From Bacteroidota bacterium (GTDB lineage Bacteria > Bacteroidota > Ignavibacteria > Ignavibacteriales > Ignavibacteriaceae), in NCBI GenBank assembly GCA_021824145.1, contig JAKALM010000018.1, forward strand, positions 1 to 64,000: 64,000 nt of DNA, written 5' to 3'. The translations under genes were made by a program, and so were the position numbers. Below the pieces are notes generated by a model. The model was given only the letters and a program-made list of their open reading frames with translations. It searched no databases and had not been told where the DNA came from. Position 1 is the first letter of the stretch; each line of letters opens with the position of its first letter. Of the stretch, positions 1-64,000 are shown piece by piece.

Positions 1-297
<297 letters not shown>

Positions 298-387
298 TTA
301 AATTTTTATACACAGTTTGTTGCCGATCTTTTTTTTTTACAGCTCTCTCTTTCAGTCTTTCATATTAATTTTGATAGAGTTTAAATT

Positions 388-503
388 TTGGTGGTTATAG
401 CCTGGGTGTTACACCTCTTCCCATTCCGAACAGAGTAGTTAAGCCCCAGCACGCCGATGGTACTGCATGCGCAGGTGTGTGGGAGAGTAGGTCGCTGCCA
501 AAT
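388..503 (+). rRNA. rrf: 5S ribosomal RNA
   Basis: The 5' end (TTTGGTGGTTATAGC) pairs with the 3' end (GTCGCTGCCAAA) to form helix I. The internal CCATTCCGAACAG and AAGCCCCAGC.CGCCGATGGTACTGC segments are diagnostic of bacterial 5S rRNA. It lies ~90 nt after the 23S end and is followed at once by a terminator. Ends are estimated from the helix I pairing and may be off by 1-3 nt. Confidence 0.95.
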
Positions 504-515
504 TTTAATTTAATA

Positions 516-543
516 ACCCCGATTTTCGTCGGGGTTTTTTATT
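516..543 (+). terminator. Rho-independent terminator of the rRNA operon
   Basis: The stem CCCCGA/TCGGGG (517-522 with 529-534) has loop TTTTCG and is followed directly by a run of T (535-540). It sits 13 nt after the 5S gene. Confidence 0.93.
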
Positions 544-664
544 TCTCATTTCTATATTTTATTCCAATTTGCTTTTTATCATTATATCAAATTTCTTTGT
601 AAGGTTATACGAAAAATTAATTTTAATTCTCGTTATATTTCAAATAGAAATTCTTGAGGAAGAA

Positions 665-1129
665 ATGAATATATATTTAATTTGGAAATTAATTCATGTA
701 ATTGCGGCAATAGTATTTATTGGAAATATTACAACTGGTATATTTTGGAAATTACAAGCTGATAAATTTAAAGATAGATTGAAAATTTTGGAAACCTTTA
801 GAATTTTAATGAAGGCAGATAGAATATTTACAATGCCTTCAGTAATAATATTAATTATTTTTGGAATTGGTGCCGCAATGCAAGGTAACTTTTCCCTTGT
901 AGAAACTCCTTGGATATTTGGAGGAATTATTCTAATTATTATTTCTACTTTTGCATTTATGTCTAAAGTTGTACCTATTCAAAAGAAAATAATTGCCTTA
1001 ACTTCAAATGAACAAAAATATAAATGGGAAGATTATCAAACATTATCCAAAGCGTGGAATTTCTGGAGTTTGGTTGGAGTTATATCTTCTTATATTGCTG
1101 TTGTTTTAATGATATTGAAACCTATTTAA
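665..1129 (+). CDS. DUF2269-like integral membrane protein
   Basis: A 154-residue protein with four predicted membrane helices (about residues 5-24, 53-73, 80-104 and 130-151). The N-terminal region with WKLIHVIAAIVFIGN resembles the DUF2269 family of predicted membrane proteins; no biochemical function is known. I chose the ATG at 665 because GAGGAAGA lies just upstream and the family begins at this point. The frame stays open back to 569, but the added 32 residues look like untranslated AT-rich DNA. It is a single gene between the rRNA terminator and the M48 protease, and it may be co-transcribed with the latter (25 nt gap). Confidence 0.7.
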   Translation: MNIYLIWKLIHVIAAIVFIGNITTGIFWKLQADKFKDRLKILETFRILMKADRIFTMPSVIILIIFGIGAAMQGNFSLVETPWIFGGIILIIISTFAFMSKVVPIQKKIIALTSNEQKYKWEDYQTLSKAWNFWSLVGVISSYIAVVLMILKPI

Positions 1130-1154
1130 ACTAATTATTTTTTAAGGATAAAAA

Positions 1155-1958
1155 ATGTTAAAGTATCATTTAATAGGATTTTGTCTAGTTAGTATTTTGG
1201 TTTTACAATCATGCAGCACTGTTCCAATAACTGGAAGAAGCCAACTAAATTTAATTCCAGATAATGAAATGTTATCTATGAGCTTTCAGCAATATGATCA
1301 ATTCTTGAAATCAAATAAAGAAAGTACAAACGCAAAAGATTTTGCTCTTGTTAAAAAAGTTGGAGAAAGAGTTGCGGATGCTGTTAATAGATATTTTGCA
1401 GAACATAATTTATCAAGTCAGTTAAATGGTTATAAATGGGAATTCCATTTAATAGACAGCAAAGAGGCAAATGCTTGGTGCATGCCTGGCGGAAAAGTTG
1501 TTGTATATACTGGAATTCTTCCTATTACAAAAACTGAAGCTGGATTAGCTGTTGTATTAGGACATGAAATTGCTCATGCAGTGGCTAAACATGGAAATGA
1601 AAGAATGAGTCAAGCTTTATTAACTCAGCTAGGCGGAGTTGCACTAGCTGAAGCTATTAAATCAAAACCTGCGGAAACTCAAAATCTTTTTATGGCTGCA
1701 TTTGGAATTGGAACCCAAGTGGGAGTACTTTTGCCATATAGCAGACTACAAGAAAGTGAAGCTGATCATTTAGGATTAATTTTTATGGCAATGGCTGGAT
1801 ATGATCCGAACGAAGCATTAGATTTTTGGCAAAGAATGGCAGTTGCAATGAAAGGTCAAGCACCGCCAGAGTTTTTAAGTGATCATCCTTCTGACCAAAC
1901 AAGGATAAATGACATAAAAAATGAACTTCCTGAAGCGTTGAAATATTACCATCATTAA
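1155..1958 (+). CDS. M48-family zinc metalloprotease lipoprotein
   Basis: A predicted envelope zinc protease of the M48 family (LoiP/YcaL/BepA/Oma1 type), probably acting in protein quality control. The N-terminal hydrophobic stretch ends in a lipobox (LVLQSC, Cys20), so it should be a lipoprotein. The metal site HEIAH is at residues 137-141, and the third ligand is probably the Glu in the LQESEADHLG segment near residue 200. The 267 residues fit the short, TPR-less members of the family. AAGGATAAAA precedes the ATG. The specific substrate cannot be told from sequence. Confidence 0.93.
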   Translation: MLKYHLIGFCLVSILVLQSCSTVPITGRSQLNLIPDNEMLSMSFQQYDQFLKSNKESTNAKDFALVKKVGERVADAVNRYFAEHNLSSQLNGYKWEFHLIDSKEANAWCMPGGKVVVYTGILPITKTEAGLAVVLGHEIAHAVAKHGNERMSQALLTQLGGVALAEAIKSKPAETQNLFMAAFGIGTQVGVLLPYSRLQESEADHLGLIFMAMAGYDPNEALDFWQRMAVAMKGQAPPEFLSDHPSDQTRINDIKNELPEALKYYHH

Positions 1959-2046
1959 TTTTTGATTTGTCAATTACTATTTCGGATTAAATTCTATTAG
2001 CTTAAAAATATTTTATTAGTATTTATAAAAGCAAGAAAGTTATGAT

Positions 2047-4512
2047 ATGCAGAAATGGCTGAAAGTTTCCATTGGCATCATTGTTTCTTTTTTGATTCTC
2101 TTTACTGCTGCATGTTTTATTTTATATTCTATGCTTACCGCCTCACTTCCCAAATATTCAGGAAGATTAAAAGTTCAAGGAATTTCTACTAATATAAAAA
2201 TATACCGAGATAGTGTTGGTATTCCATATATTATTGCTAATACCGATGAAGATGAAGCCTTTGCATTAGGATTTGTACATGCTGAAGATCGATTATTTTC
2301 AATGGATTTAATTAGAAGAGCAGGCGAAGGAAAGCTTAGTGAAATTATTGGCCCTAAAACAGTACCATTTGATAAAATGTTTCGTACAATTGGAATTACA
2401 GAAACGGCAAAAAAAATTCTTGCCCAATTAGATCCAGTTACATTGAAAATTATAAATGCATACTCAAATGGAGTAAATTTTTATATACAACAAGCTAAAG
2501 GTAAGTATCCGGTTGAGTTTGATTTATTAAATTATGATCCACAGCCGTGGAAACCAATTGACTGCATTGTTCTTGGAAGAATGATGGCTTGGGAGCTAAA
2601 TATCAGTTGGTGGTCTAATTTTGCTTTTATTGATCTAATTAAAAAATTTGGTTATGAAAAAGTAAAAGATATAATCCCTTCTTATTCAGATAATTTTCCT
2701 ACTATTATTCCAAATGAAATAAAAAATATTTCGAATGTTAGCGATTCATTTATAAAAACTGATCAAGCATTTAGAAAATTTATTGGATGGACAGGAACTC
2801 ATATCGGATCTAATAACTGGGTAGTAAATGGGAAATTATCTGTAACAGGCAAACCGATAATTGCAAATGATACTCACCTTGCTTTCAGTGCACCTGGCAG
2901 ATGGTATGCTGCTGTTATAAATACTCCAGATGGAAGTGTTGCAGGTTTTACTTTGCCAGGCGATCCTGGAGTAATAATTGGAGAAAATAAAAATATAGCA
3001 TGGGCGCTAACTAATATTATGGAAGATGATGCGGATTTTTATTCTGAGAAAATTGATTCAACAGGAACGAAATATTTTTATAATGGCTCATGGCAAAATT
3101 TATCAGTAAGAAAAGAAATTATAAAGGTTAAAGATTCATCAAATGTAGTCTTTGAAGTTAAGTCGACAGGACATGGACCAATTATCTCTGATATTCATCC
3201 TTATAATTTTGTTTTTTCAAATAAAAATATTCATGGCAATCTGAATGCAGTTATTAGTATGCATTGGCTTGGAAATTATGTTAGTAATGAAGTTAAATCT
3301 TTTTATAAAATTGATAAAGCAAAAAACTGGAGCGATTTTAAAAATGCACTAATTGATTATTCTGTACCGGGACAAAATTTTGTTTATGGTGATAAGGATG
3401 GCAACATTGGTTATTTATTTGGGGCAAGACTTCCAATGCGAATTTTAAATACAAAAGAGTTTATTTATGATGGAACCAATGCACAAAATGATTGGAAAGA
3501 ATTTGTTCCACAAAATGAATTGCCTCAGTTGTTTAATCCTCCGCAAAATTTTATTGCTTCTGCAAATAATAAAACAGCTCAAGATTTTAAATATTATATT
3601 TCAAATTTGTGGGAACCTTCGTCAAGAATTGAAAGAATTACTCAGCTTCTTAATTCTGATAATAAATTTTCTTCTACGGATTTTGAAAAATTCCAAATGG
3701 ATTTTGTTTCTCCTTATGCTGAAAAAATTACAAAATACATTTTGAATGCTTTTAGTAATGTTAAAGTGAATGATCAACATTTAAAACTTGCATTAAATCT
3801 TTTGAAACAATGGAATTTTAAGATGGATCAATACTATCAAGCGCCAGCTATTTATTCAGAGTTTATTGAAATGCTTATGAAAAATATTTTTCTTAAAAAA
3901 ATGGGAGAAGCTTTGTACGATGAATATGTTTTCGTGCAGAATATTCCTTTTAGAACTATAACTCAGTTAATGGAAAATCCGCAAAGTTCATGGTTTGATG
4001 ATCCATCTACTCCGCAAATTGAAACGAGAGATGATATAATTCGCAAAAGTATGGATGATGCTTTAACAGAATTAGAAAATAAATTAGGAAATAATCCGGC
4101 TGAATGGCAGTGGGGAAGATTGCATTATGTAATTTTTAAACATCCATTCAGTGGTGTCTCCTCAATAGTTGATAAGATACTAAATATTGGTCCGTATGAA
4201 ATTGGCGGAGATGGAACTACGATATTTAATACTGAATATTCTTTTACGAGGGGTTTGGATAATTATCCTCAATTTAAGCACGGGGAATTTGAAAATAATC
4301 TTGGACCGGTAATGCGATATATTTATGATTTTTCAAAGCCAGACGAGATAAATTTAATTTTATGCACTGGGGAATCGGGTAACTTTTTAAGTAAGCATTA
4401 TAAAGATATGACAAAATTATGGTTAAGTGGAAAGTATTTAAAAATTAAAACCGATTTGAAATCAATTGAAAATAAAAATAACAAATTACTTTTGCTTATT
4501 CCGAAAGAATAA
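2047..4512 (+). CDS. Penicillin acylase family (Ntn-hydrolase) protein
   Basis: This 821-residue protein has the layout of S45 penicillin/acyl-homoserine-lactone acylases: an N-terminal hydrophobic anchor (about 7-30), an alpha-chain-like region, then GSNNW at residues 254-258. The Ser255 there would become the N-terminal nucleophile after autocatalytic cleavage. NDTHL shortly downstream and the beta-chain length agree. Family members hydrolyse amide bonds of N-acyl compounds in the periplasm; the substrate here is unknown. It is flanked by the M48 protease and metF without obvious functional linkage. Confidence 0.9.
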   Translation: MQKWLKVSIGIIVSFLILFTAACFILYSMLTASLPKYSGRLKVQGISTNIKIYRDSVGIPYIIANTDEDEAFALGFVHAEDRLFSMDLIRRAGEGKLSEIIGPKTVPFDKMFRTIGITETAKKILAQLDPVTLKIINAYSNGVNFYIQQAKGKYPVEFDLLNYDPQPWKPIDCIVLGRMMAWELNISWWSNFAFIDLIKKFGYEKVKDIIPSYSDNFPTIIPNEIKNISNVSDSFIKTDQAFRKFIGWTGTHIGSNNWVVNGKLSVTGKPIIANDTHLAFSAPGRWYAAVINTPDGSVAGFTLPGDPGVIIGENKNIAWALTNIMEDDADFYSEKIDSTGTKYFYNGSWQNLSVRKEIIKVKDSSNVVFEVKSTGHGPIISDIHPYNFVFSNKNIHGNLNAVISMHWLGNYVSNEVKSFYKIDKAKNWSDFKNALIDYSVPGQNFVYGDKDGNIGYLFGARLPMRILNTKEFIYDGTNAQNDWKEFVPQNELPQLFNPPQNFIASANNKTAQDFKYYISNLWEPSSRIERITQLLNSDNKFSSTDFEKFQMDFVSPYAEKITKYILNAFSNVKVNDQHLKLALNLLKQWNFKMDQYYQAPAIYSEFIEMLMKNIFLKKMGEALYDEYVFVQNIPFRTITQLMENPQSSWFDDPSTPQIETRDDIIRKSMDDALTELENKLGNNPAEWQWGRLHYVIFKHPFSGVSSIVDKILNIGPYEIGGDGTTIFNTEYSFTRGLDNYPQFKHGEFENNLGPVMRYIYDFSKPDEINLILCTGESGNFLSKHYKDMTKLWLSGKYLKIKTDLKSIENKNNKLLLLIPKE

Positions 4513-4613
4513 AAATAAATTAATGTATTTTTCTAATATCATGTAGTTTAATTTCTATTATGTTAAATTTACAAATCAAAATTTCGAATAGAATTCCATA
4601 GGTAATAAATTTA

Positions 4614-5582
4614 ATGGCAAAAGTAATTGAACATTTAAGTAATGCGAAAGAACCTTTAATTAGTTTTGAGCTTATTCCACCCAAAAGAGGAGGTGATATA
4701 AAAAGCCTTCTTGCAGTTATTGAAGATATTGTAAAATACAAACCACCATTTATTGATATAACCAGCCACTCAGCAGAAGTTGTTTATGAAGAAACAACAA
4801 AAGGTATTCAAAAAAAAATTAAACGGAAAAGACCGGGAACGCTTGGCATTTGCGCGCTTATTCAAAATAAATATAATATAGACGCAGTACCGCATATTTT
4901 AACGCAAGGATTTACACGTGAAGAAACCGAAGATTTTTTGATCGAATTAAGTTATTTAGGTATTGAAAATGTTCTTGCAATTCGCGGCGATGATACTGGA
5001 TTTCAAAAACCAATTCCCGAAGGTAAAAGTGCAAATAAACATGCAGTTGATTTAGTAAAACAAATTGTTTCGATGAACCATGGAAAATATTTAGAAGAAA
5101 ATTTACTTGATGCAAGGCCATCAGATTTTTGCATTGGCGTGAGCGGATATCCAGAGAAGCATTATGAGGCGCCTAATTTGAAAACAGATATTAAATTTGT
5201 AAAAGATAAAATTGATGCTGGTGCTGATTATGTTGTTACGCAGATGTTTTTTGATAATAAAGTATATTTTAATTATGTAGATTTTTGTCAACATGAAGGT
5301 ATAAATGTCCCAATAATTCCAGGCTTGAAAATTTTGACAAATAAATCTCATCTAATTAGTATTCCAAAGAATTTTTATATTAATCTTCCACAAGAATTAG
5401 TAGATGAAGTTTATTCTGCAAGGCCAGAGCAAGTGCTTGATATTGGAGTAGAATGGGCGGCCAACCAAGTTCAAGATTTATTAAATAAAAATGTAAAGAG
5501 TGTCCATTTTTATATTATGCAAAATTCACTTCCTGTAATTAAGTTGATGGAAAGATTAAAACAAAAGAAAGTAATCGGCTGA
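4614..5582 (+). CDS. metF: 5,10-methylenetetrahydrofolate reductase
   Basis: A flavoprotein that reduces 5,10-methylene-THF to 5-methyl-THF for methionine synthesis. The N-terminal SFELIPPKRGG segment (about 19-29) is the family's opening strand with its conserved glutamate. ITSHSAEVVYE, LAIRGD and the ADYVVTQMFFDN segment (about 205-216) are further family landmarks of the TIM barrel. At 322 residues it is slightly longer than E. coli MetF (296). The next gene follows after 14 nt on the same strand. Confidence 0.93.
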   Translation: MAKVIEHLSNAKEPLISFELIPPKRGGDIKSLLAVIEDIVKYKPPFIDITSHSAEVVYEETTKGIQKKIKRKRPGTLGICALIQNKYNIDAVPHILTQGFTREETEDFLIELSYLGIENVLAIRGDDTGFQKPIPEGKSANKHAVDLVKQIVSMNHGKYLEENLLDARPSDFCIGVSGYPEKHYEAPNLKTDIKFVKDKIDAGADYVVTQMFFDNKVYFNYVDFCQHEGINVPIIPGLKILTNKSHLISIPKNFYINLPQELVDEVYSARPEQVLDIGVEWAANQVQDLLNKNVKSVHFYIMQNSLPVIKLMERLKQKKVIG

Positions 5583-5596
5583 ATTAAAAACACATT

Positions 5597-6601
5597 ATGA
5601 AAAAAATAAAGAAACCAATTTTAAAAAGATTAAAATGGGGTATTATCGGCTGTGGAAGATTTACAGAAAATTCATTTATCCCAACAATGAAGATTTTAAG
5701 AAGAAGCACGATAGAATCCGTATTTAGTAAAGATGAAAAGCGCGCTAAATTTATTTCAGAGAAATTCGGTATTCCAAACTATTATTCTAATTTAGATGAA
5801 TTTCTAAAATCCGATATCGAAGCAGTCTATATTGGGAGTGCGAACATAGATCATTATGAACAAGTATTAAAATCAGCACAAGCCGGAAAGCATATACTTT
5901 GCGATAAACCAATATCAATTACTTCTGCACAAGCAGAGAAAATGGTAAAAGTTTGCAAAGAATACGGAGTTCAATTTGCTGTTAATTATACTTATAGATT
6001 TCATCCATTGATTATAAAAGCAAAAGAATTTATAGACAGGCAGCTTCTCGGAAAATTAGTTTCAATCAGCGTTAACTATAATACTGATTTTCCTCCGGGA
6101 AATAATTTCCGGTTCAAAAAAGAATTAAGCGGCGGCGGTGCTTTAAGAGATATTGGTACTCATATGATTGATCTTTTAAGATTTTTTGGCGGAGAAATTT
6201 TGTCGATCGATGGTATTATAGATGACATAATTTATAAAAGTGAAGTTGATGATTTCTCTGCGGGCATTGTGAAATTTGAAAAAAGCGGGTATGGTTATTT
6301 TAATGTTTCGTTCAATAATAAAAAAGCTTTTAATAGAATTGAAATACTTGGACACAAAGGTGCATTAAGTATTGATAATCTAATTGGTGTAAAAAATGTA
6401 CCGTCAAAGCTAACAATTTTGTTGGATGGAGAAGCAAAAAAAGCTTTTAGAAAAAGAGGCAATAAATTTCTTCAGTTATTACGATCAGTCCAAAAATCTT
6501 TTATAGAAAATGAAACTACTCTTGTTACTGGTTATGATGGTTATATAAATATGAAATTAATGGAAGAGTTAGAAGCTAAATGTCTGACAAAAAAGAATTA
6601 G
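5597..6601 (+). CDS. Gfo/Idh/MocA-family NAD(P)-dependent oxidoreductase
   Basis: A 334-residue sugar-type dehydrogenase. A Rossmann motif GIIGCG is at residues 15-20, the conserved Lys-Pro pair (DKP) at 103-105, and GGGALRDIGTHMIDLL near 178-193 carries the family's catalytic Asp/His region. Members act on sugars, inositols or related polyols. The 3' end overlaps the following class II aldolase by 22 bp, implying translational coupling and perhaps a shared sugar pathway, but the substrate is not evident. Confidence 0.88.
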   Translation: MKKIKKPILKRLKWGIIGCGRFTENSFIPTMKILRRSTIESVFSKDEKRAKFISEKFGIPNYYSNLDEFLKSDIEAVYIGSANIDHYEQVLKSAQAGKHILCDKPISITSAQAEKMVKVCKEYGVQFAVNYTYRFHPLIIKAKEFIDRQLLGKLVSISVNYNTDFPPGNNFRFKKELSGGGALRDIGTHMIDLLRFFGGEILSIDGIIDDIIYKSEVDDFSAGIVKFEKSGYGYFNVSFNNKKAFNRIEILGHKGALSIDNLIGVKNVPSKLTILLDGEAKKAFRKRGNKFLQLLRSVQKSFIENETTLVTGYDGYINMKLMEELEAKCLTKKN

Positions 6602-7236
6602 TTGAAATTTGCCATAGAGTTTATGAAAAAGGTTTCGTTTCCGCTTATGATGGAAATATCTCAGTAGCAACTCCTCAAAATACTTTTTTAATTACTCGTT
6701 CAGCGGTACGCAAAGGAGAAGTTACAGAAAACGACATTCTAGAAATTGATTCCTCTGGAAATATTTTAAATGGGCGAGGAAAAATTTCAACAGAATTTAA
6801 AATTCATTTATATGCTTATTCCAAACGTGCAGAAGTAAATGCAGTTGTACATTGCCATCCAATATTCGCAACTGCATTTGCGTCACTTGGTGAAGGTTTG
6901 ACTGGAAATTATTTTCCGGAGGTAATACTTACGTTGGGCAAAGTTCCGCTTTGTAAATATGCAACTCCATCAACAGATGAACTGCCTTTAAGTATGGAAC
7001 CTTACATTGACCATGCATGGGGATTTCTTCTTCAAAATCATGGTGCTGTTACGCTTGGAAAAACTTTAAAAGATGCTTACAACAAAATGGAAAAGCTGGA
7101 GCACACAGCTCAAATTTTGTTGATGACTAAATTGCTTGGCGGTGCAAATGAATTGCCGATTGATAAAGTTAAAGAGTTGGTGAAAATTTCTAAACAAAAT
7201 TACGGACTTGATGTAGACGAACGAAATGTATTCTAA
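6580..7236 (+). CDS. Class II aldolase/adducin family protein (FucA-like)
   Basis: A zinc-dependent aldolase of the L-fuculose-1-phosphate/L-ribulose-5-phosphate family. The catalytic Glu72 and candidate zinc ligands His91, His93 (HCHP) and His154 (QNHGAV) match the FucA pattern (E73, H92, H94, H155) shifted by one residue. The 218 residues are typical. It overlaps the upstream oxidoreductase and is followed by ddl after 72 nt. Possible roles are sugar-phosphate aldol cleavage or a methionine-salvage-type reaction; the exact substrate is uncertain. Confidence 0.88.
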   Translation: MSDKKELVEICHRVYEKGFVSAYDGNISVATPQNTFLITRSAVRKGEVTENDILEIDSSGNILNGRGKISTEFKIHLYAYSKRAEVNAVVHCHPIFATAFASLGEGLTGNYFPEVILTLGKVPLCKYATPSTDELPLSMEPYIDHAWGFLLQNHGAVTLGKTLKDAYNKMEKLEHTAQILLMTKLLGGANELPIDKVKELVKISKQNYGLDVDERNVF

Positions 7237-7308
7237 AATTTGAATATTAATCAAAATTCCAAAACAAACAATTATTTTAAAGATATATTTTAATGAAAGA
7301 TTTATTTG

Positions 7309-8313
7309 ATGATGATAAAAAAGAAACCGGTAATTGCTTTGGTACTTGGCGGTACTTCGCCGGAAAGAGAAGTTTCAAAATCTTCTGCAAGTTCAATTTA
7401 TAAAGCACTCACTTCGTTAGACTATAAAACAATTTTGGTTGATCCTGCATATGGCAAACATCAGCCGCATAAAGAAGAAGATTTTTTTAGTAAAGAAAAC
7501 TATGCTGAAGTATCAAATAAAAATTACATCGATGCGGTTAATTCAAAAATTTTTGATGAGGTTGATTTAGCTTTTTTAGCGCTTCACGGAAAATGGGGCG
7601 AAGATGGAACCATTCAGTCATTACTTGAATTAAGAGGCATTAAATATACTGGTTCAAATGTAATTTCAAGCGCAATGTCGATGGATAAGTTAATGTCAAA
7701 AATTTTATTCAAGCATTATGAAATAAATACACCAGACTGGATAGTTGCCGAGAAAAAAGATTCGGAAGTTGAATTAAAAAAGAAAATTAAAGACAGCTTT
7801 GGGTATCCTTGTGTAATTAAACCAAATGACCAAGGTTCAACTGTTGGGTTAACAATCTGTAAAAATGAAATTGAAGTTTCAAATGCACTAAAATTAGCAT
7901 TTCGTTATTCCGAAATTGCATTGATTGAAGAATATATTTCTGGTCATGAAGTTACAGTTGCAGTTTTAGAAGACAAACCTTTGCCAGTACTTGAAATTAA
8001 ACCTAAACATAGCGTTTATGACTACGAATGTAAATATACTTCTGGAATGAGTGAATATGAAGTTCCAGCAAACATTCCAGAGTGGATTCAAATTGAACTT
8101 CAATCTCAAGCGCTAAAAGCGTTCAAAGCTCTTGGCTGCAGTGTTTACGGAAGAATGGATTTTAGATTAAGTAACGATTTTAAGACTTATTGCCTTGAAG
8201 TAAATACTTTACCAGGAATGACTTCAACTAGTCTTGTTCCGAAAATGGCAAAAGCAGTTGGGATTACTTTTGAAGAATTAATTGACAGAATTATCAAACT
8301 AAGTTTAAAATGA
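7309..8313 (+). CDS. ddl: D-alanine--D-alanine ligase
   Basis: An ATP-grasp enzyme that makes D-Ala-D-Ala for peptidoglycan precursors. The N-terminal LGGTSPEREVS motif, the HGKWGEDGTIQ segment and the C-terminal EVNTLPGMTSTSLVPKM segment are diagnostic. The start is a TTG-ATG-ATG cluster (7306, 7309, 7312); I took the first ATG, giving 334 residues. Its stop overlaps the ATG of the next gene (ATGA), coupling it to the FtsB-like division protein. Confidence 0.95.
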   Translation: MMIKKKPVIALVLGGTSPEREVSKSSASSIYKALTSLDYKTILVDPAYGKHQPHKEEDFFSKENYAEVSNKNYIDAVNSKIFDEVDLAFLALHGKWGEDGTIQSLLELRGIKYTGSNVISSAMSMDKLMSKILFKHYEINTPDWIVAEKKDSEVELKKKIKDSFGYPCVIKPNDQGSTVGLTICKNEIEVSNALKLAFRYSEIALIEEYISGHEVTVAVLEDKPLPVLEIKPKHSVYDYECKYTSGMSEYEVPANIPEWIQIELQSQALKAFKALGCSVYGRMDFRLSNDFKTYCLEVNTLPGMTSTSLVPKMAKAVGITFEELIDRIIKLSLK

Positions 8314-8603
8314 ATTTATTAAAAAACGGTCGACTAAAATATTTGATCTTTGCTATATTTTTTTTAGCCGGTTTATTTTATGTTTTTTTCAATGATTCAG
8401 GAATATTAAAGTATTTAAAGTTGAGAAGTCAAATAAAGAATTTGCATGAGCAAATTTCGGATGTTGATAGGGATAATAAACATCTTCAGGCTGAAATTGA
8501 TTCTCTTCAAAAAAAAGTTCCCGCAAAAATTGAAAAGATTGCTAGAGAAAAATACAACATGATAAGAAAAGGGGAAAAGACAATTCAGATTATTGAAAAG
8601 TAA
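8310..8603 (+). CDS. FtsB/DivIC-like septum formation initiator
   Basis: A small bitopic protein of 97 residues: a short cytoplasmic tail, one membrane helix (about 10-27), then a coiled coil (about 38-70) and a C-terminal basic segment with AREKYNMIRKGE. That ending is typical of FtsB/DivIC proteins, which connect FtsQ and FtsL in the divisome. It overlaps ddl by 4 nt, as in other cell-wall/division gene groups. Confidence 0.82.
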   Translation: MNLLKNGRLKYLIFAIFFLAGLFYVFFNDSGILKYLKLRSQIKNLHEQISDVDRDNKHLQAEIDSLQKKVPAKIEKIAREKYNMIRKGEKTIQIIEK

Positions 8604-8655
8604 TAATTTATAATATCTATTATTCTGATTTACATTTAGCGATTCAACTAAAAAG

Positions 8656-9957
8656 ATGTCTGACAAAGAAAAAATAATTATTCCGCAAATCCCATTAGCA
8701 GAAAGAGTACGGCCAAAAACTTTAAGCGAATTTAGCGGGCAAAAATCTTTGTTAGGTGAAGGAAAACCAATCAGGCAAATGATAGAGAAAGACGCTATTA
8801 GCTCTTTCATTTTGTGGGGACCGCCAGGAACGGGCAAAACTACAATTGCAAAAATTATTGCCGAGCATACAAATTCAGATTTTTATCAATTAAATGCAGT
8901 TTCATCAGGTGTAAAAGATATTAGAGAAATAATTGAAATTGGTTCCCAAAATAAAAAGTTAAATAAAAAGACAATCCTTTTCATTGATGAAATTCATCGA
9001 TTCAATAAGGCACAGCAGGATGCACTTCTTCATTCTGTGGAAGCTGGATTAATAATTTTAATCGGTGCCACAACTGAAAATCCTTCATTCGAAGTTATTC
9101 CGGCTTTACGTTCGCGGGCAAGAGTTTTTATTCTAGAAGATTTATCAAAAGAAGATTTAATTTTTATTCTTGAATCAGCAATTAAGAAAGATGAATTTTT
9201 ATCATCACTAAAGATTGAAGAAATTGATATCGATTTTTTGATATACTTATCTGGTGGCGATGCAAGAGTTATGTTAAGTATTTTCGAAGCAGCAGTTATT
9301 CAAGAATTAAATTCCGATCAAATCAAGATAAACAAAGATGTGCTTGAAAATATTGTTCAAAAGAAAAATATAATTTATGATAAAGCCGGCGAAGAACATT
9401 ACAATATAATTTCAGCTTTTATTAAAAGTGTTCGCGGCAGTGATCCGGATGCAGCACTTTATTGGCTTGCTCGAATGCTTGAAGGTGGTGAAGATCCATT
9501 ATTTATTGCAAGAAGATTGGTGGTGCTTGCTGCTGAAGATATTGGAAATGCTTCCCCAAATGGGTTAGTTCTAGCAGAAGCAGCTTTTAGTGCAGTTGAT
9601 AAAATTGGAATGCCGGAAGCAAGAATAATTCTAGCTCAATGTACAACTTATCTTGCATCATCGCCTAAAAGCAACGCTGCATATTTAGGAATTGAGAATG
9701 CACTTTCTGATGTTAGAAATAAATCATTATTTCCGGTTCCAATACATTTAAGAAATGCGCCAACTAAATTGATGAAGTCAATCGGATACGGAAAAGAATA
9801 TAAATATCCGCACGATTTCGATAATCATTTTATTTTGGAAAATTATTTACCAGATGAATTGAAAAACGTTCAGTATTATTTTCCGACTGAAAACGGACAA
9901 GAAAAGAATTTGAAGGAACGACTAAAAGCTCTGTGGAAGAACCGGAAAAAATATTAA
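8656..9957 (+). CDS. rarA: Replication-associated recombination protein A (AAA+ ATPase)
   Basis: A 433-residue clamp-loader-like AAA+ ATPase (RarA/MgsA/WRNIP1) that acts at stalled replication forks. Walker A GPPGTGKT is at residues 55-62 and Walker B ILFIDEIH at 107-114. The ATTENPSF sensor segment and the C-terminal oligomerisation region with NAPTKLMK and GYKYPHD-like residues are family-typical. The stop codon overlaps the start of the next gene (TAATG). Confidence 0.95.
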   Translation: MSDKEKIIIPQIPLAERVRPKTLSEFSGQKSLLGEGKPIRQMIEKDAISSFILWGPPGTGKTTIAKIIAEHTNSDFYQLNAVSSGVKDIREIIEIGSQNKKLNKKTILFIDEIHRFNKAQQDALLHSVEAGLIILIGATTENPSFEVIPALRSRARVFILEDLSKEDLIFILESAIKKDEFLSSLKIEEIDIDFLIYLSGGDARVMLSIFEAAVIQELNSDQIKINKDVLENIVQKKNIIYDKAGEEHYNIISAFIKSVRGSDPDAALYWLARMLEGGEDPLFIARRLVVLAAEDIGNASPNGLVLAEAAFSAVDKIGMPEARIILAQCTTYLASSPKSNAAYLGIENALSDVRNKSLFPVPIHLRNAPTKLMKSIGYGKEYKYPHDFDNHFILENYLPDELKNVQYYFPTENGQEKNLKERLKALWKNRKKY

Positions 9958-10913
9958 TGGAATTTGCTTGTAAAATTTGCGGCAATAAATCAGGGAATAA
10001 ATTTTTCAAAGTTCGTGAAATGCAATTTGGGATGAGAGATGAATTTACTTATTGCCAATGTTCAAATTGTGAATGCCTTCAAATAACAAATCCGCCGGAA
10101 AACCTTTCTAAATATTATCCGAAAGAATATTTTTCTTTTCAAATTACAAAAGAGAAAATTATAAAAGAAAAATTGAATATTTACCGAGATCTTTATTCAC
10201 TGGGTTTTAATAATTTAATTGGGAAAATATTATTTAAAAAATATGGTGAACCTACTTATATCAGCTGGCTGAAGAATTTTAAAGTAAATTTTAATAGTAA
10301 AATATTAGACATTGGATGCGGAACTGGAAAACTTTTATACAGAATGGGCAACATTGGTTTTAAAAATCTAAATGGGATTGATGCGTTTATTGATAACAAT
10401 ATTTTTTATAAAAATGGTGTAAAAATTTATAAGAAAAGTCTATATGATTTAAATGAAAATTACGATTTGATTATGATGCATCATTCCTTGGAACATATTG
10501 AAGGCCAGCATGAAGTTTTTAAGAAATTATCATCAATGTTGGACGGTGGAAAATATTTATTTATTAGAATTCCGGTTTGCTCTTCTTTTGCTTGGGAAAC
10601 TTATAAGGAAAATTGGTTTGCACTTGAAGCCCCTCGGCATTTTTATAATCATTCAATAAAAAGTTTATGCTTACTTGCTCACGAATATGGTTTTGAAGTT
10701 TTCAAAACAACTTATGATTCTAGAAGTATTCAATTTTGGGGAAGTGAACAATATAAAAAAGACATTCCATTGATGGATAAAAAATCCTACTTCGTAAGTC
10801 CAGAAAAATCTATTTTTACTTCTGATCAAATAAATGAATTTGAAGAAGAAACTAAAAAATTAAATTTAAGTGGGAGAGGTGATCAAGCTTGTTTTTACTT
10901 AATGAAGAAGTGA
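9957..10913 (+). CDS. Class I SAM-dependent methyltransferase with N-terminal zinc ribbon
   Basis: A 318-residue protein. The N-terminus carries CKIC and CQCSNC cysteine pairs that look like a zinc ribbon, followed by a Rossmann methyltransferase domain with the SAM-binding ILDIGCGTGKLL motif in its middle third and a HHSLEHI motif IV-like segment. This architecture is common among polysaccharide or secondary-metabolite methyltransferases. The ATG at 9957 overlaps the rarA stop; the in-frame GTG at 9933 is possible but less likely. It converges with dprA with only 3 nt between stops. The substrate is unknown. Confidence 0.85.
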   Translation: MEFACKICGNKSGNKFFKVREMQFGMRDEFTYCQCSNCECLQITNPPENLSKYYPKEYFSFQITKEKIIKEKLNIYRDLYSLGFNNLIGKILFKKYGEPTYISWLKNFKVNFNSKILDIGCGTGKLLYRMGNIGFKNLNGIDAFIDNNIFYKNGVKIYKKSLYDLNENYDLIMMHHSLEHIEGQHEVFKKLSSMLDGGKYLFIRIPVCSSFAWETYKENWFALEAPRHFYNHSIKSLCLLAHEYGFEVFKTTYDSRSIQFWGSEQYKKDIPLMDKKSYFVSPEKSIFTSDQINEFEEETKKLNLSGRGDQACFYLMKK

Positions 10914-10916
10914 GAG

Positions 10917-12038
10917 TTAAAGTAAGGCAAACATTTTTCCGGGCAGTTGTTTTACAAGCCCTTTAAATTCTAATGAGAGAAGGTGCACTAAACAATCCGA
11001 AGTGGAAAGATTTGTAATTGTTGCAATTTTATCTATCTGAATTGGTGCGGTACTTAGTGAGCCTAGAATTTTTTCTTCAAATAGACTTAAATTGATTTGC
11101 GGCTTTGAAATATTCTTTCCGAGAATTGGTTTCAGTTTTAATTCAAGTTCAATTAAAACATCTTCAGCAGAACGAATTAGTTTTGCTTCGCCTTTTTGAA
11201 TAAGATAGTTTGTTCCTTCAGACTGCTTGATTCCCAAATTACCAGGAACTGCAAAAACTTCTCTACCCTGATCAAGTGCGAATGAAGTTGTTTGCATAGC
11301 GCCTCCTTCTATTCTAGTTTCCACAACGATGCAGCCCAAACTCATTCCCGAAATAATCCGATTCCGCCTCGGAAAATTTTGAGCATCTGGTTTTGTTCCC
11401 AATTTAAATTCAGAAATTACAGCACCATTATCTGAAATCGCTTCGAATAGTTTTTTGTTTTCTGGAGGGTAAATAACATCTAAACCCGAGCCAATAATAG
11501 CAATGGTTCTGCCGTTATTTCTTAATGCAGCAGAATGCGCAATTGAATCAATGCCTCTTGCCAAGCCGCTGATAATAGTTATATTTTGGTTTGATAAATC
11601 AGAAGCAAATCTTTCAGCTTGAATTTTTCCATAGTTAGTGGGTTGCCTTGTGCCAACAATAGAAATAGAAAAATTATCTTCTTCAATAATATTTCCTTTA
11701 AGAAAGAGCACTAAAGGAGGATCGTAAATTTTCTTTAATATTGGAGGATATTCTTTGTCCCAAACAGTTATTACAGCAGCTTTTATCTTTTCTAATTTTT
11801 CTATTTCTTTTTCAGTATTTGTAATATGCTGATGCAGAAGCTTAAAACAACTATTAATTCGCTGAGCTAAATTATTACTTATTCCATCTACGTTTAAAAG
11901 GGAATTGTAATTTGCAGAAAATATATTTTCAAGCGAATGAAATTTTGAAAGGAGATTTCTAACTTTTCCCGGTCCAATTCCTTCTACAGAAAGAAGAAGA
12001 TCTAATCTAGCAAGATCTTCAATATTCAATTTAGACAA
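10917..12038 (-). CDS. dprA: DNA-processing protein DprA
   Basis: This loads RecA onto incoming single-stranded DNA during natural transformation. The 373 residues show an N-terminal SAM/HhH-like region (SVEGIGPGKVRNLL), the Rossmann core with SIVGTRQPTNYG, SGLARGIDSIAH and GSGLDVIYPPEN, the RRNRIISGMS segment, and a C-terminal winged helix. It is the last gene of a leftward group and starts 8 nt after the stop of the EutN-like gene. Its presence suggests at least a partial competence system in this organism. Confidence 0.96.
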   Translation of the reverse strand: MSKLNIEDLARLDLLLSVEGIGPGKVRNLLSKFHSLENIFSANYNSLLNVDGISNNLAQRINSCFKLLHQHITNTEKEIEKLEKIKAAVITVWDKEYPPILKKIYDPPLVLFLKGNIIEEDNFSISIVGTRQPTNYGKIQAERFASDLSNQNITIISGLARGIDSIAHSAALRNNGRTIAIIGSGLDVIYPPENKKLFEAISDNGAVISEFKLGTKPDAQNFPRRNRIISGMSLGCIVVETRIEGGAMQTTSFALDQGREVFAVPGNLGIKQSEGTNYLIQKGEAKLIRSAEDVLIELELKLKPILGKNISKPQINLSLFEEKILGSLSTAPIQIDKIATITNLSTSDCLVHLLSLEFKGLVKQLPGKMFALL

Positions 12039-12046
12039 TTTGATAA

Positions 12047-12334
12047 TTACTTAAGTATTTTATTATTAATTTCAATTTGATCGACGACTGCAACTATCAT
12101 TGTATGGACTGGGGCTTTTCGATGACCAAGAATTTGTTTTATAGCAGATCCTTCTTGTACCACTAAAACAGTATCCCCAATTCCAGCATCAATAAGATCA
12201 AGAGCAATTATATCTTTTTTACCAATGTAATTCCCATTTAAATCTATTTGCTGAACAATTAGAAGCTTATGGCTAACTAAATTAGAGTTCTTCTGAGTGG
12301 AAACTATATTTCCTTTAACTTTTGCCAGAAGCAA
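12047..12334 (-). CDS. EutN/CcmL-family microcompartment vertex protein (BMC-P), orphan
   Basis: A 95-residue protein starting at TTG with MLLAKVKGNIVSTQKN, the usual N-terminus of the pentameric BMC-P family. The LIDAGIGDTVLVVQEGSAIKQIL core and the terminal IVAVVDQIEI are also characteristic. Such proteins cap the vertices of bacterial microcompartments. No hexameric shell protein (BMC-H or BMC-T) is visible in the window, so it may act outside a shell or complement genes elsewhere. It overlaps the upstream DUF3098-type gene by 20 nt and sits 8 nt before dprA, so co-transcription is likely. The TTG choice rests on the family N-terminus. Confidence 0.88.
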   Translation of the reverse strand: MLLAKVKGNIVSTQKNSNLVSHKLLIVQQIDLNGNYIGKKDIIALDLIDAGIGDTVLVVQEGSAIKQILGHRKAPVHTMIVAVVDQIEINNKILK

Positions 12335-12608
12335 TTTCTTGCTCGTTTTGATTTACAGCTTTTTCTTTTTTTGTATAAAGAATGGAAGCTGGAAGTATTA
12401 ATAAATAACCTATAATTAATAACACAGGCGAAATAAAGAGAGATGGGAAGCTATCCCAAGATCCCATAGACATGAATATATATCCCAAAATGATTATTAA
12501 TATTCCAATCATTAAAAGAATATAATTCTTCTTTTCCCAATAAATATTAAAGGGTGAAATAATTTTTTTAGTCTTACGAATATTTTTTTTACTTTGTACT
12601 TTTGCCAT
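12315..12608 (-). CDS. DUF3098-like small membrane protein
   Basis: A 97-residue protein with a basic N-terminus (MAKVQSKKN), a KKNYILL entry into helix 1 (about 28-47), a short exposed loop and helix 2 (about 58-79), ending in a charged tail. This matches the DUF3098 family seen in Bacteroidota; function unknown. I chose the ATG at 12608 because TTGGAGTT lies upstream; the longer open frame would translate a structured leader. It is first in the run DUF3098 - EutN - dprA. Confidence 0.75.
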   Translation of the reverse strand: MAKVQSKKNIRKTKKIISPFNIYWEKKNYILLMIGILIIILGYIFMSMGSWDSFPSLFISPVLLIIGYLLILPASILYTKKEKAVNQNEQEIASGKS

Positions 12609-12706
12609 ATTTAACTCCAATATTAAAAGGAAGCCCAGTGATGGGGGTACCACTGGGCCCGACTCGTTTAACATCAAAGGGCAGGGGAGAACCCTCTGAA
12701 AGAGTC
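12608..12706 (-). ncRNA. Structured 5' leader or small RNA upstream of the DUF3098-eutN-dprA genes
   Basis: A visibly GC-rich block in AT-rich surroundings, read leftward from a strong promoter. Seen pairings: GACTC (12706-12702) with GAGTC (12665-12661), enclosing a weaker CAGAGGG/CCCCTG hairpin; then a strong hairpin GCCCAGTG/CACTGGGC (12658-12633) followed by TTCCTTTT. The last hairpin could act as a terminator, making an ~80-nt RNA, or as an attenuator. I do not recognise an established riboswitch class in it. Confidence 0.55.
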
Positions 12707-12712
12707 ATAAGA

Positions 12713-12741
12713 AATATAAACGCTATGTTATAATTTGTCAA
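12713..12741 (-). promoter_or_regulatory. Sigma-70-type promoter for the leader and DUF3098-eutN-dprA
   Basis: On the minus strand, TTGACA (12741-12736), a 17-nt spacer and TATATT (12718-12713). Transcription would begin about 12706, exactly where the structured block begins. Confidence 0.75.
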
Positions 12742-12766
12742 GCAATAATTTATTTTTATAAAAAAA

Positions 12767-13015
12767 TCATTTACTGATTTGATAAACAATTTTTCTAATA
12801 GTATCAAACTGTAAGTATGGATATTCTTCTCTAATAGAATCTATTGCGTCTCCAGCGCTTATTTTACTAGCTCTAAGTTGTTTGAATTTTTTTCTTATTT
12901 GATAATCTCTTACAGATTTTTCATCTATCAATCCGTGAGACGTAAGCAGATCATAAATATCATCACTGATAAGATCTGATAAAGGATTATCGATTCTAGC
13001 TTTTATTGTTTTCAT
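12767..13015 (-). CDS. Small unknown protein (82 aa), possible HTH
   Basis: I do not recognise this protein. It is 82 residues, charged and mostly helical. The C-terminal segment SAGDAIDSIREEYPYLQFDTIRKIVYQ could form a helix-turn-helix like those of small DNA-binding proteins, but the resemblance is weak. AGAAAGGAATG precedes the ATG with normal spacing, which supports translation. A long leader with alternative pairings lies upstream (13046-13205). The promoter of the next leftward genes lies just beyond its stop, so it is likely a separate transcription unit. Confidence 0.6.
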   Translation of the reverse strand: MKTIKARIDNPLSDLISDDIYDLLTSHGLIDEKSVRDYQIRKKFKQLRASKISAGDAIDSIREEYPYLQFDTIRKIVYQISK

Positions 13016-13045
13016 CGCTGCATTCCTTTCTTATTATTAAAAACA

Positions 13046-13205
13046 TTTACCTGAGAATTAGTACCACTTTTCTTATAGACTCACTCCTTCAATAAAAGTT
13101 CCCTGATAAAACAAAAATACCGACCAGAGAATTTCCCTAAATCGGCATACCTTTGCTACTCTGGTTAGAAAACTAATTAAAATTTTTCTACTGTAGCAAA
13201 TCGAT
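13046..13205 (-). promoter_or_regulatory. Attenuator-like leader with mutually exclusive hairpins
   Basis: Three helices can be drawn: GTAGCAAA/TTTGCTAC (13193-13200 with 13152-13159), CTCTGGT/ACCAGAG (13159-13165 with 13123-13129) and ATGCCGA/TCGGTAT (13148-13142 with 13123-13117, one G-U). They share or cross bases, so they cannot all form as nested stems. In the leftward reading the last helix is followed by TTTTTGTTTT, as in a terminator. This suggests transcription attenuation of the 82-aa gene. No known riboswitch class was recognised. Confidence 0.45.
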
Positions 13206-13404
13206 TATATATTATGTCCTTTTTTTTGTTATTAAAATTATAATAATAATTGAAAAAGTCAAGAAAGGGTTTTTAACTTAACTACTAATATTTAAAATGT
13301 ACTGATATTAAATAATATCACTTTTCTAGGAAAAAATGAAAGGAACGAATTAAATTATAATTAATATAGGATTATATAGGATGTATAGCATATTTAAAGT
13401 ACAT
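13206..13404. other. AT-rich intergenic DNA before the polysaccharide locus
   Basis: Very AT-rich with no supportable gene. It contains loose ATAGGAT-type repeats near 13365-13392 just before the 11-bp array. Promoters for the divergent genes on either side presumably lie here, but none is convincing. Confidence 0.4.
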
Positions 13405-13448
13405 TCAGAGTATAATCAGAGTGGATTCAGAGTATATTCAGATTTTTA
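13405..13448 (+). repeat. Four 11-bp direct repeats in helical phase
   Basis: TCAGA begins at 13405, 13416, 13427 and 13438, exactly 11 bp apart; the first three units read TCAGAGTATAA, TCAGAGTGGAT and TCAGAGTATAT. This places the same motif on one face of the helix. It lies ~290 bp upstream of the first polysaccharide gene, so a regulator-binding array is likely. From here to 13733 only AT-rich DNA was seen. Confidence 0.75.
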
Positions 13449-13733
13449 GTGAATATGTTGATTTTTATATATATGACCTTAATTTCAGTGAAATAATTTA
13501 AGTTAATAAATATTTACAATTTTTATTTGATATTTTTTAAGCTACTATAAAATTTAATTTGATTATAAAAAATATTGTTTTAACTCGTTTAAAAATGTTA
13601 ACTTTGTTTTATAAAATGATAACAAAAATTCTATTGATTTTATAAAGTACGTATCGATTTTTATATCAATCTTTTTATATTTTCAGTATTAAGTAAGAAA
13701 AGATTTATTTTTATTAATAATACTTAGGATTTC

Positions 13734-14993
13734 ATGGAAATAGAAAAATCTCAAGGAAATGAAAACACTTCTAATCAAAAAGCTGTGGGGAATTCATTTG
13801 TTGAATTTTTAACAATTTCAGTACGATATCGATGGTTTTTATTCTGGTTCGTATTTATTATTACAGTATCAGCAACAACATATGCTTTATTGGCGCCAAA
13901 ATGGTTTAAGTCAACAACATCAGTTCTACCGGCGGAAAATACCGACTTCCTGAGCGCTTTCAGCGGTATTTCTTCTTTAGTAAAAAATTTCTCACCCGCA
14001 AAAGGTTTGGCAGCACTTACAGGAAATACCGAATTTGATAAATACATGGCGATATTAAAAAGTCAAACGATGATAGACGATGTTATCAATAAATTTGATC
14101 TTAAATCAGAATATGATATGAAAAAAGAATATCATGAAAAAGTTGTTAAGGAATTTCTTTCTAATGTTGATTTAACAGTTGAAGATGAAGGCGATCTTTC
14201 CTTAACTGTTTATGATAAAAGCGCACAAAGAGCTGCTGACATTGCTAACTACATGATCAATAAATTAAATGAAATCAATACACAAATAAGTATTACAAAT
14301 GCAAAAGCAAATAGAGAATTTATTGAAAAAAGATATTTGCAAAATGTAAACGATATCAGCCGTTTAGAAAATGATATGAAGGATTTCCAACAAAAATATG
14401 GTGTAGTGGCAGTTCCTCAACAGATAGAAGCGACAGTAAAAGCAATGTCATCAATATATGGAGAACTTGCACAGAAAGAAATTGCATTTAATGTATTAAA
14501 AAGAACATATGGGGATAAAAGTCCATTAACATCAAATGCACAAATAGAAGTGCAAGAAATTCAGAAAAAAATTAATAGTTTAAATGCTGGTAATGATGAT
14601 TCGAAAAATGTCAATTTATTAATTCCTTTTAAGAAAGCGCCAGAGCTGGCTTATAAATATTTGAAGATATATAGAGATCTTGAAATCCAATATAAAATTT
14701 TAGAATTTATTCAACCAATGTATGAACAAGCGAAAGTGGAAGAAGTGAGAAACACGCCTTCTGTTTTAATTTTAGATAAAGCAGTTCCAGCGGATAGAAA
14801 ATCTAAACCAAGGGGAACAATATTCGCTATGGTTAGTTTTGTTTCTTCAACAATTATAGGATACTTCATAATTTTTGTTATGGTGTTATTCCAGAAAATT
14901 AAAATGTTTGAACCTCAGAAATACTCATATATTACTTCTGCATTAAGGAAGGATCTTTCAAAATTTGGGATGAAAAAGAAAGAAATCGATTAA
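13734..14993 (+). CDS. Wzz/GumC-type polysaccharide co-polymerase
   Basis: A 419-residue chain-length determinant. It has a first membrane helix (about 34-54), a large periplasmic part with coiled-coil character (about 180-320), a proline/basic segment PADRKSKPRG (about 351-360) that typically precedes the second helix, and the second helix (about 364-387). No tyrosine-kinase domain follows, so it is the kinase-less type. It is the first gene of the polysaccharide locus and would set chain length together with the Wzy-like polymerase at 16559. Its ATG follows TTAGGATTTC. Confidence 0.85.
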   Translation: MEIEKSQGNENTSNQKAVGNSFVEFLTISVRYRWFLFWFVFIITVSATTYALLAPKWFKSTTSVLPAENTDFLSAFSGISSLVKNFSPAKGLAALTGNTEFDKYMAILKSQTMIDDVINKFDLKSEYDMKKEYHEKVVKEFLSNVDLTVEDEGDLSLTVYDKSAQRAADIANYMINKLNEINTQISITNAKANREFIEKRYLQNVNDISRLENDMKDFQQKYGVVAVPQQIEATVKAMSSIYGELAQKEIAFNVLKRTYGDKSPLTSNAQIEVQEIQKKINSLNAGNDDSKNVNLLIPFKKAPELAYKYLKIYRDLEIQYKILEFIQPMYEQAKVEEVRNTPSVLILDKAVPADRKSKPRGTIFAMVSFVSSTIIGYFIIFVMVLFQKIKMFEPQKYSYITSALRKDLSKFGMKKKEID

Positions 14994-15100
14994 TTTTTTC
15001 TACTTAATGGGGTATATTCAAATAATATTTAAATTGTTATTTGAAAGAAATAATATCTAAATAGTAAATAAAACCTTTTAATTATTGTTCGGTTTTTTGA

Positions 15101-16552
15101 ATGTCGGAATCAGTTAGAATAAGAAGAAACAGTCTGTTTTCTTTACTTTCAATTTCATCAAGATTAATTGCAAATGTTATTCTTTTTTGGATACTTGCAA
15201 GATATTATGGACCTGCAATTTTTGGCCAATTTACATTTGCTCATACATTATCATTTATATTTATAATATTTGCAGACTTTGGTTTTGATGTTCTTCTTAC
15301 AAATGAAATAGCACGCGATAGAAATAGGGCAGTTCAAATTTTCCAACAATATTTTTCTTTAAAATTTTTATTTACACTGGTATCATTATCCGGAATGTGG
15401 TTATTTGCATTTTTAGCAAACTTACCAAATGAATCTCGGATAATGATATTAATATTTAGTGTTTATATGGTTTTCACTACACTTACAAACTTTCTACATG
15501 CTCTGTATAAAGGATTTGAAAGGCTTGAATATGAAACAAAAGTTTCACTTGTTGTAAATGTTGGATTACTAGTTTTTACATTAATTTTAATAATAATTAA
15601 AGCACAGATAATTCTAATTGCTTTAGCCTTCGTACTTACAAGAGTGCTTGGATTTATAATAGGAATTAAATATTCAATCCAATTGTTAAAAAATATTTCA
15701 TTTAAGTTAATGTTCTCGGGATTTCACAAAGTAAGAAACAAAGTTTTAGTATTTGGCTTTCATCTTGTTTTTAATTATCTGTTATTCCAATTAGATACGG
15801 TTTTACTAGCATTATGGAAGGGTGATTACGAAGTAGGAATATATCAATCAGTTATAAAATTAATTTTAATACCACTTGTAATTCCTGATATTTTGACAAA
15901 CACATTAACTCCGACATTAGTAAGATTCAATTCAGAGAATCAAGCAAAATGGATTAAACTTGGTTACGTGATGAATAAGTTTCTATTTATAACTGCGCTT
16001 CCAATATCAATGATTTTTTTTATTTACCCAGCTCAGATAATTAATTTAATTTACGGGCATAAAAATTATTTTGAAGCTGGCCCAATTCTTCAATTATTTT
16101 CTATTGTACTCTTTATAAGATTTAGTTTCGAAGCCTTAGCTTTAATGCTTACAACTGCTGATAGGCAACATGTAAGGATGAATGTTGTAATTATTGCGAC
16201 AATCCTAAATTTCACTTTGAATTATTTTATGATTCCTTGGAAAGGTGCTTATGGTGCTGCAGTTGCAGCTTTACTAACCAATCTTTTTGTTTTCATTATG
16301 TATTTCATTACAAATGCGACACAATTATTAAATTGGATATTTAACTTCAAAACAATTACTATTTTTATATCTTCTTTTGCAATAGTATTCTTATTATTGA
16401 ACTTAAAAACTATTTCTGTCTTATTGATGGCGCCAATTATTTTAATAATTTTTATTTCAATTGGTTATTTTTATTTCTTTAGCAAGGATGAAAAGAAATT
16501 GATAATTCCAGAAGATTTTTATATCCAATTAAATAAGTGGAAAATGATTTAA
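15101..16552 (+). CDS. Wzx-type oligosaccharide flippase
   Basis: A 483-residue multi-spanning membrane protein with about 12-14 helices. The amphipathic start (RIRRNSLFSLLSISSRL), the RYYGPAIFGQFTFAHTLS segment and the AYGAAVAALLTN segment near residue 390 are typical of the MVF/PST flippase superfamily. It would move lipid-linked repeat units across the inner membrane. It lies between the co-polymerase and the polymerase, completing a Wzx/Wzy/Wzz set. Confidence 0.88.
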   Translation: MSESVRIRRNSLFSLLSISSRLIANVILFWILARYYGPAIFGQFTFAHTLSFIFIIFADFGFDVLLTNEIARDRNRAVQIFQQYFSLKFLFTLVSLSGMWLFAFLANLPNESRIMILIFSVYMVFTTLTNFLHALYKGFERLEYETKVSLVVNVGLLVFTLILIIIKAQIILIALAFVLTRVLGFIIGIKYSIQLLKNISFKLMFSGFHKVRNKVLVFGFHLVFNYLLFQLDTVLLALWKGDYEVGIYQSVIKLILIPLVIPDILTNTLTPTLVRFNSENQAKWIKLGYVMNKFLFITALPISMIFFIYPAQIINLIYGHKNYFEAGPILQLFSIVLFIRFSFEALALMLTTADRQHVRMNVVIIATILNFTLNYFMIPWKGAYGAAVAALLTNLFVFIMYFITNATQLLNWIFNFKTITIFISSFAIVFLLLNLKTISVLLMAPIILIIFISIGYFYFFSKDEKKLIIPEDFYIQLNKWKMI

Positions 16553-16558
16553 ACTGTT

Positions 16559-17851
16559 ATGAGCATTATTTCATACATATGTTTTTTATCTTTTATTTTA
16601 TTGGTCATTTCATTATTTAAAAAGGACACCGATGTTTTTTCTCCAGGTAGATTATTTATTTTAATATGGACTTTATCGATTGGGCTTACAGATTTAAAAT
16701 TAAGCAAATTTCAACATCAATGGTCATTATTTGGTTGGATTTCCTTATTTATACCTTTGGCATCATTTCTTCTCGGAGTTTTTGCAATGTATGTTTTGAA
16801 TTTTGAAAAGCCTCTGAAGAAAATTTCATCAATAAGAGAATCAATTAAGAATGTTTCCATAAATTCCGATTTATTATACAAAAACATCATTATACTTACT
16901 TTCGCTTATTTAATATCATACTTAGTTACATATTTAATTGTTGGCTATATTACAATATTTACTGCTATGCCCGATATTGCAAGAAAAGGTTGGAATCTAT
17001 TTGGGTTTGGATTATTAGTGCAATCCATCCCTTCTATATTATATTTAATTGTATTATTTATATTCTTAACGAAAGCACAGACTAAAAGAAAATTTATTTT
17101 AATCTTTCTCTTTTTTATTGCCTTTATAACTTATTTTTTACTTTTACAAAGATACTACCTCATATTTGCGATATTTATCTCTTCTGTTTTTCTTTATTAT
17201 AGTTCAAATAAACTTCGCCCTAGAAATGTTTTTATTGTTTTCACAATACTTGGATCATTATTTTTTTGGATTTCATCAATTAGATTGGGACGTTATGCCA
17301 CTAACTTCCTTTATTATTTGAGCAGGATGAAATTCAATATTAAATATTCATATCTGACAGAACCTTATATGTATATAGTAATGAATTTAGAAAATTTTGT
17401 AAACTCAGTCTCGAAGCTCAAATTTTTTACTTATGGGTTATCAACTTTCGATTTTATATTTGCGCTAACTGGATTAAAACACCCAGTTACTGAATATCTT
17501 CATTTGCCTGAATATCCAAATTTAATCACCACAAGTTACAATACTTATACAATGTTTTTTATTTATTATTGGGATTATGGATTAATTGGTTTAATGCTAA
17601 TACCATTTATATTGGGATTTACATTTTCTGTTCTTTATTATAAAATGAGAAGAGAACCAAATATTCATACTATTTCAATCTATAGTATTTTTTCTTTTGT
17701 AATAGCTTTCTCTTTTTTCGTCCCATTAATAAGTTTTCTTCATTTCGTATTTAATCTTACTTTAATTTATTTGATTACAAAGCTTATAATTATTCCGGGC
17801 AATAGACCGATTTGGTTCTCACAGAATAAAATGTTAAAAGATCCATTATGA
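16559..17851 (+). CDS. O-antigen/oligosaccharide repeat-unit polymerase (Wzy-like)
   Basis: A 430-residue protein of about 10-12 hydrophobic helices with a large polar loop (roughly 270-340, including YLHLPEYPNLITTSYNTYT). That loop composition is common in the oligosaccharide repeat unit polymerase family. Wzy proteins are poorly conserved, so the call rests on topology and its position 6 nt after the flippase. It overlaps the next gene by 4 nt. Confidence 0.75.
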   Translation: MSIISYICFLSFILLVISLFKKDTDVFSPGRLFILIWTLSIGLTDLKLSKFQHQWSLFGWISLFIPLASFLLGVFAMYVLNFEKPLKKISSIRESIKNVSINSDLLYKNIIILTFAYLISYLVTYLIVGYITIFTAMPDIARKGWNLFGFGLLVQSIPSILYLIVLFIFLTKAQTKRKFILIFLFFIAFITYFLLLQRYYLIFAIFISSVFLYYSSNKLRPRNVFIVFTILGSLFFWISSIRLGRYATNFLYYLSRMKFNIKYSYLTEPYMYIVMNLENFVNSVSKLKFFTYGLSTFDFIFALTGLKHPVTEYLHLPEYPNLITTSYNTYTMFFIYYWDYGLIGLMLIPFILGFTFSVLYYKMRREPNIHTISIYSIFSFVIAFSFFVPLISFLHFVFNLTLIYLITKLIIIPGNRPIWFSQNKMLKDPL

Positions 17852-18612
17852 TAAAAATAATTACCGATAAAATATCTAGTTATACTTTTGCAGAACTTGT
17901 TCTTTTTTTATTTGAAAGAAAACTAAAAATTAGAATGCCCATTAGTTCTAAATTAAGATGGAAATTTAATATTAGCAGTGAAGTTAGATTTTGGGATAAA
18001 TGTATAAAAACAGATGGTCTAATTTGGCCAGATGAATATAAACTTAGATTCGATCCAAATTTACCATTACAAAAAGAAATAGCAGAACTATTACCTAATC
18101 AAAGTGAAGTAAATATTCTTGATGTTGGAGCAGGCCCATTTACTTATTTAGGAAAAGTGCATGACAAAATTAAGTTAAGAATAAATGCTGTAGACCCGCT
18201 TGCCGATGAATATGATAAATTATTTGTTAAATATTCTGTTAATCCTATCATTCATACGGAAAAATTAGAAGCTGAAAATTTGTCTAAAAAATTTAAAGAA
18301 AATTCGTTTGATCTTGTTTTTGCCAGGAATTGTATAGATCATACCTATTCGCCAGAAGAATCTATTTTAGAAATGCTAAAAGTAGTTAAGAAAAATTGTT
18401 ATGTTTTACTTATGCATAAACCGAACGAAGCAGAAAATGAAAAATGGCGTGGATTACATCAATGGAATTTTTCCAGTCAAGATGGCGCATTCTTCATTTC
18501 TTCTAAAAATTCGGAATTAAATTTTACTAAGAAATACAATAATATCTGCAATGTTGAATGCTTTTACGATTCAAGCATAGATATGTTGTATACAAAAATT
18601 TTAAAGTACTAG
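17848..18612 (+). CDS. Class I SAM-dependent methyltransferase
   Basis: A 254-residue protein with motif I VNILDVGAGPFTYLG (about 89-103), a following acidic strand end (NAVDPLADEY) and SFDLVFARNCIDHTYSPEES (motif IV/V). It probably methylates a sugar or the growing polysaccharide, judging by its place inside the export locus and its 4-nt overlap with the polymerase gene. The acceptor is unknown. Confidence 0.85.
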   Translation: MIKIITDKISSYTFAELVLFLFERKLKIRMPISSKLRWKFNISSEVRFWDKCIKTDGLIWPDEYKLRFDPNLPLQKEIAELLPNQSEVNILDVGAGPFTYLGKVHDKIKLRINAVDPLADEYDKLFVKYSVNPIIHTEKLEAENLSKKFKENSFDLVFARNCIDHTYSPEESILEMLKVVKKNCYVLLMHKPNEAENEKWRGLHQWNFSSQDGAFFISSKNSELNFTKKYNNICNVECFYDSSIDMLYTKILKY

Positions 18613-18665
18613 CTATTAAAAATTATTTTCTGTTCTTGTTCAATTAAAAAGGAAAAATCTTTGGA

Positions 18666-19853
18666 ATGAAAATTTTAATAATCACTTCTCAAATTCCTTA
18701 TCCACCTTACAGAGGTGATAGATTAAAAATATATAACTTAACCCAAATCCTTCGTAAAAATAACCAAGTTAAAATTCTTACCTTTTTAAGGAAACCAAAT
18801 GATTTAGAGTATTTAGAGAAATTGAAAAGTATGGGCTTTGATATTGAAGCATTTCCACTTCCATACTATAAATCTTTATTTAATTTGTCAAAGGCGTTTT
18901 TTAATTCAATGCCTTTGGAAGTGCTAGCATTTTATTCTAGCCAAATGAAGAAAAGAATTCAAGAAATTACTGAAGATAAAGAATTTGATTTTATATACTT
19001 CCATCTTATTGTCTGCGCTCAGTATTTAAAATTTGTTCGGAATAAGAATATAATTAAAGTTTTGGATTTTACTGACGCTACATCATTATATTTAACAAGA
19101 TTTTTACAGTTTATAAAAAACCCAATAAAAAAAATTATTTATAAGATGGAACTTAAAAGAGTAATATCTTATGAAAAATATGCTAAGAACTTTGATACAC
19201 TTTTTGTCTGTTCTAATATTGATAAGAAGTTCTTAGAGGAGAAAAAAGTTCATCATAACATTCAGATTTTGTTAAACGGATATGACAAAAATACTTTTAA
19301 GGTTGAGAAAGCAGAAAAGGAAAAAGATCGAATTATTTTTGTAGGCAATATGCCGTACTTTCCAAATATTGAAGCTGTAAAATATTTTTCAAAAGAAATT
19401 TTTCCGTTAATACTAAAAGAAATACCGAGCGCAAAATTTTATATAGTTGGCCAAAGTCCCACTAAAGAAATATTACAACTGAATTCTTCGAATATTATTG
19501 TTAGCGGTTTCGTAAAAGATATCACTAAAGAATATTTGCAAAGTTCTGTGAATGTTGTTCCGGTAAAATTAGGTGCCGGTACTCCAAACAAAATAATTGA
19601 ATCGTTAGCATTGGGAGTTCCCACTGTAGCAACAAGTCAATCTGCAAGTGGTTTGCCTGATGAATTGAAAAAGTATGTGTTCACCGCAGATTCCGCAGAA
19701 GAATTTTCGAAATATGTTATTAAAATATTGAGAAACGAAATTAAATATTCTGAACTGATGGAAGAGTGTATTTTAACGATAGATAAGTTGTTAACTTGGG
19801 ATAAAATTGTAGGAAATTTTGAATATTACATGAAAAAAAGATTAGAAGTATAA
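18666..19853 (+). CDS. GT4-type glycosyltransferase (exosortase-associated sugar transferase-like)
   Basis: A 395-residue GT-B glycosyltransferase. The N-terminal ITSQIPYPPYRGDRLKIYNL signature matches the sugar transferase subfamily often found in exopolysaccharide clusters (TIGR03087-like). The second domain has FVGNMPYFPN and the nucleotide-sugar-binding segment near residues 305-325 (PNKIIESLALGVPTVAT). A close paralogue lies at 22340-23539, with two minus-strand genes between them. It ends 1 nt from the convergent next gene. Confidence 0.88.
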   Translation: MKILIITSQIPYPPYRGDRLKIYNLTQILRKNNQVKILTFLRKPNDLEYLEKLKSMGFDIEAFPLPYYKSLFNLSKAFFNSMPLEVLAFYSSQMKKRIQEITEDKEFDFIYFHLIVCAQYLKFVRNKNIIKVLDFTDATSLYLTRFLQFIKNPIKKIIYKMELKRVISYEKYAKNFDTLFVCSNIDKKFLEEKKVHHNIQILLNGYDKNTFKVEKAEKEKDRIIFVGNMPYFPNIEAVKYFSKEIFPLILKEIPSAKFYIVGQSPTKEILQLNSSNIIVSGFVKDITKEYLQSSVNVVPVKLGAGTPNKIIESLALGVPTVATSQSASGLPDELKKYVFTADSAEEFSKYVIKILRNEIKYSELMEECILTIDKLLTWDKIVGNFEYYMKKRLEV

Positions 19854-19854
19854 T

Positions 19855-21075
19855 TTAGTTGTTATAAATTTCTTTGATCCTTTTTATATAAGAATCTAAA
19901 CTCAAATCTGTATAAATATTTTTTTCAGCTCTTAATAATTTTGAAATTTCTTCACTATAATTAATTTCTAAAGAAGAAATTGCGTTTATCCATGACTGGA
20001 TATTATTTGCCTTATATATTCTTCCAATGCCTAGAACTTTATCTACAGTTTCTTTCATTCCTCCAAAATCCGGAACAATAGGTAAAATATTGAGAGAAGC
20101 TGCTTCCAAAATAGACATCGGTGCATTTTCATTCCATTTAGAAGTCATAGCGAAGTATTTAGCATACTTAATTTCTTCTGCAAGATTATCTTTAAGTAAA
20201 AAAGGTTTGAAAATGATTTCTTTACTGTATTTGTTTTTTGCGGTAATACTTTTTAAATATTTTTCTTCATCGCCTTCGCCAATTAGAAGTAATTTAAAAT
20301 TATTTTTTGTCTGATCTTTCCAAGAAGTAAATGCTTCTATTAAGAATTCTAAATTCTTTTCTCGTGAAAATCTTCCGAAGTAACAAATTATATTTTCTTT
20401 TTTAAAATCAATTTTTGTAGAAAGTCTATTTATCGGATTTCTTATAACAATGATTTTTTCTTTTTTAATACCGTCTTCTATCAGTTTATTTTTAAGAAAT
20501 TCACTTGGTGTAATAAAATGGTCTATAATATCTTTATGATTGAATATATTATTTGCTGTAAAACTTCTAATTCCTTTAACAATTGAAAAGAAAAATCCTC
20601 TTCTATCGCATCGATCTATAAATATATGGTATTTGAAATTTTTCCCAATGCACTTTTCACATATTTCATTCTTATTATAATTAAATAGACTTGAATTTGG
20701 GCAAACAACATGAAAATCGTGAAGTGTTTGTATTATTCTAATTGTTTTTCTTTTTTTTATTTTTTTTATAGCGAATAATATAGAAGGTGATAATGATGAG
20801 AAGAAACCTTGTATATGTATTACATTAATATCATGAGTTTCTAAAAATTTAAATAGCTTATTGTAATTTTTTACTGAGAATATATAATTAAAAATTCCCC
20901 AAAGTTTGGTGTTAAGTTCCCAAGAATTGAAAATTATATCTGGGAGTTCAGGACCCTTATCTAGTTTGACATAAGCCGAATAATTCTCAAATTCCTTTAA
21001 ATTTTGTCTAGTTAGATTAAATACAGTTTCTGCACCACCTTTTTTGTCATAGTTATTTAAGTGCAGAATTTTCAA
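19855..21075 (-). CDS. GT4-family glycosyltransferase
   Basis: A 406-residue GT-B enzyme. The start MKILHLNNYDKKGGAETV shows the GG loop that binds the donor phosphate; the second half has CYFGRFSREKNLEFLIEAF and NAPMSILEAASLNILPIVPDFGG, the usual donor-binding region. A cysteine cluster (CPNSSLFNYNKNEICEKC, about residues 125-142) recurs in many GT4 enzymes of this kind. It is encoded against the rest of the locus, with the GT9 gene just upstream (27 nt). Confidence 0.87.
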   Translation of the reverse strand: MKILHLNNYDKKGGAETVFNLTRQNLKEFENYSAYVKLDKGPELPDIIFNSWELNTKLWGIFNYIFSVKNYNKLFKFLETHDINVIHIQGFFSSLSPSILFAIKKIKKRKTIRIIQTLHDFHVVCPNSSLFNYNKNEICEKCIGKNFKYHIFIDRCDRRGFFFSIVKGIRSFTANNIFNHKDIIDHFITPSEFLKNKLIEDGIKKEKIIVIRNPINRLSTKIDFKKENIICYFGRFSREKNLEFLIEAFTSWKDQTKNNFKLLLIGEGDEEKYLKSITAKNKYSKEIIFKPFLLKDNLAEEIKYAKYFAMTSKWNENAPMSILEAASLNILPIVPDFGGMKETVDKVLGIGRIYKANNIQSWINAISSLEINYSEEISKLLRAEKNIYTDLSLDSYIKRIKEIYNN

Positions 21076-21102
21076 ATGATACCTTTAAAAATTTAAGACA
21101 GT

Positions 21103-22164
21103 TTAATTCAAACCAGCAATTGCTTTTAAAACCCTATCCGGGTATAAATACTGCATACAATTATTAGGGCAGGTTGGTGAAAAGTAACAGTTGCAGTCAA
21201 AATCGGGTTCAAGAATTTCTCCTTTTCCATAAAGGTAAAATTCATTCTTATTAAAAATATTATTAAATAGAATCAAATTTTTTTTCAATCCAATTGCCAA
21301 ATGCATTGCCATTGTAACTGCAGATACCACAGTATTACATTGGTTTAGTAAGTCCATAAAAACTTTAAGAGAAAAATAACCGAAATATTTAGCTCCGCTT
21401 TCTTTTTGGATATATTTATTTTTTTCGTCTTCTTGTTCACCGCCAAGAAGAATAACTTCATAGCCATTAGATAATAAATCTTTAGATAATTTTATCCAAT
21501 GTTCTGTTGGCCAAAGCCTGGAAGTCCATCTTCCGCCGCAGCCTGTATTTAGACCAATTACATTTTTATTTTTATCGATATTCCACACTTTGCCGGATGA
21601 TTCAACTTCAAGAATATATTCTTCCCCACTAAATGAATAGCCGCAAATATCAAATATCTCTTCTACGTAATGTTTGTTATTTTGTTTATTTAGGTCATCA
21701 AATAAACCAGTTAGCCATTTATGTTCTTCAGCTTTTGTGGATATTGGTTTTGCATGACCAAAATTATCTATAATAAAACCAGATTTCTTTTTTGCGTTAA
21801 TTATATTGGTAAGTGAAATTGCAATTGCATCTTTATCAAGATTAATCAGCCAATCGAAATTTATATTTTTTAGTAATTCAATATTTTCTGGAGTGACGTT
21901 TAATATCCTATCAACCCATGATCTGCTCAAAATATCAGGTGAATAAGTCAACCAATTAATATATGCGTTTGGAAATTCTTCTCTTAATTTTCTTAAAATA
22001 GGAGTGGTTCTTATAACGTCTCCTATTGCACCAAGTTTGATAATTAAAATATTATTTGATACCTTTTTATATTGTGGACAGTCTTCACAATGGTAACCAT
22101 TTTTTTTGTGCGGCTGGCAAGGTATATCGCCTCTATAAAAACGGCAATCGGTATGTATCAACAT
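21103..22164 (-). CDS. GT9-family (heptosyltransferase-like) glycosyltransferase with Cys-rich ends
   Basis: A 353-residue GT-B protein. After a Cys-rich N-terminal extension (Cys 7, 16, 26 and 29), the GT9 core begins with NNILIIKLGAIGDVIRTTP, and GLNTGCGGRWTSRLWP starts the second domain. A second cysteine cluster (CNCYFSPTCPNNC) sits near the C-terminus where many GT9 enzymes have a shorter one. The ATG at 22164 is preceded by TGAGG; a TTG one codon earlier is less likely. It probably transfers a heptose or related sugar onto an envelope glycan. Confidence 0.85.
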   Translation of the reverse strand: MLIHTDCRFYRGDIPCQPHKKNGYHCEDCPQYKKVSNNILIIKLGAIGDVIRTTPILRKLREEFPNAYINWLTYSPDILSRSWVDRILNVTPENIELLKNINFDWLINLDKDAIAISLTNIINAKKKSGFIIDNFGHAKPISTKAEEHKWLTGLFDDLNKQNNKHYVEEIFDICGYSFSGEEYILEVESSGKVWNIDKNKNVIGLNTGCGGRWTSRLWPTEHWIKLSKDLLSNGYEVILLGGEQEDEKNKYIQKESGAKYFGYFSLKVFMDLLNQCNTVVSAVTMAMHLAIGLKKNLILFNNIFNKNEFYLYGKGEILEPDFDCNCYFSPTCPNNCMQYLYPDRVLKAIAGLN

Positions 22165-22339
22165 CAAAACCTCAGATTCTTCATAATTTGATGCGAAAAT
22201 AAATAATTTATAAAAATATTCCTATTTTAATTATATTTGTCCAGATAATTATAAACCTTGATAAAGTAAACGAAGTAATAGAGCAAAGAAATTTTATTTA
22301 AGAAATTAGGAAAATCTACATCATTAATCATAATCTAAA

Positions 22340-23539
22340 TTGAATATTTTAATAATCACACCACGAATTCCTTATCCGCCGTTTAGAGGTGATAAGTTAA
22401 AAATTTTTAACATAGCCAAAAAGTTAACAAAAAATAATTCTGTTAAAATTGTTACTTTTTTAAGAAACAATAATCAACTTGATGATTTAGAAAATCTTAA
22501 AAAATTAGGGATTGAAATTGAAACGGTAAAACTTTCCTATGTCGAGTCAATATGGAATTTATTCATAGCAATTTTTTCTAAATTACCTTTTCAAGTTGCA
22601 TGGTTTCAATCGAAAAAGATGAAAAAAAAATTAGCTGAAATATTTTTAAATGAAAATATTGATGTAGCTTATTACCATCTTATCCGGAGCGCTCAATATT
22701 TAGATTCAAATAATAAAAAAGATAAGCAAATTAATGTTATTGATTTTACAGATGCAGTTTCATTGTATCTTAAAAGATTTGCTGAGATAGAGAATAATCC
22801 TTTTATCAAATTTTTTATTAAGATAGAACAACAACGAATAGATAAATATGAAAAGATTGCTGAAAAATTTCATACACTTTTTATTTGTTCGGAAGTTGAT
22901 AAAGAATTCTTAGAGAAAAAAGGAATAAAAACAAATATTAAAATTTTGAATAATGGAATTGATATTGATTATTTTAAAAATGATAAAGTTAATTACGAAG
23001 TTAATCGAATAATTTTTACGGGCAATATGCCATACTATGCAAATTATGACGCGGCAATTTATTTTGCCAAAGATATCTTCCCCATAATTCTTAAATATAA
23101 CAGTAAAGCAGAATTATTTATTGTCGGACAAAAACCACCAAAAAAAATTAAAGACCTTTCTTGTTATAATGTTTATGTTACAGGATTTGTACAAGATATA
23201 AAAGCTGAGTATTTAAAGAGTGCTGTTAATGTAGCTCCGCTAAGATTTGGAGCTGGAACGTTAAATAAGGTTTTGGAGTCTATTGCATTAGGAGTCCCAG
23301 TCGTGGCTACATCCATTGCAGTTGGCGGTTTACCCAAAAATCTTTATAAATATGTTTTTGTTGCAAACAATCCAGATGAGTTTGCAAGACATGTTGTTGA
23401 GATAATAAAAAATCCTAAAATAAGAGAAGAGTTAATGGTTGAAGGCGCGAATGTAATTAGAGAGACTTTAAGCTGGGATAAAATAGTTGATAATTTTGAA
23501 AACTATCTTGTTGACGAACTAAAAAATCTCAATAAATAA
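22340..23539 (+). CDS. GT4-type glycosyltransferase, paralogue of the gene at 18666
   Basis: A 399-residue GT-B enzyme starting at TTG (MNILIITPRIPYPPFRGDKL). It is clearly paralogous along its whole length to the product of 18666-19853: the N-terminal IPYPP.RGD motif, YYHLIRSAQYL, FTGNMPYYAN and the GAGTLNKVLESIALGVPVVAT donor site all correspond. No ATG fits the family N-terminus, so the TTG is accepted. It starts the second plus-strand run of the polysaccharide locus, 175 nt from the divergent GT9 gene. Confidence 0.87.
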   Translation: MNILIITPRIPYPPFRGDKLKIFNIAKKLTKNNSVKIVTFLRNNNQLDDLENLKKLGIEIETVKLSYVESIWNLFIAIFSKLPFQVAWFQSKKMKKKLAEIFLNENIDVAYYHLIRSAQYLDSNNKKDKQINVIDFTDAVSLYLKRFAEIENNPFIKFFIKIEQQRIDKYEKIAEKFHTLFICSEVDKEFLEKKGIKTNIKILNNGIDIDYFKNDKVNYEVNRIIFTGNMPYYANYDAAIYFAKDIFPIILKYNSKAELFIVGQKPPKKIKDLSCYNVYVTGFVQDIKAEYLKSAVNVAPLRFGAGTLNKVLESIALGVPVVATSIAVGGLPKNLYKYVFVANNPDEFARHVVEIIKNPKIREELMVEGANVIRETLSWDKIVDNFENYLVDELKNLNK

Positions 23540-23599
23540 TGAATAATGATTTTTTAAAAATCATTTATTTAGATTTTATTTTTTAAAACAATTAGTGAT

Positions 23600-25003
23600 T
23601 TGAATAAAAAACTAGAAAAAATATTAGTAATCACTTTAGATTTTCTTACTATCAACTTTGCGTGGTTAATCTATTACCAACTTCGCGTAAGTTCAGGCTG
23701 GTTTGAATTACTTTCAATGCCAGAGTTTTACCTTCCAATGTTTGTAATTTATTTTTATTGGCTGGTTATATTTACTTTTGTCGGAATGTACCGCACATGG
23801 TTTGCTGCCTCAAGATTTGATGAACTATCCACTTTATTTAAAGCTTCGTTTGTTGGAATCTTTATTTTATTCTTCCTCATTTTTATTGATGATTATATTC
23901 ATGGAGTTGGATCAACAACCAGAATTTTAATTTTTATTTACTGGGGGTTATTTTTATTCTTAGTCGGTTTGGGAAGACTTTTAGTTAGAAGCCTGCAAAG
24001 AAATCTATTGATAAAAGGATTTGGAAGAAAGAATGCACTTATCGTAGGATTTAATGAAAAAGCAAAAGAAGTTTTCAATCAATTAAAACAGCATCGAGCA
24101 TTAGGATTAGATGTTATCGGATTTATAAACACAAATAATTCGAATGAAGTTTTTGAATACTCAAACATTAAAAGCATTGGGACAATTAATAATCTTCAAG
24201 ATGTAATTGACGCACAAAATGCAAAAGAGATAATTATTGCATTAGAAAAAGAAGACCGCGATGAATTAGTTGAAATAATTGCAAAGTGTGAAAATAAAAA
24301 TGTCGGATTAAAAATCGTTCCCGATCTTTATGAAATTCTTAGCGGGCAGGCAAGAACAAGTCAAATATACGGCATCCCTTTAATTGATATTATGCCGCAA
24401 TTAATGCCTGAATGGGAAAAGAAATTAAAACGTCTGCTTGATATTTTTGTTTCACTAACAATATTATTTATTACATTGCCAATAACTTTAATTACTTCTG
24501 TGTTGATAAAAATTGACAGCGAAGGTAAAATATTTTTTACGCAAGAAAGATGCGGGATTAATGGTAAAATTTTTAAGATGATAAAATTTCGCTCAATGCG
24601 AAAAGACGCAGAAAAATTAACCGGCCCTGTTTGGTCGCAGAAAGATGATCCCAGAATTACAAAAATAGGAAAGTTAATTAGAAAAGTAAGAATTGATGAA
24701 ATTCCGCAAATGATAAATGTATTAAAAGGTGAAATGAGCATTGTCGGGCCGCGTCCTGAGCGCCCATATTTTGTTGAAATGCTTTCAAAAGAAATTCCAT
24801 ACTATAAAAGAAGATTGAAAGTTCGTCCAGGAATTACCGGCTGGGCGCAAGTGAAACATAAATATGATGAATCGATTGAAGACGTAAAAATAAAATTACG
24901 GTACGATCTATTTTATATCGAGAATATGTCATTAAGGATGGATTTCAAAATTTTATTCAGAACTGTTTTTATTGTTTTACTGGGTAAAGGGCATTACGAG
25001 TAA
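23600..25003 (+). CDS. Polyprenyl-phosphate sugar phosphotransferase (WbaP/WcaJ-type initiating enzyme)
   Basis: A 467-residue membrane protein that would start each repeat unit by moving a sugar-1-phosphate onto undecaprenyl phosphate. It has several N-terminal helices (to about 130), a CoA-binding-like Rossmann region (about 145-245), a re-entrant hydrophobic segment after residue 275, then the catalytic KFRSM (about 329) and DEIPQ (about 366) motifs and SIVGPRPERP. All catalytic motifs are intact. The start is TTG (MNKKLEK). It belongs to the Wzx/Wzy pathway encoded around it. Confidence 0.93.
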   Translation: MNKKLEKILVITLDFLTINFAWLIYYQLRVSSGWFELLSMPEFYLPMFVIYFYWLVIFTFVGMYRTWFAASRFDELSTLFKASFVGIFILFFLIFIDDYIHGVGSTTRILIFIYWGLFLFLVGLGRLLVRSLQRNLLIKGFGRKNALIVGFNEKAKEVFNQLKQHRALGLDVIGFINTNNSNEVFEYSNIKSIGTINNLQDVIDAQNAKEIIIALEKEDRDELVEIIAKCENKNVGLKIVPDLYEILSGQARTSQIYGIPLIDIMPQLMPEWEKKLKRLLDIFVSLTILFITLPITLITSVLIKIDSEGKIFFTQERCGINGKIFKMIKFRSMRKDAEKLTGPVWSQKDDPRITKIGKLIRKVRIDEIPQMINVLKGEMSIVGPRPERPYFVEMLSKEIPYYKRRLKVRPGITGWAQVKHKYDESIEDVKIKLRYDLFYIENMSLRMDFKILFRTVFIVLLGKGHYE

Positions 25004-25096
25004 TAATTAAAAAATGAAAAATTCAAAATTATAATTTTAGAAGAAGGTTTTTACTATAAATAAAATTAAGATTTATTAATCATTTATTATAAATAT

Positions 25097-25819
25097 ATGG
25101 CAGAAAAATCTTTAGTCATCATACCAACTTATAACGAAATGGAAAACATCCAGTTGATAATTCCAGAGCTTCTTAACAGATACAAGGAGAATTTGGATAT
25201 ATTAATTGTTGATGATAATTCTCCGGACGGAACAGGAAATTTTGTTGAAGAAATTTCTAAAACTAACGAAAGAGTCAAGTTGCTACGAAGAGAAAAAAAG
25301 ATGGGATTAGGAACAGCTTATACAGAGGGATTCAAATATGCGCTTAAGAACGATTATGATTTTATATTTGAGATGGATGCTGATTTTTCTCACGATCCGA
25401 AAGAAATAATAAATTTTTTGAAAGCAATGAATGAATATGATCTTGTTTTGGGCAGCCGATATGTAAAAGGCGTTAATGTAGTAAACTGGCCAATGCGCAG
25501 GCTTTTATTAAGTTATTTTGCAAACTATTATACAAGATTTGTAACCGGATTACCAATACGCGATGCGACAGGCGGATTTAAATGTTTTAGAAGAAAAGTT
25601 CTTGAATCAATTAATTTTGATAAAGTGAAATCGAATGGTTATGCTTTCCAGATTGAAATGACTTTTCATGCATGGAAAAAAGGATTTAAGATTGGCGAGA
25701 TACCTATTGTTTTTGTAGACCGCACGATGGGACACTCAAAAATGTCTAAAAAAATTGTTCGTGAAGCTGTTTTTATGGTTTGGAAATTGAGAATCAGAAG
25801 TATTTTTGGCCTTCAATAA
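25097..25819 (+). CDS. Polyprenol-phosphate mannosyltransferase-like GT2
   Basis: A 240-residue soluble GT2 of the DPM1 type. The N-terminal IPTYNEMENI, VDDNSPDGTG (about 39-48), MDADFSHDP (the metal-binding DxD, about 94-102) and TGGFKCFRR are diagnostic. Such enzymes load a sugar (often mannose or glucose) onto polyprenyl phosphate for later use outside the membrane. There is no C-terminal membrane domain. It is directly followed by the GT2 fusion gene with no gap. Confidence 0.92.
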   Translation: MAEKSLVIIPTYNEMENIQLIIPELLNRYKENLDILIVDDNSPDGTGNFVEEISKTNERVKLLRREKKMGLGTAYTEGFKYALKNDYDFIFEMDADFSHDPKEIINFLKAMNEYDLVLGSRYVKGVNVVNWPMRRLLLSYFANYYTRFVTGLPIRDATGGFKCFRRKVLESINFDKVKSNGYAFQIEMTFHAWKKGFKIGEIPIVFVDRTMGHSKMSKKIVREAVFMVWKLRIRSIFGLQ

Positions 25820-27820
25820 TTGGGTATTGATTTGGATTTATCAATCATCATAGTCAATTATAATGTTAAAGAATTTCTGCAGAATCTTCTGCACTCTATT
25901 AACAAATCTGCTAGGGGAATTTCTTACGAAATAATTATTGTTGATAATGCTTCTGATGACGGCAGTGTTGAATTTATTAAAGAAAAATTTTTCTCAACTC
26001 CAGAAATTAAATTAATTGTTAATTCTACAAACGCTGGATTCGGAAAAGCAAATAATCAAGGCTTAGCACAGGCAAATGGAAAATATATTCTTCTTCTTAA
26101 CCCCGATACTTTGTTAGGCGAAGATACAATTCAAAAGATGTTTAAATTTTTTGAATCTACTCCCGAAGCTGGAATTGCCGGCTGTAAAATCTTGAATCCG
26201 GACGGCACACTTCAACTTGCATGTAGAAGGAGCTTCCCCGGTCCTTGGACATCATTTTGCAAAGTAACAGGTTTAAGTTCAATTTTTCCCAAAAGCAAAA
26301 TTTTTGCTCGTTACAATCTCACTTATCTTGATGAAAACCAAACTTATGAAGTTGATGCTATTTCCGGTTCATTTATGATGATGAGAAAAGAAGTTTACGA
26401 AAAAGTTGGCGGCTTTGATGAAGACTTTTTTATGTACGGTGAAGATTTAGATTTGTGCTACCGAATTCAAAAAGCCGGCTACAAAGTATTTTATGTACAT
26501 TCAACTCAAATAATTCATTACAAAGGAGAAAGTACAAAGCGAAGCAGTCTTGATGAAACAAAAATATTTTATGAAGCGATGAATCTTTTTGTGAAGAAAC
26601 ATTTATCGAGTTCATTTTTGGTAGAGCTAATTCTTCATTCTGCTATTTCATTTAGGAAATTTTTTGCTTGGTTAGGCAGAAGAAAATTGATTTTTCTTTC
26701 TGCGATTTTGGATTTTATCATTTTTAATCTTTCACTTTATTTTTCAAACAAAATTTATGTTAAAATAAGCGGCTGGCATGGATTTCCATTTTACAGCTAC
26801 CCAATAATTTTTACAATCCCGGCATTGCTGCATTTATTTGTAGCATCTCTTTCTGGTGTTTATAAAAAAGATTCGCTGTCAGTCTTAAAAAATTTAGCAG
26901 CAATATTTATAAGCTTTATTCTTCTTTCTGCTTCTACATTTTTCTTCAAGCAATACGCATACAGCAGAGCTACAGTTTTAATTACTTATTCCATTTTAAT
27001 TTTCTCTCTTAGTTTTTGGAGAGTAATACTTAAAGTGTTCTTCAAAGTTGGATTGAATAAAGATGAATTAACAAATAAGCGAACCATCATTGTTGGGAGT
27101 AATTCTCATGCAGTTTATCTTGCCGAAAAATTAAAAACAAAACAGACAGATTTACATTCAATTTCAGGCTTGATTGCTCAATCAAATAAAGAAGTTGGAA
27201 AAATTGTAAATGGATTTGAAATAATTGGAACCATTGATAACATTCGAAAAGTGATAAGTGAAAGAAAAATTCGAGAGGTAATTTTTTCATCTGAAGAACT
27301 TACATATAATCAAATGATGGCAATTGTTTCTTCTTGCCAAAATGAAAATGTGGAATTTAAAATTGTTGGAAACAATCTTGATTTTTTGGTTGGAAAAACT
27401 TCAGTTTCACTTTTAGATGACATGCCACTTATAGAAATAAATTACAATATATCGCAGCCAATAATGAAGTTGCTTAAATCATCTTTTGACTTTGTGCTAG
27501 CATCAATTGTTTTGATTTTTATTTTTCCTTTCATATATTTGATCGTTAAGGTGACTAAGAAACAAAGCGAATTCAATAAATTTATCTTAAATGTTCCACA
27601 TATAATTACTAGAAAAATGAGTTTTGTAGGACCGAAGCATGCTGATAATAAAAATCTTTATTTAGGGAAACAAGGACTGACAGGTTTTTGGTACATTGAA
27701 AATAAAGATTCCATAGACAGCGATAAGCTTGACATTATGTATGCAAAAAATCAAAGTATCTGGCTTGATTTAGAAATTTTAGGAAAAACTTTAAACAAGA
27801 TGTGGGGAAATCGGGCTTAA
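25820..27820 (+). CDS. GT2 glycosyltransferase fused to a degenerate sugar-phosphotransferase-like domain
   Basis: A 666-residue fusion. Residues 1 to about 260 are a GT2 (rhamnosyltransferase-like) with DNASDDGSVEF, NPDTLLG and GSFMMMRKEVYEKVGGFDEDFFMYGEDLDLC. Then come about four membrane helices (290-400), a Rossmann region beginning TIIVGSNSHAVYLAEKL, another hydrophobic segment and a short tail with MSFVGPKHAD. The layout copies WbaP-type proteins such as the one at 23600, but the KFRSM and DE catalytic motifs are absent and the last domain is shortened. The GT2 is probably active; the second half is more likely structural. The start is TTG. Confidence 0.88.
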   Translation: MGIDLDLSIIIVNYNVKEFLQNLLHSINKSARGISYEIIIVDNASDDGSVEFIKEKFFSTPEIKLIVNSTNAGFGKANNQGLAQANGKYILLLNPDTLLGEDTIQKMFKFFESTPEAGIAGCKILNPDGTLQLACRRSFPGPWTSFCKVTGLSSIFPKSKIFARYNLTYLDENQTYEVDAISGSFMMMRKEVYEKVGGFDEDFFMYGEDLDLCYRIQKAGYKVFYVHSTQIIHYKGESTKRSSLDETKIFYEAMNLFVKKHLSSSFLVELILHSAISFRKFFAWLGRRKLIFLSAILDFIIFNLSLYFSNKIYVKISGWHGFPFYSYPIIFTIPALLHLFVASLSGVYKKDSLSVLKNLAAIFISFILLSASTFFFKQYAYSRATVLITYSILIFSLSFWRVILKVFFKVGLNKDELTNKRTIIVGSNSHAVYLAEKLKTKQTDLHSISGLIAQSNKEVGKIVNGFEIIGTIDNIRKVISERKIREVIFSSEELTYNQMMAIVSSCQNENVEFKIVGNNLDFLVGKTSVSLLDDMPLIEINYNISQPIMKLLKSSFDFVLASIVLIFIFPFIYLIVKVTKKQSEFNKFILNVPHIITRKMSFVGPKHADNKNLYLGKQGLTGFWYIENKDSIDSDKLDIMYAKNQSIWLDLEILGKTLNKMWGNRA

Positions 27821-27826
27821 TAAAAT

Positions 27827-28777
27827 ATGGCAAAGACAGTTTTAGATTTTGAAAAACCAATTGTAGAACTAGAAGCAAAGCTGGAAGAAATGAAACAGCT
27901 TTCTGATAAAATGAATATTGAAGGTGAAATTATCAAGATAGAAGAAAAGGTTAGAGAACTTAAAGAAGGCGTGTATAAAGACCTAACCCGCTGGCAAAGA
28001 GTGCAACTTGCACGCCATCCTGATAGACCTTATACGCTGGATTATATTTATGCAATGACAAGCAACTTTATTGAACTTCATGGTGATAGAAGCTATAAAG
28101 ATGATAAAGCAATTGTAGGCGGATTTGCACAATTGGATGAATTTAAAGTAATGATAATCGGACACCAAAAAGGAAGAGATACAAAAACAAATTTGTACCG
28201 GAATTTCGGAATGCCGAATCCGGAAGGTTACAGAAAAGCTCTTCGACTAATGAAACTTGCTGAGAAATTTAATAAACCTGTAATTACAATGATTGATACG
28301 CCGGGCGCATATCCGGGACTTGAAGCTGAAGAACGCGGACAAGCAGAAGCTATTGCAAAAAATCTTTTTGAGATGAGTAAACTACGGGTTCCGATAATTG
28401 TTGTAATAATCGGCGAAGGAGCCAGCGGCGGAGCTTTAGGAATTGGAGTAGGCGATAGAATTTTAATGTTGGAAAATTGCTGGTACTCAGTTATTAGTCC
28501 GGAATCATGTTCAAGCATTTTGTGGAGAAGCTGGGACTATAAAGAGCAGGCAGCTGAGGCATTGAAATTAACCGCACCAGATCTATTGGAACAAAAATTA
28601 ATTGATAAAATAGTGCCTGAGCCACTTGGCGGCGCACATAAAGATCATCAACAAGCTGCTGCAAATTTAAAAGCAATTTTAAAAGAAGAACTTCAGCAGC
28701 TTATTAAAATAAAACCTGATAAGTTGATTGAAAACCGTCTTGAAAAATTTGGCAGAATGGGCGAGTTTGTAGAGTAG
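27827..28777 (+). CDS. accA: Acetyl-CoA carboxylase carboxyltransferase subunit alpha
   Basis: The 316-residue alpha subunit of acetyl-CoA carboxyltransferase, first step of fatty acid synthesis. An N-terminal helical region ([17 protein letters not shown]) is followed by the crotonase-like fold with [48 protein letters not shown] and [12 protein letters not shown], all diagnostic. AccD is not in the window. hicBA follows 9 nt downstream, which may place the toxin-antitoxin pair under the accA promoter. Confidence 0.97.
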
Positions 28778-28786
28778 GAAGATATT

Positions 28787-29035
28787 ATGCTGACAAAGTA
28801 TATTAAAAAAGCTATGGATCACGCTAGATATGAAATCTTAAATGATGATAAATCCTTTTACGGTGAGATTCATGAATGCCCCGGTGTGTATGCAAACGCA
28901 GATACTTTAGAAAAATGTAGAAATGAGCTTGAAGAAGTTTTAGAAGAGTGGGTATTATTTCGTATTTATAAAAACCTCCCTATTCCTCCTGTTGATGGCG
29001 TTAGAATAAAAATAAAAAAAGAAACTGCTGCCTAA
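28787..29035 (+). CDS. hicB: HicB-family antitoxin
   Basis: An 82-residue protein with the partial RNase H-like HicB fold: SFYGEIHECPGVYANADTLEKCRNELEEVLEEWV is the family's central region. It would neutralise the HicA toxin encoded right after it. No DNA-binding domain follows the HicB fold, so autoregulation may be weak or indirect. GGAAGATATT precedes the ATG. The stop and the hicA start overlap (TAATG). The order antitoxin-toxin is the reverse of E. coli hicAB. Confidence 0.9.
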   Translation: MLTKYIKKAMDHARYEILNDDKSFYGEIHECPGVYANADTLEKCRNELEEVLEEWVLFRIYKNLPIPPVDGVRIKIKKETAA

Positions 29036-29253
29036 TGCCGCCATTTGGTCCAATCAAACAAAAAGATTTGGTTAGAAATTTAAAATTGTTCGGGTTCGAT
29101 GGACCTTATTCGGGAGGTAAACACCCATTTATGATAAGAGAAACCTTAACCATTACAAATCCAAACCCACATAAAAGTGAAATTGGAAAAGAATTATTAT
29201 CTAAAATTCTGAAACAGGCAAATATATCCAAGGAAGAATGGGAAAAGATTTAA
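29035..29253 (+). CDS. hicA: HicA-family mRNA interferase toxin
   Basis: A 72-residue dsRBD-like toxin that cleaves mRNA. The catalytic His30 lies in SGGKHPFM, the family's GSKH-like site, and the C-terminal SKILKQANISKEEWEKI helix is typical. The length is normal and the active site appears intact. It is translationally coupled to hicB by a 1-nt overlap. The pair may serve persistence or element stabilisation, though no mobile-element ends were seen next to it. Confidence 0.92.
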   Translation: MPPFGPIKQKDLVRNLKLFGFDGPYSGGKHPFMIRETLTITNPNPHKSEIGKELLSKILKQANISKEEWEKI

Positions 29254-29326
29254 ACTATACATTATCGCCATTTTAACCTTCCTTTTAATAAATTAGATTA
29301 CTCAATTTTTATTTTCTTTATATAAA

Positions 29327-29740
29327 ATGTTAATTCATAAAACAGAAATAAGAGTTCGTTACGCAGATACCGATCAAATGAAGTTTGTTTACAATGGAAA
29401 ATATTTTGAATATTTCGAAGTAAGCAGAACAGAAATGCTGCGAGAGAATGGTCTTCCTTATAACTTAATTGAAAGTAAAGGTTATCAATTGCCGGTGCTG
29501 GAGACTTATGCAAAATTTATAATTCCAGCGAAGTACGATGATATTTTAATTGTGGAATCACTTGTAAAAGAGAATCCAGTATTTAAAATTCATATCGATT
29601 ATAAAGTTATAAGAAAAGAAACTGATGAATTGCTTGCTGAAGGTTTTACTGAACTTGTTTTCATAAAAGAAAGTACGAAGAAACCTTCAAGGCCGCCGCA
29701 ATTTTTTGTTGATGCGATGAAAAAGTTCTTTAACAATTAA
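29327..29740 (+). CDS. YbgC/4-hydroxybenzoyl-CoA-type acyl-CoA thioesterase
   Basis: A 137-residue single hotdog-fold enzyme. RYADTDQMKFVYNGKYFEYFEVSRTEML gives the family signature, with Asp16 as the likely catalytic residue. The usual VYH is VYN here, a variant known in the broad family. The substrate is probably a short or aromatic acyl-CoA. It is the first gene of a plus run continuing into nadC after 9 nt. Confidence 0.88.
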   Translation: MLIHKTEIRVRYADTDQMKFVYNGKYFEYFEVSRTEMLRENGLPYNLIESKGYQLPVLETYAKFIIPAKYDDILIVESLVKENPVFKIHIDYKVIRKETDELLAEGFTELVFIKESTKKPSRPPQFFVDAMKKFFNN

Positions 29741-29749
29741 AAATTCAAA

Positions 29750-30598
29750 ATGAATAGAAATGATTTAGAAAAAATTATTAGAGATGCTTTAGCAGAAGAT
29801 ATTGGAAGCGGAGATATTACAACTTCTGCAATTGTCGGCAGCGAATTAAAAGGCAAAGGAGAATTTTTAGCAAAACAAAATGGAATTGTTGCCGGATTAG
29901 AAATTGTCGAAATACTTTTAAATATTGTTGACCCTAAACTTATTTTTAATAAAAGGATAGATGATAGTGAAAAAATTCAAAGCGGAGAAATTATTGCTGA
30001 AGTTGAAGGCAAGGCATCATCAATTTTAACTGCGGAAAGAACTGCTCTAAATTTTCTGCAGCGGATGAGCGGAATTGCAACAATAACTCATCAGTATATT
30101 GAAAAAATTAAACATACAAAAACAAAGATTTTAGATACCCGGAAAACTGTTCCAGGATTAAGAACTTTAGATAAACTTGCTGTAAAAATCGGCGGCGGAA
30201 CAAACCACCGAATCGGTTTGTATGATATGTTTTTGATTAAAGATAATCATATTGCTGTTGCCGGCTCGATTACAAAAGCCGTAAAATTGTGCAAAGAATT
30301 TAATCAGAAAAATAATTCGCATTTTAAAATTGAAGTTGAAACGGAAAATCTTAAGCAAGTTGAGGAAGCATTAAATTGTAATATAGATTTTATAATGCTC
30401 GATAATTTTCAACTGTCTGAATTGAAAAAAGCAGTTGAGTTTATCGGTGGAAAATGTTTGACCGAAGCTTCCGGCGGAATTGATTTAAACACAGTAAAAG
30501 ATATTGCAGAAACCGGAGTTGATTTTATTTCCGTTGGCGCACTTACACACAGCGTAAAAGCTTTAGATATTTCTCTCGAAGTAAAAATATCAGAATGA
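29750..30598 (+). CDS. nadC: Nicotinate-nucleotide pyrophosphorylase (quinolinate phosphoribosyltransferase)
   Basis: A 282-residue enzyme of de novo NAD synthesis: quinolinate plus PRPP gives nicotinate mononucleotide. Visible landmarks are EDIGSGDITT at the N-terminus, ERTALNFLQRMSGIAT (about 93-108), DTRKTVPGLRTLDKLAV, GGGTNHRIGLYD and EASGGI near residue 240. Length is normal. nadA and nadB are not in the window. Confidence 0.96.
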   Translation: MNRNDLEKIIRDALAEDIGSGDITTSAIVGSELKGKGEFLAKQNGIVAGLEIVEILLNIVDPKLIFNKRIDDSEKIQSGEIIAEVEGKASSILTAERTALNFLQRMSGIATITHQYIEKIKHTKTKILDTRKTVPGLRTLDKLAVKIGGGTNHRIGLYDMFLIKDNHIAVAGSITKAVKLCKEFNQKNNSHFKIEVETENLKQVEEALNCNIDFIMLDNFQLSELKKAVEFIGGKCLTEASGGIDLNTVKDIAETGVDFISVGALTHSVKALDISLEVKISE

Positions 30599-30612
30599 TT
30601 TTGTAATTTTTT

Positions 30613-32082
30613 ATGATGTTTGATAAATTAAAACAATTAACCAAAGACACTGGCATTTACGGTATTAGCACTATCGTGGGGAGATTTCTAACTTTTCTGT
30701 TAACTCCGTTTTATACTCATGTTTTTAATACACATGACTTTGGAATCTTCACCAACTTTTATGCGTTTATCGGAATCTTCAACGTAATTTTTATTTATGG
30801 AATGGACGCAGCTTATCTAAAGTATGCTTCTAACATTGAGCTTGGCGATAAAAAGGATAATTTTTCTACGCCATATGTTTTTGTATTTGGTGTAGGAATT
30901 ATTTTAAGCGGAATAGTTTATTTATTCAAAGCTCCGATATTTTCAATACTGGATATTCCATCAAATAATTTTTATCTGATGAATTATGTTATCGGAATTT
31001 TATTTATCGACACATTAAATGTTATTCCTTACCTTACTCTTCGGCTAGAACACAAAGCGAAAAAGTTTTCTGCGTTTAAGCTTATTAATATTACTGTTAA
31101 TGTTATTCTCAATCTCTTTTTAATTCTAAAATTAAAGATGGGAATTGAAGCAGTTTTCTTAAGCAATTTAGCAGCAACATTGGTTTCATTCACTCTGCTT
31201 ATTCCAACAGTTGCGGAGAATTTAAAAATCAAAATTTATTTTCCATTGCTAAAAAAATTATTAAAGTTTGGCTTGCCGTATTTGCCAGCCGGACTTGCAG
31301 CGATGATGATTCAAAGTATAGATAGGCCAATTCTTACTCACTTAACAAACCTTAGCACCAGCGGATTGTACAGCGCAAATTACAAACTTGGAATCTTTAT
31401 GATGCTTTTTGTAAATATGTTTCAATATGCGTGGCAGCCGTTCTTTCTTCAAAATGCAAAAGAAAAAAATGCAAAGGAAATTTTTGCGAAAGTTTTAACT
31501 TACTTTACTCTTGCCGCAAGCCTAATATTAGTAGTCCTTTCGCTTTTCATTTCTGATTTGGCGAAGATAAGCATTTATCATCATACAATTATAGGACCTG
31601 CATATTTAAGCGGATTAGTAATTGTGCCGGTTGTTCTTTTCGGTTATATGTTCCTTGGAATCTATACTGTTTTTACCGTCGGAATTTTTATCGAAGAAAA
31701 AAGTCTTTATGTCCCGATTATTACAATAGTAGGTGCTGCAGTAAATATTGGAGTTAATTTTTGGCTTATTCCAATATGGGGAATCATGGGTGCGGCTTTT
31801 GCAACGCTTGCCGCATACTTTGTTATGGCAGTAATTTATTTTTTTGTAACTCAGAGGTTTTATAAAATAAATTACGAATACGGAAAGATCGCAAAAATTT
31901 TCATTTCAATAGCTATTGTTGCTGGTATTTATTATGCACAATTCATTGGAGGATTTTTAACTCTTACAAACAAATTTTTAATTCTTCTTTTGTTTATTAT
32001 AATGCTGTTGATTTTTAATATCGGCAAAGAAGAATTTCTTTTTCTAAAGAATAGATTCATGACGCAGAAATTGAAGCCATAA
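30613..32082 (+). CDS. Polysaccharide/lipid-linked oligosaccharide flippase (MVF superfamily)
   Basis: A 489-residue protein with about 14 membrane helices. The start KLKQLTKDTGIYGISTIVGRFLTFLLTPFYTHVF is typical of flippase-like proteins of the polysaccharide transport family, as is SIDRPILTHLTN near residue 235. It is a second, distinct flippase from that at 15101 and is not close to other glycan genes apart from the locus ending 2.8 kb upstream. Its cargo is unknown. Confidence 0.85.
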   Translation: MMFDKLKQLTKDTGIYGISTIVGRFLTFLLTPFYTHVFNTHDFGIFTNFYAFIGIFNVIFIYGMDAAYLKYASNIELGDKKDNFSTPYVFVFGVGIILSGIVYLFKAPIFSILDIPSNNFYLMNYVIGILFIDTLNVIPYLTLRLEHKAKKFSAFKLINITVNVILNLFLILKLKMGIEAVFLSNLAATLVSFTLLIPTVAENLKIKIYFPLLKKLLKFGLPYLPAGLAAMMIQSIDRPILTHLTNLSTSGLYSANYKLGIFMMLFVNMFQYAWQPFFLQNAKEKNAKEIFAKVLTYFTLAASLILVVLSLFISDLAKISIYHHTIIGPAYLSGLVIVPVVLFGYMFLGIYTVFTVGIFIEEKSLYVPIITIVGAAVNIGVNFWLIPIWGIMGAAFATLAAYFVMAVIYFFVTQRFYKINYEYGKIAKIFISIAIVAGIYYAQFIGGFLTLTNKFLILLLFIIMLLIFNIGKEEFLFLKNRFMTQKLKP

Positions 32083-32118
32083 TAATTTAATTGCTCAACT
32101 GTGAAATAGTTTTAACAA

Positions 32119-32250
32119 TAGAGTTTCTGCAAAATAGCTTGTCTGTCATTTCGATGGAGTCATCGACTGAGAAATCTTTTATAAACATGAGATTTTTCCC
32201 TTCGGTCGAAATGACATTAACGTGAAAAATTTATTTCGCAAAACTCTGAT
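32119..32250. repeat. Imperfect palindromic repeat with TGTCATTTCGA core
   Basis: TGTCATTTCGA at 32144 and its complement TCGAAATGACA ending at 32216 enclose related GAGAAATCT/AGATTT segments. A weaker outer pair (GAGTTTCTGCAAAA against GCAAAACTC) extends the symmetry to 32119-32250. It looks like a dispersed non-coding palindromic element and has no open frame. Confidence 0.65.
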
Positions 32251-32288
32251 TTAGCAATTAGACAAATCAACAATTAAGATAAAAAAAT

Positions 32289-32747
32289 ATGACAGAAAAA
32301 ATTTTCATAAAGATAAAAAGAATTAGTTCAGAATTTAATGACATTCCGCTTCCTTTATATACTACGGAAGGCAGCGCGGGGATGGATATTAGAGCCGCAG
32401 TTGAAAATGAAATGATAATTCATCCTTCAGAAATTGTTTTAGTTCCGACTAATCTTTCAGTTGAAATTCAAGAGGGATTTGAAATTCAAGTAAGGCCAAG
32501 AAGCGGGCTGGCAATTAAGAATGGGATTGGAATTTTAAACTCTCCCGGTACAATTGATTCTGATTACCGCGGCGAAGTAAAAATTATTATGATGAATTTC
32601 GGCAAAGAAGATTTTGTAATTTCACGCGGCGATAGAATTGCGCAGCTTGTAGTTTCCAAAGTCTATCATGCAGTGATAGAAGAAAACAATGAGTTAAATT
32701 CAAGCAAACGCGGCGAAGGCGGATTTGGGCACACGGGACAGAAGTAA
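32289..32747 (+). CDS. dut: dUTP diphosphatase
   Basis: A 152-residue trimeric dUTPase converting dUTP to dUMP and keeping uracil out of DNA. All five motifs are visible: GSAGMDIRAA (motif 1, about 28-37), RPRSGLAIKNGI (2), GTIDSDYRGEVKIIMMN (3), RGDRIAQLVV (4) and RGEGGFGHTGQK at the C-terminus (5). The length is standard. Confidence 0.97.
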   Translation: MTEKIFIKIKRISSEFNDIPLPLYTTEGSAGMDIRAAVENEMIIHPSEIVLVPTNLSVEIQEGFEIQVRPRSGLAIKNGIGILNSPGTIDSDYRGEVKIIMMNFGKEDFVISRGDRIAQLVVSKVYHAVIEENNELNSSKRGEGGFGHTGQK

Positions 32748-32804
32748 AATTTTTATCAAGTGAACAGGTTTTCAAGCTTGTTATTGTAATATGGAATTTT
32801 TTAC

Positions 32805-32834
32805 TTGACAACTCCAAATTGATTTTAGTAATTT
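32805..32834 (+). promoter_or_regulatory. Possible promoter in the 911-bp gap after dut
   Basis: TTGACA (32805-32810) is followed after 18 nt by TAATTT (32829-32834). The only downstream gene on this strand begins at 33659, beyond the MITE and the 21-bp array, so a transcript would include those repeats as a long leader or end before them. Tentative. Confidence 0.4.
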
Positions 32835-33028
32835 TGATCAGCAAAAATTACCGAAAATTAAAAGGGTTCATTAAATGAACATTAACTTAAAAATTACCAA
32901 CTGCAAAAATTCATATATCTAACTAAAGAACTAATTGCATGATCAAATGAATAAGGGATTGATATGCAAGAATAGGGGCAATTAGTTCTAAACGTTAAAA
33001 GATATAAACACTTATAAGATCACGTCGA

Positions 33029-33158
33029 GGGGCTGTCCCAAAAGTAATGTTGTCATCACGAGCGAAGAGAAGTGATCTGAATTTTGAATTAAAAACAAAA
33101 GATTGCTTCGTCGTTTCACTCCTCGCAATGACTTCTACTCTACTTTTTGGACAGCCCC
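33029..33158. mobile_element. 130-bp MITE-like element with GGGGCTGTCC terminal inverted repeats
   Basis: The ends GGGGCTGTCCCAAAAGTA (33029-33046) and its complement ending at 33158 match at 17 of 18 positions. Inside lies a second imperfect palindrome beginning GTCAT..CGAG and ending CTCGCAATGAC. There is no coding capacity and no clear target duplication. Ends like these resemble IS termini, so it is probably a non-autonomous derivative mobilised by a transposase elsewhere. Confidence 0.75.
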
Positions 33159-33261
33159 ATTATAATTAAAATGCTACTAATGATAAAGCAAGCATAGGAA
33201 TGATTTATTTGTTTTGAAGAATTGAAGGATAAGTAAATTAAATAGTTTGTCTTGTTAGATG

Positions 33262-33541
33262 AAATACTGGTTATAGTTTTCAAATGATTGGTACTGCCAA
33301 ATAAATTATAGGTTCAGTTTTTTAAATGACTGGTTCACCCAAAATTAATACTGGTTCAAGTCTTCAAATGACAGGTTCATCCGAAATTAATATAGGTTCA
33401 CGTTCACGAATCACAGGTTTGGATTTTCAAATGATTGGTACGGCTAAAATAAATACAAGTTCGTGTTTATAAATCACAGGTTTATGTAAAAAAAAGATTG
33501 GTTTAGGTTTATAAATGATGGGTTTTAGTTAAAAAAATACT
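33262..33541 (+). repeat. Non-coding array repeating every 21 bp (13 units)
   Basis: A GGT(T/A) motif, preceded by AAT.A(C/T)(T/A), begins at 33269, 33290, 33311, 33332, 33353, 33374, 33395, 33416, 33437, 33458 (as AGTT), 33479, 33500 and 33521, exactly 21 bp apart. The consensus is near AATGACTGGTTCA. The bases between motifs diverge, while phase is kept throughout. All frames examined carry stops, so it is not a coding repeat. It lies 120 bp upstream of an unknown gene. Confidence 0.88.
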
Positions 33542-33658
33542 TTTTGTAAAAAAAACAATAGATTTTTCCAAAAAGCAGCAAATTTTTTCTATATAATCAA
33601 AAGACATTTCCCGAAAAAGGGGAGTGAAAACAATCAACAAACAAAATGAGGAGTAGTT

Positions 33659-34342
33659 ATGGATAAAAGAATCAATAACCTAAAAGAGGAAGGCGCAGCC
33701 ACAATAAAAGCTATAGACGATAGGCGCGTTAAACTTGATGCGGATGGATTCCCGCCGGAAAAATACGAGGCACTTACCGCCGCCCAATCCGATCTTGATG
33801 CAAAAGATAAAGCACAAGTAAAAGCTGTAGAAGTTGGCGACAATAAGACAGTGGAAGAAAAAGAAATAGTATCTAATACGAAGGTGCTAATAGAAAGAAT
33901 TGGGAATGCAGTAAAAAGCGGATTTATGAATGACAAAAAAGTACAGAAGCTATTCAAGATAGATGAGAAAGTACCGAAGGCACTGGAGGCATTCAGATCT
34001 TACTGCGATTATTTAGCTGGAATGTGTACCGAGTACAAAACATCGTTATTAAAGAACGGATTGACGGAGGCAGATATTGACAGTATAAGTACAGCCTCGC
34101 AAAGAATGTACGATGCAAATACAGCCCAGCAGACTGCTAAGAAAAATCAGAAGGCAGCAACAGCGGCAAGAGATGAGGCAGCGAAAGTATCAAAGAGTGC
34201 GATAGAAGGAATTAGAAATTACATTAAAGCAAAGTATGCAGATGACCAGGAGATGTTAATAGCATTTGAGCCGGTATCAAAAAGCAATGGACGCGGCGGA
34301 AACGATACACCTCCGCCTGTAAATCCGGATCAGCCGAAATAA
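33659..34342 (+). CDS. Unknown helical/coiled-coil protein with Pro-rich C-terminus
   Basis: I do not recognise this 227-residue protein. It is strongly charged and alanine/lysine-rich, predicted almost wholly helical (about 1-205), with coiled-coil character around 140-185 (many A, K, Q, E), and ends in a low-complexity tail SNGRGGNDTPPPVNPDQPK. It has two cysteines (near 116 and 122), no signal peptide and no membrane helix. GAGGAG lies 6 nt before the ATG, a strong ribosome site. Its base composition is richer in G+C than the neighbours. It is enclosed by the 21-bp array upstream and a REP module 7 bp after its stop, hinting at an accessory gene. It may be structural or nucleoid-associated; this is a guess. 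Confidence 0.75.
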   Translation: MDKRINNLKEEGAATIKAIDDRRVKLDADGFPPEKYEALTAAQSDLDAKDKAQVKAVEVGDNKTVEEKEIVSNTKVLIERIGNAVKSGFMNDKKVQKLFKIDEKVPKALEAFRSYCDYLAGMCTEYKTSLLKNGLTEADIDSISTASQRMYDANTAQQTAKKNQKAATAARDEAAKVSKSAIEGIRNYIKAKYADDQEMLIAFEPVSKSNGRGGNDTPPPVNPDQPK

Positions 34343-34349
34343 ATATTTA

Positions 34350-34560
34350 AGGGCATGAATGCCCTCTATAATTTTTAATTTTGTTTTCTTTTGCCCAGCC
34401 GTGAACGGCTGGGTTATAGTATTACAAAGATGTTCACGATTTGTCTAGTCGTTCATGATTTGTCTAGTCGTTTACGATTAGCCCAGTCGTTCACGATTAG
34501 CCCAGTCGTTCACGACTGGGAAATAATAAATTAAAAAATATTTTATGCCATTCATGGCAT
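34350..34560. repeat. REP-like element pair 1 (A-B ... B'-C) left of the RAYT gene
   Basis: It is made of palindrome A AGGGCATGAATGCCCT (34350-34365), palindrome B CCCAGCCGTGAACGGCTGGG (34394-34413), a 19-bp tandem array with GTTCAC-type starts at 34432, 34451, 34470, 34489 and 34508, palindrome B' CCCAGTCGTTCACGACTGGG (34501-34520), and palindrome C ATGCCATTCATGGCAT (34545-34560). Loops are GA on the left and TC on the right, so B'-C is the inverted copy of A-B, as in BIMEs. Confidence 0.88.
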
Positions 34561-34592
34561 TCATAGAATAACTAATATTAGAAAGAAAAATA

Positions 34593-35042
34593 ATGGGACA
34601 CGTTTATTATAAAATCTGGATTCATTCTGTCTGGAGTACAAAAGAACGCACTCCCTGTTTAACAAAGGAAGTCAGAGATAAATTATTTAATCATATCTTA
34701 AAGAAAGCCGAAGAGAAGGGGCTGACAATAGAGGTGATTAACGGTTACACTGATCACTGTCATATATTATTGCCGCTCAATCCAAAATATGCAATAAGCG
34801 AAGTGCTGAATATTTTTAAGGGGGAATCTTCGCACTGGATAAACTCAGAGAAATTAACGAGTTCTCATTTTGCATGGCAGGAAGGATATTCTGCTTTTTC
34901 CGTAAGCGAATCTCAAGTTGAAAGAGTGAGGAATTATATAACGAACCAAGAGCAGCATCATAAAAAACAAAACTTTATTGATGAATTAAAAAATTTTTTG
35001 AAATTGCACAGGATTGAGTATGATGCAAAGTATTTGTCGTAA
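34593..35042 (+). CDS. REP-associated / IS200-type tyrosine (Y1 HUH) transposase
   Basis: A 149-residue Y1 transposase of the TnpA_REP/IS200 group. The HUH metal motif is HCH at residues 55-57, and the catalytic tyrosine is probably Tyr115 in VRNYITNQEQHH. The FAWQEGYSAFSVSES segment (93-107) is characteristic. The frame is intact. It lies exactly between two REP-like modules whose palindromes could be its single-stranded DNA substrates. There is no TnpB/IscB neighbour and no classical IS ends beyond the REPs, which favours a domesticated RAYT over a free IS200 copy. Confidence 0.88.
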   Translation: MGHVYYKIWIHSVWSTKERTPCLTKEVRDKLFNHILKKAEEKGLTIEVINGYTDHCHILLPLNPKYAISEVLNIFKGESSHWINSEKLTSSHFAWQEGYSAFSVSESQVERVRNYITNQEQHHKKQNFIDELKNFLKLHRIEYDAKYLS

Positions 35043-35047
35043 GTGTA

Positions 35048-35437
35048 AGGGCATGAATGCCCTCATGTGTTTTTAGTGTCAGTATCTTTTCCCAGCCGTG
35101 AACGGCTGGGGTAACGTCAACGGCTGGTGTAATGTGAATGGCTGAGGTAACGTGAATGTCATGGTTAATCGTGAACGATTGATGAACGACTGGATTAAAA
35201 TTTCATTTTAAATAATTATAATTCAGATATAGAATAGTCGTTCAAACTAGCCCGTTGTATACTCTAGCATAGTTGTTCACGCTAACCCAGTCGTTCACGA
35301 TTAGCTCAGTGTTCACGATTAGCTCAGTGTTCACGATTAGCCCAGTCGTTCACGATTAGCTCAGTGTTCACGATTAGCCCAGTCGTTCACGACTGGGAGA
35401 GATAAAAAAAGAAAAATTAATACGCCATTCATGGCGT
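35048..35437. repeat. REP-like element pair 2 right of the RAYT gene
   Basis: Palindrome A is at 35048-35063 and B at 35091-35110. An 18-bp array (starts at 35098, 35116, 35134 and 35152) decays into unique AT-rich DNA. A second array with GTTCAC starts at 35275, 35293, 35311, 35329, 35348, 35366 and 35385 (steps of 18 or 19 bp) leads to B' (35378-35397) and C ACGCCATTCATGGCGT (35422-35437). The arrangement repeats that of element 1. Confidence 0.88.
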
Positions 35438-35486
35438 TAAATAATTAAATGAATTTAGAAAAATATTTTGGTTTGTTTTAAGAGCA

Positions 35487-35690
35487 AGGGCATGAATGCC
35501 CTTAAGTATTTTGAGTATTGTTTTCTTTTCCCAGCCGTGAACGGCTGGGGTAACGTCAACGGCTGGGGTAAAGTGAATGGTTGGGTTAATGTGAATGGTT
35601 GAGGTAACGTCAACGGCTGGGGTAAAGTGAATGGCCAGGGTAAAGTGAATGGTTGGGTTAATGTGAATGGTTGGAGTAGAGGTGGGTTGT
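35487..35690. repeat. REP-like element 3 with 18-bp tandem array (left half only)
   Basis: Palindrome A (35487-35502) and palindrome B (35530-35549) are followed by eight 18-bp units starting at 35537, 35555, 35573, 35591, 35609, 35627, 35645 and 35663 (GTGAACGGCTGGGGTAAC type). There is no matching B'-C half; the next DNA runs into a truncated gene. From 35691 to 35860 no gene is seen. Confidence 0.85.
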
Positions 35691-35860
35691 TGAGTCTTTG
35701 TCCAAATAACTGAAGTTTGGTGTTAATGGTGAATGAAGTAGAAAAAAGAAAAGAAAGAAAAATGTACAACCGTTTTTATCTGTCCGGCTTCAACGGAACG
35801 GTTTACAATTTAATTCACATAAATGTTTAGGAAATATTTTAAAATAATTCGGAGTGCTTT

Positions 35861-36007
35861 ATGATACGTATCGCAGTTGTTCTTTTTGTTTTTTCTTTTT
35901 GTTTTTTTGTATATCCGCAAACAACTTTAAACGTGCCAGCCCAATATTCTACAATACAAACAGCGCTTAATGCTGCGCAGAAGATTAAAATATATTTTTC
36001 TAAATAA
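35861..36007 (+). pseudogene. Truncated secreted beta-helix protein gene (48 codons)
   Basis: GGAGTG precedes an ATG, then a signal peptide of about 20 residues ending near YPQ. Next comes LNVPAQYSTIQTALNAAQ, the usual opening of right-handed beta-helix (pectin lyase-like) secreted proteins, whose partners continue with GDTV. The homology stops abruptly at residue 40 and a stop follows eight codons later. It is best read as the 5' stump of a much larger cell-surface gene, possibly cut by recombination in this repeat-rich zone. Confidence 0.65.
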
Positions 36008-36051
36008 CTATTTGATCAACTCAATATAAATGGAAGTAAAGGAATTATAAT

Positions 36052-38133
36052 ATGAGAAAAAATTCACAATTATTTTTAGTTTTTTTTTATTTATCATTAA
36101 CTACAATAATAACAAATGCACAATGGGTGCAAACTAATGGGCCATATGGAGGATCAATTACTTCACTTAAATTATGCGGTAATAATCTTTTTGTTGGAAG
36201 TATTGCAGGAGGTGGTGTTTATCTAACTACAGATAATGGTTCAAGTTGGACTGCTGTTAATAATGGTTTAACCAATGCCTATGTTTACTCACTTGCTGCA
36301 AACGGAAAAAATATTTTTGCTGGAACCGGTGGGGGCGGCGTATTTCTTTCGACCAACAATGGTTCAAGTTGGACTGCTGTTAATAATGGTTTAACTAATG
36401 CCATGGTTTACTCACTTGCTGCAAACGGAAATAATATTTTTGCTGGAACCGGTGGGGGCGGCGTATTTCTTTCAACCAACAATGGTTCAAGTTGGACACA
36501 GGTTAATAAAGGGTTGATTAATAAAACTGTAATATCATTCGCTGTAATTAGTGATAATCTTTTTGCTGGAACTAATGATGGAGTTTATCTCTCAACCAAC
36601 AATGGTTCAAGTTGGACTGCTGTTAATAATGGTTTAACAAATACCAGTGTTAATTCACTTTGCAGTAGCAACAACAACCTTTTTGCTGGAACTTGGGGTG
36701 GGGGGGTATACATATCTACTGATTATGGTTCAAGTTGGACTGCTGTTAATAATGGCTTAACCAATGCCTATGTTTACTCACTTGCTGCAAACGGAACAAA
36801 TATTTTCGCTGGAACTCTGAATGGAGCATATCTTTCAAATAATAATGGTACAACATGGACACCAATTAATAGTGGTTTGCCAAATACCCGCGTTACTTCA
36901 TTTGCGGTCAACGGAAATATCCTTTTTGCTGGGACATATTTAGGTATTTATTTATCAACAAATAGCGGTATAAGCTGGTTGGATATTAATAAAGGTTTCA
37001 TAAATACAAGTATCTCTTCATTTGTCGCTAGCGGAACTAATCTTTTTGCTGGAACTACGAATGGAGTTTATCTTTCAACCAACAATGGTTCAAGTTGGAT
37101 TCAAGTTAATAATGGTTTATCATCTCCTTTTATTTCTTCTCTTGCTGCAAACGGAACAAATATTTTCGCTGGAACTGGGAGCGGCGTATTTCTTTCGACC
37201 AACAATGGTTCAAGTTGGACCGCTGTTAATAATGGTTTAACCAATGGCTATGTTTACTCACTTGCTGCAAACGGAACAAATATTTTCGCTGGAACTTGGA
37301 GCGGCGTATTTCTTTCGACCAACAATGGTTCAAGTTGGACTGCTGTTAATAATGGTTTAACCAGTACCTCTGTTTACTCATTTGCTGCAAACGGAAAAAA
37401 TATTTTCGCTGGAGCCAATGGGGGCGGCGTATTTCTTTCGACCAACAATGGTTCAAGTTGGACTCAAGTTAATAATGGTTTATCAAACTTACAAATATTT
37501 TCTCTTGCTGTAAGTGGAACAAATATTATCGCTGGAAGTCTGAATGGAGCATATCTTTCAACCAACAATGGTTCAAGTTGGACTGCTGTTAATAATGGTT
37601 TAACAAATACCAGTGTTAATTCACTTTGCAGTAGCAACAACAACCTTTTTGCTGGAACTAATTATGGGGTTTATCTTTCAACCAACAATGGTTCAAGTTG
37701 GACTCAAGTTAATGAAGGTCTAGGAAATAATCCTATTTGGTCGTTTATTGTTTATGGAATAAATATTTTTGCAGGCACAGATCATGGTGTTTGGAAAAGA
37801 CCACTTTCAGAAATGATAACTGCTGTTAATGATCAAAATAAAGATTTGCCGACAAGTTTTTCTTTGCAACAGAACTATCCTAACCCCTTCAACCCAACAA
37901 CCTCAATTAAGTATGAATTGCCTGCGGCGAGTTATGTAAAAGTTTGTATTTATAATTTGCTGGGAGAAGTTGTTTCAACATTAGTAGACGGTAATCAGAA
38001 TGCAGGTTATTATACAGCAAACTGGAATGCTAATAATGTACCAAGCGGAATTTATTTTTACACAATCTATTCAAAACCGCTGGACGGCTCAAAGGAATTC
38101 CGTGATGTAAAGAAAATGATTTTACTGAAGTGA
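36052..38133 (+). CDS. Secreted Asp-box/YCF48-like repeat protein with type A T9SS sorting domain
   Basis: A 693-residue exported protein. After a signal peptide (about 1-23, ending TNAQ) come 13 repeats of 40-44 residues, each with NNGSSWTAVNNGL or a close variant, the BNR/Asp-box motif of beta-propellers. From about residue 600 there is a C-terminal sorting domain: SFSLQQNYPNPFNP, LGEVVSTLV, SGIYFYTI and KKMILLK. It should leave the cell by type IX secretion and be anchored or released outside. Several repeat units are nearly identical at DNA level. AAGGAATT precedes the ATG. Ligand unknown. Confidence 0.92.
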   Translation: MRKNSQLFLVFFYLSLTTIITNAQWVQTNGPYGGSITSLKLCGNNLFVGSIAGGGVYLTTDNGSSWTAVNNGLTNAYVYSLAANGKNIFAGTGGGGVFLSTNNGSSWTAVNNGLTNAMVYSLAANGNNIFAGTGGGGVFLSTNNGSSWTQVNKGLINKTVISFAVISDNLFAGTNDGVYLSTNNGSSWTAVNNGLTNTSVNSLCSSNNNLFAGTWGGGVYISTDYGSSWTAVNNGLTNAYVYSLAANGTNIFAGTLNGAYLSNNNGTTWTPINSGLPNTRVTSFAVNGNILFAGTYLGIYLSTNSGISWLDINKGFINTSISSFVASGTNLFAGTTNGVYLSTNNGSSWIQVNNGLSSPFISSLAANGTNIFAGTGSGVFLSTNNGSSWTAVNNGLTNGYVYSLAANGTNIFAGTWSGVFLSTNNGSSWTAVNNGLTSTSVYSFAANGKNIFAGANGGGVFLSTNNGSSWTQVNNGLSNLQIFSLAVSGTNIIAGSLNGAYLSTNNGSSWTAVNNGLTNTSVNSLCSSNNNLFAGTNYGVYLSTNNGSSWTQVNEGLGNNPIWSFIVYGINIFAGTDHGVWKRPLSEMITAVNDQNKDLPTSFSLQQNYPNPFNPTTSIKYELPAASYVKVCIYNLLGEVVSTLVDGNQNAGYYTANWNANNVPSGIYFYTIYSKPLDGSKEFRDVKKMILLK

Positions 38134-38233
38134 GATTGCTGCGACATAATATAGAAATTTTTTCATGGCATAATCCAATCATGTGCTTTTTTTATTTGTT
38201 ATTATTAAATTAGCTTTAGATAAGGCTTTCAAA

Positions 38234-38542
38234 ATGGATAAAGACGAAATTATAATAAAAGTAAAACAGTTTGCTCAAAAAGCAGCGCAGGAATTCCCTG
38301 TAAAGCGGATTATCCTTTTTGGTTCTTTTGTGAAAGGGAATTTTAATGAAAACAGTGACATAGATGTTGCAGTTATTATGAATGATTTACCAGATGATAT
38401 TTTAACTTCGGAATTTAAATTGTACAAGATGCGCCGGGATATAGACCATCGCATCGAACCTTTAATTTTTAAAAGCGGAGAAGATAAAAGCGGTTTCCTT
38501 GAAGAAATTATGAAAACCGGATTGGAAATTTATGCCGCATAA
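38234..38542 (+). CDS. MNT-type nucleotidyltransferase domain protein
   Basis: A 102-residue minimal nucleotidyltransferase. The GSF motif (FGS at 29-31) and the paired aspartates in SDIDVAVI (Asp42 and Asp44) are intact, as in MntA antitoxins that modify HEPN toxins. The start at 38234 is chosen because the motif spacing is family-like and the upstream 17 codons look untranslated. No HEPN partner gene lies beside it. It is placed between the T9SS protein and a broken copy of that protein's C-terminus. Confidence 0.82.
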   Translation: MDKDEIIIKVKQFAQKAAQEFPVKRIILFGSFVKGNFNENSDIDVAVIMNDLPDDILTSEFKLYKMRRDIDHRIEPLIFKSGEDKSGFLEEIMKTGLEIYAA

Positions 38543-38574
38543 AATTCTTTGTTTGGAAAAAAAAGACTCACTAA

Positions 38575-38659
38575 ATGAATACTTTTTTCTCGATTATTAA
38601 AGCCGATGGATAGTACAAAAGCCTTCCGCGATGTGAAGAAAATGATTTTGCTGAAATAA
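38575..38659 (+). pseudogene. Remnant of a T9SS sorting-domain gene end
   Basis: The DNA from about 38605 to the TAA at 38659 encodes PMDSTKAFRDVKKMILLK, very close to the C-terminus of the protein at 36052 (PLDGSKEFRDVKKMILLK). The 30 nt before it resemble the preceding YFYTIYSK segment but in another frame. It has no start and no body, so it is the leftover 3' end of a second such gene. Confidence 0.75.
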
Positions 38660-38665
38660 CCGGGA

Positions 38666-38728
38666 AGGGCATGAATGCCTTTGCATTTATTTTCCTGCTT
38701 TATTAGCCCAGCCGTGAACGACTGGGCT
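38666..38728. repeat. REP-like element 4 (A-B)
   Basis: Palindrome A AGGGCATGAATGCCTT (38666-38681) and palindrome B AGCCCAGCCGTGAACGACTGGGCT type (38705-38728, one mismatch in the stem). There is no tandem array. It lies 6 nt after the sorting-domain remnant. From here to dnaE (38852) only AT-rich DNA is seen. Confidence 0.8.
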
Positions 38729-38851
38729 AATTGAAAAAATTTTCCCCAATGTCAATTTTTTTTTCTATTGAATAATGATTAATATTCAAACGAGAAAATC
38801 AATTCTTACTTTTCTTACTCAAAAAAAAATTAAGCCAAAGGCATACACAAA

Positions 38852-41800
38852 ATGTCGGATTTCGTTCACTTACATAACCACACACATTACAGCTTGCAGG
38901 ATGGCGCCTGCACGGTTGATGGATTGGTGCAAGCAGCTAAAAAAAATAATATGAAAGCTGTTGCACTAACCGATCATGGGGTTATGTACGGCATTGCTGA
39001 GTTTTATAAGAAGGCAAAAAAGGAAGGCATTAAGCCAATCATCGGAATGGAAGCTTATGTTGTAAGCGAAGGAAGCCGGTTTGATAAAGGCAAGAGCGAT
39101 GAGAATAATCCAAATGGAAAGAAAAGAGCTAAACATTATAATCATTTAATACTACTTGCAAAGAATCAGCAAGGATATAAAAACCTTTCAAAGCTTTCTA
39201 CGCTCGGACACACCGAAGGATTTTATTATAAACCAAGAATTGATTTAGAACTTTTACGTAAATACCGAGAAGGTTTAGTTTGCAGCTCTGCCTGTGCCGG
39301 CGGAGTTGTTGCCACTCATTTAGTAAATAACAACTACGATAAAGCCAGAGAAGTTGCTAAAACTTATAAAGAAATTTTCGAGGAAGATTTTTATCTCGAA
39401 ATCCAAGATCATAATATGGATGTTGAGAAGCCGGTTCTTGAAGGAATGCCAAAACTTGCGAAAGAGCTCGGAATAAAATTATTAGCAACCAACGACTGTC
39501 ATTACATAGAGCAAGATCATGCAATTGCGCATAACATTCTTTTGCTGCTATCAGATAAAAACGGAAGCGATTACAGGCAATTGCGGTATGGTACCGATCA
39601 AGTATATTTTAAATCTTCGGATGAAATGAAGAAACTCTTCAAAAATTATAAAGGCGCAATTGAAAATTCGCTTGAGATTGAAGAGAAGATTGATGTAAGC
39701 CTTGATGGAAGCGGATATTTTTTCCCAGTGTTTCCTATTCCGAAAGATTCTTCTGCAAAAACTTTAGAAGAATATTTTGAGCTTCTTGCTCAAGAAGGCC
39801 TTCAAAGAAAAATTAAAGACATTACTCCAGAAGTTGAAGAGCGATTCAACTTTGAGATTGAAACAATAAAGCAAATGGGATTTGCAGGATATTTTCTTAT
39901 AGTTCAAGATTTTATTAATTCATCGAAGAAGATGGGAATACCAGTCGGGCCTGGACGAGGAAGCGCGGCTGGAAGCTTGGTTGCTTATGCTCTTGGAATT
40001 ACGAACATCAATCCTCTAAATTATAATTTACTTTTCGAGCGATTTCTAAATCCGGCAAGAAAATCGATGCCCGATATTGACGTTGATTTTGCTGATGATA
40101 AACGAGGTGAGGTGATAGATTATGTCCGGCAAAAATACGGTACAAACTGCGTAAGCCAAATTATAACTTTTAACCGTCTTTCATCAAAAGCAGTAATAAG
40201 GGATGTTGCGCGTGTTCTTAAAATTCCGATTCCAACCGTAAATAAAATTACGAAGTACATTCCTTCAAAGTTTGGAAAAGTTTTTACGATTGACCAAGCG
40301 TTGAATGAAGTTGCAGAATTAAAATGGGTAAAAGATTCTAATGAAACAGACATTCAAAACTTAATTAAGTATGCAAAAGTTTTGGAAGGAATGAACCGCA
40401 ACTCTTCCAAACATGCAGCCGGAGTTGTAATTACGCCGGAAGATGTGAGCAACTATGTTCCGCTTGCAAACGCTGTTTCGCAGGATGAAGTTGTAACGCA
40501 ATTCAATATGAAGGAGATTGAAGGCGCAGGCTTGCTTAAAATGGATTTCCTTGGCCTTCGCACATTAACAATTATTCGTGATACTCTTGAACTTGTGAAA
40601 AAGAATTTTGGTGTTGATGTTGATATCGACAATGTTCCTTTGGATGATGAAAAAACATTTCAACTTTTTTCAAAAGGACAAACAACCGGCGTCTTCCAGT
40701 TTGAATCTGGCCCGATGAGAGAATATTTAAAAAAGCTAAAGCCGACAAGCTTGAATGATCTATCTGCGATGAATGCACTATATCGTCCTGGACCAATGGA
40801 ATTTATTGATGACTTTATTGATAGAAAGTTCGGCGTAAAAGAAGTTAAATATCTTGATAAAGTTTTAGAGCCAATTTTAAAAGAAACATACGGAATTATT
40901 GTTTACCAGGAACAGGTAATTCAAATTGCAAATAGAGTTGGAGGTATGAGTTTAGCCGAAGCTGATATTCTGCGCAGAGCAATGGGTAAAAAAGACCTAA
41001 AGGCAATGGCTGAACAAAAAGAAAAGTTTGTTGAAGGTGCTTCTAATAATGGTATTTCAAAAAAAGTTGCCGCGGAAATTTTTGATGCAATTGATAAATT
41101 TGCAAATTACGGATTCAACAAGAGCCACTCAGTTGCATACAGTTTTGTTGCTTATCAAACTGCATATCTTAAAGCTCATTACACAGCGGAGTTTTTAGCA
41201 GCGAACTTAACGAATGAGTTCGGCAATACAAATAAAGTTACAAACTTTCTAGAAGACTGCCGGAAGCTGAAGATAGAAGTTCTGCCGCCGGATGTAAATA
41301 ACCCGACAGTTTCATTCAACGTTGAAAAAGGAAAAATAAGATTTGGAATGTCGGCTATTAAAAATGTCGGCAAATCTGCCGTTGAAGAAATTATAAGAGC
41401 GAGAAATTCGCTCGACAGAAATTTTACAAGCATTTTTGATTTTTGTAATAATGTAGATACTCGAATTGTAAACAAACGAACGCTTGAAGGATTAGTGCTT
41501 GCCGGCGCGTTTGATACAATAGAGCCAAACAGAGCAAAATTATTTTCGGCTGTTGAAACTGCTTTGGAATGGGGGCATAAATCTAGAAATTCGAAATTAA
41601 CAACTGCAAACAGCTTGTTTGGTGAAGTTGAGGAAGAGGTAAAAATTTCAGAACCAAAACTTCCGGATACAGAAGACTGGTCACCAGAATATAAACTTGC
41701 CAAGGAACGAGAAGTAATAGGATTTTATGTTACCGGGCACCCGTTAAGTAAGTTTGAATTTGACTACAAAACATTTGCAACAATTCATCTTGGCGAAACT

Positions 41801-42322
41801 GAAGAACTTGAAGAAACAACAGATACTGTTCGTGCGTGTGGCGTAATTACTGCATTAAAAACTAAGATTGATAAAGCCGGCGGTACAATGGCATTCTTTA
41901 CACTTGACGATTTTTCCGGCTCTTGTGAAGCACTTATGTTTTCCAAAGTTTATGAAAAATGCGGTATGTATTTGCAGGAAGAGAAATGTGTATTTATAAT
42001 TGGAAAAACTGAAAGCAGCGGCGATGCAATAAAACTTCATATTGATGATGTTTTTCCATTGGAAGAAGCGAGAGAGAAATTTCTTCACAGCGTAAATATT
42101 GTTTTTGATGAAAAGAAACACGGTATTGAAAAAATACAGCAGTTGAAAAAAATCCTTGAAAAAAATAAGGGAACAATTCCATTGTTTTTAAATCTTTCTT
42201 CGAATGGTTCAAAGCCAAGGATATTTTTTCTAAAAGATTATAGAATAAAGATGACCAATTCATTTCTCACTGCCATAAGCGAATTGCTTGGTGAAGATGT
42301 AATCCTTCCAAAGAAGAAATAA
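38852..42322 (+). CDS. dnaE: DNA polymerase III subunit alpha
   Basis: The 1156-residue replicative polymerase. An N-terminal PHP domain (HLHNHTHYSLQDGACTV) is followed by the Pol-beta-like catalytic core with GPGRGSAAGSLVAYALGIT and the catalytic aspartates in MPDIDVDFADD (about 405-414), then the fingers with YQEQVIQIA. After a tandem HhH region (YGFNKSHSVAYS, GMSAIKNVG) comes an OB fold (about 985-1060). It is the DnaE1 type, without a proofreading domain. It stands alone between the accessory zone and the SDR gene. Confidence 0.97.
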   Translation: MSDFVHLHNHTHYSLQDGACTVDGLVQAAKKNNMKAVALTDHGVMYGIAEFYKKAKKEGIKPIIGMEAYVVSEGSRFDKGKSDENNPNGKKRAKHYNHLILLAKNQQGYKNLSKLSTLGHTEGFYYKPRIDLELLRKYREGLVCSSACAGGVVATHLVNNNYDKAREVAKTYKEIFEEDFYLEIQDHNMDVEKPVLEGMPKLAKELGIKLLATNDCHYIEQDHAIAHNILLLLSDKNGSDYRQLRYGTDQVYFKSSDEMKKLFKNYKGAIENSLEIEEKIDVSLDGSGYFFPVFPIPKDSSAKTLEEYFELLAQEGLQRKIKDITPEVEERFNFEIETIKQMGFAGYFLIVQDFINSSKKMGIPVGPGRGSAAGSLVAYALGITNINPLNYNLLFERFLNPARKSMPDIDVDFADDKRGEVIDYVRQKYGTNCVSQIITFNRLSSKAVIRDVARVLKIPIPTVNKITKYIPSKFGKVFTIDQALNEVAELKWVKDSNETDIQNLIKYAKVLEGMNRNSSKHAAGVVITPEDVSNYVPLANAVSQDEVVTQFNMKEIEGAGLLKMDFLGLRTLTIIRDTLELVKKNFGVDVDIDNVPLDDEKTFQLFSKGQTTGVFQFESGPMREYLKKLKPTSLNDLSAMNALYRPGPMEFIDDFIDRKFGVKEVKYLDKVLEPILKETYGIIVYQEQVIQIANRVGGMSLAEADILRRAMGKKDLKAMAEQKEKFVEGASNNGISKKVAAEIFDAIDKFANYGFNKSHSVAYSFVAYQTAYLKAHYTAEFLAANLTNEFGNTNKVTNFLEDCRKLKIEVLPPDVNNPTVSFNVEKGKIRFGMSAIKNVGKSAVEEIIRARNSLDRNFTSIFDFCNNVDTRIVNKRTLEGLVLAGAFDTIEPNRAKLFSAVETALEWGHKSRNSKLTTANSLFGEVEEEVKISEPKLPDTEDWSPEYKLAKEREVIGFYVTGHPLSKFEFDYKTFATIHLGETEELEETTDTVRACGVITALKTKIDKAGGTMAFFTLDDFSGSCEALMFSKVYEKCGMYLQEEKCVFIIGKTESSGDAIKLHIDDVFPLEEAREKFLHSVNIVFDEKKHGIEKIQQLKKILEKNKGTIPLFLNLSSNGSKPRIFFLKDYRIKMTNSFLTAISELLGEDVILPKKK

Positions 42323-42489
42323 AATTTCAATTCGAAGCATAATCATTTAAAAAATAATTTTAATATTTGATTTTATTCACAATATGTATTTATTATAAAA
42401 TATTAAATTATCTCATTAACTCCTTTGGTTGTTTAACTATCGTGCTTTTAGTAAATTTGATCCCTTAATTTTATAAAAGGATTGATAAA

Positions 42490-43335
42490 ATGAGTAGCAA
42501 GGAAAACCAGAATTATTGGGCATTAATATTAGGTGCCTCGTCGGGTTTTGGTGAAGCAGCTGCGCTAAAGTTAGCTGAAGATGGATATAATATTTTCGGA
42601 ATTCATTTGGATAGACAGGCAACAATGCCTAATGTTGAAAGAATTATTGCTCAAATTAATTCCTTTGGTGCTCAATCCAAGTTTTTTAATGTAAATGCTG
42701 CTGATGAAGTAAAAAGAGGAGAAATAATTTCTGAAATAAAAAAAATGGCTAAAGGAAAAGCAATTGTTAAAGTACTTATGCATTCACTTGCATTCGGCAC
42801 TCTTAAACCATTTGTTAAAATGAACAATGAGCAATCAATTACAAAAGCGCAGATGGAAATGACACTTGATGTAATGGCACATTCATTAGTTTATTGGGTC
42901 CAAGATCTTGTAGCAGAAAATTTACTTGAAAAGAAATCAAGAATATTTGCGATGACAAGCTCAGGCGGGCATACAGCAATACCTTATTATGGAGCTGTGT
43001 CTGCAGCTAAAGCAGCATTGGAATCGCATGTTCGTCAACTATCTACTGAACTTGGATATATGGATGTTTCGGTAAATGCAATAATGGCTGGAGTAACTGA
43101 TACTCCTGCGCTTAGAAAAATCCCCGGCAATGTACCAATGATTGAAGTTGCAAAAAGAAAGAATCCAAGAAACAGATTAACAAATCCCGAAGATGTAGCA
43201 AAAGTGATTTCTCTTTTATGCAAAGACGGTGGAGAATGGATTTCTGGCGGACTAATTCATGCTGATGGCGGCGAAGACGTTGTACAGTTTGTTGGGCAAA
43301 ATGCGTTTGAAGATAAAACAATATTAAAAATTTAA
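42490..43335 (+). CDS. Short-chain dehydrogenase with enoyl-ACP-reductase-type active site
   Basis: A 281-residue SDR. The cofactor site is GASSGFGEAAA (about 15-25). The catalytic pair is Tyr-x6-Lys (YGAVSAAK), the spacing of FabI/FabL enoyl-ACP reductases instead of the Tyr-x3-Lys of most SDRs. A SGGWIS-like GGEWISGGLIHADGG end is also seen in those enzymes. It may therefore reduce enoyl-ACP in fatty acid synthesis; a different ketoreductase role cannot be excluded. TAAAAGGATTGATAAA precedes the ATG. trxA follows after 19 nt. Confidence 0.78.
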   Translation: MSSKENQNYWALILGASSGFGEAAALKLAEDGYNIFGIHLDRQATMPNVERIIAQINSFGAQSKFFNVNAADEVKRGEIISEIKKMAKGKAIVKVLMHSLAFGTLKPFVKMNNEQSITKAQMEMTLDVMAHSLVYWVQDLVAENLLEKKSRIFAMTSSGGHTAIPYYGAVSAAKAALESHVRQLSTELGYMDVSVNAIMAGVTDTPALRKIPGNVPMIEVAKRKNPRNRLTNPEDVAKVISLLCKDGGEWISGGLIHADGGEDVVQFVGQNAFEDKTILKI

Positions 43336-43354
43336 TTTTAAAGTAAGGATAAAG

Positions 43355-43675
43355 ATGAAACCAATTATAATTACAGATGATAATTTTGAAACTGAAGTTA
43401 TTAAATCAACTCAACCAGTCTTAATAGATTTCTGGGCTGTATGGTGCGGCCCATGCAGAATGATTGCCCCAATCGTTGAAGAACTTGCTAACGAATATGA
43501 AGGGAAAATAAAAATTGGAAAACTTGATGTTGATGAAAACCAACAAACATCAATTAAATATGGAGTAAGAAGCATTCCTACATTGTTACTTTTTAAAGAT
43601 GGGAAAATAAAGGATACAATTATTGGTGCCGTTCCAAAATCTCATTTAGTTCAAAAGCTAAATTCAGCTTTATAA
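43355..43675 (+). CDS. trxA: Thioredoxin
   Basis: A 106-residue cytoplasmic thioredoxin with the WCGPC redox site in FWAVWCGPCRMIAP (about 26-39), the cis-proline loop SIPTLLLF and the KLDVDEN strand. There is no signal peptide. It lies between the SDR and serA on the same strand, with AAGTAAGGA upstream of the ATG. Confidence 0.96.
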   Translation: MKPIIITDDNFETEVIKSTQPVLIDFWAVWCGPCRMIAPIVEELANEYEGKIKIGKLDVDENQQTSIKYGVRSIPTLLLFKDGKIKDTIIGAVPKSHLVQKLNSAL

Positions 43676-43720
43676 CAGCCGAAATTATAAATTCTAGTTT
43701 CTTTTTAAAATTGGAGTGAA

Positions 43721-45304
43721 ATGAAGAAGATTATTATAACTGATTCAGTTGATAAAAAAAGTGTTATTATTTTGGAAAATGCAGGATTCCAAGTTACATA
43801 TCAGCCTGGAATGCCAAAGGATGAAATTAAAAAAGTTATTAAAGATTATAACGGATTAATTGTTAGAAGCGATACCCAAGTTACTCCAGATTTAATTGAA
43901 TTAATGGATAATATGGAAGTTATCGGAAGAGCCGGTGCCGGCGTTGATAATATTAATCTAGAAGCTGCTACACGAAAAGGCATTATTGTAATGAATACGC
44001 CTGGCGGCAACACAGTTTCAACGGCTGAGCACACAATGGCATTAATGCTTTCAATGTGCAGAAACGTTCCTCAAGCAAATCAATCGCTGAGAGCGGGAAA
44101 ATGGGATCGCAAAAAATATAAAGGAACCGAACTTCAAGGGAAAGTTCTTGGAATAATCGGACTTGGAAAAATAGGTAGGGAAGTTGCCATAAGGTCAAAA
44201 GCATTCGGAATGGAAATTATTGGTTTTGATCCTGTTCTTTCAGAAGAAGTAGCATCTAAACTTGGAATAAAACTTCTCGATCTGGATTCAGTATTTGCAA
44301 AATCAGATATCATTACTGTTCATGTTCCATTAAGCAGCGAAACAAAAAATTTACTTTCGGAAGAAACGATTGCGAAATGTAAAGACGGCGTTAAAATAAT
44401 TAATTGTGCACGCGGCGGAATTGTTGATGAAGCGGCGTTAGTAAAAGCGCTTGATTCTGGTAAAGTATCCGGCGCTGCATTTGATGTATATGTTTCAGAG
44501 CCGCCAGATTTTAATGGCGCGTTTATTCAACATCCAAAAGTTGTAACAACTCCGCATCTTGGTGCATCAACAGATGAAGCACAAGAGAAAGTTGCAATTC
44601 AAATTGCGGAACAGATTGTGGATCTTTTTAATCAAAAAGGTGTTCGCGGTGCTGTGAATGCAGCTGCAATTGAATCTGGCAGCAACAAAGAATTTGAGCC
44701 TTATGTTAAATTAGCGGAGGACTTAGGTTCGCTTCATTCTCAATTGCATAAAGGACAATTGAAAAAGATAAATATTAATTACAGCGGCGAAATGCTTCAT
44801 AACTTTACAACACTTCTTTCTACTGCTGTTTTGAAAGGATTTCTTTCAAAAAAATTAACTGCAGGAGTAAATTTAATTAACGCTCCATTCCTTGCAAAAG
44901 AAATGGGCATTAGTTTGAATGAAACTAAAAGCAGTGCTAATCTTAATTACACAAACTTGATGACAGTAGAATTTATTACAGACAAAGAAACACGTTCTTT
45001 TGCTGGAACAGTTTTCGGAAATAATGAAAGAAGAATTGTTTACATTGATAAATACCATCTTGAGCTTAAGCCTGAAGGCCATATGTTATTTTATTACAAT
45101 ATTGATAAACCAGGAATGTTGGCGAATGTTGGTAAAATTCTTGCAGAAGCTAATATAAATATTGCAGGGCTTTCACTGGGGAGATTTGAAATTGGAAAAG
45201 AAGCATTAACTGTTATTAATGTTGATAGCGAAATTAATAAAGAAGTATTAAATTCAATTTTATCTGTAAGCGGTGTTCATAGCGTTTCAGCAATTAGTTT
45301 GTAA
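43721..45304 (+). CDS. serA: D-3-phosphoglycerate dehydrogenase (long form)
   Basis: A 527-residue enzyme of the first step of serine synthesis. It shows the split substrate domain (GLIVRSDTQV, IGRAGAGVDNI), an NAD-binding Rossmann motif GIIGLGKIGREVA (about 144-156), NCARGGIVDEAAL with the catalytic Arg, PHLGAST with the catalytic His, then an allosteric substrate-binding region and a C-terminal ACT domain (HMLFYYNIDKPGMLANVG). That is the type 1 layout. A second, shorter family member is encoded at 60788-61978. Confidence 0.95.
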   Translation: MKKIIITDSVDKKSVIILENAGFQVTYQPGMPKDEIKKVIKDYNGLIVRSDTQVTPDLIELMDNMEVIGRAGAGVDNINLEAATRKGIIVMNTPGGNTVSTAEHTMALMLSMCRNVPQANQSLRAGKWDRKKYKGTELQGKVLGIIGLGKIGREVAIRSKAFGMEIIGFDPVLSEEVASKLGIKLLDLDSVFAKSDIITVHVPLSSETKNLLSEETIAKCKDGVKIINCARGGIVDEAALVKALDSGKVSGAAFDVYVSEPPDFNGAFIQHPKVVTTPHLGASTDEAQEKVAIQIAEQIVDLFNQKGVRGAVNAAAIESGSNKEFEPYVKLAEDLGSLHSQLHKGQLKKININYSGEMLHNFTTLLSTAVLKGFLSKKLTAGVNLINAPFLAKEMGISLNETKSSANLNYTNLMTVEFITDKETRSFAGTVFGNNERRIVYIDKYHLELKPEGHMLFYYNIDKPGMLANVGKILAEANINIAGLSLGRFEIGKEALTVINVDSEINKEVLNSILSVSGVHSVSAISL

Positions 45305-45309
45305 AATAT

Positions 45310-45346
45310 TTAATCTCGTTCTTAGAAAAGGACGAGATTAATTTCT
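45310..45346 (+). terminator. Terminator hairpin after serA
   Basis: TTAATCTCGT pairs with ACGAGATTAA (45310-45319 with 45332-45341); the loop includes CTTAGAAAAG. A short TTTCT tail follows, so termination may be moderate. Confidence 0.75.
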
Positions 45347-45402
45347 AGCCAAAATAAATAGTTAAAATATTTCAATCTTCTAATTCTTACCTTAATAGAG
45401 TC

Positions 45403-45431
45403 TTGACAAATAAAACATGATGTGGTAATTT
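45403..45431 (+). promoter_or_regulatory. Sigma-70-type promoter for the GWxTD gene
   Basis: TTGACA (45403-45408), 17-nt spacer, TAATTT (45426-45431). The transcript would begin with the hairpin GTGCTTTT/AAAAGCAC (45436-45459), which has no T-tract after it and may protect the 5' end or modulate translation. Confidence 0.65.
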
Positions 45432-45543
45432 GTTTGTGCTTTTGAAAGATAAAAAGCACAAATAAGAATTTTAATTAATGGGGAGAGAAATTCTACATAA
45501 AAAGGAAAATTTAAAACATATTATTAAAAATTTATACCGTAAA

Positions 45544-46926
45544 ATGAAATTCAAAATTATTTTTATTGCCGTTTTATTTTTGTCGTTATTTACAAAAAGT
45601 TATTCTCAACAAAATGCAAACTTGTTTGATTTTGATTATGCTCAATTTTCATACGACTCAACCTCAAACTATGTCGAATTTTATTATTCCTTTAACCAGT
45701 CTGTTTTAACTCCAAAAGTTGTAGATGCGAACAGAATTGTTGAAGGAATTTTAAAGATTTCAATTGAGGATACAACAACAAAGCAACTGGTTGTTAACAA
45801 GCAATGGCTGCTAAAATATCCTGCATTAGATTCTGCTAGTTCAGTTGATAAAAATTTAGTTGGATTGCTAAACTTTGTTTTACCAAAAGGAATTTTTAGA
45901 TGCACTGTCAATGTGACTGATCAATTTAATGAGAAAAATAAAAAGACTATTTCAGATTTTATATTTGTAAAACCGTTTGAAGTTGATAAAATTGCTGTGA
46001 GCGATATACAATTAGCTTCCAGAATTATTCAAAACAGTCCAAATACCAATTCTATATTTTATAAAAATACTTTTGAAGTAACTCCAATTCCAACTTTAGT
46101 TTTTGGAGAAAATATTCCGGTTGTATTTTATTATTATGAAGTTTATGAGCATGAGAATCAATCAAAGACGCCATTGAAATTAAATTGTGTTGTTATTAAT
46201 AGTAAAGGAAAAATTTATTACAGAAACACAAGAGAAGTTGCTGGAGGTATTCCATCAAGAGTTGAAGTAGGAACTATACCAATTCATAAATTCCCAACAG
46301 ATACTTACTCATTAAGAATAGCTGTGCTTGACAGTATAGACAACATTGGAATGACATCATCAAAAAGATTTTTTGTTTATAATCCAAAAATAAAAAATTT
46401 GGATACAGCGGGAGTTCAGCAATCGAGTGTTTTAAGCAGCATGTTCGGAATAATGTCATCGGAAGAGTGTGATGATTTGTTTGCTAAATCGAAATACATT
46501 GCAACCTCACAAGAAGTAAGTCAATATTCTAAATTAGATAGTGTTCAAGGGAAAAGAGAGTTTCTCTTCCAATTCTGGAAAAAGCGCGATGAAATGAATG
46601 GAACAAAACACAATGAATATTTCCAGGATTATATGAAACGCGTTCAAGAAAGTAATCAAAAATTCAGCAGCTTAAACAGGCCTGGTTGGAAAACTGACCG
46701 CGGAAGAATATTGATAACATATGGTGAACCAAGCGAAATTGAAAGGCATCCGAACGAAATAGATACAAAACCTTATGAGATTTGGAGTTATAATGATTTA
46801 GAAGGCGGAGTAATTTTTGTTTTCGCAGATCTTACAGGTTTTTCAGATTATCAACTAATAAATTCTACTGCTCGCGGCGAATTAAGAGATGATAACTGGC
46901 AGCAAAGAGTTCAAATAGCTAATTAA
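45544..46926 (+). CDS. GWxTD domain-containing secreted protein
   Basis: A 460-residue exported protein of unknown function. After a signal peptide (about 1-22, ending SYSQ) and a beta-rich region comes the GWxTD domain, with RPGWKTDRGRILITYGEP near residue 380 and WSYNDLEGGVIFVFAD near the end. This domain is frequent in Ignavibacteria, Chlorobi and related phyla. I set the start at the ATG directly before the signal peptide; the in-frame ATG at 45478 would place 22 charged residues before it. It has its own promoter candidate and no obvious partner gene. Confidence 0.85.
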   Translation: MKFKIIFIAVLFLSLFTKSYSQQNANLFDFDYAQFSYDSTSNYVEFYYSFNQSVLTPKVVDANRIVEGILKISIEDTTTKQLVVNKQWLLKYPALDSASSVDKNLVGLLNFVLPKGIFRCTVNVTDQFNEKNKKTISDFIFVKPFEVDKIAVSDIQLASRIIQNSPNTNSIFYKNTFEVTPIPTLVFGENIPVVFYYYEVYEHENQSKTPLKLNCVVINSKGKIYYRNTREVAGGIPSRVEVGTIPIHKFPTDTYSLRIAVLDSIDNIGMTSSKRFFVYNPKIKNLDTAGVQQSSVLSSMFGIMSSEECDDLFAKSKYIATSQEVSQYSKLDSVQGKREFLFQFWKKRDEMNGTKHNEYFQDYMKRVQESNQKFSSLNRPGWKTDRGRILITYGEPSEIERHPNEIDTKPYEIWSYNDLEGGVIFVFADLTGFSDYQLINSTARGELRDDNWQQRVQIAN

Positions 46927-47054
46927 AATTTATTTTAAGGAACTTTAAATTTTTTTCTTTTTAACATCTGCTTTTAAGCTGAGAATTAATATTTCTATTA
47001 ATTCATTCAAATCGTTAACTTTGCGTGACTTTTTCGCAATTGTTTTTACTTTGA

Positions 47055-47924
47055 ATGAAAGATAAATTAGAATATATAATTTTTAAAAGTTTCAGCTATC
47101 TCTTTAAATTTTGTGGATTAAAATTATCAAGAAAATTTTCTGTTATTCTTGCCTTTATATTTTATTATTTAATTCCTATAAGAAAAAAGACAACGCTAGA
47201 TAATATTTCAAAAGCTTTCCCTGAATACGACAAAAAGAAAGTGAATCAAATAGCATTTGGAAGTTATAAAAGCTTTGCAAAAACGTTAATTGAAATTTTG
47301 TATTTGCCATGGATGAGCACTGAAGAAATAGTGAAAACAATTCAAATTGGCGGAATGGATGTTGTAAGGAAAAAGTATAATGAAAATAATGGTTTAATTA
47401 TGTTATCTGCGCATTTTGGAAACTGGGAATTTATGGCAATAACAGTTGCCTTGAAAATGGGAATTCCATTTTCGGTTGTTGTTAAATCGCAGCGGAACCA
47501 ATATGTTACAAAATGGTTAAATGATGTTAGAGAGAGATGGGGAAATAAAATTGTACCTTTGGGAATATCGATAAGACAAATTTATAAAGAATTAAAAGAT
47601 AAAAATATTGTTGCAATGGTGGCAGACCAAAGAGGGCCATCAGATGGAGTTCGTGTGAATTTTTTTGGAAGAAAAGCTTCAGTATATTCGGGACCGGCAG
47701 TACTTGCATTAAAAACTAAATCTCCAATAGTTTATGGCATTTCAGTTAGACAAAAAGATGATTCCTATAAAACTAAATTCGAAGAAATTGAATTGAATAA
47801 TTTGCCGGAAGATGATGATGAAAAAATTGCAGAAATAAATCAGCGTCTTACAAATTACTTAGAAAAATATATTAGGCAAAATCCCGAACAATGGTTGTGG
47901 ATGCATAAAAGATGGAAATATTGA
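47055..47924 (+). CDS. LpxL/HtrB-like lysophospholipid/lipid A acyltransferase
   Basis: A 289-residue membrane-associated acyltransferase. The catalytic H-x4-E is SAHFGNWE (His120, Glu125). The ADQRG segment and the C-terminal PEQWLWMHKRWK are hallmarks of the family that adds secondary acyl chains to lipid A. A hydrophobic anchor lies around 27-42. It is followed after 7 nt by a GT9 glycosyltransferase, consistent with an outer-membrane lipid (LPS) function. Confidence 0.9.
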   Translation: MKDKLEYIIFKSFSYLFKFCGLKLSRKFSVILAFIFYYLIPIRKKTTLDNISKAFPEYDKKKVNQIAFGSYKSFAKTLIEILYLPWMSTEEIVKTIQIGGMDVVRKKYNENNGLIMLSAHFGNWEFMAITVALKMGIPFSVVVKSQRNQYVTKWLNDVRERWGNKIVPLGISIRQIYKELKDKNIVAMVADQRGPSDGVRVNFFGRKASVYSGPAVLALKTKSPIVYGISVRQKDDSYKTKFEEIELNNLPEDDDEKIAEINQRLTNYLEKYIRQNPEQWLWMHKRWKY

Positions 47925-47931
47925 TTGTTCA

Positions 47932-48948
47932 ATGGAAAAAATACTAGTCATACAAACTGCGTTTATCGGCGATGCAATTTTAACTTTGCCAATGATTCAA
48001 AAATTAAAAACGAAGTTTCGTGACTGCGAAATTGATGTTATCTCAACACCAGTAACCGCCGAAATATTTTCTTCATCTCCATTTGTAAGTAAAGTTATTG
48101 CGCTTGATAAGAGAGGCAAGCATAGATCTATTTTTTCATTATTAAATTTTATTAAGGAAATTAAGAAAAATAATTATACAAGAATTTTTTCACCGCACCG
48201 TTCTTTCAGAACAAGTTTTATAGTGATGAATTTAGGAGTTAAAGAATCTTATGGTTTTTCAACAAGCAGTATGAGGCATGTTTACAAAAATTTAATTGAT
48301 TATGTCCCGCTTCATCATGAGGTCCAGAGAAATTTAGATCTTATAGGTTATAAAGAAGATTGGAAAATTTTACCAGAAATTAATATTTCTGAAAAGATAA
48401 AAGAAAAGGTTGATTTATTCTATAATAAAAATAATTTAGATGGAAACGTTGCAGCAATTGCACCAGGAAGTATTTGGGAAACTAAAAAATATCCAGTGAA
48501 TTATTTTGAAAATGTAATTGAATTTTTACTCGAAAAATCATTTAAAATTGTTCTAATTGGAAATGAGAATGATAAGCAGTTTTGCAATAAGCTTTCTGAA
48601 AGATTTCAGAATAAAGTAATTTTATCAGCCGGAATGTTTTCAATTATAGAAACAATTGAAATGCTTAAACGAGTTAAAGTCTTAGTCTCGAATGACAGCG
48701 CTCCTACTCATTTTGGAATGTGCGCAGATATTCCGGTTCTCACTTTATATTGTTCAACCGTACCAGAATTTGGATTTTATCCTTACAATAAAATAAGTTC
48801 TTTTATAAATTTGAATAATCTCAAATGCAAACCTTGCGGCATACACGGACATAATAAATGCCCAATAAATACTTTTGCTTGCGGCTATGAATTAGAGCCG
48901 CAAATTGTAATTAAAAAGTTAAAGGAAATGCTTAATGTATATAACTAA
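47932..48948 (+). CDS. GT9-family LPS heptosyltransferase
   Basis: A 338-residue GT-B enzyme of the WaaC/WaaF/RfaF kind. The N-terminal KILVIQTAFIGDAILTLPMIQKL, AIAPGSIWETKKYP (start of the donor domain) and SNDSAPTHFGMCADIPVLTLYCST are diagnostic. A terminal Cys-rich segment (CKPCGIHGHNKCPINTFAC) is common in this family. It likely adds a heptose or similar sugar to the LPS core. It overlaps tsaC by 14 nt. Confidence 0.9.
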   Translation: MEKILVIQTAFIGDAILTLPMIQKLKTKFRDCEIDVISTPVTAEIFSSSPFVSKVIALDKRGKHRSIFSLLNFIKEIKKNNYTRIFSPHRSFRTSFIVMNLGVKESYGFSTSSMRHVYKNLIDYVPLHHEVQRNLDLIGYKEDWKILPEINISEKIKEKVDLFYNKNNLDGNVAAIAPGSIWETKKYPVNYFENVIEFLLEKSFKIVLIGNENDKQFCNKLSERFQNKVILSAGMFSIIETIEMLKRVKVLVSNDSAPTHFGMCADIPVLTLYCSTVPEFGFYPYNKISSFINLNNLKCKPCGIHGHNKCPINTFACGYELEPQIVIKKLKEMLNVYN

Positions 48949-49576
48949 AAATGCAGAGCTAATTAATATTGATTCTGATTTTGATAAAGCTGTTCAGCAA
49001 GCTAAAAAATTATATTTAGAAGGATCGGTTTTTATTTATCCCACAGATACAATATATGGGTTTGGTGCTAATCCTTTTAATGGTGAAGCTGTTAAAAGAA
49101 TTGGAGAGATTAAGCAAAGAGAACATGGCAAGATGTATATTTTATTAATAAATAGCATTGAAACACTATTAAAATATATTGAAATAAAATCAGAGAACCA
49201 TCTCGATTTTCTTTTAAGCATTTGGCCAAACCCAGTTTCTGTTGTGCTTAGCCTAAATTCAAAAACTAGTGATATACTGGGAACAGAAACTGCCGCATTT
49301 AGAATTCCTAATCACCGATTTTGTGTTAAATTAACAAGCGAACTTCAAATGCCTTTAATTTCTACGAGTGTAAATCGCAGCAATCAGCCGCCAATGGTCG
49401 ACCCCTCAGTTATTGTAGATGAATTTTCTTCTGAAACCGACGCTATTTTTTATTCAGATAAAAAATGTTATTATGAAGCATCAACCTTGATCGATTTAAG
49501 CGACAGCGTTCCAAAATTGCTTAGAGAAGGAAAAATAAAATTTGAAGATATATTAGAGAAATTCAAGAATAGCTAA
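48935..49576 (+). CDS. tsaC: L-threonylcarbamoyladenylate synthase (YrdC/Sua5 family)
   Basis: A 213-residue enzyme that makes threonylcarbamoyl-AMP, the precursor of t6A37 in ANN-decoding tRNAs. FIYPTDTIYGFGANPFN (about 33-49), the REHGKMYIL basic site and FRIPNHRFC, STSVNRSNQPP form the YrdC fold's nucleotide pocket. There is no Sua5 C-terminal domain. The start lies inside the preceding GT9 gene. Confidence 0.93.
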   Translation: MYITKNAELINIDSDFDKAVQQAKKLYLEGSVFIYPTDTIYGFGANPFNGEAVKRIGEIKQREHGKMYILLINSIETLLKYIEIKSENHLDFLLSIWPNPVSVVLSLNSKTSDILGTETAAFRIPNHRFCVKLTSELQMPLISTSVNRSNQPPMVDPSVIVDEFSSETDAIFYSDKKCYYEASTLIDLSDSVPKLLREGKIKFEDILEKFKNS

Positions 49577-49605
49577 AAATTATTTACTAAAATTGATATT
49601 TAAAC

Positions 49606-50427
49606 GTGAATTTTAAAGACATAAAAAAAATAAAAAGTTTTTCAATTCTCTTTGTGCCACATCGTGCAGGAATTGAAACAAAATCTAGACAATTCTCTTC
49701 TAACAAAGTAATATTAATTTTAGGGATTTATTCTTTAATAATGCTGTTTGCTGGATATTTTATTATTAATCTTACCCCATTAAAGAATATTTTTCCCCAA
49801 AATTCTAATTTAAGTCCTCAGGAAAGACAATTAATTGATGAATTGAATCAAAGATTAATTTTTTTAACCAAAGATTTGGAGAATTTAAAATCAACAAACG
49901 AGCAATTGAAAAATGCAATTATGCTTGGTGATTCAAGTTTAATAGATTCATTAAAAAATAAGAGTCAAAACAATCAAAAGAAATCACCTTATGGTGGTGA
50001 TATTTTTTCAGTTATAAATTTTCTTTTTAGTCCCAAAGACACTATAAAACAAGATCAAACAATATTTACTACTCCGGCAATTGGATTTATTAGCAGAGGA
50101 TTTAACCCAGAAATAGGACACATGGGAATTGATATTGTGGTTAAAGAAGGAACTCCAGTTTATGCAGCATCCAGCGGTTATGTAGTATTTGCAGATTATA
50201 CAGTTAGAGATGGATATATGATAATAATTTCTAATTCGGGAGGATATATTACCGTTTATAAACATTGCAGTGTACTATTAAAAAAAGCTAGAGACATAGT
50301 TTATGAAGGAGAAATGATTGCCTTAAGCGGAAATACTGGAGAAATTACAACAGGGCCGCATCTGCATTTTGAAATTTGGAAAAATGGGAAGCCAATTGAT
50401 CCTAAAAAATTATTATTAATAAATTAG
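49606..50427 (+). CDS. M23-family peptidoglycan endopeptidase, membrane-anchored
   Basis: A 273-residue LytM-like protein: one membrane helix (about 34-55), a coiled coil (about 70-108), then the M23 domain. The zinc site is formed by His172 and Asp176 (GHMGID) and His254 in HLH (252-254), all intact, so it should cut peptide crosslinks. The start is GTG. It is followed 12 nt later by a bactofilin gene, the cell-shape pairing known from curved and helical bacteria. Confidence 0.9.
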   Translation: MNFKDIKKIKSFSILFVPHRAGIETKSRQFSSNKVILILGIYSLIMLFAGYFIINLTPLKNIFPQNSNLSPQERQLIDELNQRLIFLTKDLENLKSTNEQLKNAIMLGDSSLIDSLKNKSQNNQKKSPYGGDIFSVINFLFSPKDTIKQDQTIFTTPAIGFISRGFNPEIGHMGIDIVVKEGTPVYAASSGYVVFADYTVRDGYMIIISNSGGYITVYKHCSVLLKKARDIVYEGEMIALSGNTGEITTGPHLHFEIWKNGKPIDPKKLLLIN

Positions 50428-50439
50428 AGGAGATAAAAA

Positions 50440-50829
50440 TTGAAGATGAAAAAAGAAAGTATTGATAATCATGCAGTTACAATAATAAGTGAAGGCGTTG
50501 TACTGGATGGAAAATTAACTAGTAAAGGAAATATTCGTATTGATGGCATTGTTAAAGGAGATGTAAATGCCGGAGGAAATATAACAATTGGGCAGCGAGG
50601 AGAAATTAATGGCGAAGTTATTGCATCTGCAATTATAATCGGCGGGAAAGTAAATGGATTAGTAAACGCAAAAGAAAGAGTTACTTTAGAATCATCTTCA
50701 ATTTTAAAAGGAGATTTAATAACAAAAATTCTAATTATCGAAGAAGGAGCCATTTTTGACGGTAAAAGTTCAATGAACGGAAAAGATAATTCAAACTCAT
50801 TGATTTTAGGAAAAATGGATGGAAAATGA
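50440..50829 (+). CDS. Bactofilin (polymer-forming cytoskeletal protein)
   Basis: A 129-residue protein with the right-handed beta-helix core: KLTSKGNIRIDGIVKGDVNAGGNITIG and repeated GEI/V-G-V-N units (about 22-100), flanked by disordered ends. Bactofilins polymerise without nucleotide and position cell-wall enzymes. The TTG at 50440 is 7 nt after GAGGAG, while the in-frame ATG at 50446 is 13 nt away; the TTG is preferred. It overlaps the next gene by 4 nt, linking shape genes to the ATP synthase cluster. Confidence 0.92.
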   Translation: MKMKKESIDNHAVTIISEGVVLDGKLTSKGNIRIDGIVKGDVNAGGNITIGQRGEINGEVIASAIIIGGKVNGLVNAKERVTLESSSILKGDLITKILIIEEGAIFDGKSSMNGKDNSNSLILGKMDGK

Positions 50830-51062
50830 ATTCTGGGGTAAATGGTAAAGATAATAAAGAAGACAAAGATAACAATTCTAATAATAACTGGATTAGTTAT
50901 GTTGGATTGGGAACCCAGCTTGCAATAACAGTTACTGCAATGGCATTTCTTGGACTATGGCTCGATCATAAATTTAATACAGAACCAATTCTTACAGTTA
51001 TTTCATCTTTTGTAGGAATAACAGCGGGATTGTATAATTTTATCAAAACAGTTTTAAAGTAA
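50826..51062 (+). CDS. AtpZ/AtpI-family protein
   Basis: A 78-residue protein with a polar, Asn/Asp/Lys-rich N-terminus (1-21) and two membrane helices (about 25-45 and 54-76) joined by LDHKFNTEP. That is the AtpZ/AtpI layout, proteins that help assemble the F0 c-ring and are encoded first in atp operons. It is coupled to the bactofilin gene by ATGA overlap. Confidence 0.85.
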   Translation: MNSGVNGKDNKEDKDNNSNNNWISYVGLGTQLAITVTAMAFLGLWLDHKFNTEPILTVISSFVGITAGLYNFIKTVLK

Positions 51063-51065
51063 TTA

Positions 51066-51440
51066 ATGTTTAAAAATAAACTATTAAAGTTAAGTTTCAT
51101 TTTCATCTCAATACCATTTTTAACAACTTTTCTTCTCTACTATTTTTCATTTATATCTTATAAAGAATTTTATTCAATTCTTTTAGCTTCAATCTATAGT
51201 ACAATAAATTTTATAATTGCATTAATTTCTATTAAAATAGCTAATAAAAAGCAAGGCGTAAGTTCAATTGGAAGCTTTTTAAGGGGTATGATTTTAAGAT
51301 TACTGGTACTAATTTTGTTAATAATATTTTCATTCAAATTCTTGGATATAAATGGGAATAATTTTATATTTTCAATCTTAATTTTTTACATATATTACCT
51401 TACACTTGAAATAATTTTTCTAGTTGTTAGAGGAATTTAA
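51066..51440 (+). CDS. Small membrane protein of the atp cluster
   Basis: A 124-residue protein with four hydrophobic helices and a short basic loop (KIANKKQG, about 58-65). It lies between the AtpZ-like gene and atpB with 3- and 8-nt gaps, the position held in other bacteria by an AtpI/uncI-type protein. Sequence alone does not prove that family. It is probably an assembly factor for the F0 sector. Confidence 0.7.
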   Translation: MFKNKLLKLSFIFISIPFLTTFLLYYFSFISYKEFYSILLASIYSTINFIIALISIKIANKKQGVSSIGSFLRGMILRLLVLILLIIFSFKFLDINGNNFIFSILIFYIYYLTLEIIFLVVRGI

Positions 51441-51448
51441 AGACATTT

Positions 51449-52300
51449 ATGTTTGCAACGGAAATAAGTAAATCGATAGCAATAGCCGATACTGTTAAAA
51501 AAACAGCAGAAAATAACAGCGATCCAAGTTGGATAATGCATCACGTTTTGGATGGCAATTCAATTAATTTTGAGCCGTTTGGAACTCTTTACTTGCCTCA
51601 TCTTCAGTTATTTGGAATAGATATTTCAATAACGAAACATGTTTTTTTTATTTGGGTAGTAGCTTTGTTACTCATTTTAATAAGCATCTCTGCTGCCCGG
51701 AAATATAAAAATACTTTGGTTCCTAAAGGTATTGCAAATTTTTTAGAAATTATTATAGTTTTTGTCAGAGATGAAATAGTAAAACCGGCAATTGGAAAAG
51801 GATTTGAATCATACCTTCCATATATGCTTACTTTATTTTTCTTTATTTTGTTGAGCAATTTATTTGGATTGGTTCCATATGCTGCAACTATAACCGGAAA
51901 TATAGCTGTAACAGCATCACTAGCTATTATTTCATTTATAGTTACACAATACAGCGGAATGAAAACCTATGGAGTATTAAAATATTTCAAAAATCTTGTA
52001 CCATCAGGAATGCCTGTACTCATAATTCCGGTAATGGCATTGATTGAATTGATTGGACTTTTTACAAAACCGTTTGCGTTGTGTGTTCGTCTTTTTGCAA
52101 ACATGGTAGCTGGGCATATAGTTATTTTTTCCTTGCTGGGATTAATTTTTATCATGCATACTTATGTTGTTGCACCTGTTTCAGTTGGTTTTGCACTTTT
52201 TATAGAATTACTAGAATTATTAGTCGCTCTAATTCAAGCGTATGTTTTTACAATGTTAACTGCGCTTTTTATTGGAATGGCTAAACACATGGAACATTAA
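51449..52300 (+). CDS. atpB: ATP synthase F0 subunit a
   Basis: A 283-residue membrane protein of the proton half-channel. The essential Arg lies in ALCVRLFANMVAGH; the final helices (ELLVALIQAYVFTMLTALF) complete the c-ring contact. The N-terminal ~60 residues before the first helix are longer than in E. coli, as in Bacteroidota/Chlorobi. Confidence 0.95.
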   Translation: MFATEISKSIAIADTVKKTAENNSDPSWIMHHVLDGNSINFEPFGTLYLPHLQLFGIDISITKHVFFIWVVALLLILISISAARKYKNTLVPKGIANFLEIIIVFVRDEIVKPAIGKGFESYLPYMLTLFFFILLSNLFGLVPYAATITGNIAVTASLAIISFIVTQYSGMKTYGVLKYFKNLVPSGMPVLIIPVMALIELIGLFTKPFALCVRLFANMVAGHIVIFSLLGLIFIMHTYVVAPVSVGFALFIELLELLVALIQAYVFTMLTALFIGMAKHMEH

Positions 52301-52338
52301 TTTTTATTCATAAAACAAAAAATTCTAAGGAGATAAAA

Positions 52339-52560
52339 ATGAATATAGGTTGGTTAAGCGCCGGTTTAGGTGCTGGTTTAGTAGTAATAGGAGCCGGTTT
52401 AGGAATTGGTAAACTTGCCGGACAAGCTATGGAAGCAATGGGAAGACAACCTGAAGCAATTGCACCAATTAGAACTGCAATGATTATTGCTGCTGCTTTA
52501 ATTGAAGGTATTGCATTCTTCGGTTTGGTAATTTGTATCCTTTTAGCTTTTAAAGCTTAA
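52339..52560 (+). CDS. atpE: ATP synthase F0 subunit c
   Basis: A 73-residue two-helix hairpin with the RQPEA polar loop (about 37-41) and the ion-binding Glu in AALIEGIAFFGLV of helix 2. The residue after this Glu is Gly, not Ser/Thr, which suggests proton coupling. AAGGAG precedes the ATG with good spacing, giving the strong translation needed for a multi-copy ring subunit. Confidence 0.96.
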   Translation: MNIGWLSAGLGAGLVVIGAGLGIGKLAGQAMEAMGRQPEAIAPIRTAMIIAAALIEGIAFFGLVICILLAFKA

Positions 52561-52592
52561 GAATTTAAAAATTCATAATAGGAAATGAATTT

Positions 52593-53135
52593 ATGATATT
52601 TGGTTTATACTTGTCAGTTTTGGCTTTAGCTTCCGAAGGCGGTGGAAGTTTGATTGATGTAAATCCAGGAGTTGTATTCTGGACTTTCGTGACTTTTATA
52701 GTCCTTTTGTTGATTCTTAAAAAATTTGCGTGGAAGCCGATTCTAACAGCACTTGATCAAAGAGAAACAGCTATTAAGGAATCTTTAGAAAAAGCAGAAA
52801 TTGCAAAACAAGAAGCTCAAAAAGTACTGGATCAAAATCAGGTCAACCTTGCAAAAGCAGAAGAAGAATCGAAAAATATTATTAACCAAAGCAGAGTTTA
52901 CGCTGATAAATTAAAAGACCAAATAGTTCAAGAAGGCAAGGAACAAGCTAAAAAAATTATCGATGAGGCGGCTGCAGAGATTGATCGCAAAAAAGAAGCG
53001 GCTTTCAATGAATTAAAAAGCCAAATTGCCGAGATAGCTGTTAATGCTGCCGAAAAAATATTGAGAGATAATTTAGACAAAGAAGCTCAGAAAAAAATAG
53101 TTAACAAGTATATTGGCGAAATAACAAAAAATTAA
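52593..53135 (+). CDS. atpF: ATP synthase F0 subunit b
   Basis: A 180-residue stator subunit: one N-terminal helix (about 26-45) then a long charged coiled coil (about 55-175) with many Glu/Lys/Gln heptads. FVTFIVLLLILKKFAWKPI is the family's membrane-exit region. The first ~20 residues (SEGGGSLIDVNPG) are periplasmic. Confidence 0.94.
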   Translation: MIFGLYLSVLALASEGGGSLIDVNPGVVFWTFVTFIVLLLILKKFAWKPILTALDQRETAIKESLEKAEIAKQEAQKVLDQNQVNLAKAEEESKNIINQSRVYADKLKDQIVQEGKEQAKKIIDEAAAEIDRKKEAAFNELKSQIAEIAVNAAEKILRDNLDKEAQKKIVNKYIGEITKN

Positions 53136-53138
53136 TTT

Positions 53139-53693
53139 ATGAGTGAATATAAAATATCAAGCAGATATGCCAACTCACTTCTTGAAACTGCAGAAGGAAA
53201 AAATAATCTTGATGCTGTTGCTAAAGATATTGAGTTAATATATTCTACTTTAGTAGTTAACCATCAATTAATTTTAGTTCTTTCAAATCCTGTTATTAAG
53301 CCAAATGTAAAACTTGCAATATTAGAGGAAATATTTAAATCAAAAGTTACTCCAGAGACGAGCAACTTTCTTAAATTTTTAGTTGAGAAAAACAGAGAGA
53401 ACTTGCTCGAATCAATTTCGAAAATATTTTTGGATTTACGTGATGAGAGATTAGGAATAGTAAACGTAGAAGTTAAAACTGCTGTTGAGTTTACAGAAGA
53501 TCAAGTTCAATTATTCAAAAATAATTTGGAAAAATATTTAAATAAAAAAATTAGAATAAACTTTAAAATTGATCCTGAAATAATTGGTGGTTTCATTGCT
53601 AATGTAAATGATACAATGTTTGACGCATCATTGAAACATCAGCTTGATTTGTTGAAAAAGCAATTCATGGTAGTTAGCGGATCATCTAATTAA
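53139..53693 (+). CDS. atpH: ATP synthase F1 subunit delta
   Basis: A 184-residue peripheral-stalk subunit. RYANSLLETAE (about 9-19) is the usual start of the helical N-domain. The C-terminal NKKIRINFKIDPEIIGGFIANVNDTMFDASLKHQLDLLK is highly characteristic. It starts 3 nt after atpF. Confidence 0.95.
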   Translation: MSEYKISSRYANSLLETAEGKNNLDAVAKDIELIYSTLVVNHQLILVLSNPVIKPNVKLAILEEIFKSKVTPETSNFLKFLVEKNRENLLESISKIFLDLRDERLGIVNVEVKTAVEFTEDQVQLFKNNLEKYLNKKIRINFKIDPEIIGGFIANVNDTMFDASLKHQLDLLKKQFMVVSGSSN

Positions 53694-53716
53694 AATGATT
53701 TATAGAGGATAACAAT

Positions 53717-55267
53717 ATGTCTGAAATAAAGCCGGATGAAATATCGGCGATTTTGCGAAAGCAATTATCTGGTTTCGAAAGCGAAGTAGATATTTATGAT
53801 GTAGGCACAGTTCTGCAAGTTGGAGACGGCATTGCCAGAGTTTATGGTTTATCAAAAGTAATGGCAAGCGAGCTAATCGAATTTCCAAATGATGTTTTCG
53901 GAATGGTTTTAAATCTAGAGGAAGACAGCGTTGGCTGCGTTCTATTTGGTGATTCAACTTTGGTAAAAGAAGGTGATACAGTAAAGAGAACCAAAAGAGT
54001 AGCCTCAATGCCTGTTGGTGAAGAAATGCTTGGAAGGGTTATTACTCCTCTTGGTTTGCCAATCGATGGACGAGGTCCGATTAACACAAATAAATTTTTA
54101 CCAATTGAAAGAAAAGCTCTAGGCGTTATACAAAGACAACCTGTTAAAGAACCATTGCAAACGGGTATTACTGCTATTGATGCAATGATTCCGATTGGGC
54201 GCGGGCAACGAGAATTGATTATCGGCGATCGCCAAACAGGTAAAACAGCAGTTGCAGTTGATGCTATTATAAATCAAAAATATACTCATACTGAAGAAGC
54301 TAAGAAGCTAGGAATTGCGCCAGTATTTTGTATTTACGTTGCAATAGGGCAGAAGAGTTCAACAATTGCACAAGTTGTTGCAAAGCTGCAAGAGCATGGT
54401 GCAATGGATTATACAACTGTAATTTCGGCGTCTGCGTCTGAACCGGCTCCTCTTCAATTTATTGCGCCATACTCAGGTGCAACCTTAGGCGAATATTTTA
54501 GAGATAATGGAAAACATGCGCTTGTGGTTTATGATGATCTTTCAAAACAAGCTGCTGCATACAGAGAACTTTCTCTTTTATTAAGAAGACCACCTGGACG
54601 TGAAGCTTATCCTGGCGACGTTTTTTATCTCCATTCAAGATTGCTTGAGAGAGCTTCGAAATTAAGTGAAGACCTTGGCGGTGGAAGTTTAACTGCTCTT
54701 CCAATTATCGAAACGCAGCAAGGAGACGTTTCAGCTTATATTCCAACTAACGTTATCTCAATTACGGATGGACAAATTTATCTCGAATCAAATTTGTTTA
54801 ACGCTGGTGTAAGGCCAGCTATCAACGTTGGTATTTCTGTTTCCCGTGTGGGCGGTAATGCACAAATCAAAGCAATGAAAAAAGTTGCTGGAAGCTTGAA
54901 ACTCGACTTAGCACAATACAGAGAGTTGGAAGCATTTGCAAAATTCGGATCTGATCTTGATAAATCGACTCAGCGAACTCTTTCAAGAGGATCTAGATTA
55001 GTTGAATTATTGAAGCAAGGACAATACAGCCCAGTTCCGGTTGAAAAGCAAGTTGTAAGCATTTATCTCGGAACAAATGGTTTACTTGATGAGATTCCAA
55101 TTTATGAAATAAAAAGATTTGAAAAAGAAATTACTGAGTATATCGAAGTAAATAACAACCATATTTATGAATCGATTAAAAAAGAAAAACAATTAAGCGA
55201 TGCAACTGCTGCTGAAATTAAAAAAGCTGCTCAAGAAGTATTAAAGACATTCAAAGTGCAGGCTTAA
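53717..55267 (+). CDS. atpA: ATP synthase F1 subunit alpha
   Basis: A 516-residue subunit with Walker A GDRQTGKT (170-177), the [13 protein letters not shown] region, [15 protein letters not shown] and [10 protein letters not shown]. All alpha-type signatures are intact. GAGGATAACAAT precedes the ATG. It is followed by atpG; atpD, which normally comes after atpG, is absent. Confidence 0.97.
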
Positions 55268-55277
55268 AAAATAAAAC

Positions 55278-56156
55278 ATGGCGACATTAAGAGACATAAA
55301 GAGACGAATTAAAGGCGTTCAAAGCACGCAGCAAATAACTAAAGCAATGAAAATGGTTGCTGCTGCTAAGCTAAGAAGAGCGCAAGATAAAATTATAAAT
55401 GCGCGGCCTTACGCCCGAGAAATTTTCGTCATGCTTTCACATCTTGTTACTGAGTTCGATATTTCGAATAATCCTTATCTTAAACCGCGTGAAATAAAAA
55501 ACTGTGCAATTGTTATAGTAACGGCTGACAGAGGATTGTGCGGCGCATTCAATTCAAACATAATTAAGGAATCGGTGCGTTACATTAATGAAGAACTGCT
55601 GCCGAATAATATAAACGCTCATCTGATAACTGTTGGTAAAAAAGGAACCGAATTTTTTACAAAGAGAGATTTTAAAGTCGTTTTTAAAAAATTAGGACTT
55701 TTTTCTTCTTTACGTTTTGATTCGGCATTAGAAATTTCAAATTTTTTAATCAATGGTTATTTATCTGGTGAGTTTGACAAAGTAGTAATTGTTTATAATG
55801 AATTTAAATCAATAATTCAGCAGAAAATTGTATTTGAACAATTTTTACCAGTGCCTATTAACAAAACATCTGATAAAGAAAAGCAGTTGAGTCCCAATTA
55901 TATTTTTGAGCCTAACCAGCAATCAATATTTAACTATTTATTGCCTAAACATTTAAAGGCGCAAATGTGGAGAATACTGCTTGAATCGAATGCTGCTGAG
56001 TTTGGTGCACAGATGACTGCAATGGATAATGCTACTACAAATGCAAAAGAGCTTATTCGCACTTTGCAATTGAAATACAATAAAGAAAGGCAAGCTGCAA
56101 TTACAAAAGAAATTTTAGAAATTGTTTCTGGTGCCAACGCTTTGAAGGGCGAATAA
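55278..56156 (+). CDS. atpG: ATP synthase F1 subunit gamma
   Basis: A 292-residue central-stalk subunit. The N-terminal RDIKRRIKGVQSTQQITKAMKMVAAAKLRRAQ helix, TADRGLCGAFNSNI and the C-terminal MDNATTNAKELIRTLQLKYNKERQAAITKEILEIVSGANAL are diagnostic. ffh comes next, so the beta and epsilon genes must be elsewhere in the genome. Confidence 0.96.
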   Translation: MATLRDIKRRIKGVQSTQQITKAMKMVAAAKLRRAQDKIINARPYAREIFVMLSHLVTEFDISNNPYLKPREIKNCAIVIVTADRGLCGAFNSNIIKESVRYINEELLPNNINAHLITVGKKGTEFFTKRDFKVVFKKLGLFSSLRFDSALEISNFLINGYLSGEFDKVVIVYNEFKSIIQQKIVFEQFLPVPINKTSDKEKQLSPNYIFEPNQQSIFNYLLPKHLKAQMWRILLESNAAEFGAQMTAMDNATTNAKELIRTLQLKYNKERQAAITKEILEIVSGANALKGE

Positions 56157-56179
56157 GTTAGGTAAAGAAATTTTATATT

Positions 56180-57508
56180 ATGTTTGAAGATTTATCTCTT
56201 AAACTGGATACTGCCTTAAAAAAAATTCGTGGGCAGGGAAGATTAAATGAAAAAAATATATCTGATACTTTAAGAGAAATTCGTCGTGTTCTTTTAGATG
56301 CTGATGTAAATTATAAAGTTGCTAAAGAATTTATTGAAAATGTTCAACAGAAAGCTCTTGGCAAAGAAGTAATTACTTCTATTACTCCTGGACAGTTGAT
56401 TACAAAAATTATTTATGATGAACTTACTCAATTGCTTGGTGGAAGTAATACTGAAATAAAAATTAATGCTTCTGGCATTACTTCAATTATGATAGTCGGT
56501 TTGCAAGGTTCTGGAAAAACAACTTTTAGTGCTAAACTTGCGAAAAAATTAAAAGACAGCAATCGAAAAGTGCTTCTTGCAGCAGCTGATATTTATCGCC
56601 CGGCAGCAATTGAGCAGCTTAAGCTTTTAGGTGAACAGATTTCTATTCCAGTATTTTCGCTTGAAGAAAAGAATGCTAGAAAAGTTGCAGCCGATTCAAT
56701 TCAATTTGCAAAAGAGAATAACTTTGATACTGTTATAATTGATACTGCCGGCCGTCTTCATGTTGATGAAGATATGATGACAGAGGTTGCTGATATAAAA
56801 GAAATCATTAAGCCGACAGAGACTTTGTTTGTTGTAGATTCAATGATTGGGCAGGACGCTGTTAATTCTGCTAAAATATTTAATGAGCGAGTGAATTATG
56901 ATGGCGTTGTTCTTACTAAATTAGATGGTGACTCAAGAGGCGGCGCAGCACTTTCTGTTCGCGCGGTAACTGGAAAACCAATAAAATTTGTAAGCAATGG
57001 TGAAAAGTTAAACGCACTTGAGGTATTTTATCCAGATCGTTTAGCTTCAAGAATTCTTGGCAAGGGCGATATAATTTCCTTAGTTGAAAAAGCCCAAGAG
57101 AACTTTGACGAGCTTGAGGCTGAAAAGCTTGAAGAAAAATTAAGAAAAAATAAATTTGATTTTGATGATTTTCTTAAGCAAATTAAAGCAATTAAGAAAA
57201 TGGGTTCTTTAACATCGTTGCTGGGAATGATTCCTGGGATTAGTTCTCAGCTAAAAAATGTGAAAATTGATGATAATGCTTTCACAAAAGTTGAAGCAAT
57301 TATCTGTTCTATGACATTAAAAGAGCGTTCGGATCCGAAAATTTTAAACGGAAACCGTCGTAAAAGAATTGCAAAAGGAAGCGGTACATCGATTCAAGAT
57401 GTAAACCGCTTGTTAAAGCAGTTCAGTGAGATGCAGAAAATGATGAGCAGACTTTCTAAAAAAGGATTTAATAATTCTTTCTTAAATAATTTGCCCATTG
57501 GTAAATAA
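56180..57508 (+). CDS. ffh: Signal recognition particle protein Ffh
   Basis: The 442-residue SRP54 GTPase that targets nascent membrane proteins together with 4.5S RNA and FtsY. N domain (1-90), G domain with GLQGSGKTT (107-115), DTAGRLHVDED and TKLDGDSRGGAAL, and the Met-rich M domain from about 300 with GSGTSIQDVNRLLKQFSEMQKMM. It opens the ffh-rpsP-khpA-rimM-trmD-rplS run, a widely conserved order. Confidence 0.97.
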   Translation: MFEDLSLKLDTALKKIRGQGRLNEKNISDTLREIRRVLLDADVNYKVAKEFIENVQQKALGKEVITSITPGQLITKIIYDELTQLLGGSNTEIKINASGITSIMIVGLQGSGKTTFSAKLAKKLKDSNRKVLLAAADIYRPAAIEQLKLLGEQISIPVFSLEEKNARKVAADSIQFAKENNFDTVIIDTAGRLHVDEDMMTEVADIKEIIKPTETLFVVDSMIGQDAVNSAKIFNERVNYDGVVLTKLDGDSRGGAALSVRAVTGKPIKFVSNGEKLNALEVFYPDRLASRILGKGDIISLVEKAQENFDELEAEKLEEKLRKNKFDFDDFLKQIKAIKKMGSLTSLLGMIPGISSQLKNVKIDDNAFTKVEAIICSMTLKERSDPKILNGNRRKRIAKGSGTSIQDVNRLLKQFSEMQKMMSRLSKKGFNNSFLNNLPIGK

Positions 57509-57573
57509 ACTTGTTTTTAATAGGATAAATAATTTAATTAAAATAGTGAATTATATTTGGAGGTTCAAAAAAC

Positions 57574-58047
57574 TTGGCTGTTAAGTTAAGATTAAGAAGA
57601 ATAGGAAAGAAAAAACAACCGATTTATAAAGTTGTTGCTGCCGATTCAAGATCCCCTCGTGATGGAAAATTTCTAGAGGCTATTGGCTTATATAATCCTT
57701 TAACAAATCCTTCTTCAATTGATATCAAAGAAGACAGAGCAATATATTGGCTAAATGTTGGTGCCCAACCAACTAATACTGTGAAAAGCCTTCTGAGTCA
57801 AAAAGGAATTATATTAAAACAAGAATTGAAACACAGAGGATTGACGGAAGAAAAAATACAGGAAGAGCTAGACAAGTGGACAAAGATGAAAGAAGCAAAA
57901 GAAAAAAGTGTTTCTTCCAAGAAAAAGACTGGTAATGAAGTCGCTTCACAAGAAAAGGCCAACAAAGAAATTGTTGAAAATATTGAAGAAAGTACGCCAG
58001 AAGTAAAGGGCGCTGCTTCTGAAAATGAAACTACAGTTAAAGAGTAA
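57574..58047 (+). CDS. rpsP: 30S ribosomal protein S16 with long C-terminal extension
   Basis: The first ~80 residues are S16 (VKLRLRRIGKKKQPIYKVVAADSRSPRDGKFLE). Residues ~85-157 are an added Lys/Glu/Ser-rich tail predicted disordered, longer than in E. coli (82 residues) and common in the Bacteroidota. The start is TTG (MAVKL) with GGAGG ten nt upstream; no ATG fits. Confidence 0.95.
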   Translation: MAVKLRLRRIGKKKQPIYKVVAADSRSPRDGKFLEAIGLYNPLTNPSSIDIKEDRAIYWLNVGAQPTNTVKSLLSQKGIILKQELKHRGLTEEKIQEELDKWTKMKEAKEKSVSSKKKTGNEVASQEKANKEIVENIEESTPEVKGAASENETTVKE

Positions 58048-58125
58048 TTCAATTACCTTTTAAAGTTGTTTCTGCAGTACATTATTTCTAAAAGCTCCCG
58101 GCAGTAATATAGGAGGCTTCTTTCT

Positions 58126-58359
58126 ATGAAAGAGTTCATTGAATTTATCGCAAAACACCTAGTAGATTCTCCAGATAGTGTTACTATCGAAGAAAAAATG
58201 CAAGAGGAGAATAAGGTAGTCCTTTCCCTTAAAGTTCAATCGGACGACATCGGGAAAGTAATAGGAAAGCAGGGTAAAACAGCTCAAGCTATGAGAACGC
58301 TGCTTACGGCTGTTGCTGCTAAAGAAGGTAAAAGAGCTATTTTAGAAATATTGGACTAA
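58126..58359 (+). CDS. khpA: KH-domain RNA-binding protein KhpA
   Basis: A 77-residue single KH domain (VVLSLKVQSDDIGKVIGKQGKTAQAMRTLL) with the GKQG loop intact. Members bind RNA with KhpB and influence division and ribosome-related functions. Between rpsP and rimM is its usual place. GGAGG precedes the ATG. Confidence 0.92.
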   Translation: MKEFIEFIAKHLVDSPDSVTIEEKMQEENKVVLSLKVQSDDIGKVIGKQGKTAQAMRTLLTAVAAKEGKRAILEILD

Positions 58360-58381
58360 GGTAGAAATTCATAATTTTAGT

Positions 58382-58894
58382 GTGAATGAATTTTACTTAA
58401 TTGCCAAAATTTTATCGGTATATGGTAATGAAGGATTTGTAAAAATTTTATCATATACCGATTTTCCTGAAAGATTTTTTGATCTTAAAGAAGTTTATTT
58501 AGATTTTTTTGATGATAAGAAAGAATTTTTTGTTGAAAAAGTTAAAAAGAAAAAAGATACTTTCTTATTAAAATTCAAAAACTTTAATTCTGCAAGTGAA
58601 ACAGAAATTTTAATCGGCAAAGAAATATTTGTCGATAAAGAAAACTTAATTAAGTTACCTGAAAATTATTTTTTTGTTCATGACTTAATAGGAAGCAAAG
58701 TTTTCCGGAACGATGTTTTACTAGGCGTAATAAAAGATGTTCTTAAATATCCTGCAAATGATGTTTATTTGATTGATAATTTAGGCGAAGAAATATTGAT
58801 TCCGGCTGCATTTGAATTTATTCAAAGTTTTGATCCGGAGAAAAAAATATTAGTGCTTAAGCCGGGAGATGCTTTATACGATGATGAGGATTGA
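58382..58894 (+). CDS. rimM: Ribosome maturation factor RimM
   Basis: A 170-residue protein assisting 30S head assembly near S19. The N-terminal barrel (IAKILSVYGNEGFVKILSYTDFPERFF) replaces the usual G-hG-V-K motif closely, and the PRC-barrel C-terminus includes DLIGSKVF and LIPAAFEFI. The start is GTG. It overlaps trmD. Confidence 0.92.
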   Translation: MNEFYLIAKILSVYGNEGFVKILSYTDFPERFFDLKEVYLDFFDDKKEFFVEKVKKKKDTFLLKFKNFNSASETEILIGKEIFVDKENLIKLPENYFFVHDLIGSKVFRNDVLLGVIKDVLKYPANDVYLIDNLGEEILIPAAFEFIQSFDPEKKILVLKPGDALYDDED

Positions 58895-59567
58895 CGTAAT
58901 ATCTGCAGTTCCCGACCTGCTGACAAGCCCGCTTAATTCCAGTATAATTAAAAGAGCGCAGGATAAAAGAAAAGTTGAAATTGTAATTCATAATCTTAGA
59001 GATTACGCATTTAACAAACACAAGCAAATTGATGATAAGCCTTTTGGCGGCGGTCCAGGTATGGTACTTAAGCCGGAACCGTTCTTTGAATGTATTGAAA
59101 AACTTTTGGCAGAGCGAAAATATGACCATATAATTTTTACTACGCCAAAAGGAAAAATATTTACTCAGAAAGAAGCAAACCGTCTCTCTCTTGCCCAAAA
59201 TATAATTTTTGTTACTGGGCACTATAAAGAAATAGATGACCGCGTAAGAGAAAAATTTGCGACAGATGAAATTTCTATCGGAAATTTTGTTCTTACCGGC
59301 GGCGAACTTCCTGCATTAATTATGATTGATGCAATAATTAGAATTATTCCGGGAGTTCTTAATGATAGTGAATCAGCACTAAATGATTCTTTTCAGGATG
59401 GCGATAAAATAGAAGCCCCGTGTTACACTAGGCCGGCAGACTATCGCGGAATGAAAGTTCCAGATGTTTTACTTTCTGGTAATGAAAAAGAAATTAAAAA
59501 ATGGAAAGAAGAGCAATCAAAACTTTTAACTGAAAAGTGGAAAAATTTTAATAATTCGTGGAGATAA
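58884..59567 (+). CDS. trmD: tRNA (guanine37-N1)-methyltransferase
   Basis: A 227-residue SPOUT methyltransferase that makes m1G37. [19 protein letters not shown] (about 54-72), the knot loop [23 protein letters not shown] and [15 protein letters not shown] are diagnostic. I start at the ATG giving [10 protein letters not shown], the family N-terminus; an adjacent ATG (58881) is equally possible. The start lies inside rimM. Confidence 0.95.
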
Positions 59568-59569
59568 AA

Positions 59570-59911
59570 ATGATCAACTTAAATAATATATTGCCAGATC
59601 AGCTTAAGGCTGATATTCCAAGCTTTAGGCCTGGTGATCACATTCGTGTACATGTTAGAGTAATCGAAGGTGATAAAGAAAGACTGCAGCCTTTTGAAGG
59701 CGATGTTTTAAATATTAGAGGAAGTGGAATAAATAAAACTTTTACTGTTAGAAAAATTTCCAGCGGTGTTGGAGTTGAAAGAATTTTCCCATTCTATTCG
59801 CCTAAAATAGCAAAAGTAGAATTGCTTAAAGAAGGAAATGTTAGAAGAGCAAAACTTTATTACCTCCGTAATCTTTCAGGTAAAGCCGCAAGAATTAAAT
59901 CAAAAAGCTAA
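59570..59911 (+). CDS. rplS: 50S ribosomal protein L19
   Basis: A 113-residue protein of the 50S interface. [28 protein letters not shown] and [19 protein letters not shown] are diagnostic. The ATG at 59570 follows GTGGAGATAAAA. It ends the ffh-rplS run and is followed by a strong terminator. Confidence 0.96.
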
Positions 59912-59940
59912 TAAATATTTTAATCTGGTTTCAAATTGAA

Positions 59941-59974
59941 TTAAGGGCATAAAACTTATGCCCTTAACTTTTTT
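59941..59974 (+). terminator. Terminator after rplS
   Basis: TTAAGGGCATAA pairs perfectly with TTATGCCCTTAA (59941-59952 with 59956-59967), loop AAC, followed by CTTTTTT. A textbook intrinsic terminator. Confidence 0.92.
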
Positions 59975-59992
59975 ATAGAACTAAAGTACAAA

Positions 59993-60751
59993 ATGAATAT
60001 CATCTTTCCTCAAAATATTTTTTCTAGATTAATTGCAGATAATCTACCTGATAATATTAAAGCTGGAATTAAATTTATTCCTTCGGCGTTGATAACAAAT
60101 GAAATAAAAAAATTAGATAATTGTGTAGGTTTAATTCCAACTATCGACATTATTAGAAATAATGATCTGTTTGTCTCCAAATCGTATGGAGTTTCATTTG
60201 AAGGTGCATTAAGTAATTCTTATTTATATTATAATTCTTCTCAAAAAGAAATTGGTGAAATAAGTTTATTTGGAGATGTTTCATCAGTTGAAGTTGTACT
60301 TAGCAAAATATTATTTCAAGAAATTTATGACACAGCAGTTAATGTAAAAATCATAACTGATGAATCGAAATCAAAAGGTGAAAATTTAATTATTACTGGT
60401 GACTATAATTTTACAAGTCAAAAGTATTCAACAGGAATCAGCCTTGTAGAAGAAATTGTTGATACATTTTCTATACCATTTGTTAATTTTATTTTCGCTT
60501 CAAAAGATGAAACTTTAATAACTAATCTAAATGAAATCTTGCCTGGAGTTAGCAATTCAATTTATGATAAAATTGGAGATATTAAGTTTGGCGAAAATTT
60601 TTCCGATGTAGCAAAAGATTTTATAAAAGAAAATATTTCATCTTTTATAATGGATTTTGATAATCAAGATATAGAAGGAATAAATCAAATTACTCGTCTT
60701 CCTTATTTCTATGGAATGATTAACGATATGATTGAAATGAAGTTTATTTAA
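59993..60751 (+). CDS. Divergent MqnA/MqnD-like (periplasmic-binding-fold) protein
   Basis: A 252-residue protein resembling the futalosine-pathway enzymes MqnA/MqnD only in outline: GLIPTIDIIRN recalls the VPSVEYLR strand, ISLFGDVSSVEVVLSKILFQEIY the LDTASRTS region, and SLVEEIVDTFSIPFVNFIFAS the DLGEEW...GLPFVFAVW segment. Key signature residues are not well kept, so it may be a paralogue with another role. No signal peptide. It is a single gene between two terminators. Confidence 0.55.
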   Translation: MNIIFPQNIFSRLIADNLPDNIKAGIKFIPSALITNEIKKLDNCVGLIPTIDIIRNNDLFVSKSYGVSFEGALSNSYLYYNSSQKEIGEISLFGDVSSVEVVLSKILFQEIYDTAVNVKIITDESKSKGENLIITGDYNFTSQKYSTGISLVEEIVDTFSIPFVNFIFASKDETLITNLNEILPGVSNSIYDKIGDIKFGENFSDVAKDFIKENISSFIMDFDNQDIEGINQITRLPYFYGMINDMIEMKFI

Positions 60752-60752
60752 C

Positions 60753-60788
60753 TAAAGGCGCACTTGGATGCGCCTTTAATTTTTTTAT
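60753..60788 (+). terminator. Terminator between convergent genes
   Basis: TAAAGGCGC pairs with GCGCCTTTA (60753-60761 with 60770-60778), followed by ATTTTTTTA. It ends the MqnA-like gene and lies directly beside the stop of the leftward dehydrogenase gene. Confidence 0.88.
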
Positions 60789-61978
60789 TAAATAGCAACG
60801 TGAGAAACACTTAAAACATTTGGATTATCCTGCATCTGTTTAATCATTTCAGTTGTAATTGAAGTTTTCAACTTCATTGTACAGCATGCAACCACGCCGC
60901 CGTCAAAAATTACATTTTCAATTTCTTCGATGTTAATGTTTTTATCTCGAATAATACTCATAATATTTGCAAGTACGCCTGGTTTATCATAATGCTTTAC
61001 AACCAACTGATAATGTGCATCAGAGATTTTTGCTCTGTTTACCCAATGTGCAATTACACCGCTGGAAATAAAATCTTTTATAATTTTTACGGTTTCAGCA
61101 GCAACAGCGTTCTGCGCCTGTTCGGTAGAAGCCCCAATATGATGAGTTACATAAACATTTTTTAATTCTTGAAGCGGAGATTTTATTTCTCCAGCTTTTT
61201 CTTCCGGCTCATTTTTAATTACATCTAAAGCTACTCTAATATTTTTAGTTTTAATTGCTTCAATCATTGCGTCTTGGTCAATCAAATCCGCACGAGCTGT
61301 GTTTATTAGAAGCGCATTCGGCTTCATGTAACTGAACATTTCTTTATTAAATAATCCTTTTGTTTGAGGTGTTGCTGGAAGATGAAGCGTAACAACATCA
61401 CACAAAGGTAGTAGCTGGTTCATCTCAGAAAAATCTTTAATTGCAATTCCTTCAATTCTAGAAATGTCTTTGCCGTAAACATTCATTCCCAACGCTAGCG
61501 CACGCTTAGCAACTTCTTTACCAATATTTCCAACGCCAATAATTCCCAATGTTTTCCCCATCAATCCTTCGGCTTTAGAATATTCGCCTTTATTCCATTT
61601 ACCATTTCTAAAGTCAATTACATTATCTGGAATTCTGCGGTCAAGTGAAATCATCAATCCAATAGCTAACTCAGCAACTGCAACAGAATTCATCCCTGGG
61701 CAGTTAGCAACGTAAATTCCTTTTTGATTCGCGGCTGGAATATCAATATTATTTACACCAGCGCCGGCACGAATTATTAAATTTAAATTTTTACTCGCAT
61801 TGATTGTTGCAGCATTAACAATTGTAGAGCGCACTACAACAATATCAACATCTTTTGCAGCTTCCGGTAAATCATTTTCCCCAAGTTTTGGAGAATAGAT
61901 AACATCCAAATCAATATCTTTTAACTGTTGAATATATTGTTCTGGAAATTTATCGGCTATTAATACTTTAACTTTCAT
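60788..61978 (-). CDS. Phosphoglycerate dehydrogenase-like D-2-hydroxyacid dehydrogenase with ACT domain
   Basis: A 396-residue NAD-dependent dehydrogenase, the short SerA type. It has GAGVNNIDIPAAN, Rossmann GIIGVGNIGKEVA (about 143-155), INTARADLIDQDA, HHIGAST and a C-terminal ACT domain (VKHYDKPGVLANIMSII). It lacks the extra allosteric region of the longer enzyme at 43721. The ATG at 61978 follows AAGGAATAAAA. It starts 2 nt after the hutU stop, so both are likely one transcript. Serine synthesis or another 2-hydroxyacid is possible. Confidence 0.88.
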   Translation of the reverse strand: MKVKVLIADKFPEQYIQQLKDIDLDVIYSPKLGENDLPEAAKDVDIVVVRSTIVNAATINASKNLNLIIRAGAGVNNIDIPAANQKGIYVANCPGMNSVAVAELAIGLMISLDRRIPDNVIDFRNGKWNKGEYSKAEGLMGKTLGIIGVGNIGKEVAKRALALGMNVYGKDISRIEGIAIKDFSEMNQLLPLCDVVTLHLPATPQTKGLFNKEMFSYMKPNALLINTARADLIDQDAMIEAIKTKNIRVALDVIKNEPEEKAGEIKSPLQELKNVYVTHHIGASTEQAQNAVAAETVKIIKDFISSGVIAHWVNRAKISDAHYQLVVKHYDKPGVLANIMSIIRDKNINIEEIENVIFDGGVVACCTMKLKTSITTEMIKQMQDNPNVLSVSHVAI

Positions 61979-61980
61979 TT

Positions 61981-63657
61981 TTATTCCTTTCCTTTTTTTA
62001 ACATAGGGATTTTTATTCCCCAATTATTTGCATTTCGAATTGCTTGATCATAACCAGCATCGGCATGACGAACAACTCCTAAACCCGGATCATAAGTGAG
62101 AACACGTTCTAATCTTTTTTCTGCTTCTTTGGTACCATCGGCAACAATTACCATTCCAGCATGAATTGAATTTCCAATTCCTACTCCGCCTCCATGATGA
62201 ACAGAAACCCAGCTTGCGCCGCCGATTGAATTCATGAGTGCGTTTAAGATTGGCCAATCTGCAATTGCATCACTTCCATCTTTCATTGCTTCCGTTTCTC
62301 GGTTTGGTGAAGCAACAGATCCGCAATCCAAATGGTCTCGACCAATAACAATTGGCGCACTAACTTTTCCGGATGCAACAAGATCATTAAATATTTTTCC
62401 CATCTTTGCTCGTTCACCATAACCTAACCAACAAATCCTTGATGGTAAACCTTGAAAGTGAACTTTCCTTTGTGCCATGTCTATCCAATTGAGAAGAGAT
62501 TTATTTTCTGGAAATGTTTCTTTAACTGCTTGATCGGTTACGTAAATATCTTTAGGATTGCCGGAAAGGGCAGCCCATCTAAATGGGCCTTTGCCATCGC
62601 AAAAAAGAGGACGAATAAATTCCGGGACGAAGCCGGGTATATCAAATGCATTTTGAACACCGTTATCTTTTGCTTCACCGCGAATGTTATTTCCGTAATC
62701 AAAAGTTATTGTCCCTCGTTTTTTAAATTCCAACATCGCTTGAACATGGTGAACAATTGTTTGCTTTGACTTTTTAATATATTCTTGCGGATTATTTTTT
62801 CTCAAAGCTAATGCTTCTTCAAAGCTCATTCCCATTGGAAAATAACCGTTGAGCGTATCATGAGCAGAAGTTTGATCAGTTAAAATATCTGGTATAATTC
62901 CTTTAGATAAAATTTGAGGAAGGACTTCGCCGGCATTTCCAATTAACCCAACAGATAAAGCTTTCTTTTCAGATTTTGCTTTTAGAACTTTATTCAATGC
63001 ATCATCAAGATTATCTGTCATTATATCGATGTAGCCGGTATCTAATCTTTTTTGAATTCTGTTTTTATCAACATCCACACCAAGGAATGCGGCACCGTTC
63101 ATTGTTGCGGCTAATGGCTGTGCGCCGCCCATGCCGCCGAGCCCGCATGTCAATAAGAATTTCCCGGAGAGATCACTTTGAAAATATTTTCTACCGCATT
63201 CTGCAAAAGTTTCATACGTGCCTTGAAGAATTCCTTGCGTACCGATATAAATCCAACTGCCGGCAGTCATTTGTCCATACATTGTTAATCCAAGCTGCTC
63301 AAGCCTTCTGAACTCGTCCCAATTTGCCCAATTAGGAACGAGCATTGCATTTGAGATTATTATTCTTGGTGCATCTTGATAAGTTTTAAATACAGCAACT
63401 GGTTTGCCTGATTGGACAAGGAGTGTTTCGTCATTTTCAAGCTGTTTAAGAGAATTGACTATTGCTTCATAAGATTCCCAATTTCTTGCAGCTTTACCGC
63501 TTCCCCCGTAGACAATTAATTCAGATGGTTTTTCTGCAACATTAATATCGAGATTGTTCATAAGCATTCGCATAGCGGCTTCTTGAATCCAACCTTTACA
63601 AGTAAGTTTATTGCCGTGCGGAGCTTTTATCTCAAGCTTTTCTTTTTCAGAGATCAT
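61981..63657 (-). CDS. hutU: Urocanate hydratase
   Basis: A 558-residue NAD-containing enzyme that turns urocanate into imidazolonepropionate in histidine breakdown. [92 protein letters not shown] and [20 protein letters not shown] are all diagnostic, including the active-site cysteine region. hutH, hutI and hutG are not in the window. Confidence 0.97.
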
Positions 63658-63763
63658 TTTCCCATTCCGATTTTTTGTTGTTTGATAAATTGTTCAACTG
63701 CTTATGGCAAATGCTAATTTATCAATAAATACTTTGTGAGTTATCTAAATGTCCTAAAAAATA

Positions 63764-64000
63764 TTACTCACTGAAATGTTTATCAACAATATTTTCATAT
63801 TGAATAAGCATTGATTTATAAAGCCATTTTTTTAAGAACCAACTCTTCTGCATTTCTTTCTTTAAATATTTTACATTTTCTTCTAGCTGATATTTTAATC
63901 TGGTTCTTTCTTCTTTAGTTAATTTAACTGTTTCAGCATCGCTATTAAGTTTATCGATTAAAGAATTAAATATTTTAATTTCATTAAAATACTTATTGTC
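63764..64000 (-). CDS. Unknown protein, C-terminal 78 residues (runs off the window)
   Basis: An open minus-strand frame without a start inside the window ends at 63764. The 78 visible residues are charged and helical (many Lys, Glu, Asn; LTKEERTRLKYQLEENVKYLKKEMQKSWFLKKWLYK). I do not recognise a family. It would end 106 bp before hutU on the same strand. Confidence 0.6.
   Translation of the reverse strand, partial: DNKYFNEIKIFNSLIDKLNSDAETVKLTKEERTRLKYQLEENVKYLKKEMQKSWFLKKWLYKSMLIQYENIVDKHFSE

What the first reader, a model, noticed from the sequence alone, without database searches (positions are those of the whole stretch)
33262..33541. Thirteen non-coding repeats in perfect 21-bp register
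A GGTT-centred motif recurs every 21 bp without a single slip for over 250 bp while the bases between diverge. 21 bp equals two helical turns, so all motifs face one side of the DNA. No reading frame is open, so protein-level selection does not explain the phase. It stands upstream of an unknown helical protein gene, which could be its binding partner (inference).
Basis: partly seen in the sequence, partly recalled or inferred. Interest (0 to 1): 0.72.

Follow-up and report, generated by a model that had tools for sequence, protein, structure and literature searches.

The report
Helix-phased DNA array beside PQLLE-like gene
A non-coding stretch of DNA built from a pattern that repeats every 21 letters, exactly two turns of the double helix, sits beside a gene of unknown function, and distant relatives of that gene in several bacterial phyla carry the same 21-letter spacing with different letters, which points to an undescribed DNA-protein device.

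Summary
The array is real: 13 units, 33269-33541, no slip, stops in all six frames. It is not a local oddity. Relatives of the next gene (33659-34342, distantly related to the NCBIfam 'PQLLE family') carry a 21-bp-period array in 57 of 72 fetched loci (56 of 71 distinct), in Ignavibacteria, other Bacteroidota, Cyanobacteria and Chloroflexota by record title; 21 is the top period in 56. Unit sequences differ between loci and, in three ortholog pairs, drift at about the synonymous rate, but spacing is held: 54 arrays show one central indel, at an assembly gap, with 107 of 108 simulated indels detected. Conserved positions within units recur every 10.5 bp (z about 10; no codon period), so the constraint seems to be on the face of double-stranded DNA. 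Tests for coding heptads, RNA structure and palindromes gave no general support. Best reading: a cis DNA platform bound on one face, every two turns, by a cooperative protein assembly, possibly the neighbouring product; binding is untested, and 24 of 37 family proteins have a pI below 7. Decaying minisatellite is unlikely. My searches found no description.

The parts
33269..33541 (+). core of the array: 13 units of 21 bp, two alternating unit types (42-bp higher-order repeat)
33199..33268 (+). degenerate upstream units in the same register
   Evidence: L002 1041 onwards = window 33199
33542..33574 (+). degenerate T/A-rich tail with the only slip inferred (2 bp); end as in the fitted path
33648..33653 (+). 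ribosome-binding-site-like GAGGAG before the start codon
   Evidence: read; similar AGGAG in relatives
33659..34342 (+). gene of a 227-aa, probably all-helical protein (helicity judged from sequence, no model), distant relative of NCBIfam NF052641 'PQLLE family protein' (30.9 bits, cut-off 80), with a G/P-rich tail

Best explanation
The array is a cis-acting double-stranded DNA site of about 300 bp whose information is mainly helical phase rather than sequence. Each 21-bp unit is two turns of B-DNA, the smallest whole number of base pairs that is also a whole number of turns at 10.5 bp per turn, so a tandem array that must keep one face towards a protein surface over tens of turns settles on 21. 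A protein assembly binds one face cooperatively along it. SHOWN: the array, its linkage to the gene family, the spacing constraint, the 10.5-bp spacing of conserved positions in the pooled family, absence of a codon signal and of a general RNA-structure signal. INFERRED: that a protein binds; that it is the product of the linked gene, or a complex with it, working in cis (autoregulation of the gene or building a nucleoprotein body). My odds: constraint on double-stranded DNA geometry about 0.75; neighbouring product a direct or indirect partner about 0.45; that product touching the DNA itself about 0.3.
For: Linkage: 57 of 72 family loci (56 of 71 distinct) show a 21-bp peak, 21 being the top period of 8-32 in 56. 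20 of 20 family context stretches (chosen after arrays had been seen at many of them) and the window show it, against 2 of 20 control stretches of 20 kb from family-bearing genomes, one of the two beside a probable distant family member. Register: in 54 arrays (53 distinct; L047 and L100 are one locus) 823.5 units carry 5132 differences from consensus (30% of 17294 bases) and 14 inferred indels, one in the central 60%, at an assembly gap; 107 of 108 simulated indels were detected. Sequence lost, period kept: unit similarity falls to background below about 60% protein identity while the period remains. Face: information power at 10.5 bp is 2.44 in 47 non-redundant arrays, z 9.9, and z 6.3 when blocks of 3 columns are kept; the codon harmonic is 0.65, while simulated coding heptads give 5.94. 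Purine-to-pyrimidine steps also recur at 10.5 bp (z 7.7). Side: 41 of 45 arrays lie upstream of the gene.
Against: 24 of 37 proteins have a pI below 7 (some start codons were guessed) and no DNA-binding family was matched. Four of 45 arrays lie downstream and some upstream ones 0.5-1.2 kb away, which sits badly with simple promoter control. One strong array (L112) and one weak one (L073 near 13485) have no recognised family gene beside them. 15 of 72 loci show no array by the threshold; five of these have under 400 bp before the contig ends. In three ortholog pairs the arrays hold 5 gaps per 126 differences (one a whole unit, one at a segment end I chose) against 5 per 80 in their flanks, which is not clearly fewer. 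No palindromy, no strong shared consensus. The window's own array lacks the 10.5-bp harmonic, which is the largest one in only 20 of 54 arrays. No structure could be predicted.
Confidence: 0.5

Rival explanations
1. Decaying minisatellite: a chance tandem duplication, without function, that happens to keep its period.
For: Sequence drifts at about the synonymous rate in three orthologous pairs (array vs four-fold sites 0.235 vs 0.22, 0.178 vs 0.27, 0.027 vs 0.07); gaps per difference in those few pairs are not clearly fewer in arrays than in flanks; array edges degenerate.
Against: The same 21-bp period beside one gene family in several phyla with unrelated units; one central indel, at an assembly gap, in 54 arrays with 30% difference from consensus and tested power; the REP-like arrays next door have periods 18-19.
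Confidence: 0.07
2. Remnant or live coding sequence of a heptad (coiled-coil) repeat protein: 21 bp is 7 codons and a/d positions give a 10.5-bp rhythm.
For: Explains 21, indel depletion and a T/A rhythm; 24 of 45 arrays have at least one open frame; some translate into heptad-like ORFs.
Against: No codon-phase difference in column variability (pooled spread below random); harmonic 7 is 0.62-0.65 against 5.94 in simulated coding heptads, and lags 3, 6 and 9 are not raised; mean minimum of stops 1.36 against 1.64 after column permutation, only a little lower; differences of the pair L009/L015 fall evenly on codon positions (27, 21, 24); 9 or more stops in every frame in the window.
Confidence: 0.07
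3. Repetitive non-coding RNA transcribed from the array, with the helical protein as its partner.
For: Arrays lie mostly upstream on the gene side and could be in its leader; two of 45 arrays (L041, L065) fold much better than their controls on both strands.
Against: No general excess of RNA folding on either strand (mean z -0.36 and -0.26 in 45 arrays, 12 controls each); no Rfam match at gathering score in 15 loci; 21 and 10.5 are periods of B-DNA, not of A-form RNA (general knowledge); four of 45 arrays downstream.
Confidence: 0.15
4. Phased intrinsic curvature: the array is a static bend or enhancer for the gene's promoter and needs no dedicated partner.
For: TT and AA each recur at 10.5 bp (z 4.0 and 3.8); mostly upstream.
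Against: AA/TT taken together, the usual curvature signal, shows no 10.5-bp excess (z 1.0); GC-rich arrays such as those of L006 and L100 exist; some arrays are far away or downstream. No curvature model was computed.
Confidence: 0.13

Closest known systems
Iteron arrays of plasmid and secondary-chromosome replication origins (recalled)
   Same: Tandem direct repeats about two helical turns apart, bound on one face, next to the gene of the binder
   Different: No Rep initiator recognised beside it; no match in 72,556 plasmid records for three protein queries; 9-32 units with no fixed sequence
parC centromeres of ParMRC-type partition systems (search listing only; details recalled)
   Same: Array of short direct repeats that organises an adaptor protein into a regular assembly
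   Different: No actin-like or Walker ATPase recurs beside it in 21 contexts; several paralogues per genome in some genomes
NCBIfam NF052641 PQLLE family protein
   Same: Homologous proteins; the three loci over the cut-off (L046, L047, L055) also carry a 21-bp peak, weak in L046
   Different: The window's protein scores 30.9 against a cut-off of 80; I saw only the model's name, not its description
Satellite DNA of eukaryotic centromeres (recalled)
   Same: Unit length conserved while unit sequence turns over
   Different: About 300 bp in bacteria; apparently locked to the DNA helix, not to nucleosomes

Membership tests
NCBIfam NF052641 PQLLE family | score at or above the curated cut-off of 80 bits | tested here: not met
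   30.9 bits for the window protein
NCBIfam NF052641 PQLLE family | homology over the domain | tested here: met
   E 2.1e-7 over residues 26-201; all 9 members of A1, the window's included, match at E 0.1 or better, best 5.3e-13
Iteron replication origin | adjacent replication initiator gene | tested here: not met
Iteron replication origin | repeats spaced at two helical turns | tested here: met
   21 bp, one central slip at an assembly gap in 54 arrays
ParMRC or ParABS partition site | cognate NTPase gene next to the array | tested here: not met
   in 21 contexts the family gene recurs in 15; next come proteins sharing a secretion tail (8) and clusters of 3
CRISPR array | conserved repeat separated by unique spacers | tested here: not met
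   contiguous 21-bp units without spacers
Coding heptad repeat | codon periodicity and an open frame | tested here: not met
   an open frame exists in 24 of 45 arrays but not in the window
One-face protein-binding array | protein footprints at 10.5- or 21-bp spacing | not testable with these tools
   needs footprinting

The most novel reading that the evidence does not exclude
A widespread bacterial nucleoprotein module in which the DNA partner is recognised by helical phase: a family of helical proteins (PQLLE superfamily, some with fibronectin-like tails) assembles, alone or with partners, along one face of a 180-670 bp array whose main conserved property is a repeat of exactly two helical turns; selection preserves the geometry and lets the letters drift.
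Probability: 0.3. Interest if true: 0.95.

Novelty: categorically new. Interest (0 to 1): 0.82.

Why it matters
If right, it is a DNA element conserved in geometry instead of sequence, found beside one uncharacterised protein family in at least three bacterial phyla (Bacteroidota with Ignavibacteria, Cyanobacteria, Chloroflexota, by record titles), and not findable by sequence similarity. It gives a first experimental handle on the PQLLE family and a clean natural test of how much of a protein-DNA interaction can be pure helical phasing.

Tried and rejected
Minisatellite decay, coding heptads, RNA structure, palindromic dimer sites and A-tract phasing were tested and are not supported as general accounts. 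A shared unit motif was sought by alignment of circular profiles of 45 arrays: weak T/C-rich halves about 11 bp apart, 3.79 bits against 2.7-3.0 in six permutations; above chance but too weak to name a site. Defence association: neighbours of family genes gave 95 PADLOC families at E 1e-10 among 104 proteins against 22 among 107 control proteins; 25 of the 95 were shown, and among these one Cas1 and a few methyltransferases fill many rows, so nothing is claimed. Rfam at gathering score: 0 matches in 15 loci. Solved structures: best E 0.037 with the profile A3, none with L108 or L046. Phages (window protein), plasmids (window, L091 and L108 proteins) and viral contigs (A2): none. Literature: the answers were read as listings with abstract beginnings; no paper was opened; 'PQLLE' occurs in 0 papers of that library.

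A first parity test of the 42-bp alternation gave 1 of 54 at p below 0.01; a lag-based test gave 5 of 54 at p below 0.01 and 12 of 54 at p below 0.05.

Full report
OBSERVATION. The 13 units of 21 bp at 33269-33541 are there, in strict register, with GGT in 12 of 13. Identity at lags 21, 42 and 63 (0.51, 0.63, 0.54) lies far above 2000 Markov resamplings (mean 0.29, maximum 0.42). All frames are closed. Units alternate in two types (lag 42 above lag 21, p 0.005).

THE LINKED GENE. The 227-aa product of 33659-34342 has no Pfam match above cut-off but is a distant relative of NCBIfam NF052641, 'PQLLE family protein' (30.9 bits, E 2.1e-7, cut-off 80; all 9 members of alignment A1, the window's included, match). 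The name fits the motif PQLLE.LG in closer members (that the name comes from it is my inference). Matches were found in 8 of 59 genomes of the kinship search, 11 of 395 genomes of the phylum by profile and 9 of 198 by the NCBIfam model, the own genome counted in each; many of the weaker ones have E-values of 1e-7 to 1e-3 for one genome. The species collection gave 16 loci, titled Cyanobacteria, Chloroflexota, Bacteroidetes, Ignavibacteria, Rhodothermales, and one contig filed under both KSB1 and Phycisphaerae, so that its owner is uncertain. The Ignavibacteriae record is the same contig as one of G050, a genome of the window's own order. Nothing was found in phage records, plasmids or viral contigs. 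Several relatives carry C-terminal segments that look like fibronectin type III or other beta domains (by eye, and Pfam did not confirm them for the two scanned, L024 and L026).

MOST RELATIVES HAVE AN ARRAY OF THEIR OWN. By one fixed rule (mean identity at 21, 42 and 63 bp minus the mean over lags 8-99, above 0.18 anywhere in the fetched locus) 57 of 72 loci show a 21-bp peak, and 21 is the top period from 8 to 32 in 56 of them. The 15 misses include five with under 400 bp before the contig end (L016, L018, L039, L044, L049), L051, where 14 and 28 bp score higher, and L103, whose spacing is irregular, 20-21 bp by eye. Control: 20 stretches of 20 kb taken from family-bearing genomes away from known family genes held two 21-bp arrays and one 12-bp array; 20 of 20 context stretches, chosen after arrays had been seen at many of them, and the window held a 21-bp array. 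One control array (L108) stands beside a 247-aa protein that is a probable distant relative (profile comparison probability 81%, E 1.2e-5, against A3; none against A2); of five places found for that protein's relatives three also have 21-bp arrays, the other two being short fragments. The other control array (L112) has no family gene that I could recognise beside it.

SEQUENCE DRIFTS, SPACING HARDLY. Array units resemble each other between loci only when the proteins are at least about 60% identical (12 pairs, mean similarity 0.61 on the same strand, 0.31 flipped); below that they are at background (41 proteins). In three orthologous pairs the arrays diverge about as fast as, or slower than, four-fold sites of the gene (0.235 vs 0.22; 0.178 vs 0.27; 0.027 vs 0.07). 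In 54 arrays (823.5 units, 5132 differences from consensus in 17294 bases) 14 indels were inferred, 13 of them outside the central 60% and the remaining one at a run of N in L035. The same procedure found 107 of 108 simulated single indels. L009 and L015 differ internally by exactly one unit of 21 bp. Against this, L011/L012 show three 1-bp gaps, and over the three pairs arrays have 5 gaps per 126 differences against 5 per 80 in flanks; these few pairs alone would not prove a lock. The arrays were chosen by periodicity, which favours regular ones; this cannot create the absence of central slips within long arrays, but it leaves irregular ones such as L103 out.

THE LOCK SEEMS TO BE ON THE DNA HELIX. 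If the register came from codons, variability should follow codon positions. It does not: pooled spread lies below random and the 3-bp harmonic of column information is 0.62-0.65, against 5.94 in simulated coding heptads. Instead the information peaks at the 10.5-bp harmonic: 2.44 in 47 non-redundant arrays, z 9.9, and z 6.3 against a null that keeps blocks of three columns; the nine arrays of named records (one of them a repeat of L047) give 3.26, with 0.66 and 0.59 at the neighbouring harmonics. Lag 10 (equal to 11 on the circle) is raised (z 3.6) and lags 4-7 are low, where coding heptads would raise 3, 6 and 9. Purine-to-pyrimidine steps also recur every 10.5 bp (z 7.7), whereas AA/TT together do not (z 1.0), which argues against plain A-tract curvature. 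In the window's own array this harmonic is not raised (0.88), and it is the largest in 20 of 54 arrays; the claim is about the family. RNA folding shows no general excess, with two strong outliers, L041 and L065, and units are not palindromic.

MECHANISM. 10.5 bp per turn cannot be tiled by whole base pairs; 21 bp is the smallest tile that keeps phase. That gives a simple reason why unrelated units in distant bacteria share one period. I infer a cooperative protein assembly along one face of about 300 bp (median 298 bp, 14 units). The linked gene is the obvious candidate partner: it recurs in 15 of 21 contexts by direct similarity, ahead of proteins sharing a secretion tail (8) and a transposase (3), and 41 of 45 arrays lie on its upstream side. 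But 24 of 37 of these proteins have a pI below 7, 12 above, which leaves open that it joins through another protein, or that the array only controls it.

COMPARISON. Same-face spacing and array form recall iterons and parC sites, but I saw no initiator, no partition NTPase and no plasmid match. PQLLE is a named family; I saw no function for it. Literature searches (listings only) gave no description of such arrays; subscription journals and preprints were not covered.

LIMITS. No structure was obtained. Genomes are mostly draft assemblies, many of unnamed species or metagenome bins, whose titles may misname the organism. The z-scores treat arrays as independent after removal of close pairs only.

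Noticed in passing
window 34593-35042: Y1/IS200-like transposase, by its surroundings of REP-associated type, directly downstream; a Y1_Tnp gene neighbours the family gene in 3 of 21 contexts.
   Followed up: partly
window 34432-35678: Four clusters of 18-19-bp repeats containing palindromic CCCAGYCGTTCACG-like arms around that transposase, with mixed 18/19-bp spacing, unlike the 21-bp array.
   Followed up: partly
window 33029-33158: MITE-like element with 18-bp terminal inverted repeats (GGGGCTGTCC...GGACAGCCCC) just upstream of the array.
   Followed up: no
L035 (own genome C7, about 52.7-53.2 kb): Second family gene with a different 21-bp array that contains an assembly gap of N.
   Followed up: partly
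L112:11643-11936: Strong 21-bp array with no recognised family gene beside it, between a hydrolase-like and an outer-membrane-like ORF.
   Followed up: partly
L073:13380-13700: Weak second 21-bp periodicity (0.22) about 5 kb from the family gene, no family gene beside it.
   Followed up: partly
L108:12002-12745: 247-aa protein ending in KSVFGATNPQYKQISGLKFINLQN, beside a 21-bp array and after a SIR2-like gene (my reading); may define a second array-linked family in Bacteroidota.
   Followed up: partly
L085:8062-8388 and 9026-9550: Two separate 21-bp arrays ahead of one family gene.
   Followed up: no
window 36052-38133: 693-aa protein of BNR/sortilin-like repeats with a type IX secretion tail.
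   Followed up: no
neighbours of family genes (A7): Among 104 neighbours 3 match 23S-rRNA-intervening-sequence proteins, 2 dUTPase and 2 GmrSD (25 of 146 families shown); no Pfam control was run.
   Followed up: no
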